DNA of 64,000 nt. It comes from Halorubrum persicum. Its GTDB lineage: Archaea; Halobacteriota; Halobacteria; Halobacteriales; Haloferacaceae. Below, piece by piece: positions 1 through 64,000 of this stretch. Under the pieces are notes generated by a model. That model did not search any database, was not told where the DNA came from, and saw only the letters and a program-made list of their open reading frames with translations. The translations under genes were made by a program, and so were the position numbers. The stretch lies in assembly GCF_002727125.1 (NCBI RefSeq), contig NZ_NHOA01000156.1:1-64000 (forward strand), given 5' to 3'. The first letter of the stretch is position 1. Each line of letters starts with the position of its first letter.

Positions 1-203
1 CGGCAACGCTGTGTCAAGGCACCCAACCCGCCGTCTGGTTCCCGGACGGTCCTCACGGTCGTGACACCGCCGGGGGATCGCGACGGGGCCGAACCCCACC
101 CACCCCCTCTCCCTCTCTCTTCCCTTTCGCGGGATCCCTTCCCACTTCGGCGCCAGCCGCCGCCGTACCGGGTGATGCCCCGAACCGCCCAGAAGTTCGG
201 GAG
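1..203. other. Intergenic, no gene seen
   Basis: Both strands were read. No frame shows acidic haloarchaeal protein composition or a recognisable domain, and the short open frames are rich in Arg, Pro and Ser, as expected of antisense shadows in GC-rich DNA. The kinase on the minus strand ends at the right edge. Confidence 0.5.
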
Positions 204-1661
204 TCACTCCCCGTCGGCGATCGGGAACTCCAGTTCGAACACGGCGCCGCGCGGATCGTTGTCGCGGACGCGCACCGTTCCGCCGTACCCCTCGATGATG
301 TCTTTGACGAGGTAGAGTCCGAACCCGGTTCCGTCGCTGTTGGCTCCGCGTTCCTCCTGGGCGAAGACGGACTCTCGACGGGACGCCGAGATGCCGGGGC
401 CGTTGTCGGCGACGCGAAGCCGCAGGACGTCGCCCGCGCGCTCTCCGTCGATGACCACGCGGGGCGGCGAGGCGTCGTTGTGCTCGACGGCGTTCTCGAA
501 CAGGTTCGCGAGCACCCGGTCGAGCAGGTCGTCAGCGCGGACGGATCCCTCCGGAATATCTCGTTTCTCGACCTCGACCGTCGGATACGCCTCCTCTATC
601 GCCTCGATCTGTTCGTCGATGACCGGTTCGAGGGCGACGGTGGTCAGGTCGTGCTCCTCGTTCAACACCGACTGCATGTACGTCCGCATCGTCCGAACGA
701 ACTCCTCCATCTCCTCCGTCCGGTCCATCGCGACCGCGAGGTGCTCCTCGTGAACGTCGGCTTCGAACTCGACGTTCCGGTCGAGCATCCTGAGCCGCGC
801 CTGGACGAGCGAGATGTCGCCGATCAGGTCGTGCCGGAGGGTCCGGTTGACGAACTCCAGCACGTTCCGCTCCTCCCGGACGCGCTCCTCGCGCTCGATG
901 CGCTGGATCGTGTCACCGACGTAGGAGCCGAACAGCTCCGCGGTCGAGAGCTCGTGGCTCTCGAGGCGTTCCGAGCAGAGGTCGATCCGCCCGCGGTCGC
1001 CGATCGCGACCGTCTGGGCGGGCTCGGAACGCTCGCTCGGGTCTGGTGACGTGTCGTGCTCGATGACCACGTCGCCGTCGACGACGACGCGAAACGGAGT
1101 TCCGGGGACGGCACTCGCGATCGCCTCTTCGAGGACCTCGTACGCCTCCTCGTGTGACGTCGCCGACGCGAGCCTGCTGGCGTCCTCGTAGAGCAGTTCC
1201 AGCCGCTCGTTCAGCTCCTGCTCGCGGCTGATCTGCTCCTGGAAGATGTTGTTCCGGACGGTCGAGACGCTGAGGGCGAACGACGCCGTCGCCCCGACGA
1301 GAACGCCGTCGAGCGCCAACACGATGGGTTTGAGACGCCCGAGGATATACCACTGGAGCGCCATCGCCCACGCGAGCACGAACGTCACGGCGAACGCCGT
1401 CAGCAGGGTGCGACGCGCGACCGTCGTGACCTGCTCCGTCTCCCAATCGGTCCGGATCAGCCAGATCCCGCCGGTCACGAGCCCGCCCGCGAGCAGGAAA
1501 AACAGGGCGTTCTCGACCAGCGTCAAAGCGATGCTCCACGACAGGGCGGTGAAGTCGTCCCAGACGTCGTACAGCGGAATGACGAGCAGAATCGCTCCGA
1601 GAAGGCTGATGCTCCCGCCGGCGAGCCACCGGCGAAGTCTCCCCCCCGAAGGTGGGCCCAT
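204..1661 (-). CDS. Membrane-anchored sensor histidine kinase
   Basis: Protein of 485 residues. The N-terminal ~150 residues hold four or five hydrophobic segments, followed by a charged coiled-coil stretch. The kinase core has an H-box around RTLRHDLIGDIS, an N-box NLFENAVEHND, and G-boxes DNGPGIS and GTGFGLYLVKDI. It therefore should autophosphorylate on His and pass phosphate to an unidentified partner. The start at 1661 is chosen because the upstream in-frame extension is Arg-rich and a TATA-like TTATTATC lies about 30 bp upstream, giving a nearly leaderless transcript. The signal sensed cannot be read from the sequence. It is divergent from the PAS kinase at 1866. Confidence 0.85.
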   Translation of the reverse strand: MGPPSGGRLRRWLAGGSISLLGAILLVIPLYDVWDDFTALSWSIALTLVENALFFLLAGGLVTGGIWLIRTDWETEQVTTVARRTLLTAFAVTFVLAWAMALQWYILGRLKPIVLALDGVLVGATASFALSVSTVRNNIFQEQISREQELNERLELLYEDASRLASATSHEEAYEVLEEAIASAVPGTPFRVVVDGDVVIEHDTSPDPSERSEPAQTVAIGDRGRIDLCSERLESHELSTAELFGSYVGDTIQRIEREERVREERNVLEFVNRTLRHDLIGDISLVQARLRMLDRNVEFEADVHEEHLAVAMDRTEEMEEFVRTMRTYMQSVLNEEHDLTTVALEPVIDEQIEAIEEAYPTVEVEKRDIPEGSVRADDLLDRVLANLFENAVEHNDASPPRVVIDGERAGDVLRLRVADNGPGISASRRESVFAQEERGANSDGTGFGLYLVKDIIEGYGGTVRVRDNDPRGAVFELEFPIADGE

Positions 1662-1865
1662 TATGCGGGAACCTTTCCTGATGGCACAGATAATAACCCG
1701 ACCTAATCCCTCGCGCTCCCCGGTGTCCCGCCGCTTCCGCCCCAGCGGCCCGCAGACATCGGTGAAACCGCATGACTGCACGCGGGGTCGGCGAGGTAAA
1801 AACGCGGAAACGGCGTTCCTGGGCGTAAACAATAAATCACCGGTTCGAGATAGACGAGATATCTA
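1662..1865. promoter_or_regulatory. Divergent promoter region of two kinases
   Basis: Two TATA-like stretches face outward. TTATTATC (minus sense, near 1690) serves the kinase at 1661, and AATAAATC (near 1829-1836) serves the kinase at 1866. Both lie about 25-35 bp from the start codons, consistent with short or absent leaders. Confidence 0.5.
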
Positions 1866-4800
1866 ATGTCTTTCGTCTCCGCCGACCCGAAAGAGGTGTT
1901 AGAGCGGATCGAGGACGCGTTCTTCGCGATCGACGAAGAGTGGCGGTTCACCTATCTCAACGCCCGCGCGGCCGAGATGCTCGAAGTCGATCGCGACGCC
2001 GTCGTCGGCGCGGTCCTCTGGGACGAGTTCAGCGAGGCCACCGGAACGAGCTTCCAGCGCGAGTACGAACACGCGATGAACGAACAGGAGTCGGTCTCCT
2101 TCGAGGAGTACTACCCGCCGCTGGACACGTGGTTCGAGGTCAGCGCCTACCCGTCGGAAACCGGGCTTTCCGTGTACTTCCGGGACGTGACGGACCGGGT
2201 CGAGCGCGAGCGGGAACTCGAGCGCTACGAGGGGATCGTCGAGACGGCCCAGGAGGGCATCTACGTCGTCGACGAGGATGGCGTCTTCCAGATGGTCAAC
2301 CGCTCCTACACCGAGATGGTCGGCTACTCGGAGGCGGAGCTGCTCGGAAACGACGTCACGATGGTCGCCGACGAAGAGGCCGCCGAGACCGCGGCCGCGT
2401 TCGAAGCGGAGCTACGGGAGGGGGCGCGCTCCTCGGCGAGTCTGGAGGCGACGCTCGAACGGGCCGACGGCGAGACGTTCTCCGCCGTCGCGACGTTCTC
2501 GCTGCTGCCGAGCGGTGACCGGGTCGGCGTGGTCCGCGACGTCACGGAACAGCGAGAGCGCGAGCGGGAACTCGCCCGGACGCGGGAACTGCTCGAACAG
2601 GCCGAGCGGATCGCCGACGTCGCCGGCTGGGAGATCGATGCCGAGACGCTGGAGATGTTCTGGTCGAACCACCTCTTCGACCTCCTCGGCGTGGACGTCG
2701 AGGAGGAGCCGTCGCTGGACGACTCCTTCGATCTCTGCCACGAGGACGACCGACCGCTCGCCGAAGACGCCGTTACGGAGGCGATCGAATCGGCCGAGCC
2801 CTTCGATATCGAAGCGCGATTCGTCGTCGGCGACGGCGAGACCCGGTGGCTCCACGTGCAGGGCGTGCCGGTGACGGCGGACGGCGAGGTCACGAAACTC
2901 CGAGGCGCCGCCCAGGACATCACCGAGCGCAAGGAGCGCGTGCGCGATCTCGAACTGTACGAGCGCGTCGTCGAAACGACCAACGACGGCGTCTACGCGG
3001 TCGACCAAAACAACCGCTTCATCATGGTCAACGACGCGTTCTGTGAGTTGACCGGCTACGATCGCACGGACCTCCTCGGTCAACCCGTGACCGTCCTCAA
3101 GGACGAAACCGTCTCCTCGAAGGCCGAGCGGCTCGCCGAGGAGATCATCAACGAGGGCCGCGACGAGGCGAAAGTCGAACTGACGCTGCACACGAAGGCG
3201 GGCGCCGACCTCCCGGTCGAGGCCCGGTTGGAGCCCCTCGAGTTCCAAGAGGGTATCGGCCGCTGCGGCGTCGTCAGGGATATCACGCAGCGCAAGCTGT
3301 TCGAAGAGCGGCTGGTGTCGCTCCACGGGGTCACAAGCGAACTGTTCCGGGCCGACTCCGAGGAGACGGTGGCCGAGACCGCGATGCGGGCCGTCCGCAA
3401 CGTCCTGGACGCGCCCGCGGCGTGGTACTTCGACTACGACGCCGCGGAGGGCGTCCTCGCGCCCCGAACCGCCTCCGACAGCGCCGACATCCTGGACTTC
3501 GAGCTCCCCGAACTCACGCTCCAGTCGGAGACCGTCGTCGGGTCGGCGTTCGTCGAGGACGAGAGCCGCCGGATCGACGACATCCGTAACACGCCCGAGT
3601 ACGACGACTTCGATCGGGATGCCGACCTCCGGTCGGCCGTCCTCTCGCCGGTCGGCAACCGCGGCGTCCTCGTCGCCGGCTCACCGGCAGTCGGCGCGTT
3701 CGACGAGCGGACGCGGCAGCTGCTCGAAATCGTCTCGACCGCCGTCGCTGCCGCGTTCAACCGGGTCGAGCGCGAGCAGATGCTCCGCGACCAGCACGAG
3801 CGGCTGTCGGCGTTCAACGACCTGAACCTGCTCGTGCACAGCCTCGCGGAGTCGATGTTCGGGTTATCTTCCCACTCAGACATCGAAGAGCTCGTCTGCG
3901 AACGGCTCGCTTCCTCGGGCTCCTACGAGTTCGCGTGGATCGGGACCGCGGAGGACGACGAGGTGCGAGTGAGTGCCGAGGCCGGCGTCGAGGGATACCT
4001 CGACGACACCACGATCCGGCTCGATGAGGGACCGACGACCGAGGGGCCGACCGCGCAGGCGTTCCTGACCGGAGAGGTACAGACGGTCCAAGACGTCTTG
4101 TCCGAGGACCGATACGAGCCTTGGCAGACCCACGCACGGGAGTTCGGCTACCGTTCGTCGGCGGCGGTGCCCATCGTCAACGACAGCCTCTACGGGACGC
4201 TCAACCTCTACTCTCACCGGGCGAACGCATTCGACGACGAGGAGCAAGAGGCGTTACAGCGTCTCGGCTCGATCATCGCCTACGCGCTGGAGTCGGTCGA
4301 GCGCGACCGCGAGCTCCAGCAGGAGCGAAACCGCCTGGAGTTTATGAACCGCCTGCTGCGTCATAACCTCCTCAACAGCCTCAACGTGGTGAAGGCGCGC
4401 CTCGATCTGCTCGACGGCCGGGTCGACTACGAGGTCTCGTCTGACTTGGAGACCGCGACCCAGCGCACCCAGGAGATGATCGAGTTCGTCGAGACGGTGC
4501 GGCGAGTAACCGACGTGATCGGGCGCGGCGAGGACCAGCAGCTCAGACCCTGCGACCTCGGATCGGTGCTCGAACGCCGCGTCGCTCGCGCCCAGCAGAC
4601 GTATCCCGGGGCCACCTACCACCTCGAATCGGCCCCGTCGGTCGACATCGTGGCCGACGACCTGCTCGGCGAGGTCCTCGACAACGTCCTGATCAACGCG
4701 GTGCAGCACAACGCCGACACCGACCCGGCGGTGTGGGTCGACGCGACGGTCGACGACGAGTCGGTCGTGGTGTCCGTCGCCGACGACGGGCCGGGGATCC

Positions 4801-4985
4801 CCGACGAGCGCAAGTCGACCGTGTTCGACCGGACGACCAAGGAGTTCGAGGACCCGGGCTCCGGCTTCGGCCTCCACCTCGTCAAGGAGATCATCTCCTC
4901 TTACGGCGGCGACATCGAAGTCGACGACAACGACCCCGAGGGCGCCGTCTTCCGCCTGCGGTTCGACCGAGCCGAGTCGCGCTAA
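1866..4985 (+). CDS. Multi-PAS/GAF soluble histidine kinase
   Basis: Protein of 1039 residues without membrane segments. Four PAS modules occupy roughly residues 5-110, 118-232, 240-360 and 362-480, each ending near a PAC-like DVTDR, DVTEQ, DITERK or DITQRK. Two GAF-like regions follow (about 490-640 and 660-800, the second containing FAWIG and AAVPI). The kinase core has MNRLLRHNLLNSLN (H-box), NVLINAVQHN (N-box), DDGPGIPDE and GSGFGLHLVKEI. It is a cytosolic integrator of redox or small-ligand signals. No response regulator is adjacent, which is common for haloarchaeal kinases. Its second GAF is a useful reference for the damaged GAF in the gene at 6424. Confidence 0.9.
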   Translation: MSFVSADPKEVLERIEDAFFAIDEEWRFTYLNARAAEMLEVDRDAVVGAVLWDEFSEATGTSFQREYEHAMNEQESVSFEEYYPPLDTWFEVSAYPSETGLSVYFRDVTDRVERERELERYEGIVETAQEGIYVVDEDGVFQMVNRSYTEMVGYSEAELLGNDVTMVADEEAAETAAAFEAELREGARSSASLEATLERADGETFSAVATFSLLPSGDRVGVVRDVTEQRERERELARTRELLEQAERIADVAGWEIDAETLEMFWSNHLFDLLGVDVEEEPSLDDSFDLCHEDDRPLAEDAVTEAIESAEPFDIEARFVVGDGETRWLHVQGVPVTADGEVTKLRGAAQDITERKERVRDLELYERVVETTNDGVYAVDQNNRFIMVNDAFCELTGYDRTDLLGQPVTVLKDETVSSKAERLAEEIINEGRDEAKVELTLHTKAGADLPVEARLEPLEFQEGIGRCGVVRDITQRKLFEERLVSLHGVTSELFRADSEETVAETAMRAVRNVLDAPAAWYFDYDAAEGVLAPRTASDSADILDFELPELTLQSETVVGSAFVEDESRRIDDIRNTPEYDDFDRDADLRSAVLSPVGNRGVLVAGSPAVGAFDERTRQLLEIVSTAVAAAFNRVEREQMLRDQHERLSAFNDLNLLVHSLAESMFGLSSHSDIEELVCERLASSGSYEFAWIGTAEDDEVRVSAEAGVEGYLDDTTIRLDEGPTTEGPTAQAFLTGEVQTVQDVLSEDRYEPWQTHAREFGYRSSAAVPIVNDSLYGTLNLYSHRANAFDDEEQEALQRLGSIIAYALESVERDRELQQERNRLEFMNRLLRHNLLNSLNVVKARLDLLDGRVDYEVSSDLETATQRTQEMIEFVETVRRVTDVIGRGEDQQLRPCDLGSVLERRVARAQQTYPGATYHLESAPSVDIVADDLLGEVLDNVLINAVQHNADTDPAVWVDATVDDESVVVSVADDGPGIPDERKSTVFDRTTKEFEDPGSGFGLHLVKEIISSYGGDIEVDDNDPEGAVFRLRFDRAESR

Positions 4986-5053
4986 CGCGGTCGGCTGAAG
5001 GAGGATAGGTGAGCCCTTTTTGAGCGCGCCCGGCGAGCGTGCCGACTGAGGAG

Positions 5054-5932
5054 ATGTACGATACGATCGTCGTTCCGGTCGACGGCAGCGCTCCGGCGCA
5101 GGCCGCCGCTGAGACGGCTGTACAGTTGGCAGACACCTTCGACGCCGACGTCTCGCTGCTCGCGGTGGTGGAGCCCTCGGACAGCTCGCCCACCGAGTCG
5201 CTGCCGGACGCTCCCGGTCGCGACGACCTCAGCAGTCAGTGGCTGCAGACGCTCGACCGCGCGGCGGCCACTGCGTCGAAGGCGGACGTCCCCTGTGAGA
5301 CCGCGATCGAGTCGGGGGTGGCCCACACGGAGATCGCGGCCCACGCCGACCGGGTCGGCGCCGACCTCGTCGCGATGGGGACCCACGGTCGGACGGGGAT
5401 CGACAGACTGCTGCTCGGGAGCGTCACCGAGCGCACCCTCCGGACCCTCGAGATCCCGGTGCTGACCATCCCCGGCGTCGAGGCGGCCGGCGCCGATATC
5501 GACGACATCGTGGTTCCGACCGACGGCTCGCCCGGCTCGGAGCGCGCGGCGGAGCACGCCTGCGCGGTCGCGGACGCGTACGACGCGACCGTCCACGCCC
5601 TCGCCGTCGTCGACGTGCAGTCGCTGGCCGCGGTCAGCGAGGGCGGCGTCGCCATTTCCGATCTCGTCAGTTCGCTGGAAGCGCAGCGCGAGCACCACGT
5701 CGAGGCGGTCTGCGAGCGGGCCGAAGCGCGCGGGGTCCCGTGCGAGTCGGCGGTGGTCGAGGGGACTCCGCAGACGGCCATCCGCGACTACGCCGACGAC
5801 CGCGACGCCGACCTCATCGCGATGGGGACCCACGGGAGGGAGGGCGTCAAGCGGCTCTTCCTCGGCAGCGTGACGGAGCGGACGGTTCGGGAGAGCGAGG
5901 TCCCGGTCTTGGCCGCGCCGCTGGCCGAGTGA
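5054..5932 (+). CDS. Tandem universal stress protein (two UspA domains)
   Basis: Two UspA folds in one chain (about residues 1-145 and 150-290). Each ends with the ATP-binding pattern GTHGRxG followed by LxGSVTERT. ATG 5054 gives the canonical opening MYDTIVVPVDGS and is preferred over GTG 5039, which adds five residues. The protein is cytosolic; the family binds ATP or other small ligands in stress responses, but the role here is unknown. Confidence 0.9.
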   Translation: MYDTIVVPVDGSAPAQAAAETAVQLADTFDADVSLLAVVEPSDSSPTESLPDAPGRDDLSSQWLQTLDRAAATASKADVPCETAIESGVAHTEIAAHADRVGADLVAMGTHGRTGIDRLLLGSVTERTLRTLEIPVLTIPGVEAAGADIDDIVVPTDGSPGSERAAEHACAVADAYDATVHALAVVDVQSLAAVSEGGVAISDLVSSLEAQREHHVEAVCERAEARGVPCESAVVEGTPQTAIRDYADDRDADLIAMGTHGREGVKRLFLGSVTERTVRESEVPVLAAPLAE

Positions 5933-6018
5933 GAGCCCGATCGATGCGATTCCCGTAGCGAGTGGCCCGGTCGCGACGGCGGCTCACGCTTCCTCTCGGA
6001 GCCGACCCCGACCGCGGA

Positions 6019-6189
6019 TCACTCCCGCGAGGGGGTCGTGAGGTTCCACAGATCGCCGCCGCAGTCGGGGCACTCGACCAGCTCGTCCGTCGGCTCCAAC
6101 CCCGAGATGTCGTCGGCCTCGAAGCGGCTCTCGCAGTCGGCGCACTCGTACACGAACGGCGGTTCGGGATGGTATGGATCGTCGGTCAT
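6019..6189 (-). CDS. Small zinc-ribbon (rubrerythrin-like) protein
   Basis: A 56-residue acidic protein beginning MTDDPYHPEPPFVYEC. Two CxxC knuckles (YECADCESRF and VECPDCGGDLWN) form a probable Zn or Fe ribbon of the kind annotated in haloarchaea as rubrerythrin-like domain. There are no other domains. It stands alone between the stress protein and the Bat-type regulator. The function is unknown; nucleic-acid or protein contact by the ribbon is typical. Confidence 0.75.
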   Translation of the reverse strand: MTDDPYHPEPPFVYECADCESRFEADDISGLEPTDELVECPDCGGDLWNLTTPSRE

Positions 6190-6294
6190 CGGCGGGGGGA
6201 TGTCTCGGCGGCGACGTTATCGAACGGGGGCCTACTCTGTTAACGGCGCGCGGCCGTTTCTCGCCGCCGACTTCGGCGCCAATTAGGCTAAAGG

Positions 6295-6308
6295 TTTTAT
6301 ATGATAAT
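6295..6308 (+). promoter_or_regulatory. TATA-like promoter for uORF and Bat-type regulator
   Basis: The AT-rich stretch TTTTATATGATAAT stands out in GC-rich surroundings. It lies about 27 bp upstream of ATG 6329 and about 120 bp upstream of the regulator ATG at 6424, so transcription should begin near the short upstream ORF. Confidence 0.55.
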
Positions 6309-6328
6309 ATTCCACTCTCTCTAAAAGA

Positions 6329-6427
6329 ATGATCGAACTCACGAATAGACACCCGAGTCAGCGACGATCTATCTGGCATATTACTCCTGTATCGGGTGTG
6401 GCGACGCGCGGGCGGGGGTCGGTATGA
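6329..6427 (+). CDS. Possible 32-residue upstream ORF (leader peptide)
   Basis: ATG 6329 sits where a leaderless transcript from the TATA at 6295 would begin. The frame runs 32 codons and its TGA overlaps the regulator ATG as ATGA (6424-6427). The peptide is basic and contains WHITPVSG; it resembles nothing I know. Either it is a translated leader coupling initiation of the downstream gene, or the overlap is chance. Confidence 0.35.
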   Translation: MIELTNRHPSQRRSIWHITPVSGVATRGRGSV

Positions 6428-8147
6428 GTGAATCCATCGCCGCGGCGTCGGCGAATGATTCCGCCGAGGCGCCGACGATACTGATCGTCGACGACGACAA
6501 GGACCTCGCGGACACCTACGCGATGTGGCTGCCCGACGAGTACGACGTCGAGATCAGATACAGCGGGGTCCAGGCGCGCAAGCGCATCGACGACGACCTC
6601 GACCTCGTCCTGCTCGACCGCCGGATGCCAGGCATCCCGGGCGACAAGATCCTGGAGGATATCAGGGAGCAGGGTATCGACTGCCCGGTGGCGATGCTCA
6701 CCGCCGTCGAGCCCGACACCGACATTATCGACCTGAAGTTCGACGAGTACCTCGTCAAACCGATCACGCAGAAGAAGCTTCAAGACACCGTCGACGAACT
6801 CCTGCTCCGGCGGGGGTTCGAGCCGGACGCTCGGGACCTCTTCGCGATGGAGTCCAAGGCGGAGGCGCTGGCGTCGCGGGACGAAGAGAACCTCCGCGAC
6901 TCCGAGGCCGCGGCCGAACTCCAGACGGAGGCCGAACGCGCCACGGAGTCGGAGCGGGTCAGCGAGCTGAAGTCCCGGCTCGAGCGGCTCCAACGGCTCA
7001 CCTCCATCATCCGCGAAATCGACAAGGAGCTCGTCGTCGCCTCCGAGCGCGAGGAGATCGAACGGACCGTCTGCGAGCGGCTCGTCGAGTCCGACCCCTA
7101 CGAACTGGCGTGGATCGGCGACTACACCGTCAGTTTCCAGCAGACGACACCCGGGTATCTCGCCGCGCCGCCGTCGACACCGGCGAGGTGCAGGTGGTCG
7201 ACGACCTCACCGCCGACGACAGGGCGCAGCTGCTCGAACCGCTCGGGCTCTCGGCCGACGACCAGCAGATCTCCGCCGGCGCGATCGTTCCGATCTGCTA
7301 CCAAGACACCGTCTACGGCGTTCTGAACGTGTACACCGACCGAGAGGACCTCTTCGACGACCGAGAGGTCTCGGTGTTGTCGGAGCTCGGAGACAGCATC
7401 GCACACGCGATCCACTCGGTCGAGACGAAGAAGCTGATCCTCTCGGACACCGTCGTCGAACTGGAGTTTGACATCCAAGACCCCGACGACGTCTTCGTCG
7501 CGCTCTCCCGAGAGACCGACTCCCGCATCGACCTGAAGGGGTTCGTCCCGGCCGCTGACGGAGAGCTCATCTCCTACCTCGAAGTCACCGGCGCGTCGAC
7601 GGAATCCTTCCTCGACGCCGCCACGGAGTTCCCCGCGGTCCAGATCGTCCGCGGCATCGGGGACTCGGGCGACGAGAACCTCTGTGAGCTCCGGATCGCG
7701 GACTCGACGATCGTCCTCTCGCTGATCGAGGCCGGCGCCTCCGTCGAGTCGATGTACGCCGAAGCGGGCCACGGCCACCTCACGGCGACGGTCGCGCCCG
7801 AGGTCGACGTGCGGACGGTCGTCGAAGCGATCGAGACGCGGTTCGACGACGTCGACCTCGTCGCGAAGCGCGAGACCGAACGCGACGTCCAGTCGGTCGA
7901 GGACTTCCGTCAGTCGCTGGAGAACCGGCTCACTGACCGCCAGTACTCCGTTCTCGAGGCCGTCTACTCGGCGGGGTACTTCGACTGGCCGCGGGAGTCG
8001 ACGGCCAAGGAGATCGCGAACTCTCTCGACGTGGCGCCGCCGACACTCCACGAGCACCTCCGAGGCGCACAGAAAGAGCTGATCGAGACGTTCTTCGCCG
8101 AGACCGGGAAGTTCTCCGAGGACGAGCGGCCGCAGCGCGAGGAGTGA
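6424..8147 (+). pseudogene. Bat-type regulator (receiver-HalX-GAF-HTH_10), frame disrupted
   Basis: The first part (6424 to about 7165) encodes a receiver domain (ILIVDDDKDLAD, phosphoacceptor in LVLLDRRMPG, later KPIT), a HalX-like helix and the start of a GAF domain (ELAWIGDYTV). The reading frame is then lost. The rest of the GAF (from about TGEVQVVDDL), the bacterio-opsin-activator domain and a C-terminal HTH_10 (LTDRQYSVLEAVYSAGYFDWPRESTAKEIA) continue in the -1 frame to 8147. Only 59 nt separate the AWIG and TGEV motifs, against 123 nt in the paralogous GAF at 3945-4067, so about 64 nt appear deleted. Both halves keep good codon bias, so the lesion is recent or an assembly error. Confidence 0.8.
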
Positions 8148-8162
8148 TCGCGGCCGTCCCGC

Positions 8163-9083
8163 TCACAGCAGGAACGTCGGGACGTACATCGCGATACAGC
8201 CCACGGCCGCCCGCCTGTCGATCCCGCCGTTCAGGTAGAAGAGCCCGACGACGACGACCGACGCGGCGATCGTGTAGCCGGCGGACGCGACCGTCGGGCC
8301 GACGCGGTCGACCGCGATCCCGCCGACGAGGGCGCCCGCGCCCAGCGAGAACAGCGGGTCGGTCACGTTGCTGCCGAACAGCGTCCCGACGGCGATGTCG
8401 GCCTCGCCGCGGTCGATGGCGAGTGCGGCGATGGCGATCTCGGGCGCGGTCGTTCCGAGGCCCGTGACGAGCCCCAAGAGGTACTCCGGAACCCCGAGCG
8501 CGACGGCGAGCGCCTTGCTGTGGACGACGAGGAGGTGCCCGCCGACGGCGACGAGGGCGAAGCCGACGACGATCCAGCCCGCCGCCTGCGGAAGCGAGCG
8601 GTCGCCGCCCGCGTGACGCTCGACCAGCGCGGCGTGGCTCTCCCCCCGAAGCCGGACCCCCAGAAAGCAGAGGTAGGCCGCGACGAGCCCCCCGCCCTGG
8701 ACGCGAGAGACCGCCCCCGAGCTGATGGCCGCGAGCATCAGCGCCATCGCGAGGATCATTCCGGTCCCGTAGAACCGAACCTCACCCCGCTCCAGTCGGA
8801 GCGGCGAGAGCAGCGCGACGATGCCGACGCCGAGGGTGATCTGTGACGTGATCGAGCCGATGATGTGGCTGACGACGAAGTCGCCGGCGCCGTACAGCCC
8901 GGCGTACACGGCCGTCGTTATCTCCGGGATCGAACTCCCGACGGCGACGAGCGTCCCGCCGACGAGGAGCGTCGGCAGGCCGAACGCCATCGCCACGGTG
9001 ACCGCGGCCTCCACCGCCCGTTCGCCGCCGTAGATCAGGCACGCGAGCCCGACGACGGCCCCGACCGCGTGCCAGAACGTCAC
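8163..9083 (-). CDS. Sodium/calcium exchanger family protein
   Basis: A 306-residue, almost wholly hydrophobic protein with about ten membrane segments and two internally homologous alpha repeats, GTLVAVGSSIPEI and GLGTTAPEIAIA. The Glu residues in these are the cation ligands of the CaCA family. The GTG start at 9083 directly precedes the first hydrophobic helix; further upstream the frame is Arg-rich noise. It probably exchanges Ca2+ (or another cation) for Na+ or H+ across the cell membrane. Confidence 0.87.
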   Translation of the reverse strand: MTFWHAVGAVVGLACLIYGGERAVEAAVTVAMAFGLPTLLVGGTLVAVGSSIPEITTAVYAGLYGAGDFVVSHIIGSITSQITLGVGIVALLSPLRLERGEVRFYGTGMILAMALMLAAISSGAVSRVQGGGLVAAYLCFLGVRLRGESHAALVERHAGGDRSLPQAAGWIVVGFALVAVGGHLLVVHSKALAVALGVPEYLLGLVTGLGTTAPEIAIAALAIDRGEADIAVGTLFGSNVTDPLFSLGAGALVGGIAVDRVGPTVASAGYTIAASVVVVGLFYLNGGIDRRAAVGCIAMYVPTFLL

Positions 9084-9216
9084 CCGACGAACACCCGGTC
9101 GATCGACGTGGGGGTTCTTGGCACAGAGCTGGAGTCCGTCTCGACGCTGTCGACGAGGAGTGGGGGGTCGGCGAGTGATCGCCTGGGGACGTCGCGCCGG
9201 GGGCGGGAACCGCCGC

Positions 9217-9864
9217 CTACTCCGACCACTGGGGGACGACCGCCGGGTCGAAGCTCTCGTAGAACTGTTCGAGGAGCTTGAACGACGGCGGGTCCTCTTC
9301 CACCAAGACGTCATCGGCGATGGCGTGGAGCTCGGCCACGGAGTCGGGGGCGCCCACCGGGGCGGCCGCGATGGTGTAGGTGTCGGCGACCTCGGCCATC
9401 GCCGTCGTACAGGCCTTCATCGTCGTGCCGGTGACGATCCCGTCGTCGACGATGGCGACGACCCCCTCGGGCGTCGGGTCGCTGCCGATCTCGTCGAACG
9501 TCTCGTGTTTGTTCCGCGCCTCCCGGAACGCCCGCTGCTTTTCGACCTCCAGCTTCTCCTTGTCGACGTCGAACGCCTCGACCAGCCGGCCGTCGATCCA
9601 GGTCGACCCGGTGTCGGTCACGGCGCCGAGCGGGATGTCCTCCGACGGCGGTCGGACCGGCTCGGCCACGAGGAGCCCCAGATCGGCGTTGAACCGGTCG
9701 GCGATCGGTTCGGCCACGGCCACGCCCCCCGTCGGGACGGCGAACACGGTATCGGGCCGGAGATCGTGATCGACGAACCGTTCGGCGAGGCGCTTTCCCG
9801 CGGACGTCTTGTCCTCGAACATGTGTCGATCGGTGGTCCCCCCGGATGTCTCGTCGTTGAACAT
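9217..9864 (-). CDS. Phosphoribosyltransferase-fold protein
   Basis: About 215 residues. It has the type I PRTase PRPP loop VVAIVDDGIVTGTTMKA and an N-terminal VFAVPTGGVAVAEPIA. Such haloarchaeal proteins are annotated as phosphoribosyltransferases without known substrate. Two starts are possible: ATG 9864 (MFNDETSGG) and ATG 9822 (MFEDKTSAGKRLAERF). The latter matches the usual family start, but the former is closer to a TATA-like stretch near 9900. The two starts lie in an imperfect 42-bp tandem duplication. Confidence 0.8.
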   Translation of the reverse strand: MFNDETSGGTTDRHMFEDKTSAGKRLAERFVDHDLRPDTVFAVPTGGVAVAEPIADRFNADLGLLVAEPVRPPSEDIPLGAVTDTGSTWIDGRLVEAFDVDKEKLEVEKQRAFREARNKHETFDEIGSDPTPEGVVAIVDDGIVTGTTMKACTTAMAEVADTYTIAAAPVGAPDSVAELHAIADDVLVEEDPPSFKLLEQFYESFDPAVVPQWSE

Positions 9865-9874
9865 GCCTCGATCG
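9803..9874. repeat. Imperfect tandem duplication at the PRTase start
   Basis: Positions 9803-9832 and 9845-9874 match at 24 of 30 bases with a 42-bp offset. Each copy encodes a Met-Phe-[Asn/Asp]-[Asp/Glu]-like start on the minus strand, so the gene carries two similar initiation sites in frame. Confidence 0.6.
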
Positions 9875-9972
9875 TCTCCGAATTTCCGTCCGACCCACAT
9901 AATTAGCGAGCCTAACACGACCCTGACCGTCGCGCGTCTCAGCGCGCCCGACGGCGGCGATTAGGGCGACGA

Positions 9973-10449
9973 GTGAAGCCTCCGTCGGTCACACACCGGC
10001 CCGTGTCCGAAACCGTCCTCGTGCCGATCGACGGCTCCGATCCCGCCGACGCAGCGGTGTCGTTCGCCTTCGAGACGTTCCCGGACGCCCACCACGTGCT
10101 CTTCCACGTGATCAACCCCTTGGAGACGGCCCTCGACAGCAGCCCGGAGGCCGTCACCGAGGAGTTCTGGTCGCAGCGCATCGCGGCCGCTCAAACGCAG
10201 AGCGAAGCGATCCTCGGAGCCGCCGAACGGCGCGTCAGGGACGCCGACGTCAGCGCGGAGGTCGGATCGAAGATCGGACCGCCGGCTCGGGCCATCGTCG
10301 ACGCCGCCGAGGAGCGAGACGCCGATCAGATCGTCATGGGGAGCCACGGTCGCACGGGCCTCTCGCGGATCGCCCTCGGAAGCGTCGCCGAGACGGTGCT
10401 CCGCCGGGCGCCGGTCCCGGTGACCGTCGTCCACGGCGACGAAGCGTGA
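9973..10449 (+). CDS. Universal stress protein, single domain
   Basis: Single UspA fold with VLVPIDGSDPADAA near the N-terminus and a C-terminal GSHGRTGLSRIALGSVAETVL nucleotide-binding loop. GTG 9973 gives 158 residues. GTG 10003 gives a more typical start ten residues later (MSETVLVPIDGS) and may be the real one. It is divergent from the phosphoribosyltransferase gene. Confidence 0.85.
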   Translation: MKPPSVTHRPVSETVLVPIDGSDPADAAVSFAFETFPDAHHVLFHVINPLETALDSSPEAVTEEFWSQRIAAAQTQSEAILGAAERRVRDADVSAEVGSKIGPPARAIVDAAEERDADQIVMGSHGRTGLSRIALGSVAETVLRRAPVPVTVVHGDEA

Positions 10450-10468
10450 TCCGCGCGGGCGAGTCGGC

Positions 10469-11488
10469 TCACCGGTCGCTCCGACGGTCGAGCAGCTCGC
10501 GGACGTCATCGCGCGTCGCCGTCTCCCCCTGCTCGACGAAGTAGGTCGCGCACGCGTTGCCGAGCGCGAGGCACTCCCCCCACGGGAGGCCCGCCGCGAT
10601 CCCCGTCGCGAGCGCGCCGTCGAATCGGTCGCCAGCGCCCGTCCGCCGACGGACGCGCTCGGCCTCGAAGTTCTGGACCACGGTCAGCTCGTCGGTCGCG
10701 GCCGCGGCGCGGCGCTCGTCGTGGAGGACGACGGCGTCGATACCCAAACGGTCGCGGAGGGCCAGCTCTCTCTCCGTCCCGGTCGCCTCGACGCCGAGAA
10801 CCGCTGCGAGGCGACCGATCTCCCGGTCGTTCGCCGTCAGGACGACCTCGGTCTCGGCGGCGAGAGCACCCAGCGCCCGGCAGAGCGCCCTGAGCGGCTC
10901 CGCGCTGGAGGCGGTCACGTCTCCCGGGTCGAAGACGACCGTCGCCGCGCCGAGGTCGAGGTCGGCGAGCGTTCCGATGGCGTCCGTCATCCCGTCGACG
11001 CCGACCCAGTTCTGGAGGACGACCACCTCGTCGGAGAGCCACGCGTCCGGCTCCGTGCGCACCGCCGCGAAGAGGTCCTCGATGCGCCACTCTCGGATAT
11101 CCTCGGACTCGACGGCGAGCATCATCTCCTCCTCGTCGAAGGAGAGCACCTGGACCGTCGCGGGCGCGCCCATCGAGATCGTCCGAAAGGGGAACGACCC
11201 GAGATGGGGGTCGTCGAGGTGGCCGTACAGCGTCACGTCGGGGCCGAGAACCGACGCCTGCCGGGCCGCGTTCACCGCCTGCCCTCCCGGTCGGACCGCC
11301 TCGGAGACCAGTTTCAGCGACCGCACCCCGCCGGAGAGGCGGTCGACAAACGCCGGGAGCGTTCGGATCCGCTCGCCGGTCGCGTCGGCGACGCCGTAGT
11401 ATCGGTCGACGCTCCCGTCCGGGAGGGCGATCACGTCGCGGTAGTCGAGCCCTCCCGTCAGGCGGGAGCGGAGCGCGTCGTACTCCAT
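10469..11488 (-). CDS. PfkB-family sugar/nucleoside kinase
   Basis: 339 residues. The C-terminal PfkB signature TGAGDRFDGALATGIAAG carries the catalytic Asp and anion hole, and an N-terminal region GGQAVNAARQASVLG is the sugar-binding part of ribokinase-like folds. The start ATG 11488 follows an unrelated Arg-rich frame. The substrate is not predictable. It is not next to the aldolase and dehydratase genes at 57-59 kb, so there is no positional case for calling it a KDG kinase. Confidence 0.82.
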   Translation of the reverse strand: MEYDALRSRLTGGLDYRDVIALPDGSVDRYYGVADATGERIRTLPAFVDRLSGGVRSLKLVSEAVRPGGQAVNAARQASVLGPDVTLYGHLDDPHLGSFPFRTISMGAPATVQVLSFDEEEMMLAVESEDIREWRIEDLFAAVRTEPDAWLSDEVVVLQNWVGVDGMTDAIGTLADLDLGAATVVFDPGDVTASSAEPLRALCRALGALAAETEVVLTANDREIGRLAAVLGVEATGTERELALRDRLGIDAVVLHDERRAAAATDELTVVQNFEAERVRRRTGAGDRFDGALATGIAAGLPWGECLALGNACATYFVEQGETATRDDVRELLDRRSDR

Positions 11489-11589
11489 CGGTCGCCTCGA
11501 CCTACGAGCCCCCACCCCGTAAATCCGGTCGGACTCCGCGGGCCCGCGTCCGACCGCTCCGCCGCGATCGGGCCGGGAATTGGTCGACG

Positions 11590-11600
11590 GTTTATATCGC
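11590..11600 (+). promoter_or_regulatory. TATA-like promoter of the HalX regulator
   Basis: GTTTATATCGC in a GC-rich divergent intergenic region. Transcription should begin near 11618, where an in-frame GTG lies, about 105 nt before the conventional ATG at 11723. Confidence 0.5.
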
Positions 11601-11722
11601 TTCGCTGGCGACATCCCGTGGTAGAGGGGCACGAACGCGTGTCCGCAGACGACTCCGATCGAAGGCGACGCTCCGAGACCGCTCCGGGACGCTCCGAGCC
11701 CAGATCACGGGGGTTCACGACT

Positions 11723-12283
11723 ATGTCAAACGAATCCGACTCCGCAGATCCGACGGTGCTGGTGGTAGAGGACGACAGAGACCTCGCCGCGACGTACTCG
11801 CGGTGGCTCGAGCCGGAGTACGACGTCCGGACGTCCAACTCGGGGTCCGGCGCGCTCACGTGGTACGACTCGGAGGTCAGCGTCGTGATCCTCGACCGCC
11901 GAATGCCGGACATTCCGGGGTCGACGGTCATTCAGAAGATGAACGAGCGGGACATCGAAGACCAAAAGGCGATGCTCACCAGCACCGAACCCGGCTGCGA
12001 TCTGGTCGACATCCCCTGCGACGAGTACCTCACGAAGCCGCTGACGAAGGCCGAGCTTCGGGAGACCGTCAACGAGCTCCAGCTGCGGTCGCAGTTGGAC
12101 GACGAACTCCAGCGCTACTTCAGGTTGACCTCGAAGATCGTCGCGATCGAGACCAGCAGCACGGCCGGGACGGAAGCCGCGCTGGAGGATTTACGCAGGG
12201 AGGTCAACCGGATCCGCGGACAGATCCAAGAGCGGATCGACGAGCTCAACGGCTTCGATCCGGCCTTCCGCACGATCGAGTAG
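11723..12283 (+). CDS. HalX-domain response regulator
   Basis: 186 residues. The receiver domain has VLVVEDDRDLAATYSRW, the phosphoacceptor Asp in VVILDRRMPDIPG, and conserved Lys in YLTKPLTKAEL. The C-terminal HalX domain has QLDDELQRYFRLTSKIVAIE. HalX proteins are haloarchaeal regulators paired with orphan kinases; the DNA-binding role is not established. ATG 11723 follows family lengths. An in-frame GTG at 11618, at the predicted transcription start, would add 35 mostly basic residues. Confidence 0.87.
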   Translation: MSNESDSADPTVLVVEDDRDLAATYSRWLEPEYDVRTSNSGSGALTWYDSEVSVVILDRRMPDIPGSTVIQKMNERDIEDQKAMLTSTEPGCDLVDIPCDEYLTKPLTKAELRETVNELQLRSQLDDELQRYFRLTSKIVAIETSSTAGTEAALEDLRREVNRIRGQIQERIDELNGFDPAFRTIE

Positions 12284-12373
12284 GCACCTCTCCCCTACGG
12301 CGCCCGACGCGGGGCCGTCGGACCGGCGTCGTGCGTCGTCTGCGATCGGTCGGGTTCGGCGGGGTGCTCGGAG

Positions 12374-13429
12374 CTACTCGTGCTCCGGAATCAGGTGGAT
12401 CGACTCCCGCGGGATCAGCACGCTGAGCTCCGTGCCGTTCGCGAGCGCGAGCCGTTCGAACGTCGGCGGCCGGACGTTCGTCGTGAGCGTGATCGAACCG
12501 GCGTCGCACTCGACGTCGATTCGGTATTCGCTCCCCTCGTTCAGCCACCGGGCGACCGTCCCCGTGACCGCGTTCGCGGGTCGATTCTCGTCGGCTTCGT
12601 CGGGGGCTTCGACGGTGATCCGTGACGGGTGGATACAGACCGTCACGGCTGAGGCGGGCACATCCGAAACGGTCGTCTGGAGCCGAACGTCGCCGACCGA
12701 CACGGTCGCTCCGGTCGACGGTCGGTCGGTCACCGTTCCGTCGAAGACGTTCTCGGTCCCCGTAAAGCGGGCGACGAAGCGGCTCGTCGGTCGAGTGATC
12801 ACCGTCGAGGGCGGACCAACCTGTTCGATCCCCCCGTCTCGAACGATGGCGAGTCGGTCGCCGAGCGCCGTCGCCGTGCGCTGGTCGTGCGTGACGTAGA
12901 GAACGGGGATATCGAGCGACTCGAACAGGCGATACAGCTCGTCGCGGAGCCGTTTCCGGATCGGTGCGTCGAGGCTCGACAGCGGCTCGTCGAGGAGCAG
13001 CGCGTCCGGGTCGGTCGCGAGCGTTCGCGCGAGGGCCACGCGTTGTCGCTCCCCGCCGGAGAGCGTCGCGGGCTTCCGCTCCAGCACGCCGTCGAGTTCG
13101 AGCAGCGTCGCGAGCGAACCGACGCGATCGCCGTCCCTAGCCGCGTACTCGATGTTCTCTCGGGCGGTCATATGGGGGAAGAGCGCCCCCTCCTGGAAGA
13201 CCATCCCCACGCGCCGGTCTTCGAGCGGCAGGCCGACCAGTTCGCGACCGTCGAGCCGCATCGATCCGGCGTCCGGGACCGCGATACCGGCCACCAGCGA
13301 GAGCAGCGTCGTCTTCCCGCTGCCGGACGGTCCCAAGACGGCGAGCACTTCGTCGTCGACCGTCAGGTCCACCGGGCCGAAGTCGAACTGGCCGTAGCTC
13401 TTGCGCAGTCGCGAAAGTTCGAGCGTCAT
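12374..13429 (-). CDS. wtpC: Molybdate/tungstate ABC transporter ATPase
   Basis: Walker A GPSGSGKTT, signature LSGGERQRVALARTL, Walker B ALLLDEPLSSLD and an H-loop VTHDQRTATALG, followed by a TOBE-like C-terminal domain. About 350 residues, the usual length for ModC/WtpC. ATG 13429 overlaps the permease stop as ATGA; ATG 13435 is an alternative two codons earlier. It energises import through WtpB. The substrate is assigned from the WtpA-like binding protein and the adjacent molybdoenzyme operon, not from the ATPase itself. Confidence 0.85.
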   Translation of the reverse strand: MTLELSRLRKSYGQFDFGPVDLTVDDEVLAVLGPSGSGKTTLLSLVAGIAVPDAGSMRLDGRELVGLPLEDRRVGMVFQEGALFPHMTARENIEYAARDGDRVGSLATLLELDGVLERKPATLSGGERQRVALARTLATDPDALLLDEPLSSLDAPIRKRLRDELYRLFESLDIPVLYVTHDQRTATALGDRLAIVRDGGIEQVGPPSTVITRPTSRFVARFTGTENVFDGTVTDRPSTGATVSVGDVRLQTTVSDVPASAVTVCIHPSRITVEAPDEADENRPANAVTGTVARWLNEGSEYRIDVECDAGSITLTTNVRPPTFERLALANGTELSVLIPRESIHLIPEHE

Positions 13430-14241
13430 TCCCATGGGTTCGACGCGACCGTGTTGAGCACCGCGAGCGCCGCGACGGCGATCCCGACCAGGAGTATCGC
13501 CACCGGATACGCGTTATCCAAGCCGAGCTCGATGAACGCCACCCAGATCTGTACCGGCATCGTTCGGGGGTAGTACGCCATCATCATCGTCGCGCCGAAC
13601 TCGCCGATCGCCCGCGCGAACGCGAGGGTCACGCCGGCGAGAATACCGGGGCCGGCCAGGGGTAGCGTTACGCGTCGAGCGGTCGTCAACCGACCTTCCC
13701 CCAGCGATCGAGAGGCGTACTCGAGCGTCTGGTCGACGCTCTCGAACGCCGCTTTGGCGGTCACGACCACGAACGGCGACGCGACGAATGTCTGGGCGAG
13801 CACCACGCCGGCGAGCGACCGCGTGAGCGGGAACCCGGCGGCAACCGCGGCCTCCCCGAGCGGCGATCCGGGGCCGAAAACGGTGAGCAGCACGATGCCG
13901 CCGACCGTCGGGGGGAGCACTAACGGGAGGATCACGACCGCGAGGACGCCCTTCATCACGGCCCCGTCGGTGCGCGCGAGCCAGTACGCGAGCGGTAGGC
14001 CGAACAGGGTGGCGATGACGGTGCTGACCGACGCCGACAGCAGCGACGTGGTCGCCGCGTCGACGACGGTCGGATTGGTTATCTGTGCGAGAATATCCCC
14101 GGCCGGGACCGAGAGAAACAGCGACACCAACGGCACCACGTAGTACAGGAGGAGCACCCCGCCGAGGACGAGCGCGACGCTGAGCCAGTCGAATCCCACC
14201 GTCACCGTCCCCGATCGCTCCGTGTTCGAGCCCACCGCCAT
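13426..14241 (-). CDS. wtpB: Molybdate/tungstate ABC transporter permease
   Basis: 271 residues, about six membrane helices. The cytoplasmic EAA-type loop is EYASRSLGEGRLTTARRVTLPLAGPGILAG, followed by FARAIGEFGATMMM, a sequence typical of ModB/WtpB/CysT permeases. It begins one base after the binding-protein stop and overlaps the ATPase by 4 bp, so the three genes form a single operon. Confidence 0.87.
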   Translation of the reverse strand: MAVGSNTERSGTVTVGFDWLSVALVLGGVLLLYYVVPLVSLFLSVPAGDILAQITNPTVVDAATTSLLSASVSTVIATLFGLPLAYWLARTDGAVMKGVLAVVILPLVLPPTVGGIVLLTVFGPGSPLGEAAVAAGFPLTRSLAGVVLAQTFVASPFVVVTAKAAFESVDQTLEYASRSLGEGRLTTARRVTLPLAGPGILAGVTLAFARAIGEFGATMMMAYYPRTMPVQIWVAFIELGLDNAYPVAILLVGIAVAALAVLNTVASNPWE

Positions 14242-15255
14242 TCAGATCAGGACGGTGACATCCGAGACGGTTGAGGACAGCGGTTCGGTTGGGCCGCCGA
14301 GTCGGGACTGCGTCTCGTTCGACCGGCCTGCTGTTTGTCGCACGCGCTGGGGGACGGCGCCCGTGTAGGCGGGGAACTGGTCGCGGAGGAGAAACCCGTG
14401 TTCCGCGAGATAGCTCCCGGTCGTGTGGGCGTCGAACACGGCGACCGCAGCGTCGCTCATGTGTCGAATGGTCGAGCCGTAGCTGATGAGTCCGCCGCGT
14501 ATTTCCCGGCCGCTGGGCAGCGCGTACGAGGTCGTCGCATACCACTCCGCCGCGTACCGAGGATTGCTCAGGTTGATCTGGTCCGGGAGTGCGATGTACT
14601 CGTAGTCGCGTTCGACGGCCATGTTTCGGTACGCGATCGCGGCGTCGACGGAGCCGGTTTCGAACTGACTGATCAACGATGTCTCGGGATAGATCTGGTC
14701 CTGTCGCGGGATCTGCTCCCTGAGGTTCGGCGCGTCGTCGTAGTACCGCGAGGCGAGCTCGAACATGAAGAGGGTGCGATACCCGAGCGGATCCTGGTCG
14801 GGATCGGTGCGACCGATCGTTACGCGTCCGTCGAGCAGCGGTTCATACCAGCGCTCGGAGCCGGCCTCGGCCAGGCGCGCGCCGCCGTCCGTCTCCGGGT
14901 TGTACGCGATGACGACGGAGTTGCTGGTGAACACCGAGTGCCACGGCGGCGAAAGCGGCTCCTCGAAGAGGGCCACGTCGGCGACCGAGACGATGTCGGG
15001 GTCGCGCTGCCCCTCGGCGATCATTCGGGCGACGGTCGCGGAGCCGTGCGCTTCGATCTCGACCGGAACGTCGACGGCCGGCGCGAGTCCGTTCGCCATC
15101 GCGTTCTGCAGACTGCCAGCCGCGAGGATAGCGATCGTCGGCGACTGACTGCCCGCTTCGCTTCTCCCGCCCGTACAGCCCGCGACACCGGCGACGGCCG
15201 CGGTCCCGGCAGTCAGGAGGAACCGTCGTCGCGTCGTCGGGGAGCGATTCGCCAT
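14242..15255 (-). CDS. wtpA: Tungstate/molybdate-binding lipoprotein
   Basis: 337 residues. A Tat signal RRRFLLTAG and lipobox VAGC predict a membrane-anchored lipoprotein on the outer face. The mature part opens with AAGSLQNAM and contains SVADVALF, DPDQDPLGYR and LPDQINLSNPRYA, all typical of WtpA-type oxyanion-binding proteins, whose archaeal members bind tungstate and molybdate. First gene of the operon; its promoter faces the Tfx-family gene. Confidence 0.87.
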   Translation of the reverse strand: MANRSPTTRRRFLLTAGTAAVAGVAGCTGGRSEAGSQSPTIAILAAGSLQNAMANGLAPAVDVPVEIEAHGSATVARMIAEGQRDPDIVSVADVALFEEPLSPPWHSVFTSNSVVIAYNPETDGGARLAEAGSERWYEPLLDGRVTIGRTDPDQDPLGYRTLFMFELASRYYDDAPNLREQIPRQDQIYPETSLISQFETGSVDAAIAYRNMAVERDYEYIALPDQINLSNPRYAAEWYATTSYALPSGREIRGGLISYGSTIRHMSDAAVAVFDAHTTGSYLAEHGFLLRDQFPAYTGAVPQRVRQTAGRSNETQSRLGGPTEPLSSTVSDVTVLI

Positions 15256-15268
15256 ATGATGTGCAGAA

Positions 15269-15298
15269 GTGTTTGAGCCAAAAGCTTAACTCAAACAC
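15269..15298. promoter_or_regulatory. Inverted-repeat operator between wtpA and Tfx gene
   Basis: Perfect 9-bp arms GTGTTTGAG (15269-15277) and CTCAAACAC (15290-15298) around an AT-rich 12-bp spacer that includes AAAGCTTAA. The site is 14 bp from the wtpA start and 18 bp from the regulator start, so a bound protein would cover both promoters. It is the obvious candidate site for the Tfx-family protein. Confidence 0.65.
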
Positions 15299-15315
15299 AT
15301 CTGTTTAACTACGGC

Positions 15316-15741
15316 ATGGTCTCTGCCGACTCGACCGCGCTGACCGAACGACAGGTGACGGTGCTCGAACTCCGAGAGCAGGGGCGGACACAACAGGAGG
15401 TCGCGGATCGGCTGGGAACGACCGACGCGAACGTCAGCGCGATCGAACGAGCCGCGGAACAGAACATCGAGAAGGCGCGCCGCACGCTGGAACTCGCTCG
15501 GACGATCCGATCGCCGATCCAGTTCTCCGTCTCCCCGGGGACGAGCTTCGACGATCTGGTCGCCAGCGTCTACGATCACGGGAACGAAGCCGGCGTCAAA
15601 ATCGCGTACTGCCGTCCGGAGCTGTACACCCACCTCTACGGGGCCCTCGAAGGCTGTACGAACCAGAGCGAGCTGAAGACGACCATCGACGTCGGAATCA
15701 CCAACGAGGGCGAGGTGAGAGTGTACACCGAGGCGCTCTGA
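15316..15741 (+). CDS. Tfx-family HTH regulator
   Basis: 141 residues. The N-terminal HTH is LTERQVTVLELREQGRTQQEVADRLGTTDANVSAIERAAEQN. The C-terminal region carries GTSFDDLVASVYDHGNEAGVKI. This is the two-part architecture of archaeal Tfx proteins, first described as binding the molybdenum formylmethanofuran dehydrogenase (fmdECB) promoter in a methanogen. Its place between a Mo/W transporter and molybdoenzyme genes supports a role in molybdate- or tungstate-responsive control. Confidence 0.82.
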   Translation: MVSADSTALTERQVTVLELREQGRTQQEVADRLGTTDANVSAIERAAEQNIEKARRTLELARTIRSPIQFSVSPGTSFDDLVASVYDHGNEAGVKIAYCRPELYTHLYGALEGCTNQSELKTTIDVGITNEGEVRVYTEAL

Positions 15742-15765
15742 CCGCCGCCCCGGCGGGGAGTTCGA

Positions 15766-17742
15766 TCAGCGCTCGGCGTCGGCCGACCGAACGCTTACGA
15801 CCTCGATCCCGCGACGAAGAAGCGGATCCGCGGCGTCTGCGGAGAGGTACGCCGTCCCCCGTCGAACGCCCGGATCGAACTCGGGGGTGGCCCGAACCGA
15901 CACGTCGCCGTTGGAAACGACGACGAGCGCTTCGGCGGCCTCGTCGACATCGTCGTCGAGGCCGCGTTCCTCGGCGTCGCTCGGATTGATCCGGAGCACC
16001 GGGGCGGCCGGCCCCTGGGCGGAGCGGTCGGTGGTCCGCCCGCCAGTCACCAGCCGCAGCTCGTCGGTCGCGTCGGGCTCGACGAACGGCTGTGCCGTTC
16101 CGAACCGCGCGTACCCGTCCGGCGTTTCGAACCGCTCGCGATAGAGCGGGTCGGCGTCTTCCCCGCCCTCGCCGGCGGGCCACTGGCGGCCTCCCTCCCC
16201 GATCGCCGCATCGGAGAGCCCAGCGTGCGTGGGCGCGACACGGCACAGTTCGTCGAACACCGCTCCGGCGTCCGCGTACTCGAACGCGGACGGGCGGTCG
16301 GTCAACCGCGTCCCGAGGTCGGCGAGTATGTCCCGGTCGGGGCGCGCCTCGCCCGGTGGCGTCTGGACCGGTCGGCTCCGCTGGATCCGGCGCTCCAGGT
16401 TCGTGAAGGTCCCCGCCTTTTCGGTTCCGGCCGCGGCCGGCAACACGACGTCCGCGTGTCGCGTGGTCTCGTTCGCGACGAGGTCGACGGCGACCAGCGA
16501 ATCGATCGCGTCCAGTCGGCGCTGCACCCACTCCCGGTCGCGTTTCGATATCGCGGGGTTCTCGCCGACCACGAGCGCGCCCCGGATCTCCCCGCCGAAA
16601 GATTCGAGCAGCGCCGTCGCCGTCTTGCCGGGCGTCGGCGGCGGCGCGACGCCCCACTCGGACTCGACCCGCTCGCGCGCGGTCGCCGCCGTCACCGGCT
16701 GGTGCCCCGGCAACCTGTCGGGGACGCAGCCGGCGTCGGCGGCGCCCTGCTCGTTGGCGAGCCCGCGGAGCACGTACAGGCCGGATCCACGTCGCCCGAC
16801 GTTCCCCGTCAGCAGCAGCATGTTGAGCAGCGCCTCCGGCGCGTTCAGCGCGCCCGTGCCACCCTCGATCCCGGTCCCGACGAGCCCGGCGATCCGGTCG
16901 GCGTCCGCCAGCCGGGACGCCACCGCTTCGATCGTCTCTCCCGTGACTCCCGCGGCCGTGAGGGCGGCGGCGGGTTCCGCGTCGGCCATCGACGCCGCGA
17001 ACCGCTCGAACCCCCGTGTCCGGGCGTCGACGAAGGACCGATCGACGCCGGTTTCGGCCGCGAGGAGCCGCCGGCTCAGACAGTCGAACACCAGCGCGTC
17101 CGTCCCCGGTCGCGGCGTGACGTGGATGTCGGCCAGCCGTGTCGTCCGGTTTCCGGCCGGCTCGATGTGGACGAGCGTGGCCCCGTCGTTGACCGCCGGC
17201 CTGACGAAGCTGTTGAACGCGACCGGCTGTCGTTCGGCGGGGTTGGCCCCGGCGACGAGGATGACATCCGCCTCCCGGAGACCGGCGAGGCTGTTCGTCG
17301 TCGCCGGCCACCCCACCCGGTCTTCGAGGATCCGCGCCGTCGAGGCGTGACAGAGCCGGGAGCGGTTGTCGACGTTGTTCGTCCCGAGCATCCGGGCGAG
17401 CTTCTGGAGGAGGTAGTTCTCCTCGTTCGTGCAGTGGGGCGCGCCGAGAAACGCCAGCGCGTCCGGGCCGTCTGCGCGCAAGATGGATCCGAACGACGCT
17501 TCGACGCGCTCGTAGGCGGTCTCCCACGACGCCGGTCGCAGCTCCCCGCCTCGCCGAACGAGCGGCGTCGTGAGGCGATCGTCCGGCGTGTCGAACGCGG
17601 TGACGCCGTTCCGGCAGAGCCGCCCGTCGGGGTTCGCCGGGGCGGCGACGCCCTGCGCACGCGATTCGTCGGCCGTCGGTTTCAACCGGCAGCCGACGCC
17701 GCAGAGCGGGCATACCGTCTCATCGGGCGTTCGATCGGACAC
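15766..17742 (-). CDS. Molybdopterin oxidoreductase, formate-dehydrogenase-like (second copy)
   Basis: 658 residues. Four Cys for a 4Fe-4S cluster (C11, C14, C18, C43) precede bis-MGD-binding domains. The expected Mo/W ligand is C131 in RSRLCHAST. The protein is shorter than its neighbour at 18487 (758 residues), lacking its ~55-residue N-terminal extension, and only the overall plan and scattered motifs (DDRLTTPLVR, CTNEENYL) are shared. It is the last gene of the fdh operon, 8 bp after the DUF1641 gene. It could be a paralogous formate dehydrogenase or an assimilatory-type oxidoreductase; the substrate is unproven. Confidence 0.8.
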   Translation of the reverse strand: MSDRTPDETVCPLCGVGCRLKPTADESRAQGVAAPANPDGRLCRNGVTAFDTPDDRLTTPLVRRGGELRPASWETAYERVEASFGSILRADGPDALAFLGAPHCTNEENYLLQKLARMLGTNNVDNRSRLCHASTARILEDRVGWPATTNSLAGLREADVILVAGANPAERQPVAFNSFVRPAVNDGATLVHIEPAGNRTTRLADIHVTPRPGTDALVFDCLSRRLLAAETGVDRSFVDARTRGFERFAASMADAEPAAALTAAGVTGETIEAVASRLADADRIAGLVGTGIEGGTGALNAPEALLNMLLLTGNVGRRGSGLYVLRGLANEQGAADAGCVPDRLPGHQPVTAATARERVESEWGVAPPPTPGKTATALLESFGGEIRGALVVGENPAISKRDREWVQRRLDAIDSLVAVDLVANETTRHADVVLPAAAGTEKAGTFTNLERRIQRSRPVQTPPGEARPDRDILADLGTRLTDRPSAFEYADAGAVFDELCRVAPTHAGLSDAAIGEGGRQWPAGEGGEDADPLYRERFETPDGYARFGTAQPFVEPDATDELRLVTGGRTTDRSAQGPAAPVLRINPSDAEERGLDDDVDEAAEALVVVSNGDVSVRATPEFDPGVRRGTAYLSADAADPLLRRGIEVVSVRSADAER

Positions 17743-17750
17743 GGTGTCTC

Positions 17751-18485
17751 TCAGCGCCTGAGGCCGCGTCCCTGGGCCTTCAGGAACTCGACGAGGTAGC
17801 CGAGGCCGTCGCGGGCGTCGCGGCTCCGGAGCTCGCGGAGGAGGCCGAGGACCCCGACGCGTTCGGAGCTGCGCTGCGCCTCGCCGACGGCGCCGAGGAG
17901 GTTGTTCAGCCCCTCCGCGGTGTCCTCGTCGATCTCGAGGGCCGAGAGCGTGTTCGCGAGATCGACGAGCTCCTCGAGTTGGCCGCCGCGCTGCAGTTCG
18001 AGCACCAGGTCCAACGCCTCGACGATCTCGGTCCCGTTGTCTTCGAGCGTCGTCGACAGCTCCTCGACCTCCGCCGCGGAGAGCGACTCGGTGAACGCCG
18101 TCGCGATGGCCACGAGGTCGTCGAGGTGTCCCTCCCGCTGGAGGACGAGAACAGTGTCCAGCGACGCGGACAGCTCCTCGGCGTTGTCGCCGAGGTCGGT
18201 CGCGAGCGTCGCCGCTCCGTCGGTCGAGAGGCCGTCAGCGGCCGCCACGAGGTTGGCGGCCGAAGCGGTGACGTGCTCGAGCTCGTCCTCGTCGGCGCTC
18301 GCCGCGATCAGGACGGCCGTCGAGAGGACGTCTTGGAGTTCGTCGGTGCTGTCGACGGCCTCCGCGAGCGCCTCGCCGTGCGTGGAGAGCGCCTCCTGTA
18401 ACGCGGCGTCGCCCTCGCCGTTCGTCTCCCGCTTCGTCGACCCGTGCGTCGCCGTCTCGGGGTAGCTCTCGGTCGGTTTCGCCAT
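17751..18485 (-). CDS. DUF1641 protein of the formate dehydrogenase operon
   Basis: About 244 acidic residues, mostly amphipathic helices with repeated LVLQREG/LELQRGG segments (LDTVLVLQREGHLDDL, LDLVLELQRGGQLEEL) and a C-terminal VGVLGLLRELRSRDARDGLGYLVEFLKAQG. This is the DUF1641 (YrhD-like) pattern; in Bacillus, yrhD sits beside a formate dehydrogenase gene. The function is unknown, possibly a structural or electron-transfer accessory. ATG 18485 is chosen; GTG 18497 is possible and would overlap fdhA. A paralogue lies at 33244. Confidence 0.8.
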   Translation of the reverse strand: MAKPTESYPETATHGSTKRETNGEGDAALQEALSTHGEALAEAVDSTDELQDVLSTAVLIAASADEDELEHVTASAANLVAAADGLSTDGAATLATDLGDNAEELSASLDTVLVLQREGHLDDLVAIATAFTESLSAAEVEELSTTLEDNGTEIVEALDLVLELQRGGQLEELVDLANTLSALEIDEDTAEGLNNLLGAVGEAQRSSERVGVLGLLRELRSRDARDGLGYLVEFLKAQGRGLRR

Positions 18486-18486
18486 C

Positions 18487-20763
18487 TCAGTCGTCACCCC
18501 CGGCGGCGGCGTCGGCGGCCGTAACGGCTTCCGGATCGCCCTCGTCCGGAGCGATCCGAACCGCGGACACCTTGAACTCCGGCGTCGCGGCGGCGGGATC
18601 GAGGTGTTCCTCGTCCGTGAGGCGGTTGACGGCGCTCTCGGCGAAGTGGATCGGGATGAAGACGCTCTCGGGGCCGACCCGATCCGTCACCTGCGCGGAG
18701 ACGACGATCTCACCGCGGCGCGAGGTGACGCGAACCATGTCGCCGCTTTCGATCCCGTAGTTTGCGGCGGTGTCGGGGTTGATCTCGATGAAGTCGCTCG
18801 GCGTGTACTGCATGATCCCCTCCTCGCGGTGCGTCATCGTGCCGGTGTGGTACTGGTAGAGGACGCGCCCGGTCGTGAGCGTGAACGGGTACTCCTCGTC
18901 CGGGGTCTCCGCCGGTTCGCTGTAGCCGACGGCCTGGAGGTGGGCCTTGCCGTCGTCGGTGTTGAACGCGTCCGCGTAGAGCCGTTCGGTTCCGGGATGG
19001 TCCTCGTCCCAGCAGGGCCACTGGAGCCCGCCCTCCGACTCGACGCGGTCGTGGGTCACCCCGCCGTACAGCGGCGTCAGCGAGTTCACCTCCTCCATGA
19101 TCTCGGCGGTCGAGTCGTACGACCACTCCCGTCCCATGCGGTTCGCGAGGGCTTGGAGGATCTCCCAGTCGGGCTGGGAGTCGCCCTTCGGCTCCATCAC
19201 CTCGTTGACCATCTGTACCGTGCGGTCCGTGTTCGTGAACGTCCCCGTCTTCTCGACGAACGAACACGCGGGAAGCACCACGTCGGCGTACTGCGCGGTC
19301 TCGTTGACGAACAGGTCCTGGACGACGAGGAACTCCAACTCTTCGAGGATGTCCTCGGCGTGGTTGACGCCGGGTTCGGAGAGCGCGGCGTTCTCGCCGA
19401 TGATGTACATCCCCCTGAGGTCGTCGTCGTCGGCCGCGAGGAACATCTGGGTCGTGTAGTAGCCGTACTCCGGCGAGATCTCGCACTCCCACGCCTCCTC
19501 GAACTTCGCGCGTATCTCGTCGTCGGCGATGTCCTGGTAGCCGGGGAAGTTGTCCGGCAGCGGCCCCATATCACCGCCGCCGCCCTGCACGTTGTTCTGG
19601 CCGCGGAACGGCGAGACGCCCGTCCCCGGCTTCCCGAGGTTGCCGGTGACCGCGGCGAGGTTGGCCATCGCCATCACGTTCTCCGTCCCGTGGGAGTGTT
19701 CGGTGAGCCCGAGCGTCCAGCCGAACACGCAGCGATCGGCGTCGGCGATCGTTTCGGCGGCGGAGACGATCTCCTCGTGCGGAACGCCGGTGACCTCCTC
19801 GACGCGTTCGGGGGTGAACTCCTGGACCGCCTCTCTCACCGCCTCGAACCCGGTCGTCCGCTCCTCGACGAACGCCTCGTCGTACAGGTCGTTGTTGACG
19901 ATGTGGCGCGTGATCGCGTTGATCCAGACCGCGTCGTATCCCGGGTTCACCCGGGTGTACTGGGTCGCGTACTCCGCGATCTGGACCTCGCGGGGATCGA
20001 AGACGAGGAGGTCGGCCCCGTCTCGAACGTTCTGTTTGATCCGCGTCGCGAGCACCGGGTGCGCCTCCGTCGTGTTCGACCCCGTGAGGAGGACGCAGTC
20101 GGCGATCTCGAGGTCGTCGGTGCTTATCGAGGCGGCGCCGTAGCCGTACGTCTTCGCGAGCCCGGCGACCGTCGAGGAGTGGCACAGCCGGTTGCAGTTG
20201 TCGACGCTGTTGGTGCCGAGCACCTGTCTGGCGAACTTCCCCATCAGGTAGTTCTCCTCGTTGGTCGCCTTCGAGGAGGCGATCACGGACAGGGCCTCGC
20301 CGCCGTGCTCCTCCTGTATCGACCCGAGCCCCTCGACGACGCGAGAGAGCGCCTCGTCCCACGTCGCCTCGCGGAACTCGCCGCGCTCGTCCCGCACGAG
20401 CGGCGTCGTCAGGCGGTCGTCGGAGTTGACGAAGTCGTACCCGAACTTCCCCTTGACGCAGGTGGAGATGCCGTTGACCGGCGCGTCCTCGGCTTCGGTG
20501 GGTCGCGCGGCCAGGATCTCCTCGCCGTCCGAGTAGAGATCGAACCGACACCCCACCGCGCAGTAGCCGCAGGTCGTGTCGGCGACGTTCAGCTCCTCCA
20601 ACCGCTTGTCGCCGATCGACTGGGCGATCTCGAACAGCTTGCCCTCCGACAGCGTCTCCGCGGCGACGCCCTCGGCGACGTGCTCGACGTTCTGGAGGGC
20701 CTGCCGTTTCGCCGCTTGCATGTACCCCGCGACGCCGTCCATCTCGTCGTCGCTCACGGCCAC
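18487..20763 (-). CDS. fdhA: Formate dehydrogenase-like catalytic subunit
   Basis: 758 residues. The 4Fe-4S ligands are C65, C68, C72 and C102 (TTCGYCAVGC and STCVKG). Molybdopterin domains follow, with the metal ligand Cys at C194 in NRLCHSST. Further motifs include GENAALSEPGVNHAEDILEELEFLVVQDLFVNETAQYADVVLPA and the C-terminal DTAANYGIESGDMVRV. A Cys-dependent (not selenocysteine) formate dehydrogenase is the best call, oxidising formate to CO2. GTG start 20763 overlaps the ferredoxin-like gene by 10 bp, so translation is likely coupled. Confidence 0.85.
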   Translation of the reverse strand: MAVSDDEMDGVAGYMQAAKRQALQNVEHVAEGVAAETLSEGKLFEIAQSIGDKRLEELNVADTTCGYCAVGCRFDLYSDGEEILAARPTEAEDAPVNGISTCVKGKFGYDFVNSDDRLTTPLVRDERGEFREATWDEALSRVVEGLGSIQEEHGGEALSVIASSKATNEENYLMGKFARQVLGTNSVDNCNRLCHSSTVAGLAKTYGYGAASISTDDLEIADCVLLTGSNTTEAHPVLATRIKQNVRDGADLLVFDPREVQIAEYATQYTRVNPGYDAVWINAITRHIVNNDLYDEAFVEERTTGFEAVREAVQEFTPERVEEVTGVPHEEIVSAAETIADADRCVFGWTLGLTEHSHGTENVMAMANLAAVTGNLGKPGTGVSPFRGQNNVQGGGGDMGPLPDNFPGYQDIADDEIRAKFEEAWECEISPEYGYYTTQMFLAADDDDLRGMYIIGENAALSEPGVNHAEDILEELEFLVVQDLFVNETAQYADVVLPACSFVEKTGTFTNTDRTVQMVNEVMEPKGDSQPDWEILQALANRMGREWSYDSTAEIMEEVNSLTPLYGGVTHDRVESEGGLQWPCWDEDHPGTERLYADAFNTDDGKAHLQAVGYSEPAETPDEEYPFTLTTGRVLYQYHTGTMTHREEGIMQYTPSDFIEINPDTAANYGIESGDMVRVTSRRGEIVVSAQVTDRVGPESVFIPIHFAESAVNRLTDEEHLDPAAATPEFKVSAVRIAPDEGDPEAVTAADAAAGGDD

Positions 20764-21743
20764 TCACCCCCTCGTTCGGCGGCGTCTCCCCAGTCGCCGG
20801 ATGCTCGGTCGGACTCCGCCGTCTCTCCGCCGCCCGTCGCCGCTCCGCCCCCACCGTCGGTCCGCGAGCGGTCGCCCCCCGACGCGTCTCCCCGCTTTTT
20901 GGCCGTCATCGGGCCCTTCGTCTTCCCGGTGTTCTCGTACGACTTGCCGACGCTGTTCTTCTGCGTGAACCCCGGCAGCGGGATCGTCGTCGCGTCCTCG
21001 ATCCCCTTCTCGACGAGCGACCCGGTCGGACAGACGGTCGCGCAGTGCCCGCAGGAGACGCAGGTGGAGTCCTCCATCGTCTCGGCGTCGCTCTGGAAGC
21101 CGATCCGGGTGTCGCTCCCGGACCCCTCCAGCCGAAGCACCCCCTCGACCTGGACGTCGTTGCACGCCTCGACGCACCGGTTACAGAGGATACACTTGTT
21201 GCGGTCGATCTGGATGAACGACGACGAGTCGTCGATCGGCTCGTACTCGTCGCGATCGTCGAGCACGCCGTAGCGCGGCTCCTCGACCTCCGCGTCGATG
21301 GCGGCGTCTTGGAGCTCACAGCGACCGTTCTTGCCGCAGGTCGTACACCGGAGGTTGTGGTTCGAGAGGACCAGGTCGAGGTTCACGTCCCGCGCCTGCG
21401 AGGCGTCGGCGGCGCCCGTTTGGACCGTCATCCCGTCCTCTACCGGGAAGCTACAGGCGGGGACGACGCCGTGGTCGTCGGTCTCGACCATGCAGGTCCG
21501 ACACTCGCTGCGGGGACCGATTCCCTCTCGACCGTAGTGACACAGCGCCGGGACGTTCTCGTCGGTCTCGATCCGCTCGATGGCGTCGATCAGCGTCTCA
21601 CCGACGCCGACCGTCACCGTCGTCCCGTCGACGGTCACCGTCGCCGGCGCGTCGCGTTCGACCGGCGGATCGGACGCGGTTCCCGGGGCGATCTCCTCCG
21701 TCAGGGGCGGTGCGTCAGCCGTTTCCTGTCGTTGTGAACTCAT
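20754..21743 (-). CDS. NuoG-N-terminus-like iron-sulfur subunit of FDH
   Basis: 329 residues. An N-terminal 2Fe-2S ferredoxin fold (C68, C81, C84, C97), a NuoG-type His-Cys cluster motif (H129, C133, C136, C142), and two 4Fe-4S motifs (C184-C187-C190-C194 and C228-C231-C234-C238) form an electron wire. The C-terminal ~60 residues are low-complexity, rich in Gly, Ser and Asp. In NAD-linked formate dehydrogenases this module joins the molybdenum subunit to the NuoF-like subunit. ATG 21743 is chosen because the upstream frame is not protein-like. The gene starts 4 bp after the NuoF-like gene. Confidence 0.85.
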   Translation of the reverse strand: MSSQRQETADAPPLTEEIAPGTASDPPVERDAPATVTVDGTTVTVGVGETLIDAIERIETDENVPALCHYGREGIGPRSECRTCMVETDDHGVVPACSFPVEDGMTVQTGAADASQARDVNLDLVLSNHNLRCTTCGKNGRCELQDAAIDAEVEEPRYGVLDDRDEYEPIDDSSSFIQIDRNKCILCNRCVEACNDVQVEGVLRLEGSGSDTRIGFQSDAETMEDSTCVSCGHCATVCPTGSLVEKGIEDATTIPLPGFTQKNSVGKSYENTGKTKGPMTAKKRGDASGGDRSRTDGGGGAATGGGETAESDRASGDWGDAAERGGEWP

Positions 21744-21747
21744 GGTA

Positions 21748-23226
21748 TCAGGCCTCCAGTGGCTCGAGACAGCTCCCGGCCGGGCACCGGCCGTCGGCGT
21801 GCGCCTCGAACTCGTCTCCGAACGCCGAGAGGGCGGTCCGGGCCGGCCGCCCGGCCTGCACGCCGAACGCACAGATGCTCGATGACGTCATCACCTCGAT
21901 CAGCTCGTCGATCGCGTCCGGGTCGTACCCCCCGTCGTACACCTCCCGGAGGAGTCCGGCGAGCTGCGTCGTCCCCTCCCGACAGGGAACGCAACGACCG
22001 CAGTTCTCCTCCGCGGCGAGCTGCGTCCGCTGCCCGACGAATTCGACGACGCACCGGTCGGCGGACAGCACGCGAACGACCCCGTCCGAACCCAACTGCG
22101 CGGCGCCCAGTTCGGCCGGGGCGACGCCCACCGACAGGTCGTCCGTGACACCGCCGAACTGCCCGCCGACCGAGACCGCCTTGAGCTCGCCGGCGACGGC
22201 GGCCGCGTCGACGACGGTCTCCAGCGTTTCGGTTTCCGGGACCTCGACGGTCGCCGGGTGGTCCACGTCTCCCGTGACCGACAGCGCTCGAGTCTCCGGG
22301 GGCGCTCCCTCTCGAAGCGCGACGGAGAGCTGCGCGAGCGTTCGCGGGGTGTGAACCACGGTCGGTCGGCCGTGGAGGCCGACCGCGTCGAGATCGGGCG
22401 GGCGGATCCGGGCTTCCAGCCGGTGGTTCCCCTCGATGGCTTCGATCGCCATCGACGGCTCGGCCGCCCGGTACGTCGCGGGCCCGGTCACGACGTCGAC
22501 CGGGACCGAGGGGGCCGGGTAGTTCGCCGCCGCCTCCCGCGCCGTCTGGACGGCGCGCTCGTCGTCGCTCGACGCGTACACGATGACCTCTTCGGCACCG
22601 AGCGACCCCGCCAGTCCGGCGGCGCCGTCCAACACCTCGAGCGGCGCGCTTTCGAGCAACAGCGCGTCCGCCGGGTTCCCGTGGGCGTTCACCACGACGG
22701 CCGGATCACCGTCACCCTCGCGCACGTCTCGCCACGGCTCCGCGAGCGGGGCATCCTGCCGGAGATCTCCCCACCCTCGGCCGTCGAGTTCCGCCCCGAC
22801 CTCCATCACGGTCTCCGGGTCCGGATCGGTGAACCCCCCCGCCGCCTCGTGATCGTCGGGATCGGTCGGTCGCCGCCAGCCGCAGGCGCCGAGCGCGTCG
22901 CGAACGCCGGTTCGCAGTCCCGGGAGGTCCGGCGTCGGCAACCGGGACCGCCCCGGCTCGTGGTCGCGGACGTCGTCCGGATCGCCGGCGGTGACATCGC
23001 CGGCGTCGCCGACGCGCGTGGCGATCTCGTCGATCCGATCGGTCGGACACCGGGCGTGAAACGCGGTTCGGCCACCGAGCGTCACCATGACGAGTGGTTC
23101 GACTGCCGGTACCCCGGTGGGTCCGACTAACGCGACCGCGCTGTCGGCCCCCGAAACCGACTCAGGAAGGCGACTCGGACCAGCGACCCGGAGCACTGGA
23201 CCGTCGTCTGCGGTGAGTAGTGTCAT
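21748..23226 (-). CDS. Divergent NuoF-like subunit of FDH
   Basis: 492 residues. The C-terminus holds the NuoF iron-sulfur motif ENCGRCVPCREGTTQL with a later SSICAFG, and the middle holds GRPTVVHTPRTLAQL, matching the NuoF segment GKPTVVNNVETLA. The N-terminal Gly-rich FMN/NADH loop is degraded: GRGWGDLRQDAPL stands where NuoF has GRGGAGFPTG, NAHGNPADAL stands for NGDEGEPGT, and the CGEETALIESLEG segment is nearly gone. FMN or NADH binding is therefore doubtful, and the physiological acceptor may not be NAD+. ATG 23226 is first in the operon, about 30 bp from a TATA-like CATTTATGATATTG (minus sense). Confidence 0.8.
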   Translation of the reverse strand: MTLLTADDGPVLRVAGPSRLPESVSGADSAVALVGPTGVPAVEPLVMVTLGGRTAFHARCPTDRIDEIATRVGDAGDVTAGDPDDVRDHEPGRSRLPTPDLPGLRTGVRDALGACGWRRPTDPDDHEAAGGFTDPDPETVMEVGAELDGRGWGDLRQDAPLAEPWRDVREGDGDPAVVVNAHGNPADALLLESAPLEVLDGAAGLAGSLGAEEVIVYASSDDERAVQTAREAAANYPAPSVPVDVVTGPATYRAAEPSMAIEAIEGNHRLEARIRPPDLDAVGLHGRPTVVHTPRTLAQLSVALREGAPPETRALSVTGDVDHPATVEVPETETLETVVDAAAVAGELKAVSVGGQFGGVTDDLSVGVAPAELGAAQLGSDGVVRVLSADRCVVEFVGQRTQLAAEENCGRCVPCREGTTQLAGLLREVYDGGYDPDAIDELIEVMTSSSICAFGVQAGRPARTALSAFGDEFEAHADGRCPAGSCLEPLEA

Positions 23227-23515
23227 TTGATACCGTCTGTCAGGACACTTAACCCGCAATATCATAAATGACCGGGGTGAATACGCGGAGTTAACCGGAA
23301 TCAGTTACACTATTACGGTGGCTGTCTGCGTATTCGCGAGCGCGAGCGAGACGGAGATGCCGTCTCTTTCGCAGCGTGCCCCGTGTTGTACGGAGCCTGG
23401 GTCCGACCGGTTCCACCCAGTTCAGCGTTCGAGGGCGATACCCTACACCCATACGTTGATGGTCTGAGACGCGTCACTACTCACGCACTCGCGGCACCGC
23501 GTTGCGCATCCGATC
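23227..23515. promoter_or_regulatory. Divergent promoter region: FDH operon and aldehyde dehydrogenase
   Basis: A TATA-like AT-rich block (ATATCATAAATG, about 23260-23271, read on the minus strand) fits the FDH operon start at 23226. A second AT-rich patch with GTTAACC and CAGTTACACTATTACGG (near 23290-23320) may hold regulator sites. No clear TATA is seen close to the aldehyde dehydrogenase ATG at 23516. I see no gene here. Confidence 0.45.
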
Positions 23516-24877
23516 ATGAACGCTACAAACCCAGCGACCGGCGAAGTCGTGGCAACGTACGACGAACACACGGACGAGGAGGTGGCGGACGCGCTCGACG
23601 CTGCTGCCAGCGAATTCGCGTCGTGGGCCGAGCGCCCGATCCGGGAGCGAGCGGAGCTGATGGCCGACGCCGCCGACGTCCTCCGCGATAACAACCGACG
23701 GTACGCCGAGATCATGACCGAGGAGATGGGGAAACCCATCTCGCAGGCGCTGGGCGAAGTCGAGAAGTGCGCGTGGGTCTGCGACCACTACGCGACGCAC
23801 GCGAGCAGCTATCTCACCTCGGACGGCCACCCCAGTCCCCCGGGAACAACCGTTCGGACCGAGTACGAGCCGATCGGCCCGGTGCTCGCGGTCATGCCGT
23901 GGAACTTTCCCCTCTGGCAGGTGTTCAGGTTCGCGGCACCGAACCTCACCGCGGGCAACGTCGGGCTGCTGAAACACGCCTCGAACGTGCCCGGCTGCGC
24001 GCTGGCCATCGAGGAGGTGTTCGAGGAGGCCGGCTTCCCCGACGGCGCGTTCCAGACGCTCCTGGTCGGGTCCGAGAGGGTCGACGACGTGCTCGACGAC
24101 GACCGAGTGCGCGCGGCGACGCTCACCGGCAGCGGGCCCGCCGGTCGGTCGGTCGCCGCGAAGGCCGGTGAGAACCTCCAGAAAACCGTCCTCGAGCTGG
24201 GCGGCAGCGACCCGTTCATCGTCTTGGACGATGCCGACGTCGAGGACGCCGCGGAGACGGGGGCATGGGCCCGGAGCATGAACGGCGGCCAGTCCTGCAT
24301 CGCCGCGAAGCGGTTCGTCGTCCACGACGCCGTGTACGACGAGTTCCTCGAGGCGTTGCTGGCGGAACTGCGCGATCTCACTGTCGGTGACCCGCTGCGC
24401 GAAGAGACGGACATCGGTCCGCAGGCGCAGCGCCACTTGATGGAGGAGCTCCACGGGCAGGTCGAGGCGAGCGTCGACGCCGGCGCGACGATCGAGCTGG
24501 GCGGCGAGCCGCTCGAGCGCGACGGCTCGTTCTATCCGCCGACCGTTCTGACGGACGTGCCCGACGGCTGTCCGGCGGACGACGAAGAGCTGTTCGGCCC
24601 GGTCGCCGCCGTGTTCCGCGCCGAAGACGAGGCGGAAGCGGTCCGGATCGCCAACGATACTCGGTTCGGGCTCGGGGCGAGCATCTGGACCGAGGACCGC
24701 GACCGGGGTGCCGCGGTCGCCTCCCAGATCGACGCCGGCTGCGTCTACATCAACCAGTTCGTCAAATCCGACCCCCGGGTGCCGTTCGGCGGCGTCAAAG
24801 ACTCCGGCTACGGCCGAGAGCTCTCGGAGGCGGGGATCAAGGAGTTCGTCAACGAGAAGACCGTCTGGGTGGAGTAA
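23516..24877 (+). CDS. NAD(P)-dependent aldehyde dehydrogenase (succinate-semialdehyde type)
   Basis: 453 residues, the length of short GabD/SSADH-like enzymes. The catalytic Cys is C261 in NGGQSCIAAKR and the general-base Glu is E227 in VLELGGSDPF. MPWNFPLWQV and GPVAAVFR are also typical, and the C-terminus ends PFGGVKDSGYGRELSEAGIKEFVNEKTVW. It oxidises an aldehyde, possibly succinate semialdehyde, to the acid in the cytosol. The real substrate cannot be read from the sequence. Confidence 0.9.
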   Translation: MNATNPATGEVVATYDEHTDEEVADALDAAASEFASWAERPIRERAELMADAADVLRDNNRRYAEIMTEEMGKPISQALGEVEKCAWVCDHYATHASSYLTSDGHPSPPGTTVRTEYEPIGPVLAVMPWNFPLWQVFRFAAPNLTAGNVGLLKHASNVPGCALAIEEVFEEAGFPDGAFQTLLVGSERVDDVLDDDRVRAATLTGSGPAGRSVAAKAGENLQKTVLELGGSDPFIVLDDADVEDAAETGAWARSMNGGQSCIAAKRFVVHDAVYDEFLEALLAELRDLTVGDPLREETDIGPQAQRHLMEELHGQVEASVDAGATIELGGEPLERDGSFYPPTVLTDVPDGCPADDEELFGPVAAVFRAEDEAEAVRIANDTRFGLGASIWTEDRDRGAAVASQIDAGCVYINQFVKSDPRVPFGGVKDSGYGRELSEAGIKEFVNEKTVWVE

Positions 24878-24920
24878 CCCGTCACCCCGGAGCAGTTGGT
24901 CGGTCGCGGCGGAATCGGTC

Positions 24921-26072
24921 TCATTGGCGTGTCCGCGTGATGAGGACCGCTGACCCGACTGCGACCGTGTTCAGCCCGACCAGTACCAGAAAGGCGCCCT
25001 CGTAGCCGCCCGTGGCGTCGCGGATGGAGCCGGTGACGACCGGCAACACCAGCGCGACGAGGTTGCCGATCGCGATGACCATCGCGAGCGCGCTGCCTTC
25101 GCTGGCGGTCGCGTCCGCGGCGACGTTGTAGATCGCGCCGAACGGAAGCGACACCGCCAGCATGACGAGGAGCGGCAGTACGACGCGGAGCGGCCCCGCG
25201 GGCGCCGCGGCGAGCGTGCCGAACCCGAGCACGGCGACCGCCGACGCGCCGGCGATGATCTTCGGATCGGTCACCGGAAACCTGACGACGACGCTCCCGC
25301 CGGAGGCTCGGCCGAGGGTCGCGACGCCGAGCACGAGTGCGTTTAACGGGCCGAAGACGCCGAGGTCCTCGAAGTACGAGGTGATGAACGCCGAGAGCGT
25401 CAGGTACGACCCGATGGCGGCCACGTAGCAGAGCGACGCGAGGATGACGACCGGATTCGTCAGCACCGACCCGCCGGCGGTTTCGGACGCCGACTCTGAC
25501 GGACCCGTCAGTCGGTCGTGCCGGTTGCGGTAGAGTGCGCCCACCGCGGGCACCGCGATGAGGGTACCGAGTGCGTGGATACCGATCCCCCCGGTCGCCG
25601 TGACGAGCCGCGGCGTGATCAGGAAGCCGAACGCCCCACCGAGGGTCAACATCCCACCGTACACGCCCTGCTGGCGGCTCGCGGCGTCGCCGCTGTAGAG
25701 GCGCGCGATGTGCGTGGCGCCGACGCTGAGCACCAGCCCGGCGGCGATCCCCCACAGGAACCGGAGCGCGAGCACCGTCGGAAACGTCGGGGCGAAGTCC
25801 ACGGTCGACGCGAGCCCCGCCTGGGCGACCGTCGCGACGATCAACAGCCGGGTCGTCGTGGTCCGCTCGACGAGTCTGCTCGCCGGCCACTGCGCGAGGA
25901 CGAGCGGAAGCAGGATCGCCGAGAGCATGAGGCCGAACGACGTGTAGCCGATGTCGTACTGGCTCAAGTAGAAGTCCGGGACGCCGGCGTATCCGAACAT
26001 CACGTACCCCATGCTTACGATCGCGAGGTGGGGCGCGACCCGCAGGCCGAGCGGGGGGGTGGTGTGACTCAT
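24921..26072 (-). CDS. MFS transporter
   Basis: 383 residues with twelve likely membrane helices and a central loop (RNRHDRLTGPSESASETAGG) separating two six-helix halves. The first cytoplasmic loop has AQWPASRLVERTTTTRLL, a loose MFS A-motif. No substrate can be named; the gene has no metabolic partner beside it. Its ATG overlaps the TGA of the decayed ribbon-helix-helix ORF as ATGA. Confidence 0.85.
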   Translation of the reverse strand: MSHTTPPLGLRVAPHLAIVSMGYVMFGYAGVPDFYLSQYDIGYTSFGLMLSAILLPLVLAQWPASRLVERTTTTRLLIVATVAQAGLASTVDFAPTFPTVLALRFLWGIAAGLVLSVGATHIARLYSGDAASRQQGVYGGMLTLGGAFGFLITPRLVTATGGIGIHALGTLIAVPAVGALYRNRHDRLTGPSESASETAGGSVLTNPVVILASLCYVAAIGSYLTLSAFITSYFEDLGVFGPLNALVLGVATLGRASGGSVVVRFPVTDPKIIAGASAVAVLGFGTLAAAPAGPLRVVLPLLVMLAVSLPFGAIYNVAADATASEGSALAMVIAIGNLVALVLPVVTGSIRDATGGYEGAFLVLVGLNTVAVGSAVLITRTRQ

Positions 26073-26317
26073 TCATCGGATCGTCCACCGTTGTTCACTG
26101 AGTCAGTGTCCCTCCCGGTAATCTTGTCACCCACTGCGTCGCCGTACGCGGCTCGGGCGTGCTCGCTCGAGCACTCGTATGAACACGCATGAATCCCGTA
26201 TAGTGCCGGACGAGGTCGGAACACCTCACTCTGTCCGCGTCTCGACCGTTCAGTGAGATCATCGATCGCCTCGTTCGCATCCTCATCAAGCGAGACAATC
26301 ACACGATCAATCGCCAT
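26069..26317 (-). pseudogene. Degraded ribbon-helix-helix (CopG-like) ORF
   Basis: The first ~35 residues, MAIDRVIVSLDEDANEAIDDLTERSRRGQSEV, are a good haloarchaeal RHH start (beta strand then helix 1). Helix 2 is interrupted by prolines (FRPRPALYG), and the remaining ~40 residues resemble no RHH C-terminus. The stop overlaps the MFS start as ATGA, so it may still be translated. It reads as a remnant of an antitoxin-like or repressor gene that lost its 3' part by deletion or frameshift. Confidence 0.45.
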
Positions 26318-26545
26318 CTGCTACCGCCATCACCTAGGGCGTCAATAGTCAACGGCCCCCACAGACGCGTGGGACGGGTGAATAAAACGAGACGACCTCG
26401 TCGCAACCCTCGGTCGCCGACGGTTCGTCGAGAGCCGCGCCGGTCGCGGCGCGAACCGCTCGGAGACGCGGGGCCGAATTGCGGGTCGATCGCGACAGCG
26501 GCGGCACGCAGTCGACTCGTCGCAGCGTCAGCCAAGAAGAGAGCG
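26318..26545. other. Intergenic, nothing convincing
   Basis: No credible gene on either strand; long frames are Arg-rich shadows. A small hairpin (CCCAC-N6-GTGGG near 26357-26372) may act as a transcription end, but there is no T-run. Confidence 0.4.
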
Positions 26546-26950
26546 TCAGCTTTCGGCGGCGGGGGCCGCAGTCTCGGACTGGTCGTACGTGGCCTCGAAC
26601 TCGTGGATGAGCTGTCCCATCTTCGCGTACCAGTCGTTGAGCAGCCGCTGCATGTCATCGGCGATCTTGGAGGGGTCCGTCGGGGAGTAGACGTGGTAGT
26701 AGCCGCCCTGGTCGTAGTTGATCTGGTTTTTCTCGATGAACCCGGTCTGCAGCAGCCGCTGCACGGCACGGTAGGCGGTCGAGCGTTCGCGATCGACGGC
26801 CTCGGCGATTTCGTCGACGGTCAGCGGTTCTTCGGCCTCGACGAGGGCTCGGAAACACTCCTTGTCGAGCTCCGTGAGACCGTGGAAGCACCCCAACAGT
26901 CCGTCACACGTCATATCCCGATGGAGTTGTTCAGACATCGAATCAGGCAT
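26546..26950 (-). CDS. HTH regulator (TrmB-like winged helix) of the sulfur island
   Basis: About 134 residues. A winged helix, LTELDKECFRALVEAEEPLTVDEIAEAVDRERSTAYRAVQRLLQTGFIEKNQ, is preceded by a pair of Cys (TCDGLLGC) that could sense thiols or persulfide. The tail is HVYSPTDPSKIADDMQRLLNDWYAKM, an amphipathic helix likely for dimerisation. M1 (26950) and M5 (26938) are both possible starts. Its position at the edge of sulfur genes and the inverted repeat in its own promoter suggest it controls the island; this is inference. Confidence 0.8.
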   Translation of the reverse strand: MPDSMSEQLHRDMTCDGLLGCFHGLTELDKECFRALVEAEEPLTVDEIAEAVDRERSTAYRAVQRLLQTGFIEKNQINYDQGGYYHVYSPTDPSKIADDMQRLLNDWYAKMGQLIHEFEATYDQSETAAPAAES

Positions 26951-26990
26951 TGGTATCGCTGTCTCGTAGGCGTTGGGCGGTTAAAAGACT

Positions 26991-27007
26991 TTGTACGGTT
27001 CGCACAA
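26991..27007. promoter_or_regulatory. Inverted repeat in regulator promoter
   Basis: TTGTACG-GTT-CGCACAA, seven-base arms with one mismatch, 41 bp upstream of the regulator start and adjacent to a TATA-like TTTTAACC (minus sense). A natural autoregulatory operator. Related TTGTA/TACAA elements occur at 28431 and 32192 in front of other sulfur genes. Confidence 0.5.
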
Positions 27008-27119
27008 TTCTGCACAGAGCCTCGCTGAGCAGACGGACGACGCACGCGCAGTCATCCGCCTATTAACACGACAAAACCAGTCAGACGACGAACACGCGAC
27101 CCGAACGGAGTACCGCGGT

Positions 27120-35251: not shown

Positions 35252-35456
35252 AGATGTCTCACAGTGGTAGTTGACGGCGGACCCTATTAGTATTGTGTGG
35301 TAATTCCACTATTCCAAAATCCGATCCGACAAGAGAGGGTTATCGCCCGGACACGCTCGGAGAGTAGCGGTCGGACGCGCTCGGAGGAGCCGTGGCTCGT
35401 ATCACCCGAGAACGCCCCCGCGAGGGTACGTTTTCATCGAACGAAGCAGGAGGGAG
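35252..35456. promoter_or_regulatory. Promoter region of the TusA-SQR-DUF1641 operon
   Basis: CTATTAGTATTG (35284-35295; read on the minus strand, a TATA about 30-45 bp from the start) lies next to a small inverted repeat GTGG-TAATT-CCAC near 35299-35311. The remaining bases up to the lipoyl gene show nothing more. Confidence 0.4.
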
Positions 35457-35744
35457 TCACTCGGACTGGATCCACCCGAGCGTCTCCCCGATCGCGAACG
35501 CGTCGTCCTCTCCCACGACGATCTCGTCGAGCGTCCCCGCCGCGGGCGCTTGGATGTCGACGCTCACCTTCTCGACCTGGATCTCACAGAGGGTGTCGCC
35601 CGCCTCGACCGAGCGCCCCTCGCGGGCGAACCAGTCGACGAGGATCCCCTCGTCCTCGTCGACGTCCGCCTCCCAGTCGCCGGTCGCACGGACCGCGACC
35701 CGCACTCCGGAGCCGCCGTCGGCCGCGCGCTGTCGGTCCGGCAT
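35457..35744 (-). CDS. Free-standing lipoyl-domain protein
   Basis: 95 residues: an acidic N-terminus and then a biotinyl/lipoyl fold with GDTLCEIQVEKVSVDIQAPAAGTLDEIVVGEDD. The Lys in VEKVS is at the lipoylation position (usual pattern DKA). No E2 acyltransferase domain follows and none is encoded nearby. It is therefore either a separate carrier serving the E1 pair upstream, with E2/E3 elsewhere, or a carrier of another lipoate-dependent process. It abuts the E1-beta stop. Confidence 0.8.
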   Translation of the reverse strand: MPDRQRAADGGSGVRVAVRATGDWEADVDEDEGILVDWFAREGRSVEAGDTLCEIQVEKVSVDIQAPAAGTLDEIVVGEDDAFAIGETLGWIQSE

Positions 35745-36769
35745 CACTCTGACGCGACCGCCCGCACGCGCGCTTCGATGTCGTCGGCGTCCGGGATCAC
35801 CTCGTTCTCCATCGGTCGGGCGTACGGGATCGGAACGTCCGGGACGGCGACCCGCTCGACGGCATCGAGCGCCCCGAGGTCGCGGTCGGCGACCCTCGCG
35901 ATCACTTCGCCGGTGACGCCGAACGAGCGGTAATCCTCGTCGACGACGACGAGCCGGCCCGTCTTCCGAACCGATTCGAGTATCGTGTCGGTGTCGAGCG
36001 GCACCAGCGTCCGGAGATCGACGACCTCCACGTCGATCCCCTCTGCCGCGAGCGATTCGGCCGCGGCGAGCGCCCGGTGGACGTGGAGTCCGAGCGTGAC
36101 CACGGTGACGTCGGCGCCCTCTCGTTTGATGTCCGCCGACCCGAAGGGGATCGTGTAGTCCGTCTCCGGGACCGGCGTCTTCGGACCCGAGGGCGCCGGC
36201 ATCCACCCGATCCCCATCAGCCGCTTGTGGAACAGGTACATCACCGGATCGTCGTCCCGTATCGCGTTGTGCATCAACCCCTTCGCGTCGTATGCGGTCG
36301 ACGGCACGACGAGCTTCAGCCCGGGGATATGTGCGAACGTCCCGTACAGGGTCTGTGAGTGTTGGGCGGCGTCGTTGTACGTCCCGCCGACCGCGGCGGT
36401 GAGCACGAGCGGCACGTTCACGTTGCCGCCGCTCATGTACGTGTTCTTCGCGAGCTGGTTGTAGATCTGGTCCATCGCGACGCCGAAGAAGTCCGCGAAC
36501 ATCAGCTCCGCGATGGGACGCATCCCCTCCTGTGCGGCGCCGACCGCCGCCCCGAGATACGCGGTCTCGCTGATCGGTACGTCCATGATCCGATCGCGAC
36601 CGAACTCGTCGAGTAACCCCTGCGTGCTGTCGAAGATGCCGCCGTAGTCGGCGACGTCCTCGCCCATGTAGAAGACCTCCTCGTCCTCGCGCATCTCGTG
36701 GGCGATCGATTCGACCATCGCCCGACTCATCGTCAGCTCGCGGTCGATGACCTCGTCCGTCTCACTCAT
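35744..36769 (-). CDS. 2-oxoacid dehydrogenase E1 beta (acetoin/pyruvate type)
   Basis: 341 residues. Transketolase pyrimidine-domain motifs are MGEDVADYGGIFDSTQGLLDEFG and DVPISETAYLGAAVGAAQEGMRPIAELMFADF, and the C-terminal domain has VVDLRTLVPLDTDTILESV with VVVDEDYRSFGVTGEV. The family decarboxylates a 2-oxoacid or acetoin with TPP and loads the acyl group on a lipoyl carrier. It overlaps E1-alpha by 8 bp. Confidence 0.9.
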   Translation of the reverse strand: MSETDEVIDRELTMSRAMVESIAHEMREDEEVFYMGEDVADYGGIFDSTQGLLDEFGRDRIMDVPISETAYLGAAVGAAQEGMRPIAELMFADFFGVAMDQIYNQLAKNTYMSGGNVNVPLVLTAAVGGTYNDAAQHSQTLYGTFAHIPGLKLVVPSTAYDAKGLMHNAIRDDDPVMYLFHKRLMGIGWMPAPSGPKTPVPETDYTIPFGSADIKREGADVTVVTLGLHVHRALAAAESLAAEGIDVEVVDLRTLVPLDTDTILESVRKTGRLVVVDEDYRSFGVTGEVIARVADRDLGALDAVERVAVPDVPIPYARPMENEVIPDADDIEARVRAVASE

Positions 36770-37808
36770 CGGCGTTCACCTCCGCGAGCTCGAACTCCGG
36801 TTCCTCCGTCGTCACGCCCGATGGCGGGTTCACGAAGACGTCGTCGTACGCGTCGTCGGGGTCGGGGTGCGGCTGCTCTTTCGCCCACGCGATCGCCTCG
36901 TCGACCCGCGATTCCGCCTCGTCGCGGATCGCGTCGAGCTCGTCGTCGTCGACGCCGTGATCTCGCAGCTCCGCTTCGAGCCTGTCGATCGAGTCGCGGG
37001 CGAGCGCCGCCTCCTCATCGGCGTCGGACCGATACGTCTGCGGGTCGCCCATGAAGTGTCCCATCCGGCGGTGGACCTGCACTTCCAACAGCGTGGGGCC
37101 GTTCCGGTCCCGCGCACGGCCGATCGCCTCTCCGGCGGCCTCGTAGACGGCGATGGCGTCGTCTTGGTCGACGCGAATCCCCGGCATGTCGAATCCGGCG
37201 GCCCTGTCAGATCCGTCTTCCACGTCGGTGACGCGCTCCTTGGGCATGCTGATCGCCCAGTCGTTGTCCTCGACGACGAAGACGACGGGGAGGTCGTGAA
37301 CGCTCGCGAAGTTCAGCGACTCGAGGAACGCCCCTTGGTCGATCGCTCCCTCGCCGAGGAACGCGACGGCGACGGCGTCCTCGTTCCGCTTTGTCGCCGC
37401 CAGCGCCGCCCCCGCCGCCGGCGGACACCCCTCGGCGATGATCCCGCTACACGCGAAGCTCACGTCGGGATCGAACAGATGCATGTGACCGCCCTTCCCC
37501 TTCCCGAGGCCCGTCTTCCGGCCGAAGATCTCGGCGGACATCCGCTTCAGATCGACGCCCTTCGCGATGGCGACGTGGTGGGGGCGATGCGGTGCCGTTA
37601 CGGTGTCGTCCGCCCGGAGGTGATGACAGACGCCCACGGCGGCCGCTTCTTGGCCCGCCGCGAGGTGGAGCTCGCCGGGGATCGGCCCCGCGGAGATGTC
37701 GAACGCCGGCTGTTTGCCCTCGAGGTACTCCTCTTGGAGCCGCTCCTCGTAGTACCGCGCCGTGAGCATATCTGCGTACAGTTCACATAACTTGTCTTGT
37801 GATACCAT
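36762..37808 (-). CDS. 2-oxoacid dehydrogenase E1 alpha (acetoin/pyruvate type)
   Basis: 348 residues. TPP-binding motif: FLGEGAIDQGAFLESLNFASVHDLPVVFVVEDNDWAIS (GDG-type start and NN-type end, here GEG...DND). KTGLGKGKGGHMHLFD and HRRMGHFMGDPQTYR are typical of AcoA/PdhA. ATG 37808 lies about 25-30 bp downstream of an AT-rich TATA (CTAATATTATTAACC on the minus strand), supporting a leaderless transcript. First gene of a three-gene operon. Confidence 0.9.
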   Translation of the reverse strand: MVSQDKLCELYADMLTARYYEERLQEEYLEGKQPAFDISAGPIPGELHLAAGQEAAAVGVCHHLRADDTVTAPHRPHHVAIAKGVDLKRMSAEIFGRKTGLGKGKGGHMHLFDPDVSFACSGIIAEGCPPAAGAALAATKRNEDAVAVAFLGEGAIDQGAFLESLNFASVHDLPVVFVVEDNDWAISMPKERVTDVEDGSDRAAGFDMPGIRVDQDDAIAVYEAAGEAIGRARDRNGPTLLEVQVHRRMGHFMGDPQTYRSDADEEAALARDSIDRLEAELRDHGVDDDELDAIRDEAESRVDEAIAWAKEQPHPDPDDAYDDVFVNPPSGVTTEEPEFELAEVNADE

Positions 37809-37899
37809 GCCACAGTAATGTACACGGTTAATAATATTAGTCTGTTTGGGGTAAACTCGATACACCCACTCAGCGGTGCGTGTCGGACGCCGCCGCGGG

Positions 37900-39003
37900 T
37901 CAGTCGGCAGCGTCCGGCGCCCCGGACGATTCGCTCGGCCCGCCCCCGAGCGTCGCCGGCAGCGCACCGTCGTACCCCTCCGGAACGTACGGACACAGGG
38001 GGTCGCTCTCCAGCGGGTCCCCCGTCGCCGCGAACGCCCGCGACCGGCTCCCGCCGCAGACCTGCCGGAACTCGCAGGCGCCGCACTTCCCCTTCAGCCG
38101 GTCCGGATCGCGGAGCGACTCGAAGAGGTCGGTGTTCCGGTAGAGGTCGACGATCGACCGATCGCGGACGTTCCCGGCGGACTCCGGGAGGAACCCCGAC
38201 GGGTACGCCTCGCCGGTGTGGCTCACGAACGCGAACCCGCATCCGGCGGTGATCCCGCCGCGCCGCCGGATCGCGCTCTGGTCGCCGTCGGCCTGCAGCC
38301 CGACGCGACGGTAGAAGGGCGCTTCCGTCGTCTTGACGCCGAACGGTTCCGCCTCGGCGACGCCGTGGAGCCACTCCATCACGTCCTCGGCCCGCTCGGG
38401 CGGGATGGGGTCGAGGATCCGCCCCCGACCGACGGGGACGAGGAAGAACACGCTCCAGAGGACGGCGCCGAGGTCCCGCACGCGGTCGCGGATCGCCGGG
38501 AGCTCGGCGACCGTCTCCGCGCAGACGGTCGTGTTGACCTGCAGCGGCAGTCCCGCCTCGGACGCTGCCTCCGCGGCTTCCAGCGTGCTCTCGAAGCTCT
38601 CCTCGCCACGGAACCGGTCGTGGCGCTCCCGCGTCGCCCCGTCGAGGCTGAGCGCCATCCGCCGGACGCCCGCGTCGGCGAGGGCCTCGACCCGGTCGGG
38701 CGTCAGCGACCGCGTTCCGCTGGGGGTGATCGTCATGCGGAGCCCCCGGTCGTCCCCGTACGAGACCAGCTCCAACAGGTCGTCTCTGGCGAGCGGGTCG
38801 CCGCCGGAGAGCACGACGAGCTGCCCCTCCCCGAACGCCGCCGCGTCGTCGAGGAGCCGCTTCCCCTCCGCGGTCGACAGCTCGTCGGGGTGTCGCGCCG
38901 GCTTCGCGTCGGCGCGGCAGTGACGGCAGGCGAGCCCGCACGCCTGCGTCACCTCCCAGATGAGCACCAGCGGCCGCCGGTCAGTGTCGAGGTCGTCGAA
39001 CAT
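37900..39003 (-). CDS. Radical SAM/SPASM protein
   Basis: 367 residues. The radical SAM Cys are C22, C26 and C29 (ACGLACRHCRA), with GGDPLARDDLLELVSYG next. A C-terminal SPASM region has KCGACEFRQVCGG and later SDPLCPYVPEG for auxiliary 4Fe-4S clusters. The opening DLDTDRRPLVLIWEVTQAC is that of the TIGR04053 type, related to heme/peptide-maturase proteins such as AhbD and NirJ. The substrate is unknown. ATG 39003 is preferred over a start 57 bp upstream. Confidence 0.83.
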   Translation of the reverse strand: MFDDLDTDRRPLVLIWEVTQACGLACRHCRADAKPARHPDELSTAEGKRLLDDAAAFGEGQLVVLSGGDPLARDDLLELVSYGDDRGLRMTITPSGTRSLTPDRVEALADAGVRRMALSLDGATRERHDRFRGEESFESTLEAAEAASEAGLPLQVNTTVCAETVAELPAIRDRVRDLGAVLWSVFFLVPVGRGRILDPIPPERAEDVMEWLHGVAEAEPFGVKTTEAPFYRRVGLQADGDQSAIRRRGGITAGCGFAFVSHTGEAYPSGFLPESAGNVRDRSIVDLYRNTDLFESLRDPDRLKGKCGACEFRQVCGGSRSRAFAATGDPLESDPLCPYVPEGYDGALPATLGGGPSESSGAPDAAD

Positions 39004-39313
39004 CGGCTCGGTCGACGCTTTCCGCCCGACCCCTATGGACGCTGTCCCGAACGTGTTCACGGTCGGAGGGACAGAGCCCGTTCGCGACCGAGAGCGTCAA
39101 GACGGACGAGGAGTCGGCCGGCGAGGGGGGCGACGACGAGGGCCCCGCTGGCGACGGCCCCCGGGAGCGATGCCGCCACACCCCGCGAGAAGGAGGAGGG
39201 GTGGGACCGCTCGTCGCGCCTCAGCGATGAAGCTGTTGACGCCCCGCGTCGACGACCCGAGCAGCGCCGACCGTCCGTGTCGGGTGGTCGGGCCTCGGCG
39301 GGAGGCGGTGCGG
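39004..39313. other. Intergenic, no gene seen
   Basis: 310 bp between minus-strand genes. One minus-strand frame ends with ~30 fairly hydrophobic residues (GVAASLPGAVASGALVVAPLAG) but has no start codon and no acidic composition. I leave it unassigned. Confidence 0.35.
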
Positions 39314-40282
39314 CTATCGGTCGGCGGTCTCGTCAACCGAACCCCCGTCCGCGTCCGGCTCGCCGGCCGAAAGCGCCGCGCGCGCCTCCGCGACCGTCTC
39401 GTCGACGCGCTCCCACGCGACGGGGGGCTCGATGGCCGACAGCTCCGCCTCGAGCGCGTCGAGCCGGTCGTCGAATCGGTCGTCCCGACCCGGACGGTCA
39501 GCGAGCGCCTCGGCGGTCGCCGCCGCCTCGTCGTCGAGGGCGTCGATCCGCTCCGCGACGCCGTCCGGGAACGAGTGCCCCTGGCGGTCCGCCCACGTGC
39601 GGAGGTCGGCCGCCTCCACCCGGAGGTCGTCGACGACGAGGTCGAGGACGCGCGCCTGGACGGCCGCTTCGAACCACCGCTCCGGGTCGGGGTCGTCCGC
39701 GTCGCGAAGCGCATCGACGGTCCCGGTGACCTCCGCGACGGACTCCTCGGCGGCCTCCACGTCGTCGAGGAGTCCGTCGTGGCGCCGGTTCGCGGAGCCG
39801 AGCCACGCCTCGAACGCCTCGAGGTCGGTTTCGAGGTCGTGGGCCACCCGGACGATCTGCTGTGCGTCCGTCGTGATCTCGTGGAGGGCGACCGCGGCCC
39901 GGTACACCGCCAGCGGGGAGTCGAAGTCGCCTCTCGCGTCCCCCAGCTCTTCGGCGAGCCCGTCGACGCCCGCTCTGAGGTCGCTGAGTCGCCCGTCGAA
40001 CCCACGGCGGCGGGCGTCGACGACGGCGAGGTCCGGGGCGGCGGCGGCGGCCCCCGTCGCCTTCTCGTGTGCGCGCGTCGCGAGGTCGACCCGCGTCTCG
40101 GCGGTGGCGAGGATCTGGGACACGTCGGTGACGGTCGATTCGATCGCCGCGGAAGTGACGGTGCCGTCGTCGGTGAACGGGTCGAGCCGCCGACGGATCG
40201 ACTCCGGCTCCTCGTCCGTCCGGTCGGCCACATCGTCGACCAGCTCGTCGAGCGGGGTCTCCGCGAGCGCGGTCTCACTCAT
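39314..40282 (-). CDS. Haloarchaeal coiled-coil protein beside pst
   Basis: 322 residues, almost entirely acidic alpha-helical with heptad spacing, beginning MSETALAETPLDELVDDVADRT, with no membrane segment, Cys or catalytic motif. Proteins of this look are annotated in haloarchaea as halo transducer protein, a name based on coiled-coil resemblance to chemotaxis transducers rather than on a known function. It is divergent from pstS over a 207-bp AT-rich region, so it could share phosphate control. Confidence 0.65.
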   Translation of the reverse strand: MSETALAETPLDELVDDVADRTDEEPESIRRRLDPFTDDGTVTSAAIESTVTDVSQILATAETRVDLATRAHEKATGAAAAAPDLAVVDARRRGFDGRLSDLRAGVDGLAEELGDARGDFDSPLAVYRAAVALHEITTDAQQIVRVAHDLETDLEAFEAWLGSANRRHDGLLDDVEAAEESVAEVTGTVDALRDADDPDPERWFEAAVQARVLDLVVDDLRVEAADLRTWADRQGHSFPDGVAERIDALDDEAAATAEALADRPGRDDRFDDRLDALEAELSAIEPPVAWERVDETVAEARAALSAGEPDADGGSVDETADR

Positions 40283-40489
40283 GGCTCGACGTATTTCACA
40301 CGACGGTGTATACCTTCCGTCAGATCTGATCGTTTGTAAACAGTTGGCTACGGAGAGGTATACCTCGATATATAGTGTCCGTTCCCGCATATTGTACAAT
40401 AGATCGATATAGTGTAGATATAATCGATATGTGTTCAGATATATTAGAAATATAAACGGCTTTTCAACTACTCTTTCTGTCTTAGCGTG
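40283..40489. promoter_or_regulatory. AT-rich divergent pst control region with palindromes
   Basis: A perfect 12-bp palindrome GAGGTATACCTC (40355-40366), a perfect 10-bp palindrome ATTGTACAAT (40391-40400), two copies of ATCGATAT 20 bp apart (40403 and 40423), and a TATA-like AAATATAAACGG (40448-40459) about 35 bp before the pstS start. The density is far above the surrounding GC-rich DNA. The region probably carries phosphate-responsive binding sites for both genes. Confidence 0.6.
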
Positions 40490-41737
40490 ATGTCCGACCG
40501 TAACTGGGTTGACGGCGGCGTGTCTCGGCGGAAAGTACTGATCACCTCCGGAGCGCTCGGCACGACCGGCTTGGCCGGCTGCGGAGGAAGCGGCGGCGGC
40601 GACGGTTCCGACGGCAGTTCCGGGGAGTCCGACGACTCCGACGGTTCCGACGGCGGCTCCGGGACCTCCAGCGGCGACGGCGACGACAGCAGTGCAGGCC
40701 CGAGCACGGCGCTGCTCAACGCCGAGGGCTCCTCGACGGTCTACCCGATCTCGAACACGGGGAGCTCCTACTGGAACTCCAACGCCCCGCCGAGCGACGG
40801 CGAGTACTGGGGCGCCAACGAGGAGAGCTCGGTCCCCGGATGGGACGAGCTCGCGTCCGACGGCGCCGAGGACATGCTCATCGCCGACTACTTCGCCTCG
40901 AAGTTCGGCTTCGAGGCGACCGAGCAGCGCTCCTCGCCGCCGTTCCCGACGACGGTCGGCCTGAGCCACTCGGGGACCGGCTGTGAGGCCGTCACCGAAG
41001 GGCTCGTCGACATCGGCAACTCCTCCGGGCCGATCACGGCAGAGCTCGGCTGGAGCGACGAGAAGGCCCAGAACACGGTCGTCGACAACGTCGTCGGTCG
41101 CGACGGCCAGCCGGTGGTCATCAGCTCGGACGTCGCCGACGCCGGCGTCACCCAGTTGACCGGCGAGGACATTCGCGGGATCTACCAGGACGAGATCACC
41201 AACTGGAGCGAGATCGACGGGATCGACTACGACCAGGAGATCTACGTCATCGGCCGCGCCGAGGGCTCCGGCACCGACACCTCGTTCCGCCTGAACATGC
41301 TCGGCGGCGCCGACGCCGCGATGCCCGGCGTCGACACCCGATTCGGGCAGAACCAGCAGGTCGCCCAGGCGGTCGCCCAGAACGACGGCGCCATCGCGTA
41401 CATGGCGCTGGCGTTCACTGGACCGGAGGTCACGCCGATCGCCATCGACTTCGACGGCACGCTGTACGAGACCAGCCGCGACGCGGAGAACACGATCTTC
41501 GACAGCGAGTACCCGCTCAACCGCGACCTCCACATGTACACGCTCATCGAGGAGAACAACCCCGACGGCGGCGGGTACGACCGGCGCGAGGCGGCGTTCG
41601 TCAACATGTTCCTCAACGAGTTCGGGCAGAGCGTCTTCGTCGAGGGGAACAACTACATTCCGCTCCCGACGAGCGACCTCCAGTCGATGAAAGAGCAGGT
41701 CTCCTCCGTCGCGACGGAAGACCTCCTCATGCCGTAG
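40490..41737 (+). CDS. pstS: Phosphate ABC transporter binding lipoprotein
   Basis: 415 residues. A Tat motif SRRKVLITSG and lipobox LAGC give a lipid-anchored Cys31, followed by a Gly/Ser/Asp-rich linker of about 45 residues. PstS-like features are LLNAEGSSTVYPIS, ITNWSEIDGI and GRAEGSGTDTSFRLNM. ATG 40490 is used; GTG 40487 is one codon earlier. It delivers phosphate to PstCA. Confidence 0.9.
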   Translation: MSDRNWVDGGVSRRKVLITSGALGTTGLAGCGGSGGGDGSDGSSGESDDSDGSDGGSGTSSGDGDDSSAGPSTALLNAEGSSTVYPISNTGSSYWNSNAPPSDGEYWGANEESSVPGWDELASDGAEDMLIADYFASKFGFEATEQRSSPPFPTTVGLSHSGTGCEAVTEGLVDIGNSSGPITAELGWSDEKAQNTVVDNVVGRDGQPVVISSDVADAGVTQLTGEDIRGIYQDEITNWSEIDGIDYDQEIYVIGRAEGSGTDTSFRLNMLGGADAAMPGVDTRFGQNQQVAQAVAQNDGAIAYMALAFTGPEVTPIAIDFDGTLYETSRDAENTIFDSEYPLNRDLHMYTLIEENNPDGGGYDRREAAFVNMFLNEFGQSVFVEGNNYIPLPTSDLQSMKEQVSSVATEDLLMP

Positions 41738-41906
41738 ATCGGCCGGGTCCCGATCTTCTGTCGCCCGCTGTGGCGCTGCCGCCCGTCGCGGTCGGCGTCC
41801 ACCGACCCCGCGGTCGTCCGCGCCCCCGAGACACCCGGGATCCGCTCTCGACGACATTCCACTTCTATGACACACGAAACACGAAAATGCCACTCATAAC
41901 AGATTC
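41738..41906. other. pstS-pstC spacer
   Basis: 169 bp with no gene. The last ~35 bp are AT-rich with no clear TATA, and an internal promoter cannot be judged from sequence. Confidence 0.4.
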
Positions 41907-43040
41907 ATGGCGCCGGTAACGGACTCCGAAAGCGGAGGAATACCCAGTGCGGTCAGCACGCAGCTCCGGCGGACCCGAGAGTTCGTCGACGAGACAGAGC
42001 CGCCCGCGCTGGCGATTATCGCGGTGATGACGCTGTCGCTGTTCGCCGCGCTCGTCGGGTTCCTCGCCGTCTCGGACCTGACCATCGTTCCCTTCGTCGT
42101 CTTCCTCGGCACCGCGGCGATCGGCTGGGTCCGCTATCAGGAGGAGACGGCGTACGTCATCGCGCTGGCGATGACGGTCTCGACGATCCTGATCCTCGGA
42201 CTGATCATCGTGTTCATCTTCCGGGAGTCGGTCCCGGTGATCCGGTACGAGAGCGCGACGGTGTACGGGGTCACGGTCCCCGGGCTCCGGATGTTCATCC
42301 AGCCGAACTGGGACGCCGTCTCGCCGCCCATCCGGTACTCGATGGTTCCGATGATCCACGGGACGGTGATGGTGACGCTGATCGCGTCGACCGTGGCCGC
42401 CCCGCTTGGCGTCTCGGCGGCCCTGTTCCTCTCCGAGATCGCCCCCGCGACCGTTCGCGAGGTCGTCAAGCCCGGCGTCGAGATCCTCGCCGGCATCCCC
42501 TCGATCGTCTACGGGTTCATCGGCTTCACCGTCTTGGGTCCGTGGGCCTCCGACCAGTTCCAGACGACCGGACAGGGGTCGTACCTGTTCGTCGGCATCG
42601 TCGTCGGGCTGATGGCGCTCCCGACGGTCGTCTCGGTCGCGGAGGACGCGCTGAGCAGCGTGCCCGAGTCGATGAAGAGCGGGTCGCTGGCGATGGGGAC
42701 GACCGACTGGCAGACGATGACCTCGATCACCCTGCCCGCGGCGTTCTCCGGCGTGTCGGCGGCGGTGCTGCTCGGCGTCGGCCGGGCGATCGGCGAGACG
42801 ATGGCCGCGACGGTGATGCTCCGCGGCGTCCCCCGACTCACGGAGCCGCTGGTCAACGTCTTCTACGGACAGGAGACGCTGACCTCGATCATCGCGCGCA
42901 ACTACGGCGAGGCGGACGGCCTCCAGATGGACGCGCTGTTCGTCGCGGGCGCGATCCTGTTCGTCACCGTCCTCGTCATCTCCGTGGGCGCGCAGTACAT
43001 CGAGTGGCGGATGCACAAGCGGCTGGGAGGTGAGATCTGA
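41907..43040 (+). CDS. pstC: Phosphate ABC transporter permease PstC
   Basis: 377 residues. Hydrophobic helices begin near residue 30 (LAIIAVMTLSLFAALVGFLA). The EAA-type loop is SLAMGTTDWQTMTSITLPAAFSGVSAAVLLGVGRAIGETMAATVML, with the RAIGET motif typical of PstC. The last base of the stop is the first base of the pstA ATG (TGATG). Confidence 0.92.
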   Translation: MAPVTDSESGGIPSAVSTQLRRTREFVDETEPPALAIIAVMTLSLFAALVGFLAVSDLTIVPFVVFLGTAAIGWVRYQEETAYVIALAMTVSTILILGLIIVFIFRESVPVIRYESATVYGVTVPGLRMFIQPNWDAVSPPIRYSMVPMIHGTVMVTLIASTVAAPLGVSAALFLSEIAPATVREVVKPGVEILAGIPSIVYGFIGFTVLGPWASDQFQTTGQGSYLFVGIVVGLMALPTVVSVAEDALSSVPESMKSGSLAMGTTDWQTMTSITLPAAFSGVSAAVLLGVGRAIGETMAATVMLRGVPRLTEPLVNVFYGQETLTSIIARNYGEADGLQMDALFVAGAILFVTVLVISVGAQYIEWRMHKRLGGEI

Positions 43041-44668
43041 TGGCGGGCGCGAGCCGAACCGGCGGTAATCTGGTCGAGAAGGAGACCACCGAGACGGACG
43101 CCGTCGCCGCGGTGGCCATCGGGCTCTCGGCGGTGCTGTTCGCGCTCGCCATCGCGGCGATGTTCGAGCGGATCAGCCTCACCGGAACGCTCGCGGGGGT
43201 AGAGACCGTGACGCTGCTCGGCGGGCTGTTGACCGCGCTGGGCGTCGCGGTGATCGCCTTCGGCGTCGGGTCGCGGTTCGGCTCCGTCGAAACCGACCCC
43301 GACCCGAGCGCCGGCATCATCGCCGGGGGCGGGGCCGCGGTCCCGTGGGTCGTCATCGGCGGCGCCGTGGCGAGCGAGACGCTCGGGTTCGGCACGGCGG
43401 TCGGCGCAGTCGCCGCCGTCGCCGCGGGTGCGGTCGCCTTCGCGGCCACCGTCCTCCCGCGCGAGGACGTCGGATCGACGCTGCCCCTCGGGAGCCTCCT
43501 CGCCGTGACGGGGCTCGTCTTCTTCACCGGCGTCATCGGCCCGACGTGGGTGTGGGAGCTGGGCTGGGCGCAGCAGGCCGCGATCACGGCGGAGTTCCTC
43601 ATCCCGGTCGCGACGCTGTTCACCACCCTCTACGGCGGCTGGGCGTCGGCGAAGGCGTACGGCGGCTTCGGCGCCCGAGGGCGACACATGGGCGCGTACG
43701 TGCTCGTCTATCTGAACGCGATCTCGATCGTCGCCTTCCTCTTCACCCTGGTCGCGTACGTGGTCGTACAGGGCGTTCCGGGACTGTTGAACGGGGCCGA
43801 TATCGGCCTCGGAACCGGGCCTGAAACGACGATCCTCGGCGTGTCGGTTACGCTGCCGGTGTCCGTTCCGTTCGTGATGAACGGTGTCGCCCTCTTCAAC
43901 GACTTCCAGGGCGTCCTCCCCGCGATCGTCGGCACGGTCTGGCTCGTGATCGGAGCCGTCCTGTTGGCGGTTCCGCTCGGGGTCGGTGCGGCCGTCTTCC
44001 TCACCGAGTACGCCGACCGCGGGCGGTTCACGCAGGTCGTCGAGGTCGCTACCAACGGGCTCTGGAGCACCCCGAGCATCGTCTTCGGGCTGTTCGGGTT
44101 CGCCTTCCTGATCCCGCGCTTCGGCAACGGGAAGTCGCTGCTCTCCGGGATGATCACGCTCGGGTTCATGCTCCTCCCGCTCGTGGTGATCACGTCTCGG
44201 GAGGCGATGCTCTCGGTCCCCGACGAGTACCGCGACGCGAGCGCCGCGCTCGGCGTGTCGAAGTGGCAGACGATCCGGAGCGTCGTCCTGCCGGCGGCCC
44301 TTCCGGGCGTCGTCACCGGCGTCATCCTCGGCGTCGGCCGGATCGCCGGCGAGACGGCGCCGATCCTGCTGACGATGGCCGGCGGGACGTTCATTCCGGA
44401 GTCGCAGACGGTCGACGTCATCGGCAGCTTCCAGTTCACGTCGGCGCCGCCGTTCGTCGCCAACCCGGCGCTGCTGGAGGCGACCTCCGCGCTCCCGTAC
44501 CAGCTGTACGCGCTGATCACGGCCGGCGTCGGACTCGGGAGCAGCGTCTCCGACCCGAACGCCTTCCGCTGGGCGACGGCGCTCATCCTCCTGATCGTCG
44601 TCCTCTCGTTCTACGCGATCGGCATCGCGACGCGCTACTACTTCCGACGGCGGCTCCGGCACAACTGA
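43040..44668 (+). CDS. pstA: Phosphate permease PstA with long membrane N-terminal domain
   Basis: 542 residues, about 250 more than typical PstA. The C-terminal ~290 residues are standard, with a loop SAALGVSKWQTIRSVVLPAALPGVVTGVILGVGRIAGETAPILLTM. The N-terminal half is hydrophobic with about seven further helices (FALAIAAMFERISL, TLLGGLLTALGVAVIAFG, GPTWVWELG) and no domain I recognise. The extension is common in haloarchaeal PstA and might be a lipid-facing or regulatory module. It overlaps pstC by one base. Confidence 0.9.
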   Translation: MAGASRTGGNLVEKETTETDAVAAVAIGLSAVLFALAIAAMFERISLTGTLAGVETVTLLGGLLTALGVAVIAFGVGSRFGSVETDPDPSAGIIAGGGAAVPWVVIGGAVASETLGFGTAVGAVAAVAAGAVAFAATVLPREDVGSTLPLGSLLAVTGLVFFTGVIGPTWVWELGWAQQAAITAEFLIPVATLFTTLYGGWASAKAYGGFGARGRHMGAYVLVYLNAISIVAFLFTLVAYVVVQGVPGLLNGADIGLGTGPETTILGVSVTLPVSVPFVMNGVALFNDFQGVLPAIVGTVWLVIGAVLLAVPLGVGAAVFLTEYADRGRFTQVVEVATNGLWSTPSIVFGLFGFAFLIPRFGNGKSLLSGMITLGFMLLPLVVITSREAMLSVPDEYRDASAALGVSKWQTIRSVVLPAALPGVVTGVILGVGRIAGETAPILLTMAGGTFIPESQTVDVIGSFQFTSAPPFVANPALLEATSALPYQLYALITAGVGLGSSVSDPNAFRWATALILLIVVLSFYAIGIATRYYFRRRLRHN

Positions 44669-44674
44669 TCACCA

Positions 44675-45598
44675 ATGAGCGAAAACCAAAACCCACAGCC
44701 GCAGACCGGCACCGCGACGACAGACAGCGACCAGTCTCTCACGACGACCACCGGCGAGACCGTCGAGCAGACCCGAGACGAGTGGACGAACTACGAGTTC
44801 CAGGGAGAGGCCAAGATGACCGTCGAGGACCTTGACGTGTACTACGGCGACGACCACGCCCTGAAGGGGGTCTCGATGGAGATTCCCGAAAAGAGCGTCA
44901 CCGCCCTGATCGGTCCCTCCGGCTGCGGGAAGTCGACGTACCTCCGGTGTCTCAATCGGATGAACGACCGGATCAGCTCCGCCAGGATCGACGGCTCCGT
45001 CCGCCTCGGCGGCGAAGAGGTGTACCAAGACGGCGTCAATCTGGTGGAGCTTCGGAAACGGGTCGGGATGGTGTTTCAGTCGCCGAACCCGTTCCCCAAG
45101 TCGATCCGGGAGAACATCGCCTACGGCCCGAAGAAACACGGCGACCTCGACACCGGGCTGCTCGCTCGGCTGCTGAACCGGAGCGACGCCGACGAGCGCG
45201 ACCGGCTCGTGGAGCGGTGTCTCCGCGACGCGGCGCTGTGGGACGAGGTGAGCGATCGCCTCGACGACAACGCCCTCGGCCTCTCGGGCGGGCAACAGCA
45301 GCGGCTCTGTATCGCGCGCTGTCTCTCGGTCGACCCGGAGGTCATCCTGATGGACGAGCCGGCCTCCGCGCTCGACCCCATCGCCACCGCGAAGATCGAG
45401 GACCTCATCGACGACCTCTCAGAGGAGTACACCGTCGTCATCGTCACGCACAACATGCAGCAGGCCGCCCGCATCTCCGACCAGACCGCGGTGTTCCTCA
45501 CGGGCGGCGAGCTCGTCGAGTACGGGGACACGGACCAGGTGTTCGAGAACCCACACAGCGAGCGCGTCGAGGATTACATCACGGGCAAGTTCGGGTGA
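44675..45598 (+). CDS. pstB: Phosphate ABC transporter ATPase
   Basis: 307 residues. An N-terminal ~45-residue acidic tail precedes a standard PstB: Walker [30 protein letters not shown], signature [15 protein letters not shown], Walker [14 protein letters not shown] and [26 protein letters not shown]. It energises phosphate import by PstCA. Confidence 0.93.
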
Positions 45599-45602
45599 TC
45601 TC

Positions 45603-46271
45603 ATGCCTCGAGAACGGTATCAGGACTCGCTCGACGAGCTCCGTGCCAACGTGATCGGGATGGGCGAACAGGTGATCGATCAGCTCGACAAGAGCCTCCG
45701 GAGCGCCGCGACCCACGACGAGTCGCTGGCCCGGGCGGTCATCGACGGGGACGACGAGATAAACGAGCGGTACCTGCGGCTTGAGAACCGCTGTGTCGAC
45801 CTGTTCGCGCTCCAACAGCCGGTCGCGAGCGACCTCAGGTTCGTCACCGCGTCGTTCAAGATCATCACCGACTTAGAGCGGATCGGCGACCTCGCGACGA
45901 ACCTCTCCCGGTACGCGCTCTCCGGCAGTTCGACGGTCATCTCCGAGAGCCGGATTCAAACGATCGGCGAGACCGCCTCCGGTCAGGTCCGGAGGGCCAT
46001 CGAGGCCTACGCCGACGCCGATCCCGAGGCGTGTCGAACGATCGCCGACCGCGACGACGAACTCGACACGCTGTGTCAGAACGCCAGCGAAGCCGTCGTT
46101 CGCGAGCTGATCGCCGGCGAGTCCGACCGCTGGGGGATCGAACAGCTGCTCGACGACGTGTCGCGACTGCTGCTCACGATCCGCGACTTGGAGCGGGTCG
46201 GCGACCACGCCGTCAACATCGCCGCCCGGACCCTGTACATGGACGAGAGCGACCCCGAGCTGATCTACTGA
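45603..46271 (+). CDS. phoU: Phosphate regulator PhoU
   Basis: 222 residues, two repeats of three helices each carrying an acidic metal-binding motif (FKIITDLERIGDLATNLSRYA and IRDLERVGDHAVNIAARTLYM). PhoU restrains the Pst transporter and phosphate signalling. Four bp after pstB, two bp before the AbrB-PhoU gene. Confidence 0.92.
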   Translation: MPRERYQDSLDELRANVIGMGEQVIDQLDKSLRSAATHDESLARAVIDGDDEINERYLRLENRCVDLFALQQPVASDLRFVTASFKIITDLERIGDLATNLSRYALSGSSTVISESRIQTIGETASGQVRRAIEAYADADPEACRTIADRDDELDTLCQNASEAVVRELIAGESDRWGIEQLLDDVSRLLLTIRDLERVGDHAVNIAARTLYMDESDPELIY

Positions 46272-46273
46272 CA

Positions 46274-47305
46274 ATGGAGACCAGAAAGCTGCAGGAGGTC
46301 GGCGGCGGCACCTACACCGTCTCGATTCCGAAGGAATGGGCGACGACCCACGGGTTCGAGGTCGGGATGGAGCTGCGGCTGTACACCCACCGCGACGGGT
46401 CGCTCCTCGTCCGATCCTCGGACGCCGACGTCAACTGTCTGAACGAGGCGACGGTCGACGTCGACGGCGGCGGTGCCGACGCCGTCGAGCGCGCCGTCCG
46501 GACGGCTCACGCGGTCGGGTTCGAGACCATCACGCTCCATCGGACGGGGGCCTTCTCCGACGCGGAGCGCAGGGCGGCCAGGTCGACGGTGCGGGGCCTT
46601 GTCGGGACGAACATCCTCAGCGAGTCGGACGCGGAGATCACGATCAGACACCTCTTGGACACGTCGTCCGTCTCCGTCCGCCAGTTGATCGTCCAGCTGC
46701 AGTACGTGGTCGTCGCGCTGCTCCGCGACGCGACCGACGCGTTCGTCGACGCCGCGGACACGCACACGAGCATCCGCGACCGCGCCGACGAGGCCCGCCG
46801 TTCCGCGGAGATGGTCACCCGACACTTCTCGCGATCGCTGATCTCGCACGCCGAACTCGACGCGCTGGGCGTCTCCCGGCCCGACCTGTTCGCGTATTCC
46901 GTGCTCGCCTCGCGCCTCAAAGCGGTCGCCGACCTCGCCGTTCGGATCGCAAGCACGGGCGAAAAGCTCCCCGAGCCGCTCTCAGGCGGGACGGCCGCGG
47001 ACGTGTGCGCCGTAGCCGACGACGTCGCGGGCGCCGTCGACGACGCGGTAACCGCCGTTCTCAACGGCGACGAGGAAACGGTGCACGCCGCGAGACGCCG
47101 GTGCGACGAGGCCACGGAGGGCGTCGAGGCGATCGAACAGGCTCTGTACGACGGCGCCGTTTCGGGCACCGTTCCCGAAGCGGTCGCGCTGGCTGACGCG
47201 CTCTCGACCCTCCGGCAGACCGTCAACTGCGGTCGACGGATGGCCGACACCGCAGCGAGGACCGCGATACGCGCGGAAAACGCTGACACCTGCATCCGAG
47301 CGTAA
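46274..47305 (+). CDS. AbrB-type N-terminus fused to PhoU-like domain
   Basis: 343 residues. Residues 1-45 form a swapped-hairpin AbrB/SpoVT-like fold (METRKLQEVGGGTYTVSIPKEWATTHGFEVGMELRL), which usually binds DNA. The rest is helical, with PhoU-like DLAVRIASTGEKLPEP segments but weaker metal motifs. This fusion is known in archaea next to pst genes and is a plausible transcriptional regulator reading PhoU-like signals. No HTH is present apart from the AbrB part. Confidence 0.82.
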   Translation: METRKLQEVGGGTYTVSIPKEWATTHGFEVGMELRLYTHRDGSLLVRSSDADVNCLNEATVDVDGGGADAVERAVRTAHAVGFETITLHRTGAFSDAERRAARSTVRGLVGTNILSESDAEITIRHLLDTSSVSVRQLIVQLQYVVVALLRDATDAFVDAADTHTSIRDRADEARRSAEMVTRHFSRSLISHAELDALGVSRPDLFAYSVLASRLKAVADLAVRIASTGEKLPEPLSGGTAADVCAVADDVAGAVDDAVTAVLNGDEETVHAARRRCDEATEGVEAIEQALYDGAVSGTVPEAVALADALSTLRQTVNCGRRMADTAARTAIRAENADTCIRA

Positions 47306-47467
47306 GCCGACCGCGAGCGCGTCCATCGCCGAGCGATGAACGCGGTCGGTTCGAAATCTGGGCGGCATTTCTGTATAGCGATATACGATTTATTCGACTG
47401 CGATCGAACACGGCTGTGTTGCTATCGTCACGACAGAAAGGTGTGCGAGCGCAACTGCGGTGCCGTC

Positions 47468-48502
47468 CTATCCCAACAGCCGGTACACGTTCGCTTCGTA
47501 CGTCTCTCGGACCTGGTCGCCCCAGTTGTGGGTGTAGGTGTCGATCACGTCGTCGGCAACGTCGCCGCGGAGGTACTTGACGACGCCGCGGTCCCCCGTT
47601 CGGTCCCGGAGATGGGTCGTGAAGAAGTGACGGAAGTAGTGCGGCGTCACGTTCTCTGCGGCGCCGCCGCCCGTGCGGTACCAGCCCGCGTCTCGGGCGT
47701 GGCGCTCGACGACGTGTCTGACGGCTTGCGGGTCGAGTCGCTCGCCCCACCCCTCCGCGGTGCCGACGAACAGCGGGTCCGCGGCCGACGCGCCGTCCGG
47801 TCGCACGGCGAGCCACCGTTTCAGCGTCCGGGCCAGCTCCTCGTCGACCGGGATCACGGTGGCCCGCTTGCGCTTGTTCGATGCGGTGCGGACCTCGCCG
47901 TTCAGCTCCTCGCCGACGGCGGCGTCCGGCGTGACGTACAGCGAATTCGGGCGGTCCGCGAGGGCCGGTCGCGTCCCGAGCGCGTACGCCGCCTCGACCT
48001 CCTCGTCGTCGATCGCGAGATCGCGGAGATCGAGGTTGCAGAGCTCGCCGACCCGCATGCCGGTCTTCAGCAGGGTGACGACGAGCGCGCGGTGGAGCGG
48101 GTGTCGAACGCCGGCGACGAACTCGCGCATCGCCGGGATCGACACGTCCCGCCGCGCCGGGTCCTTATCCACCGTCTCGTCCATCTCCTCCATCACCAGC
48201 GTCATCGGGTTCCCCTCGAAGACGCCCACCTCGGTCATGTACCCGTAAAATCGGTGCAGATACGCGGCGTACGTCGCCACCGTGCTGTCGGCCACGTCGC
48301 CGCGCAGCGAGTGGACGAACGCCATGCAGTCGCGATGGGTCGCCGACGCCGGCGTCGTTCCGGGATCGAGAAACGACTCGAACCGACGAAGCACGCGCTC
48401 GTAGGAGTCGCGCGTCCGCTCAGTTTTCCCGTGGTAGGTGAGGTCCTCGAGGAAGTACGCGACCGGGTCGTCGACCTCGGCCGGGGCTCGCGTGCTACTC
48501 AT
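47468..48502 (-). CDS. Tyrosine recombinase/integrase
   Basis: 344 residues. An N-terminal SAM-like core-binding domain (PVAYFLEDLTYHGKTERTRDSYERVLRRFESFL) and a catalytic domain with Arg in TGMRVGELCNL, the His-x-x-Arg box HYFRHFFTTHL and the nucleophile Tyr in VIDTYTHNWG. The XerC/D-like length suggests site-specific recombination, possibly chromosomal housekeeping or mobile-element integration. It overlaps the DUF5805 gene by 8 bp. No attachment site was identified. Confidence 0.87.
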   Translation of the reverse strand: MSSTRAPAEVDDPVAYFLEDLTYHGKTERTRDSYERVLRRFESFLDPGTTPASATHRDCMAFVHSLRGDVADSTVATYAAYLHRFYGYMTEVGVFEGNPMTLVMEEMDETVDKDPARRDVSIPAMREFVAGVRHPLHRALVVTLLKTGMRVGELCNLDLRDLAIDDEEVEAAYALGTRPALADRPNSLYVTPDAAVGEELNGEVRTASNKRKRATVIPVDEELARTLKRWLAVRPDGASAADPLFVGTAEGWGERLDPQAVRHVVERHARDAGWYRTGGGAAENVTPHYFRHFFTTHLRDRTGDRGVVKYLRGDVADDVIDTYTHNWGDQVRETYEANVYRLLG

Positions 48503-48875
48503 CGATCAGCGTGTACCCTCCCTTCCGTCCGTTGTACCGAACTCGGTTTTGGTCCTGGAGTGAATCGAGCGCGTCTTCCAGCCGGCCCTCGAAGTCGTCG
48601 AACACCGCGTCGACGAGTTCCTCCCACGAGAGCACGCCGTCGGCGAGCGCCGCTTCGGCCCGTCTTTCGAGGCCGCTACCCCCGGGGTCAGACCCCGTCG
48701 GATCGGGTTCGGCGGGGGTTTCGCTCGCCTCGATCGAAAACCCGCGTCTCCCGGCCTGTACCATCGTTCTGACGAACTCGCTTTGTGACATCCCCAACTC
48801 GTCGGCGTGCTCCTGCCAGGTCGCCTTCTGCCGTTCAGGGACGTACGTCTTCACCGAGCGCCGGTCGTCGCTCAT
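48495..48875 (-). CDS. DUF5805 RHH-like protein partner of the integrase
   Basis: 126 acidic residues. The N-terminal ~45 residues (RRSVKTYVPERQKATWQEHADELGMSQSEFVRTMVQAGRRGF) have ribbon-helix-helix form, followed by a Pro/Gly-rich linker and a helical domain ending GRLEDALDSLQDQNRVRYNGRKGGYTLIDE, which looks like a winged-helix strand. It overlaps the integrase by 8 bp, so the two are produced together; it may be a directionality or repressor factor. That role is inference. Confidence 0.75.
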   Translation of the reverse strand: MSDDRRSVKTYVPERQKATWQEHADELGMSQSEFVRTMVQAGRRGFSIEASETPAEPDPTGSDPGGSGLERRAEAALADGVLSWEELVDAVFDDFEGRLEDALDSLQDQNRVRYNGRKGGYTLIDE

Positions 48876-48906
48876 CGTTCGATCCGGGCTACTCGGGCCT
48901 CCATCT

Positions 48907-49068
48907 TCAATCTACCCCACAATTCGGGATAAGTGAATTTATCCACAGTTCTGGGACCGTCCATAGGCGAGAGTCGGGGTCTTGTGTTTCTGGATTACTG
49001 TACTCGTGGGTCGTGATTTCGGGATTAGCGTACATATCGGCGTGGGTCGGGATTTCGAGATTACTCAT
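48907..49068 (-). CDS. Tiny repeat protein, last gene of micro-operon
   Basis: 53 residues. The first 30 comprise three degenerate copies of a ten-to-twelve-residue unit, NLEIPTHADMYA, NPEITTHEYS and NPETQDPDSR, encoded by ~30-36-bp tandem DNA repeats (about 48975-49065). The tail is LWTVPELWINSLIPNCGVD. The start overlaps the preceding gene as ATGA, strong evidence that it is translated. The sequence is unlike anything I recognise. Confidence 0.55.
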   Translation of the reverse strand: MSNLEIPTHADMYANPEITTHEYSNPETQDPDSRLWTVPELWINSLIPNCGVD

Positions 49069-49304
49069 GGGCGGTACAGACCGAGTCTTAGCGCGATCTG
49101 CGCAAGATCGCTCTTCGTGAAACGAGACTGCTCGTCGACCTCCTCGGGATCCTGATCGCCGGGGTCGACCTCCAGCACGATCGCTCGGAACAGGTCGGCC
49201 CGCGACAGGTTCACCGTGAGGTACTCGGTGCGAGCTCCGAACCGCCAGTTGATCCATCGCGGTGGCAGGTCGAGATCGCGAGGGTCGGCGAGATCGTGGC
49301 TCAC
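49065..49304 (-). CDS. Small conserved-looking protein, middle gene of micro-operon
   Basis: 79 residues beginning MSHDLADPRDLDLPPRWINWRFGARTEYLTVNLSRADLFRAIVLEVD. GTG 49304 overlaps the upstream gene by 4 bp (GTGA), and the stop overlaps the downstream ATG. Its composition is acidic and halophilic, so it is very probably real. No known domain; genes of this kind are usual in haloarchaeal viruses and integrated plasmids. Confidence 0.68.
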   Translation of the reverse strand: MSHDLADPRDLDLPPRWINWRFGARTEYLTVNLSRADLFRAIVLEVDPGDQDPEEVDEQSRFTKSDLAQIALRLGLYRP

Positions 49305-49462
49305 TTCGCCACCACCTCGCCACTCACGAAGTCACCTCCCGAGATGCCGGCCTCTCGCCGCGCCATGTCGACGATCGCCGCGTCCGTCGCCAGCACCCCA
49401 GCCTCGACGTTCTGCTCCACGATCCCGCCAGCAGACCGGAGGATGACCGTATGACCGATCAT
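49301..49462 (-). CDS. Small protein, first gene of micro-operon
   Basis: 53 residues, MIGHTVILRSAGGIVEQNVEAGV with a C-terminal AIVDMARREAGISGGDFVSGEVVAK. A Shine-Dalgarno-like GGAGGGGACGAG directly precedes the ATG at 49462. The stop overlaps the next GTG. No recognised domain. With the two following genes it forms a compact three-cistron unit. Confidence 0.6.
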   Translation of the reverse strand: MIGHTVILRSAGGIVEQNVEAGVLATDAAIVDMARREAGISGGDFVSGEVVAK

Positions 49463-49540
49463 CTCGTCCCCTCCGCCGACGCTGTCGCTCTCGTCGCGTT
49501 TACACCGTCATTCGCTATATCGTCTCCACCCCACTGATGT

Positions 49541-49721
49541 TGCGAAGATGGGCCTATGATGCACAGGTTTCGAGTCTGAGTGAACTGAAAGAAGTAGCCG
49601 AGCGAGTCTCGAGACGCACTTCTGAGAAACCTATCACATAGTATTCACAAATACGATAGAAAATTGCCGGGGAGGCTAGCGCCGCCGCTCACGATCGAGC
49701 AAACTCAGAGGGGATGAGAAA
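49541..49721. other. Region between micro-operon and transposase
   Basis: 181 bp, AT-rich from about 49630 (CACATAGTATTCACAAATACGATAG). One end of the insertion sequence should lie here, but I could not match it to a partner inverted repeat near 51740. Confidence 0.35.
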
Positions 49722-51701
49722 TTAGTCGGGTGGATCGAGACCGTAGTTCTTCTTGGCAAATGTCAGGAACGAGTTTGAAGAGACCGCCGGCTGGTCGCCG
49801 ACCTCACCGTGGAGTTCCAATTGCACGAGAATATCCACGAGTCGCCAGCAGTTGTACAACACGCAAGCAAACGCGAAGTTGAAGTATCGGAATCGGTGGT
49901 CTGGCGACTGTGTCTCCGCGAGGAACGTCTTTAGCTTCTTAAACCCGTTTTCGATGCCCCACCGCCGCTTGTATCGGACCATCAGCCGCCCAATCTGGTG
50001 TTTCATCTCCCGTTCGTTCGAAGGATTGACCTCTATCCACGGAAGGTTCGTCTCGAACGGTACCGTCGGTGCTTCAATCCGCGCTGGTTCCACGATCTCT
50101 TCTTCCTCATGCACCTCATCAAGGATATTTCCCAGCGGTGAGTTGCCGTCGCGGTCCTCTGAGAGCGGCGTTGTCTCGCCGATGTCTTCGAACTCCTCGA
50201 TAAGTTCCTGCCGAACCGTCACGTCATTCCCATCGTCATCTTCGTCCTCACGTTCCCACTCGCGCTTCGGGAGGTAGACTGCCTTTCGTGCAGGCCCGTC
50301 GTCCAGACGCTTTTGCTTGACCACGTCGAAGTCCCTATTCTCGCTGGCGAGCTTAGCAATCTGGTGTTCGTGGTCGCTACTGGAGCGCACAACAGCCGGA
50401 TTCAGGTAGTGAACGTTGTGCTTCTCGCAGGCGTCTTTCACGCCATCATCGGCGAACTCGCGGTCCATCATCACGAGGTCCAGATCGGGGACAATATCTG
50501 TCGCACCATCAAGCAGCTCGTCTACGAGATCTGCTCGCTTCCGGCCGCGTTCGACTGGGACGGCATCGAGTATGAGCGGGACATCGTGACCGACGAGTTT
50601 GATGACTGCCCACTGGAAGAACGGGCCCTCGTCACCTTTGTACCCAAGAATCCACGGTTCCTGATTCTGTCCGCTCCGATCTCGGGTGATCTCGCCATCC
50701 CACGGGTTGCCTTTTGTGAGGTCGATGGCTGCCATCTGCTTGCGGCCCATCTTGTCCTTCGATTTCGCCTGCTTAACGAGTGTCTGGTTAGTCTCCCGGA
50801 GCATTGTCCGAATACGTTCGACACCGAGATCTTTCGTCTGAAGCCGGTGGGAGTCGCCAGACGGCGTCTTCGTCCGGGTAGAGTCTGCGGCAAAGGACTG
50901 TGCGCCGTCGTTGGGATGCATATCAGTTCGCATCCCGAGGTATGACTGCTGTTCCCAGAATGCGCCTTCGGGAATACTCGCGTTCTCGCTGCGATCAAGG
51001 TGGAAGCAGTCCTCGACAATGGGCTTCGCACCCTTCCAAACCTCGCGGGCCTTCTCACGAGCGAGCGTATCCTTGCTTTTTGAACGTGTGACTGTATCCG
51101 TCGGCTGGTTGGGAAGAAACGCTGGTTCGGGCGCAGGAATGTCGTGATAGCGAGCGATATCCACGACGACCTCAGCGGCATCCCGAACGGCATCGCGGAC
51201 ACTTTCGAGACGGCCGTTCCATGCCCGCCAAAGTGTTGACTGATCAGGGATACCGTCGAAGCCGAGCTGCGTGCTGAGAAACGGCTTCTGTTTGAGATAT
51301 TTCCAGAGAGTCGTTTCACTCTTCCAGCCCTTCACGCAGCGGAGCACGTGCGCTCGGAAGACAGCCTCCCAAGGTTTCGGGTCGCCCTGTTCGTGGTCAA
51401 GAGTGTCGTAAAATCGAAGGTAGCGGGCTGGGATTTCGGTGACAAGATCCTCTAGCGTGGCTGAGCGATCGTGTCGGACTTGTTGCTCGCGCGGGAAGGT
51501 TGACAGAACGCCGTCAACCATTTCACGGAACGTCATGCCGAAGGATTGTGCTTCGACAAGCGCGCCAGAATTCGTGGCGTAAAGCCCGTCTACCTCGTAA
51601 TCTTTCGGTGTAGATTCATAGCCCGCGCTGTCTAGATTCCTCCGTGGACCGAGGTACTCCCACCGTGACCCCGTTGGGGCTTCTCCTGCGCATGCTATCA
51701 C
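49722..51701 (-). mobile_element. IS4-superfamily DDE transposase gene
   Basis: Up to 659 residues from GTG 51701. The likely DDE triad has Asp in MAAIDLTKGNPW, Asp in LVMMDREFADDGV and Glu in YKRRWGIENGFKKLKTFL, the YREK-like signature of IS4-type transposases. GC is lower than in the flanking genes. The frame is intact, so the element may be active. Several internal Met (for example the start of MTFREMVDGV) could be the true start. I found no convincing inverted repeats or target duplication, so the element boundaries are open. Confidence 0.8.
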
Positions 51702-51757
51702 TGCTCGTTAATTTATACGTCTTCGTATATAAAAGCGCAGTTACAGTAGGGAACGGC

Positions 51758-51804
51758 TCTGTTGAAATTCTATTCATCAGACAGATTATCGTCTGAAACA
51801 GCCG
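51758..51804 (+). repeat. Left terminal inverted repeat
   Basis: 47-bp arm paired with 52856-52902. It also contains a small internal palindrome CAGAC-N8-GTCTG (51778-51795) that is not kept in the other arm. Confidence 0.7.
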
Positions 51805-51862
51805 ATTGCTGAAGAGTGCGAAAAAACCAAACCGTTTCGTGGCCGGATAATATTCACTCGGA

Positions 51863-52186
51863 ATGACAAACCACGAATCGCGGGAGAATCTTAAGAAATT
51901 GGGAGTCGTCGTTCTTAGTCTCCTCGGAGCGGTTTTGACGTTCTTCGGGCTGGACGCGTACTACTTAGCCGGCATCTTTCTGATATTCGCGGGGGCCGGC
52001 ATGCTCTTTTTGTTGAAACGATACAGAGCGTACTCGATTACTATGCTAATAGCGGGAACTCTCGCACTTGTGCTTGCCATTCTCGCGTACCGGTCTCATG
52101 GTCTCGTGAATTCGACAGTTCTCTATTCCCTTCTCGGCGTAGTTGGCGTCCATCGCGGCGGCCAAGCGTATCGAGCGACAGAGTAA
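51863..52186 (+). CDS. Small membrane protein inside inverted-repeat element (A)
   Basis: 107 residues with three or four hydrophobic helices (LGVVVLSLLGAVLTFFGLDAYYLAGIFLIFAGAGMLFLLKRY and ITMLIAGTLALVLAILAY). Few acidic residues and AT-richer codons than its neighbours, hinting at acquisition. No known family. A TATA-like GATAATATT lies just upstream, but very close to the ATG. Confidence 0.6.
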   Translation: MTNHESRENLKKLGVVVLSLLGAVLTFFGLDAYYLAGIFLIFAGAGMLFLLKRYRAYSITMLIAGTLALVLAILAYRSHGLVNSTVLYSLLGVVGVHRGGQAYRATE

Positions 52187-52437
52187 CTGTACGAAGTGGC
52201 GGTTGCGTCATCTGTACTGAGCGATTCGTGAGCCCTTTCTCGGTGGCACATGGTCCCGTCGTGTACTCCTCTGAAGCACAGGCGTTTTGAGTGGGATCGA
52301 TAGAAATATCGCTTCTATTTGAATCATCTACAATTGGTGTTTTCTCATCTTCAACCACACAGTACAGGAGACTCGCAGATCGCTTAGACCATCTCAGTTT
52401 GACCCACAAGGCACATACGTAATGTAGGACAATTTGA
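52187..52437. other. Spacer within inverted-repeat element
   Basis: 251 bp of AT-rich sequence. No further gene is convincing; it may carry the promoter of the second small gene. Confidence 0.4.
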
Positions 52438-52809
52438 ATGTATATGATTTTGGACAAGCGAACAAGTGAGATTTTAGCGGCCACAGCCGCCTTTCTCTTT
52501 GTTCTTGGGACGTTGACTGGGTTGCGGGTCTGGGACTTGGAGCCCTCGACTTCAGTACAATCGGCTATAGTTTGGGTGGGTGCGCTACTTATTACCGCCA
52601 TGGTTGGCTTCCGGGCGTTTCAGGGCGCAGATCTCGTTGGGAATTGGATACTCGCATTTGGCCCATGTTTTGGTTTTACACTCAATCTGTTCATCCCGAT
52701 CATGGCGGGGCCGGGCGCTTTCATATTCCCAGTTGGAAGTGGAGCAATCATCTCTGGCGTGATTACAGTAGTTGGGTACTTGATCGGACGAGGTTTCAGC
52801 GAGGTTTGA
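52438..52809 (+). CDS. Small membrane protein inside inverted-repeat element (B)
   Basis: 123 residues with about four hydrophobic helices (ILAATAAFLFVLGTLTGL, SAIVWVGALLITAMVGF, NWILAFGPCFGFTLNLFIPIMAGPGAFIF, GAIISGVITVVGYLIG). No recognised family and atypical AT-rich codon use. Same strand as gene A, separated by 251 bp. Confidence 0.6.
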   Translation: MYMILDKRTSEILAATAAFLFVLGTLTGLRVWDLEPSTSVQSAIVWVGALLITAMVGFRAFQGADLVGNWILAFGPCFGFTLNLFIPIMAGPGAFIFPVGSGAIISGVITVVGYLIGRGFSEV

Positions 52810-52855
52810 GATGAACAGGACGCGTAACCGGATTCAATAAGCAGCTCCCATCGAC

Positions 52856-52902
52856 CGGCTGTTTCACGCTAGAATATGTCTGAAGAATAGAATTTCAGCA
52901 GA
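52856..52902 (-). repeat. Right terminal inverted repeat
   Basis: Reverse-complement copy of 51758-51804 with seven differences, mostly in the inner half. Confidence 0.7.
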
Positions 52903-53011
52903 ATAGTAGGTTTGTTTACTGGTGAGAAGAGGCACATAAGAGCACTCAATCAGGTGAGTGGTCGGCGTCGAACCTGTGCATTATTCCCTATCTTCGCAAC
53001 ACGTCGCCGGG

Positions 53012-53917
53012 TTAGACCCGGATCTCGGAGGACGACTCCTCGACCGCGATCGCGTCGAGCGCGCGTTCGACGGCCGGGTCGCGTTCGGCGGCGTTCCGCA
53101 TCAGCACGGTCTCGCTGGGGAACAGGTGCTCGCCGACGACGAGCCCGTGTTCCCGGGCCGTCGAGCCGGTGACCGTGAGGTAGACGCCGAGTCCGGTTCG
53201 GGCGATAGCGGCCTCCTCCTCCTCGTCTGCGTTCGGGTAAACGAACTCGACGCCCTCCAGCGCATCCGTCCCCAGCACGGCGGTGACGAGTCGCTCGTAG
53301 CGCGGCGAGATACAGAGCGGTCCCTCGTGCTCCGCGACGAACGCCCGGTCGAGGTCGACGCCGGGGTCGATCCCCTCCGGTCGCCCCATCAGCGTATGGT
53401 ACACCGTATCTCCGAGCCCGTTGACCACGCGCACGTCGGTGTCGACGGGGTCGATCCGCTCGTTGATGTCGGCGATCTGGCCGAGACCGCTCGATCGGAT
53501 CCCGACGACCTCCTCCAACACGAGGTCCGCGGAGTCGAATCCGATCGCGAACTCGTGGGTCCGGAGGGCCCGAAACGGCTCCTCGCGGCCGACGAGCTTC
53601 AGCGTCACGTCTCCGAGGTCGACGGTAGCCGCGTCGAAGACGATCCGCCGGGGCTTGCCGTCCCGATCGTCGCGCAGCAGCGTGAACTCGGGCTGGGCCG
53701 GGTGGTCGGGGTCGGAGTACTCGGTCAGGCGCTCGTACGGGCCGTCATCGGCGTCGACCCGCCCCTTCGTGACGGCCTTCTCGTACCGGAGCGTGTTGCT
53801 CACGCGGTCCGCGAGCGCGTCGAGCCGGTCGTCGGGACCGACGGCCGCGATCCGTTCGAGGACCGCCTCGAGCGGGCGGCCTTTCCGCGGCACGGCGACC
53901 GGTACCGGTTCGCTCAT
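53012..53917 (-). CDS. HisG-like paralogue (ATP phosphoribosyltransferase fold)
   Basis: 301 residues. It opens VPVAVPRKGRPLEAVLERI, as HisG opens IAVPNKGRL, and ends in a HisG-like VVYLTV-type segment GLGVYLTVTGSTAREHGLVVGEHLFPSETVLMRN (HisG: VSTGTTLRANGL...). LCISPRYERLVTAV corresponds to the HisG segment for ATKYP. The middle, FDAATVDLGDVTLKLVGREEPFRALRTHEFAIGF, is diverged and longer. It could be a distant HisG with a different substrate; no his genes are adjacent. Confidence 0.65.
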   Translation of the reverse strand: MSEPVPVAVPRKGRPLEAVLERIAAVGPDDRLDALADRVSNTLRYEKAVTKGRVDADDGPYERLTEYSDPDHPAQPEFTLLRDDRDGKPRRIVFDAATVDLGDVTLKLVGREEPFRALRTHEFAIGFDSADLVLEEVVGIRSSGLGQIADINERIDPVDTDVRVVNGLGDTVYHTLMGRPEGIDPGVDLDRAFVAEHEGPLCISPRYERLVTAVLGTDALEGVEFVYPNADEEEEAAIARTGLGVYLTVTGSTAREHGLVVGEHLFPSETVLMRNAAERDPAVERALDAIAVEESSSEIRV

Positions 53918-53996
53918 TACCGGAACTGGGCCGCCGCGAGTAAAACGGGTTGCGCTTTCGGTTCGGTGCGATTTCGAGGGGTCGGTGGACCCGTAT

Positions 53997-55718
53997 TCAG
54001 GGGCCGAAGGCCTCGTTGAGCCGCTTTCTGAAGGCTTCGAGCTCTTCGAGGTGGTCGTTGATCGCGTCGAGCTCCGCCTCCACGTCGTCGAGATCCTCGC
54101 CGAGCCGCTCCTCGATGTCGGTCAGGCGGGTGTCGACCTCCGCGAGGTCGTCCCAGAGGTCGTCGAACTCCTCGTCGAACCGCTCCATCCGCCCCTCCAC
54201 GTCGTCCACGCGCTTCTCCGTTGCCTCCAGCCCCGCGGCGGCGTCGTCGACCTCCTCGTACAGCGTCTCGATGTCGTCGCCGAGGTCGTCGACCGCCTCG
54301 TCGAGGCCCGTCGTCTCGTCGTCCAGCCGGGACACGTCGTCCGTCACGCCGGAGACGGTCTCCTCGACGGTCGCGACAGATTCCTCGACGCCGGAGACGG
54401 TCTCTTTCACGCCGGAAACCGACTCTTCGACCTCCGACACGTCCGATTCCACGCCACCGACCCGGTCGTCGATGCCGTCGACGCGATCGGTGACGGAATC
54501 GACCTCGTCGGTCACCGACGCCACCGACTCGTCGACCTGCGAGACCTCCTCGCGCAGGTCCTCTCGGTCCGCGTCGGCGGACGCGAACCGGTCGTCGATC
54601 GCGGCCATCTCGGACTCGACGGCGTCGACTTTCTCGTCGAGTTCGTCGAGGATTTCGCGGGCGGTCCCCTCGCCGTCGATGAACTCCGCGAGCGCGTCGG
54701 CGTACGCCTCGATGTCGGCGACGCTCGACTGCAGCCGGGCGATCCGCACGTCCACGCTGCGGGGAACGCCAACGTCGAGTTCGGATCGGAGGGTTTCGAG
54801 GTCGTCATCGTCCACCTCGCCCGCGCGGATCTCCGACGCGAGCGCCGCCGCGAGCCCCTCTTTCGCCGGAGGCGCTGGGGTTGTGTCCGTCTGTTCGTGT
54901 CGCTTATCGTCGATGGGCTCGGTGGCTTCAGCCTCGTCGGTATCGGACTCCTCCGCTACCGACGCCTCGTCGCGCGACGTGACGGCGGCGGTTCCGGCGG
55001 CGACTGCTCGCGGTTCGGGGGCCTCCGCGTGGTCGGACTCCTCGTCTTCCTCCGTGGCCGTCGGGGGTGCGTCGGCGTCCGCCGTGTCGGGCGACGGTTC
55101 CGCTTCAGCGACCGCCTCGGCGTCGCCGTCGTCGGTTTCCGAGGCACTGACGGCCGGTTCCTCGTCGGCCGACTCCTCGTCGATCGGTTCCTCGTCAACC
55201 GAGCCCTCGCCGATCGGTTCCTCACCGACCGGTTCGGACGCGTCATCTTCGGGGGGGAGCGGTTCGTCCATTCCCGGCAGCGTCGCGCGGTCCCCGGAGA
55301 GTACCTCTCTGACGGCGTCTGTGTCGCCGGCGCCGAGAACGTCCTCGATCTCCTCGCCGACCGGGACGTGCTCGATCACGGGCGTCCCGAGGAAGCCGTC
55401 GAGGTCGGGATCGTCGTCGCGGATGCCGAACACCGTCTCGATCTCCTCGCCGGGGTCGATCACGCGCTCGAACTCCACCCGGTGGTCCTTGTAGGCGGTC
55501 CAGTTCTCGCTTTCGTACTCCGGGTGGAACCCGATCCGGTCCATCGGGAACGACTCGGGGATCCGGTCGACGATGCGCACGCGCACTGGGTCCTCGCGGG
55601 TTGAGGAGAGCTCGTACATCACCGCGGGCACGGGGAACGCGTCGTCCGTGAAGGACTTCTCGACGCGAATACCGTCCTCGTCGACGGTCGTCGTCGCTTC
55701 TGCCGTCCGTTCGCTCAT
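53997..55718 (-). CDS. Large acidic coiled-coil protein with heptad repeats
   Basis: 573 residues. The N-terminal ~150 form a globular beta-rich domain (SFTDDAFPVPAVMYELSSTREDPVRVRIVDRIPESFPM, later FERVIDPGEEIETVFGIRDDD). A very acidic, Glu/Ala/Thr-rich region (about 150-275) follows, and then a ~290-residue coiled coil with recurring seven-residue units VSGVEESV/VSGVKETV. No membrane segment or enzyme motif. The globular part resembles conserved haloarchaeal proteins of unknown function. A structural or scaffold role is likely. Confidence 0.75.
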   Translation of the reverse strand: MSERTAEATTTVDEDGIRVEKSFTDDAFPVPAVMYELSSTREDPVRVRIVDRIPESFPMDRIGFHPEYESENWTAYKDHRVEFERVIDPGEEIETVFGIRDDDPDLDGFLGTPVIEHVPVGEEIEDVLGAGDTDAVREVLSGDRATLPGMDEPLPPEDDASEPVGEEPIGEGSVDEEPIDEESADEEPAVSASETDDGDAEAVAEAEPSPDTADADAPPTATEEDEESDHAEAPEPRAVAAGTAAVTSRDEASVAEESDTDEAEATEPIDDKRHEQTDTTPAPPAKEGLAAALASEIRAGEVDDDDLETLRSELDVGVPRSVDVRIARLQSSVADIEAYADALAEFIDGEGTAREILDELDEKVDAVESEMAAIDDRFASADADREDLREEVSQVDESVASVTDEVDSVTDRVDGIDDRVGGVESDVSEVEESVSGVKETVSGVEESVATVEETVSGVTDDVSRLDDETTGLDEAVDDLGDDIETLYEEVDDAAAGLEATEKRVDDVEGRMERFDEEFDDLWDDLAEVDTRLTDIEERLGEDLDDVEAELDAINDHLEELEAFRKRLNEAFGP

Positions 55719-55825
55719 ACGGAAACCTCCCGGAGCAGGGGCTTAAAATCCACGGGCCGCGTTTCGGCGCTGATAACCACCGATCGGTGAAATACCGCGG
55801 TGTCGGCGGGTCTGAGGCCGTTGGC

Positions 55826-56659
55826 TTACAGGTCGATCCGGTCGCCGATCTCGACGACCTCCAAGCGGTTCGGGTGCGAACGACTCCGGACGTGCTCGTG
55901 GAGCGCGGTCGGGTCCGCGGTCAACCCCTTCCACATGTCCCAGTGGGTGGGGACGAGTCGGTCGAGCGCCAGATCCTCGGCGGCGGCGGCAATCTCGTTT
56001 TCGTCGCTGTACCACTTCGTCTCGACGGGGTCATCCGTCTCCTTGTCCGGGATCCTGCCGACGGAGCCGAACGCCAAGATCCCGAGATCGATGTCGAACT
56101 CCTCGGCGAGCCCCTCGAACGACGCCGAAGGCTTGCTGTCGCCGGCGTGGAACAGGGTACCCGAGTCGTGTTCGATGACGTACCCAACCGGGTGCGTCGC
56201 GTCTGCGTCCTGCGTTTCGACGACGTGGACGGTGAACTCGCCTACCTTCAGCTCGTCGCCCTCGGTCACTTCGAGGAACGCCTCCTCGTCGACGTCCCAG
56301 TGCTCGGTCCAGCGCTCCTCCTCGCGGGCGACCGCGAGCGAGTCGTCGGGGGCGACGAAGTCGGCCTCGGTGTTCGCGAGGATCGGCGCCTGCGAGGGGC
56401 CGTGAACGTGGTCCGTGTGTTCGTGGGTCGCCAGCACCGCGTCCGCTTCGTCGACGTCCTCGGGGTCGAACGGGACCGGGATCATTCGGACCGTGCGCGG
56501 GGGGTCGCCCGTGCCGACGTAGGGGTCGATCCAGAGGACGGTCCCCTCGCTCCCCTTGATCGCGAACCCGTTGCAGCCGAGGTACCACAGCGCCACCGTG
56601 TCGGGGTCGGCCTCCGCGACCGCACGCGGCAGCCAGTCGCCCCAGTCGGAATCGGTCAT
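55826..56659 (-). CDS. MBL-fold hydrolase, UlaG-like
   Basis: 277 residues. A metallo-beta-lactamase core: ATHEHTDHVHGPS supplies the HxHxDH motif, HAGDSKPSASF the Asp, and RLVPTHWDMWKG a late His. An extended C-terminus follows the UlaG pattern (L-ascorbate-6-phosphate lactonase-like). ATG 56659 has a TATA-like element (TTTTATTAG on the minus strand, near 56745) about 85 bp upstream. The substrate is unknown. Confidence 0.82.
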   Translation of the reverse strand: MTDSDWGDWLPRAVAEADPDTVALWYLGCNGFAIKGSEGTVLWIDPYVGTGDPPRTVRMIPVPFDPEDVDEADAVLATHEHTDHVHGPSQAPILANTEADFVAPDDSLAVAREEERWTEHWDVDEEAFLEVTEGDELKVGEFTVHVVETQDADATHPVGYVIEHDSGTLFHAGDSKPSASFEGLAEEFDIDLGILAFGSVGRIPDKETDDPVETKWYSDENEIAAAAEDLALDRLVPTHWDMWKGLTADPTALHEHVRSRSHPNRLEVVEIGDRIDL

Positions 56660-56813
56660 GGCCGGTGGTGTGTGTGCAGGCGGGGTAATCGTTCCGGAGT
56701 CGGCGGGGATTCGACCAATCTGCGGGACTGAACGAAAATTCGTTGCTAATAAAACGACAAAAACCCGTGTGAGAACGAACGGATAAACCGTATGTCGCGA
56801 TACAGAATGAACC

Positions 56814-56862
56814 CATCCTCGCCTCGCGGAGGCAAGGATGAAACGCCCAGCGTAACGGCTGG
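56814..56862. ncRNA. Two-hairpin region, ncRNA or IS605-like end candidate
   Basis: Hairpin 1: CATCCTCGCCTC (56814-56825), a GCG loop and GAGGCAAGGATG (56829-56840), 11 of 12 pairs. Hairpin 2: CCAGC (56847-56851) and GCTGG (56858-56862). No coding potential. Such stems are reminiscent of scaffold RNAs or ends of IS605/TnpB elements, but no tnpB lies here. Strand and transcription are unknown. Confidence 0.4.
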
Positions 56863-56945
56863 ACCCACGGCTCAGCGAGAAACGGCGGAGAGACGGGAGC
56901 CGACTGTTCCCGAATGGCTGTTCCCGAATTGCCGATCGCGGTCGG

Positions 56946-57587
56946 CTATCGGTCCCTGGCGGCCGCGACGGCGTCGACCGTTCGACGCGCGTTCTCGGCG
57001 ATACTCTCGTAGTCGCCGTCAGCGACCGCGGTGGCGTCGACGATCGCGCTGCCGACGCCGACCGCCGCGGCTCCCGCCTCGATGTACGCACCGGCGTTGT
57101 CCGGGCCGACCCCGCCGGTCGGGACGATCGGGATCTGCGGGAGCGGGCCGCCGAGAGCGGCGACGTGGTCCGGTCCGCCCGTCGCGGCCGGGAACAGTTT
57201 CACGAGGTCGGCACCGGCCTCGTACGCCCGGAGCGCCTCCGTCGGCGTGAACGCGCCGGTCGCGACCGGCGTTCCGTAGCGGTTCCCGACCTCGATCACG
57301 CCGTCGTCGACCGTCGGCGTGACGAGGAACTGGGCGCCCGCGAGCTGTACCGCCCGCGCCGTCTCGGCGTCCAGAACCGTCCCGGCCCCGACGAGCACGT
57401 CGTCGAAGCGGTCGGCGAGCGTGCCGATCGTCTCCGTGACGCTCGGCGTGTCCGCGGTCACTTCGAGCGCCGTGACGCCGCCCTCGACCACGGCGTCCGC
57501 CACGTCGACCGCCGACTCCGGGTCCACGCCGCGGAGGATCGCGACCACGCCGCCCTCCCGGATCTGATCGACTCGTTGTGCCTGCAT
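56946..57587 (-). CDS. KDPG/KHG-type aldolase
   Basis: 213 residues. The Schiff-base Lys is K130 in AGADLVKLFPA and the catalytic Glu is E42 in TALEVTADTPSV. REGGVVAILRG and GAGTVLD are also typical of Eda-type aldolases. It cleaves 2-keto-3-deoxy sugar-acid phosphates (or 4-hydroxy-2-oxoglutarate) to pyruvate and an aldehyde. Its start, 263 bp from the dehydratase start, suggests one sugar-acid degradation module; a TATA-like TTTATCAC lies about 25 bp upstream (minus sense). Confidence 0.85.
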   Translation of the reverse strand: MQAQRVDQIREGGVVAILRGVDPESAVDVADAVVEGGVTALEVTADTPSVTETIGTLADRFDDVLVGAGTVLDAETARAVQLAGAQFLVTPTVDDGVIEVGNRYGTPVATGAFTPTEALRAYEAGADLVKLFPAATGGPDHVAALGGPLPQIPIVPTGGVGPDNAGAYIEAGAAAVGVGSAIVDATAVADGDYESIAENARRTVDAVAAARDR

Positions 57588-57850
57588 ACCGTTACACCGG
57601 GCGGTGAGCGTGATAAATGAGACGGCTCGCGACCGATGGCGTCGGCGAGCGCTGTGGGAGGGTGCCCTTCGAGCGCCGTCTTCCGCGGAGTCGAGGCCGT
57701 TGACGACGGCGACCCGCCACGATAATTACGCCCTTAATTTTGTAATGGATACGCGTCGAGACGCCGACAACGACACCGCGCAACCGACCGCCCTCGCCGT
57801 AGCGGTACCCGAAACGACTAACAGAAACGGTGGGATACACCCACCAAGGA
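57588..57850. promoter_or_regulatory. Divergent aldolase/dehydratase control region
   Basis: An AT-rich patch ATAATTACGCCCTTAATTTTGTAAT contains a small inverted repeat ATTAC (57725-57729) and GTAAT (57742-57746) around a 12-bp spacer, a plausible regulator site. The dehydratase has an AAGGA just upstream of ATG 57851. Confidence 0.45.
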
Positions 57851-59005
57851 ATGGCTGAAATCGTCGACTACGAGCTGTTCGAAGTGCCGCCGCGGTGGCT
57901 CTTCCTCCGCGTGGAGACCGCCGACGGCACGGTCGGGTGGGGGGAGCCGGTCGTCGAGGGGCGATCGAAGACCGTGCGAACCGCGGTCGAAGAGCTGTTC
58001 GACACCTACCTGCTCGGGAAGGAGGCCGGTCGGATCGAAGACCACTGGCAGGCGATGTACCGGGGCGGGTTCTATCGGGGGGGTCCCGTCCTGATGAGCG
58101 CCATCGCCGGCATCGATCAGGCGCTCTGGGACATCAAAGGGAAACGGCTCGACGTTCCGGTGTACGAGCTCCTCGGCGGCGCGGCGCGAGAGCGGATCCG
58201 AGTGTACCAGTGGATCGGCGGCGACCGCCCGTCCGACGTGGCGGAACAGGCCCGAGAACAGGTCGAGGCGGGGTTCACCGCGCTGAAGATGAACGCGACC
58301 GAGGAGATCGAGCGGGTGGACGACCCCGCCACCGTCGACGCCGCGGCGACGCGCCTGCGGGAGGTCCGGGAGGCCGTCGGCGACGAGGTCGGCATCGGCG
58401 TCGACTTCCACGGTCGCGTCTCCAAGCCGATGGCAAAGCGGCTCGTCGAGGCGCTCGAACCGTACAACCCGATGTTCGTCGAGGAACCCGTCCTCTCCGG
58501 GCACAACGACGCGCTTCCGCAGATCGCCCAGCACACGACGACGCCGATCGCGACCGGCGAGCGCATGTATTCCCGGTGGGACTTCAAGGAGGTCTTCGAG
58601 GACGGCGCCGTCGACGTGATTCAACCGGACCTCTCGCACGCGGGCGGGATCACCGAGGTGAACAAGATCGCCGCGATGGCCGAGGCGTACGACGTGTCGA
58701 TGGCGCCCCACTGCCCGCTGGGGCCGATCGCGTTAGCCTCCTGCCTGCAGGTCGACGCCTGCTCGCCGAACGCCTTCATTCAGGAGCAGAGCCTCAACAT
58801 CCACTACAACGAGACGAGCGACGTGCTCGACTACCTCGCGGACCCGTCCGTCTTCGACTACGAGGACGGGTACGTCCAGATCCCCGATGCGCCCGGTCTC
58901 GGGATCGAGATCGACGAGGAGCACGTCCGCGCGCAGGCCGAACGAGACGTGGACTGGCACAACCCCGTGTGGCGCCACGCGGACGGGAGCGTCGCCGAGT
59001 GGTAA
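57851..59005 (+). CDS. dgoD: D-galactonate dehydratase-like enolase-superfamily enzyme
   Basis: 384 residues. The mandelate-racemase/DgoD signature is very clear: VDYELFEVPPRWLFLRVETADG, IEDHWQAMYRGGFYRGGPVLMSAIAGIDQALWDIKGK, VYQWIGGDRP, FVEEPV, TGERMYSRWDF and PHCPLGPIALAS. It converts D-galactonate to 2-keto-3-deoxygalactonate, consistent with the neighbouring aldolase and SDR. Whether the true substrate is galactonate or a related sugar acid needs assay. Confidence 0.85.
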   Translation: MAEIVDYELFEVPPRWLFLRVETADGTVGWGEPVVEGRSKTVRTAVEELFDTYLLGKEAGRIEDHWQAMYRGGFYRGGPVLMSAIAGIDQALWDIKGKRLDVPVYELLGGAARERIRVYQWIGGDRPSDVAEQAREQVEAGFTALKMNATEEIERVDDPATVDAAATRLREVREAVGDEVGIGVDFHGRVSKPMAKRLVEALEPYNPMFVEEPVLSGHNDALPQIAQHTTTPIATGERMYSRWDFKEVFEDGAVDVIQPDLSHAGGITEVNKIAAMAEAYDVSMAPHCPLGPIALASCLQVDACSPNAFIQEQSLNIHYNETSDVLDYLADPSVFDYEDGYVQIPDAPGLGIEIDEEHVRAQAERDVDWHNPVWRHADGSVAEW

Positions 59006-59085
59006 GCGGCCGATAGCGGTTCGGCGCCGAGCGCCTCGGTGCGGCCCCTCCAGACGGTGATTATTTGCCCGAGCGCTCGCCAGTA

Positions 59086-59904
59086 GTGGACGTGATATCG
59101 ACCGACCCGACCGAGAACGCCGTCGCGAACAGACACGCGGACACCGTCGCCGTCGTCACCGGGTCGACGCGGGGGATCGGCGAGGGCGTCGCCCGTCGCT
59201 TCGCCGCCGAGGGCGCCGCCGTCGTGGTGACCGGTCGATCGGTCGCCGCCGGTCAAGCTGTGGTCGACGATATCGAGTCGGCGGGCGGCGAGGCCACCTT
59301 CGTCGAAGCGGACATGCGCGAGCCCGCGGAGATCGAGGCGCTCATCGAACACGCGGCGGCGGAGTACGGTCGGATCGACGTATTAGTGAACAACGCGGGG
59401 GTCCAGACGGAGACGACCGCACGCGAAGCGACGACGGACGACTGGGAGTTCGTCCTCGAAACCGACTTCCGGGCGTTCTGGCTGTGCGCGAAACACGCCG
59501 CCGACCACATGCCCCCGGGCGGGACCATCCTCAACACGTCCTCGAACCACGCGTTCCTCACGATGCCGGGGCTGTTCCCGTACAACGCGGTCAAAGCCGG
59601 GATCAACGGGATGACCCGCGCGATGGCGTTGGAGCTCGGTCCGGACGGGATCACGGTGAACACGATCAACCCCGGCTGGATCGAGATCGACCGCACGGAG
59701 GAGGAGCTGGGCGACGACTACGAGTATACGGAGGAGATCCACCCGGTCGGGAGGCTCGGAACCCCCGCCGACGTGGCCGGGCTCGCCGCCTTCCTCGCGA
59801 GCGACGACGCGAGCTTCATCACCGGCGAGAGTATCCTGATCGACGGGGGGCGCTCGCAGGTGATGCAAGACGATCAGTACCTCGACTACCGGCGCGACGC
59901 GTGA
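59086..59904 (+). CDS. Short-chain dehydrogenase (sugar dehydrogenase candidate)
   Basis: About 272 residues. The dinucleotide loop is TGSTRGIGEG, followed by NNAGV; the catalytic Ser is in NTSSNHAF and the catalytic Tyr-Lys in PYNAVKAG. A C-terminal ending SQVMQDDQYLDYRRDA is typical of haloarchaeal SDRs. The start is a choice between GTG 59086 and 59092 near a TATA-like GATTATTTG; TTG 59065 is less likely. Its place after the dehydratase suggests oxidation of a sugar to the lactone or acid that feeds the dehydratase. Confidence 0.82.
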   Translation: MDVISTDPTENAVANRHADTVAVVTGSTRGIGEGVARRFAAEGAAVVVTGRSVAAGQAVVDDIESAGGEATFVEADMREPAEIEALIEHAAAEYGRIDVLVNNAGVQTETTAREATTDDWEFVLETDFRAFWLCAKHAADHMPPGGTILNTSSNHAFLTMPGLFPYNAVKAGINGMTRAMALELGPDGITVNTINPGWIEIDRTEEELGDDYEYTEEIHPVGRLGTPADVAGLAAFLASDDASFITGESILIDGGRSQVMQDDQYLDYRRDA

Positions 59905-60559
59905 CCGATCGGCGGTCAGGCGGGCGTCGACGGGCTCCGTTGGCTGCCGCTAAAATCCAAAATATAAACCGGATATAATAGAAAGATAGGTTATGTTTCT
60001 TAGTATTACACCAGCAATCAGATTCGTGAAGCGGTCGGATCGACACTCTGCGTCGTAGTGCCGATGATCGAGCGGGCGATCGCTGCGATCGTGAAGTTAC
60101 GCTTTCACAAACCCATACGGATCGGAACCTCGACCTGCGGAGCGACGGATACCCATCGATAGATGCGATCCGAACGATTCGATCCGAACGATTCGATCCG
60201 AACGATTCCGGTTCGACTCGCCGGTTATACGTGCGGCCGTGTCACTTCCACGGCTCTTCTCACTGGTTCGGTGCCGTTGGCTGAACCGGCAGGTCACTGG
60301 GTAGTTGTGTCGGTTCCTCTGCGACAAATACGTCGCTATCAGCCCACGAAACAGCGGGAACTACGGTGTGTCTCGCAGATCCCGACGCGACGAACGGTGA
60401 CGTTTGAAATATACAGTTTCTGTTAAGAAACCTTTACCATCATTTTTTAGAAATTACGACGTCGGCGAGCGTGGTGCTCCCGGCGGCACGGGGCGAACGC
60501 TAACGACGCCAGCTCGAATCACTGACGACCGATCGACCGCAGGCGCGATCGCGGTGGCC
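59905..60559. other. 655-bp intergenic region with 3x14-bp repeats
   Basis: AT-rich at both ends (59950-60010 and 60400-60450). Contains a perfect triple repeat of GATCCGAACGATTC (60167-60208). No gene is convincing: the open frames are Arg/Ser-rich and lack acidic bias. Confidence 0.45.
60167..60208. repeat. Three perfect tandem 14-bp repeats
   Basis: GATCCGAACGATTC occurs at 60167, 60181 and 60195, immediately consecutive and identical. No coding context. It may be a multi-copy binding site or a slippage expansion. Confidence 0.8.
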
Positions 60560-61606
60560 TCACTCGACGCGTGGGAGGTCAACGATGAACACGGAGCCCG
60601 TCGGCTCGTTGTCTTCGATCCGAACGCTGCCGCCGTACTGAGCGACGAGTGACTGAACGAGGTACAGCCCGATTCCCGTTCCCGGACTTCCAAGTCCCCG
60701 CTCGCCTTTCCCGAACACGATCTCCTTCTTGTCGTCCGGGATTCCCGGCCCGTTGTCCGCGATTCGGACTTCGACGGTATCGTCTCGGACAGCGCACGAC
60801 ACCTCGACGAACGGTGCGTCCTTGTCGTTGTGCTGAACGGCGTTGTTCAGGAGGTTCCGGAACACCGAGCTGAGCATGCTGTCGGCTGCCACCGCGACGT
60901 CGGGGACCGGTTCATCGACGGCGAACTCGGCTTCTGGAAACGACTCCTCGCGGAGCGACAGTTCGGTCGTCAGGGCCGTTCGAAGCGAGACCGGCTCCAC
61001 GGAGAGATCCCCGTCTGAGACGACCGTTTCGACGTAATCGCGTGCGGTCTCGGTCAGTTCGACGACGTGCTCTCCGCTGGCGAGGATCTTGCGGAGGTAC
61101 TCTTCCCCTTCGGCGTCGACGTGGGATTCGAGCAACTCCAACCAGCCGAGCACGACTGCCATATCGTTTCGGATGTCGTGGCGGACGATTCGGTTCAGCA
61201 GTTCGAGCTCCCGTTCGCGGCGCTGTTGCTCGGTGATGTCCGTACAGATGCCGACGACTTCGGTGACCTCGCCGGCATCGTCTCGAAGCGCGACCTGACG
61301 CGTGAGCACCGACCGAACCGATCCGTCGGGTTGGATGACGCGGCCCTCGTACGCCTTGTCACGGACTCCGTGGGCCGATTCCTCGATGTTTGCACGCACC
61401 CGCTCGCGGTCGTCCGGATGGATACTGTCGATCAGCAGGCTGATGTCGTCTTTGACATCGCCGGGAGGGAGCCCCCAGATGTCTTCGAACCCGGCGCTGA
61501 TGTAGTCGAACGTTCCCGGTTCGGTGGCCGTCCACAGCGCGACTCCGTCGAGGTGATCGAACAGGGCTCGGAAATCGCGCCGCTTCCCGAGCGAACCGTG
61601 GGTCAT
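60560..61606 (-). CDS. PAS-domain histidine kinase
   Basis: 348 residues: one PAS domain (DFRALFDHLDGVALWTATEPGTFDYISAGFEDIWGLP, PAC end GICTDITEQQ), an H-box LNRIVRHDIRNDMAVVLGWLELLE, an N-box RNLLNNAVQHND, and G-boxes DNGPGIPDDKK and GTGIGLYLVQSLV. No membrane segments, so a cytosolic sensor. ATG 61606 is chosen since the upstream frame is Arg-rich. No response regulator adjoins. Confidence 0.87.
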   Translation of the reverse strand: MTHGSLGKRRDFRALFDHLDGVALWTATEPGTFDYISAGFEDIWGLPPGDVKDDISLLIDSIHPDDRERVRANIEESAHGVRDKAYEGRVIQPDGSVRSVLTRQVALRDDAGEVTEVVGICTDITEQQRRERELELLNRIVRHDIRNDMAVVLGWLELLESHVDAEGEEYLRKILASGEHVVELTETARDYVETVVSDGDLSVEPVSLRTALTTELSLREESFPEAEFAVDEPVPDVAVAADSMLSSVFRNLLNNAVQHNDKDAPFVEVSCAVRDDTVEVRIADNGPGIPDDKKEIVFGKGERGLGSPGTGIGLYLVQSLVAQYGGSVRIEDNEPTGSVFIVDLPRVE

Positions 61607-61808
61607 AGCGACGTATTCGCGTCGAGATTGATAAACACCGATCGTGGATCCTCGAAGCCGAGATCGGTGGGTAGGACCGCGTTGTTTCCAGGGATCGAGG
61701 ATGGAGAGACCCACCCACCGGGGGTGTTTGATCGTCGATCGGCGTCGCGCGTCCAGTTCGCGTCTCTCGCGAGCAGCGTCCCGCAACCGGTGGCGGGGTG
61801 GCCACCGC
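61607..61808. other. Gap between kinase and glycosyltransferase
   Basis: 202 bp, no gene seen. The first ~30 bp hold AT-rich GATTGATAAAC, a TATA candidate for the kinase on the minus strand. Confidence 0.4.
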
Positions 61809-62795
61809 TCAGAGCGACTCGTACAGCGCCCGGTATCGCTCGGCGATCGCGTCGAGCGAGAACGACGCGCTGCGCGCCGCCGCGTTCGACCCCAGTCGCT
61901 CGCGGAGTGCGGGGTCGGACAGCCGGCGTATCGCGTCGGCGAACGCCGCCGTCTCGTCGCCGTCGGGGTCGACCTTCAGGCAGTCCTCACCGTCGTCGAG
62001 CCACGAGAACGTCTCGATGTCGCGGACGACCACGGCCGTCCCGGCGGTCATCGCCTCCAGCAGCGCGATCCCCTCGTTCTCCTCGTGGGTCGGGAACAGG
62101 AACACGTCGCCGGCGGCGAACGCGCCACGCACGTCGTCGACGAAGCCGGTGAACGTGCAGTTGTCCGGCGACTCCTCGATGAGTCGAGTGGTCTCCCGAC
62201 CCTTCAGCGAGAGGTCGAGCGGCCCGAACCACGCGAAGTCGATATCGGGGAGCTCGCGGGCCAGATCGACGAACGTCTCCAACCCCTTCCGCTTGATCAC
62301 GTGGCCGACGAGGAAGACGGTCGGCGGGTCGAGGTCGTAGCGCTCGCGGTACTCGGCCTCCAGCGACTCGAAGCCGGCGAGCTTCTCGCGGTCGACGCCG
62401 TTCGAGATGACGGTCGTCGGCGCGTCGGTGTACCCCTCGATCACGCCGCGGTTGTACTCGGAGGGGCAGACCAGCGCGTCGGCGAGCCCGTACGCCCGGC
62501 TGAGGTACGGTTTGAGGGGTTTCGCGAGCGCGTTGGTGAAACGGAAGCTGTCGCCGAAGTCCTCCGCGGTGACGTGGGTGTGCGCGACCACGGGGATCCC
62601 GCGGTCGCTCGCGCGCTTCGCGTACCACACCGATCGGGGCCCCATCAGGTTGCAGTGGAACACGTCCGCGTCGAGGGTCGGCTCGGTCGTGTACGCGATC
62701 CCCTCGCGATCGAGCATCTTCCGCTGGTGGACGACGGACTCGTGGATGCCGCCGGTGACGTGGTCCTCGAACTCGAAGTAGTGGCTGACCTTCAT
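61809..62795 (-). CDS. GT-B glycosyltransferase (family 4-like)
   Basis: 328 residues. The C-terminal GT-B half has VFLVGHVIKRKGLETFVDLARELP, DIDFAWFGPLDL and the donor-binding EX7E-like FPTHEENEGIALLEAMTAGTAVVV. The N-terminal half begins KVSHYFEFEDHVTGGIHESVVHQ. It transfers a sugar from a nucleotide donor to a lipid, protein or exopolysaccharide acceptor. It starts 46 bp after the sulfatase-like gene, so a cell-envelope role is likely. Confidence 0.87.
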   Translation of the reverse strand: MKVSHYFEFEDHVTGGIHESVVHQRKMLDREGIAYTTEPTLDADVFHCNLMGPRSVWYAKRASDRGIPVVAHTHVTAEDFGDSFRFTNALAKPLKPYLSRAYGLADALVCPSEYNRGVIEGYTDAPTTVISNGVDREKLAGFESLEAEYRERYDLDPPTVFLVGHVIKRKGLETFVDLARELPDIDFAWFGPLDLSLKGRETTRLIEESPDNCTFTGFVDDVRGAFAAGDVFLFPTHEENEGIALLEAMTAGTAVVVRDIETFSWLDDGEDCLKVDPDGDETAAFADAIRRLSDPALRERLGSNAAARSASFSLDAIAERYRALYESL

Positions 62796-62841
62796 CGCGG
62801 AACAGGGGCCGTCCCGAAGCTGCGGCTCGAACCGGCGACGC

Positions 62842-63711
62842 TCACTCCACTTCCAGCCACGGGACCTCCATCAGCGGGGGGATGTACGTCTCGATGTGGT
62901 GTTCCCACACGCCCTCCTCGCCGAACGCCTCGCCGTGGTCCGCGGTGACGACCACGTCGCCGTCGAGCTCGTCGACGAGTTCGGAGACGGACTCCAGGGC
63001 GATCCGGAGGTTCTCCTCGTACAGCTTGAGCGCGGTCACGCGGGTGCCGTCCGTCATGAGATCCTTGGGGTCGAGCTCCAGCCACAACCCCGCCTTCTGG
63101 GCGAACTCGCTGTCGTCGAGTCGGCTCTCGATCTTCGGTCGGACCGAGGCGCTGAGCGACGAGAGGAGGCCGCCGTCGTCTGCCGCGTCACCGCCCTCGG
63201 CCTCTTCCTCCTCCTGCCGTTTGATCCCCTTCTGGATCTGCTTGAGCTTCTGGCCCGATCCGCGCGAGAGGTACGGCGCGTGCGGCTGCATGTAGTGGAG
63301 CACGGTCCGGTCGGCGCGCTCGATGGCGTCGAGGTTGTTGCGGTACGCCTCTGTCATCCCCTCCGGCGGGACGGTGCCCAGATCGTCGTCCCAGCCGGTC
63401 TTCCAGACGTCGTGAATGTCGCTGATGTGCTCGGAGGCGGTCCACTCGTAGTCGCAGCTCGCGCCCCACTTCAGCTCGTTCAGCGGGATCCCCAGATCGT
63501 TGATGAACGGGTTCCCGGAGAAGTACGCGATGTCGTGGTCGCCGGTGAACGTCCGGGAGGCCCACTCCGGCGTCGACGACCCGACGCTCCGACGCTTCTC
63601 TAAGTCGCCGTCGAGGTACTCGTCGTACACGTCCTCGAACACGTCGTAGCGGCACGCGTCCAACACCAGACAGTAATCCCACTCCGATTCGAGGAACCGC
63701 TGATCGTCCAT
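62842..63711 (-). CDS. Sulfatase/alkaline-phosphatase-superfamily protein
   Basis: 289 residues. DYCLVLDACRYDVFEDVYDEYL supplies the Asp and the Cys-Arg of the sulfatase-like active-site region, HYMQPHAPYLS follows, and the end carries VVVTADHGEAFGEEGVWEHHIETYIPPLMEVPW, the ADHGE metal-binding motif. No signal peptide, so a cytosolic or loosely associated enzyme acting on sugar or lipid phosphate/sulfate. ATG 63711 is preferred because the upstream frame is not protein-like. It is cotranscribed with the glycosyltransferase. Confidence 0.83.
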   Translation of the reverse strand: MDDQRFLESEWDYCLVLDACRYDVFEDVYDEYLDGDLEKRRSVGSSTPEWASRTFTGDHDIAYFSGNPFINDLGIPLNELKWGASCDYEWTASEHISDIHDVWKTGWDDDLGTVPPEGMTEAYRNNLDAIERADRTVLHYMQPHAPYLSRGSGQKLKQIQKGIKRQEEEEAEGGDAADDGGLLSSLSASVRPKIESRLDDSEFAQKAGLWLELDPKDLMTDGTRVTALKLYEENLRIALESVSELVDELDGDVVVTADHGEAFGEEGVWEHHIETYIPPLMEVPWLEVE

Positions 63712-63901
63712 AAGTACGCGACAGTTCCCCGTCGACGGTTGTATTCTTGTTGGTGCCGCCTCGGGAAGCGTATCCGGCTCCTCCCGGCCTGAGAAGCCCG
63801 ATCTGTGGCAGTTCGATAGCCGTGATCGTTCGGAATACCGCCCCGCGAGACGGGCGAGAACCAATCAGACGTTTCAAGTCCGACACCCCGCCATACCCCC
63901 T

Positions 63902-64000
63902 ATGGACGGGAGCCAGCGGCGCGGACTGGTCATCGGCGGAGTCGCGGCGGTCGCGGTCTTCGCCGTCCTCTTCGTCGTCGTCGGAGCGGACCGCGTGATC
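63902..64000 (+). CDS. N-terminus of a membrane protein, cut by window end
   Basis: The first 33 residues, a short basic start (MDGSQRRG) and one hydrophobic helix (LVIGGVAAVAVFAVLFVVVG), then ADRVI. The style fits flippase-like (AglD/UPF0104-type) proteins that often accompany glycosyltransferases in haloarchaea, but too little is present to decide. It is divergent from the sulfatase-like gene. Confidence 0.55.
   Translation, partial: MDGSQRRGLVIGGVAAVAVFAVLFVVVGADRVI

Follow-up and report, generated by a model that had tools for sequence, protein, structure and literature searches.

The segment at 51755–52905 of the window (the whole 64,000-nucleotide stretch of Halorubrum persicum DNA that was analyzed) very probably comprises two neighboring, non-autonomous members of one haloarchaeal IS5-family transposon group, relatives of ISHla2 and ISHxa2, placed tail to tail. 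In the following, LE and RE denote the left and right ends of such elements, and TSD the duplicated target site. The features on which this assignment rests are:

51755 to ~52300, + strand: element A, a non-autonomous ISHla2-type IS5-family derivative with ORF1, defined by LE and partial RE profile matches; the right boundary is approximate owing to the decayed RE
51755–51827, + strand: LE of A, starting GGCTCTGTTGAAATTCTATTC (profile match 51754–51827, E = 1.6e-20)
51863–52186, + strand: ORF1, 107 aa, predicted to form four helices; ISHla2-type elements of other genomes contain homologues
52212–52235, + strand: relic of the right-end box of A, GTACTGAGCGATTCGTGAGCC, matching RE profile positions 2–25 only
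52905–52311, − strand: element B, ~595 bp, non-autonomous, with ORF2; LE and RE profile matches on the − strand
52311–52390, − strand: RE of B, degenerate, profile positions 4–73 at 52390–52321 (E = 8e-8); terminus set by eye
52438–52809, + strand: ORF2, 123 aa, predicted to form four helices, running antisense to B as read from LE to RE
52828–52905, − strand: LE of B, the right arm of the inverted repeat (profile match 52903–52828), its tip mutated to TATTCTGCTG in place of GGCTCTGTTG

Two elements between the inverted arms

The sequence-only reading had described a single passenger element, bounded by inverted repeats and carrying two membrane-protein genes but no transposase. Its observations hold. 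The arms 51758–51804 and 52856–52902 pair over 47 nt at 85% (blastn of the segment against its own genome), and in a repeat search the pairing extends to 51758–51811 and 52849–52902 (54 nt, 81% complementary). Both ORFs were confirmed on the + strand, the interior is AT-richer (G+C of 51% in A and 48% in B versus 67% in the window), and ORF inspection of the segment found no transposase between the arms. The picture of transposon ends around transposase-less passenger genes stands, but the single element with two genes gives way to two elements with one gene each, which have their own right-end relics and whose genes are separate in relatives.

Each arm is ~80 bp long, and both represent one and the same end, the left one. 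They match the LE profile far better than chance allows, at E = 1.6e-20 and 3.3e-20, values to be read with the knowledge that both arms were among the ~19 training sequences taken from genomic copies, the other copies having been found independently by blastn. About 25 copies of the ~80-bp motif are scattered over the genome; a search for GGCTCTGTTGAAATYYTATTC that allowed up to 3 mismatches hits 19 sites, and its reversed control none. Because such copies recur in the genome, and also in 37 haloarchaeal plasmid records, the motif is evidently an element end and not a private repeat pair. A solo 80-bp repeat or RNA element was considered and rejected, Rfam giving only a sub-threshold S15-leader match (E = 0.013).

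The other end was revealed by a complete cassette elsewhere in the same genome (L018, 3688–4509), which reads ...CTGTACTGAGCGATTCGTG...AAGATTTCAACAGCGCC. Profile matches along the window follow the order LE (+), RE relic (+), RE (−), LE (−), and this order argues for two elements facing each other with their tails. L053 and L054, two complete elements with ORF1 and an exact 8-bp TSD each, align with element A; the outer ~60 bp of the RE of A are unrecognizable. In relatives, ORF1 and ORF2 occur apart, each with its own LE. In a comparison across the genus, window 51780–52191 (LE and ORF1) is matched in G050, G004, G045, and G036, and window 52360–52880 (ORF2 and the right arm) in G009, G004, G048, and G027 at 88–97%. 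The G009 match, at 96%, comes without element A, and this genome holds a stand-alone ~597-bp homologue of B (L046, 1475–2071).

If the interval 51755–52905 were instead one passenger element, mobile as a unit, bounded by two terminal repeats of the left-end type and carrying both cargo genes, the inverted, outward-bounding arms would be its natural termini; a 17-bp tip is common to LE and RE, such that two LEs could in principle pair, and an atypical outer end is used by 7/49 autonomous elements. This reading is highly improbable and largely refuted by the two right-end relics that lie inside the interval in opposite orientation, by the absence of an exact TSD around the pair, and by the occurrence of ORF1 and ORF2 elements singly, not together, in relatives. 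The same ends belong to 1.3-kb autonomous copies that hold ORF1 homologues, the kind of larger, complete IS that the sequence-only reading had named as contrary to its proposal.

With regard to the two-element arrangement, both A and B match the LE profile of the ISHla2 group, and neither has a complete RE with a terminal inverted repeat (A retains profile positions 2–25, B positions 4–73 with a degenerate tip). The 8-bp target duplication is a property of the family, and no exact TSD was found at A, at B, or at the A–B pair. Because of this, and because the RE of A is mostly gone, we infer transposition of the A and B copies from their relatives. Both copies are probably relics that can no longer move, with genes that are still maintained.

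A, B, and the neighboring transposase are missing from the locus in 11 of the 11 nearest relatives, which connect 48.9 kb to 53.0 kb via ~0.5–0.6 kb. Sites without the segment, which had been proposed as a check, thus exist, but the comparison is not base-exact, because the intergenic sequence is not the same (in G004 it measures ~586 bp). The neighboring gene, directly left of A (49722–51701, − strand), encodes a 659-aa DDE transposase (PF01609) with weak, below-cut-off similarity to ISH3; no terminal repeats were found for it. A tyrosine integrase gene and a DUF5805/RHH gene (47471–48875, − strand) adjoin the insertion site and keep this position in relatives.

Autonomous members and the family plan

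The same ends also bound an autonomous IS, found both in relatives and in the genome itself. Its transposase belongs to the IS5 family (NCBIfam NF033579, E = 1.6e-64, above cut-off; Pfam PF01609/DDE_Tnp_1) and is 93–95% identical to those of ISHla2 and ISHxa2, haloarchaeal IS5-family elements named in records annotated as IS5-like ISHla2 or ISHxa2; the window elements differ from these in lacking a transposase. Of the 342 genomes sampled from this haloarchaeal order, 113 contain the gene, and they span 54 of 89 genera. One intact autonomous copy resides in the same genome as the window (G000:C52:78267-79478), with the TSD ACTATTTC on both sides and a passenger of 56 aa with two helices.

The family follows one plan. 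An LE of ~80 bp, which has the tip GGCTCTGTTGAAATCCT, is followed by a single passenger gene that may face either way, then by a box resembling CTGTATTGACCG and a back end that terminates in AGGATTTCAACAGAGCC. In autonomous copies, the back end consists of a 273-aa IS5-type transposase beside the RE, reading toward the LE, and in non-autonomous copies of a short RE of ~57 bp. Of the autonomous copies, 30/49 have the box ahead of the transposase stop (1.7 expected); of the non-autonomous copies, 32/38 have it close to the RE. Among the 99 LE–RE pairs that could be scored over all fetched loci, 35 have an exact 8-bp TSD, versus 0.41 expected when partners are shuffled; identical flanks of 5, 6, 7, 9, or 10 bp occur in none.

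Two alternative origins were rejected. Descent from the IS6 family was hinted at by the GGCTCTGTTG tip and the 8-bp TSDs, but the PF13610 matches of the genome do not lie between LE–RE pairs, and the transposase of the autonomous copies belongs to IS5. The non-autonomous REs do not reflect independent, simple transposase deletions in each copy, because these copies have their own common ~57-bp RE sequence, unlike the autonomous RE.

Three contigs of G050 carry identical 1319-bp copies with the order LE, ORF1 homologue, transposase, and RE, and two of these copies differ in their LE flanks. They show that the ORF1-type passenger moves with its transposon and that an autonomous copy carrying it has moved recently. 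For passenger-only copies, the transposase would act in trans. Such mobilization, as the sequence-only reading had supposed, is plausible from the structure of the elements, given the autonomous IS with the same ends in relatives and the intact copy in the genome.

ORF1 and ORF2 as passenger proteins

Comparisons of ORF1 with its homologues yield dN/dS values mostly of 0.4–0.6, with the frame open; for ORF2 the values are 0.14–0.34 over seven homologues, all frames open. Because the ORFs are open and dN/dS is below 1, the encoded proteins have been under purifying selection for at least as long as the copies have been apart. Neither protein has a Pfam or NCBIfam match above cut-off, a PHROG match of weight, or a convincing relative among solved structures. 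AlphaFold models from two-sequence alignments show four helices each at low confidence (mean pLDDT 60 and 53). We commit only to the description of ORF1 and ORF2 as small four-helix membrane proteins carried as cargo. A viral origin was rejected: ORF2 and the left arm have no match in phage records, and viral contigs contain neither relatives of ORF1 or ORF2 nor the LE core.

The sequence-only reading had suggested that the cargo could act in defence or immunity or as a toxin. A mobile slot filled with variable small membrane proteins does resemble diversifying defence or toxin repertoires, and one element of the group with an exact TSD (L057, 1475–3027) has as passengers a PIN-domain protein beside an AbrB-like ORF, a VapBC-like pair. 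However, PADLOC, searched at E up to 1, returned no match for ORF1, ORF2, or two other passengers, the profile searches above were equally silent on ORF1 and ORF2, and the cargo of other elements includes ordinary enzymes, such as a PLP enzyme, an LMW phosphatase, and GNAT, redoxin, and PNPOx proteins. A defence, immunity, or toxin–antitoxin cassette is accordingly very unlikely.

The passenger slot across haloarchaea

The search for other cargo between the same repeats succeeded: nearly every copy has a different gene family. In a non-redundant set of 49 complete autonomous copies, each with an exact TSD and a transposase, the slot always holds at least one ORF of at least 45 aa, and the distance from LE tip to transposase stop ranges from 306 to 1962 bp. 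A recognizable LE is present at 86/113 transposase loci and was not recognized at 27/113; the statement that every copy carries cargo rests on copies with clear ends. At four loci an LE-like signal lies within 100 bp of the transposase, and no empty element with a matching TSD was found among these four when the flanks were read by eye.

The 88 passengers fall into 81 sequence clusters. Those of autonomous copies include lipoprotein-like ORFs, a PLP enzyme, an LMW phosphatase, a member of an FMN-dependent dehydrogenase family, GNAT and redoxin proteins, a TehB-like methyltransferase, and a hexapeptide acetyltransferase; non-autonomous copies contribute PNPOx and PIN proteins, among others. Membrane proteins are strongly overrepresented. 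By hydropathy prediction, the longest slot ORF has at least two transmembrane (TM) segments in 25/49 copies, as opposed to 6% of flank segments and 0% of shuffled slots; a few of these longest frames are probably antisense artefacts, and their inclusion can only weaken the count. Among proteins of 50–205 aa, with TM segments assigned by a hydropathy rule, at least two are present in 24 of 42 slot proteins versus 4 of 69 in a control set of annotated small CDS taken from plasmids of haloarchaea (Fisher p = 2e-9).

A slot filled in all 49 copies, together with this TM excess, could mean that the membrane protein serves the transposon itself, for instance as a regulator, instead of being random cargo, which would account for the lack of empty autonomous copies. 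A conserved transposition function would be expected to look otherwise than 81 clusters among 88 passengers, in either orientation, with many soluble enzymes or lipoprotein-like proteins, and we consider this explanation unlikely. The passengers more likely represent cargo that benefits the host or the element rather than transposition machinery.

Passenger-carrying IS are usually presented as exceptions. In the ISHla2 group, cargo looks like the rule, drawn from a large pool of uncharacterized small membrane proteins with occasional enzymes. The group is of a known kind with an unusually constant cargo slot, that is, a cargo-carrying IS plus non-autonomous cassettes. IS with extra passenger genes are established as transporter IS (tIS; PMC3129680, PMC7986276), and the 49 autonomous elements correspond to them in having intact ends, a transposase, and a gene unrelated to transposition. 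The difference is that every complete copy examined here has cargo, whereas a single tIS member, ISDsp3, has been reported in the whole IS6 family (PMC7986276). Mobile insertion cassettes (MICs) are IS-related, lack a transposase of their own, and can be activated by a cognate one (PMC3129680). Elements such as L136 and L053 resemble them, and so do A and B in a decayed state; A and B combine IS ends, of which the REs are decayed, with a passenger, no transposase, and a cognate transposase in the genome. Unlike the described MICs, dozens of different passengers are here found on the same end modules, and in archaea. The ISH2-type MITE of Halobacterium, or HqIRS32 of Haloquadratum (~520 bp), is likewise a transposase-free haloarchaeal element with a non-transposase ORF, which is reported as expressed and described as that of the only protein-coding MITE of that genome (PMC3119063); the likeness is one of description. 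The literature searched yielded no mention of ISHla2 and no description of the passenger slot, which may already be recorded in ISfinder.

More generally, the ISHla2 group might constitute a gene-shuttling system, a mobile unit that essentially always carries one exchangeable gene, swapped via common ends and box, with small envelope proteins strongly favored by selection or capture. We hold this broader proposal tentatively, at somewhat less than even odds. Were it true, the window would contain two spent cassettes whose genes are still under purifying selection. Cargo as the apparent rule in itself offers small envelope genes a concrete way to pass from one haloarchaeon to another, renders the dominance of membrane proteins and the rarity of empty copies testable, and explains many isolated small "hypothetical" membrane ORFs in annotations as transposon passengers.

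Passengers could be gained by the transposase pairing its own RE with a suitably oriented end of a neighboring copy and carrying off the stretch between. As LE and RE have their tips in common, any suitably oriented neighboring end could serve. At L229, a second LE lies directly before the transposase, but the exact TSD is found at an outer end similar to the inverted short RE of another copy; the atypical outer ends of the 7/49 elements mentioned above score best as inverted RE. Back ends may in turn be swapped at the CTGTATTGACCG-like box, which is consistent with the same passenger occurring with both back ends, as in L188 and L136; the family of ORF1 is among such passengers.

Several further elements illustrate the range of arrangements. 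Three cassettes of the same genome, given in their own orientation, encode a 313-aa protein with the look of an M48-type protease (L033, 2072–3195; TSD 8/8), a PNPOx-family protein (L025, 3894–4607; TSD 7/8), and an exported-looking 674-aa protein (L023, 4017–6332; TSD 8/8). The slot of an autonomous copy from Natrinema ejinorense (L165/L331) holds a 225-aa ORF resembling an IS6-type transposase, as would be seen if one transposon were nested in another or if the passenger were itself a second transposase. Finally, L053 of G045 (1450–3076) packs four LE and two RE copies into 1.6 kb, with two LEs back to back ~7 bp apart.
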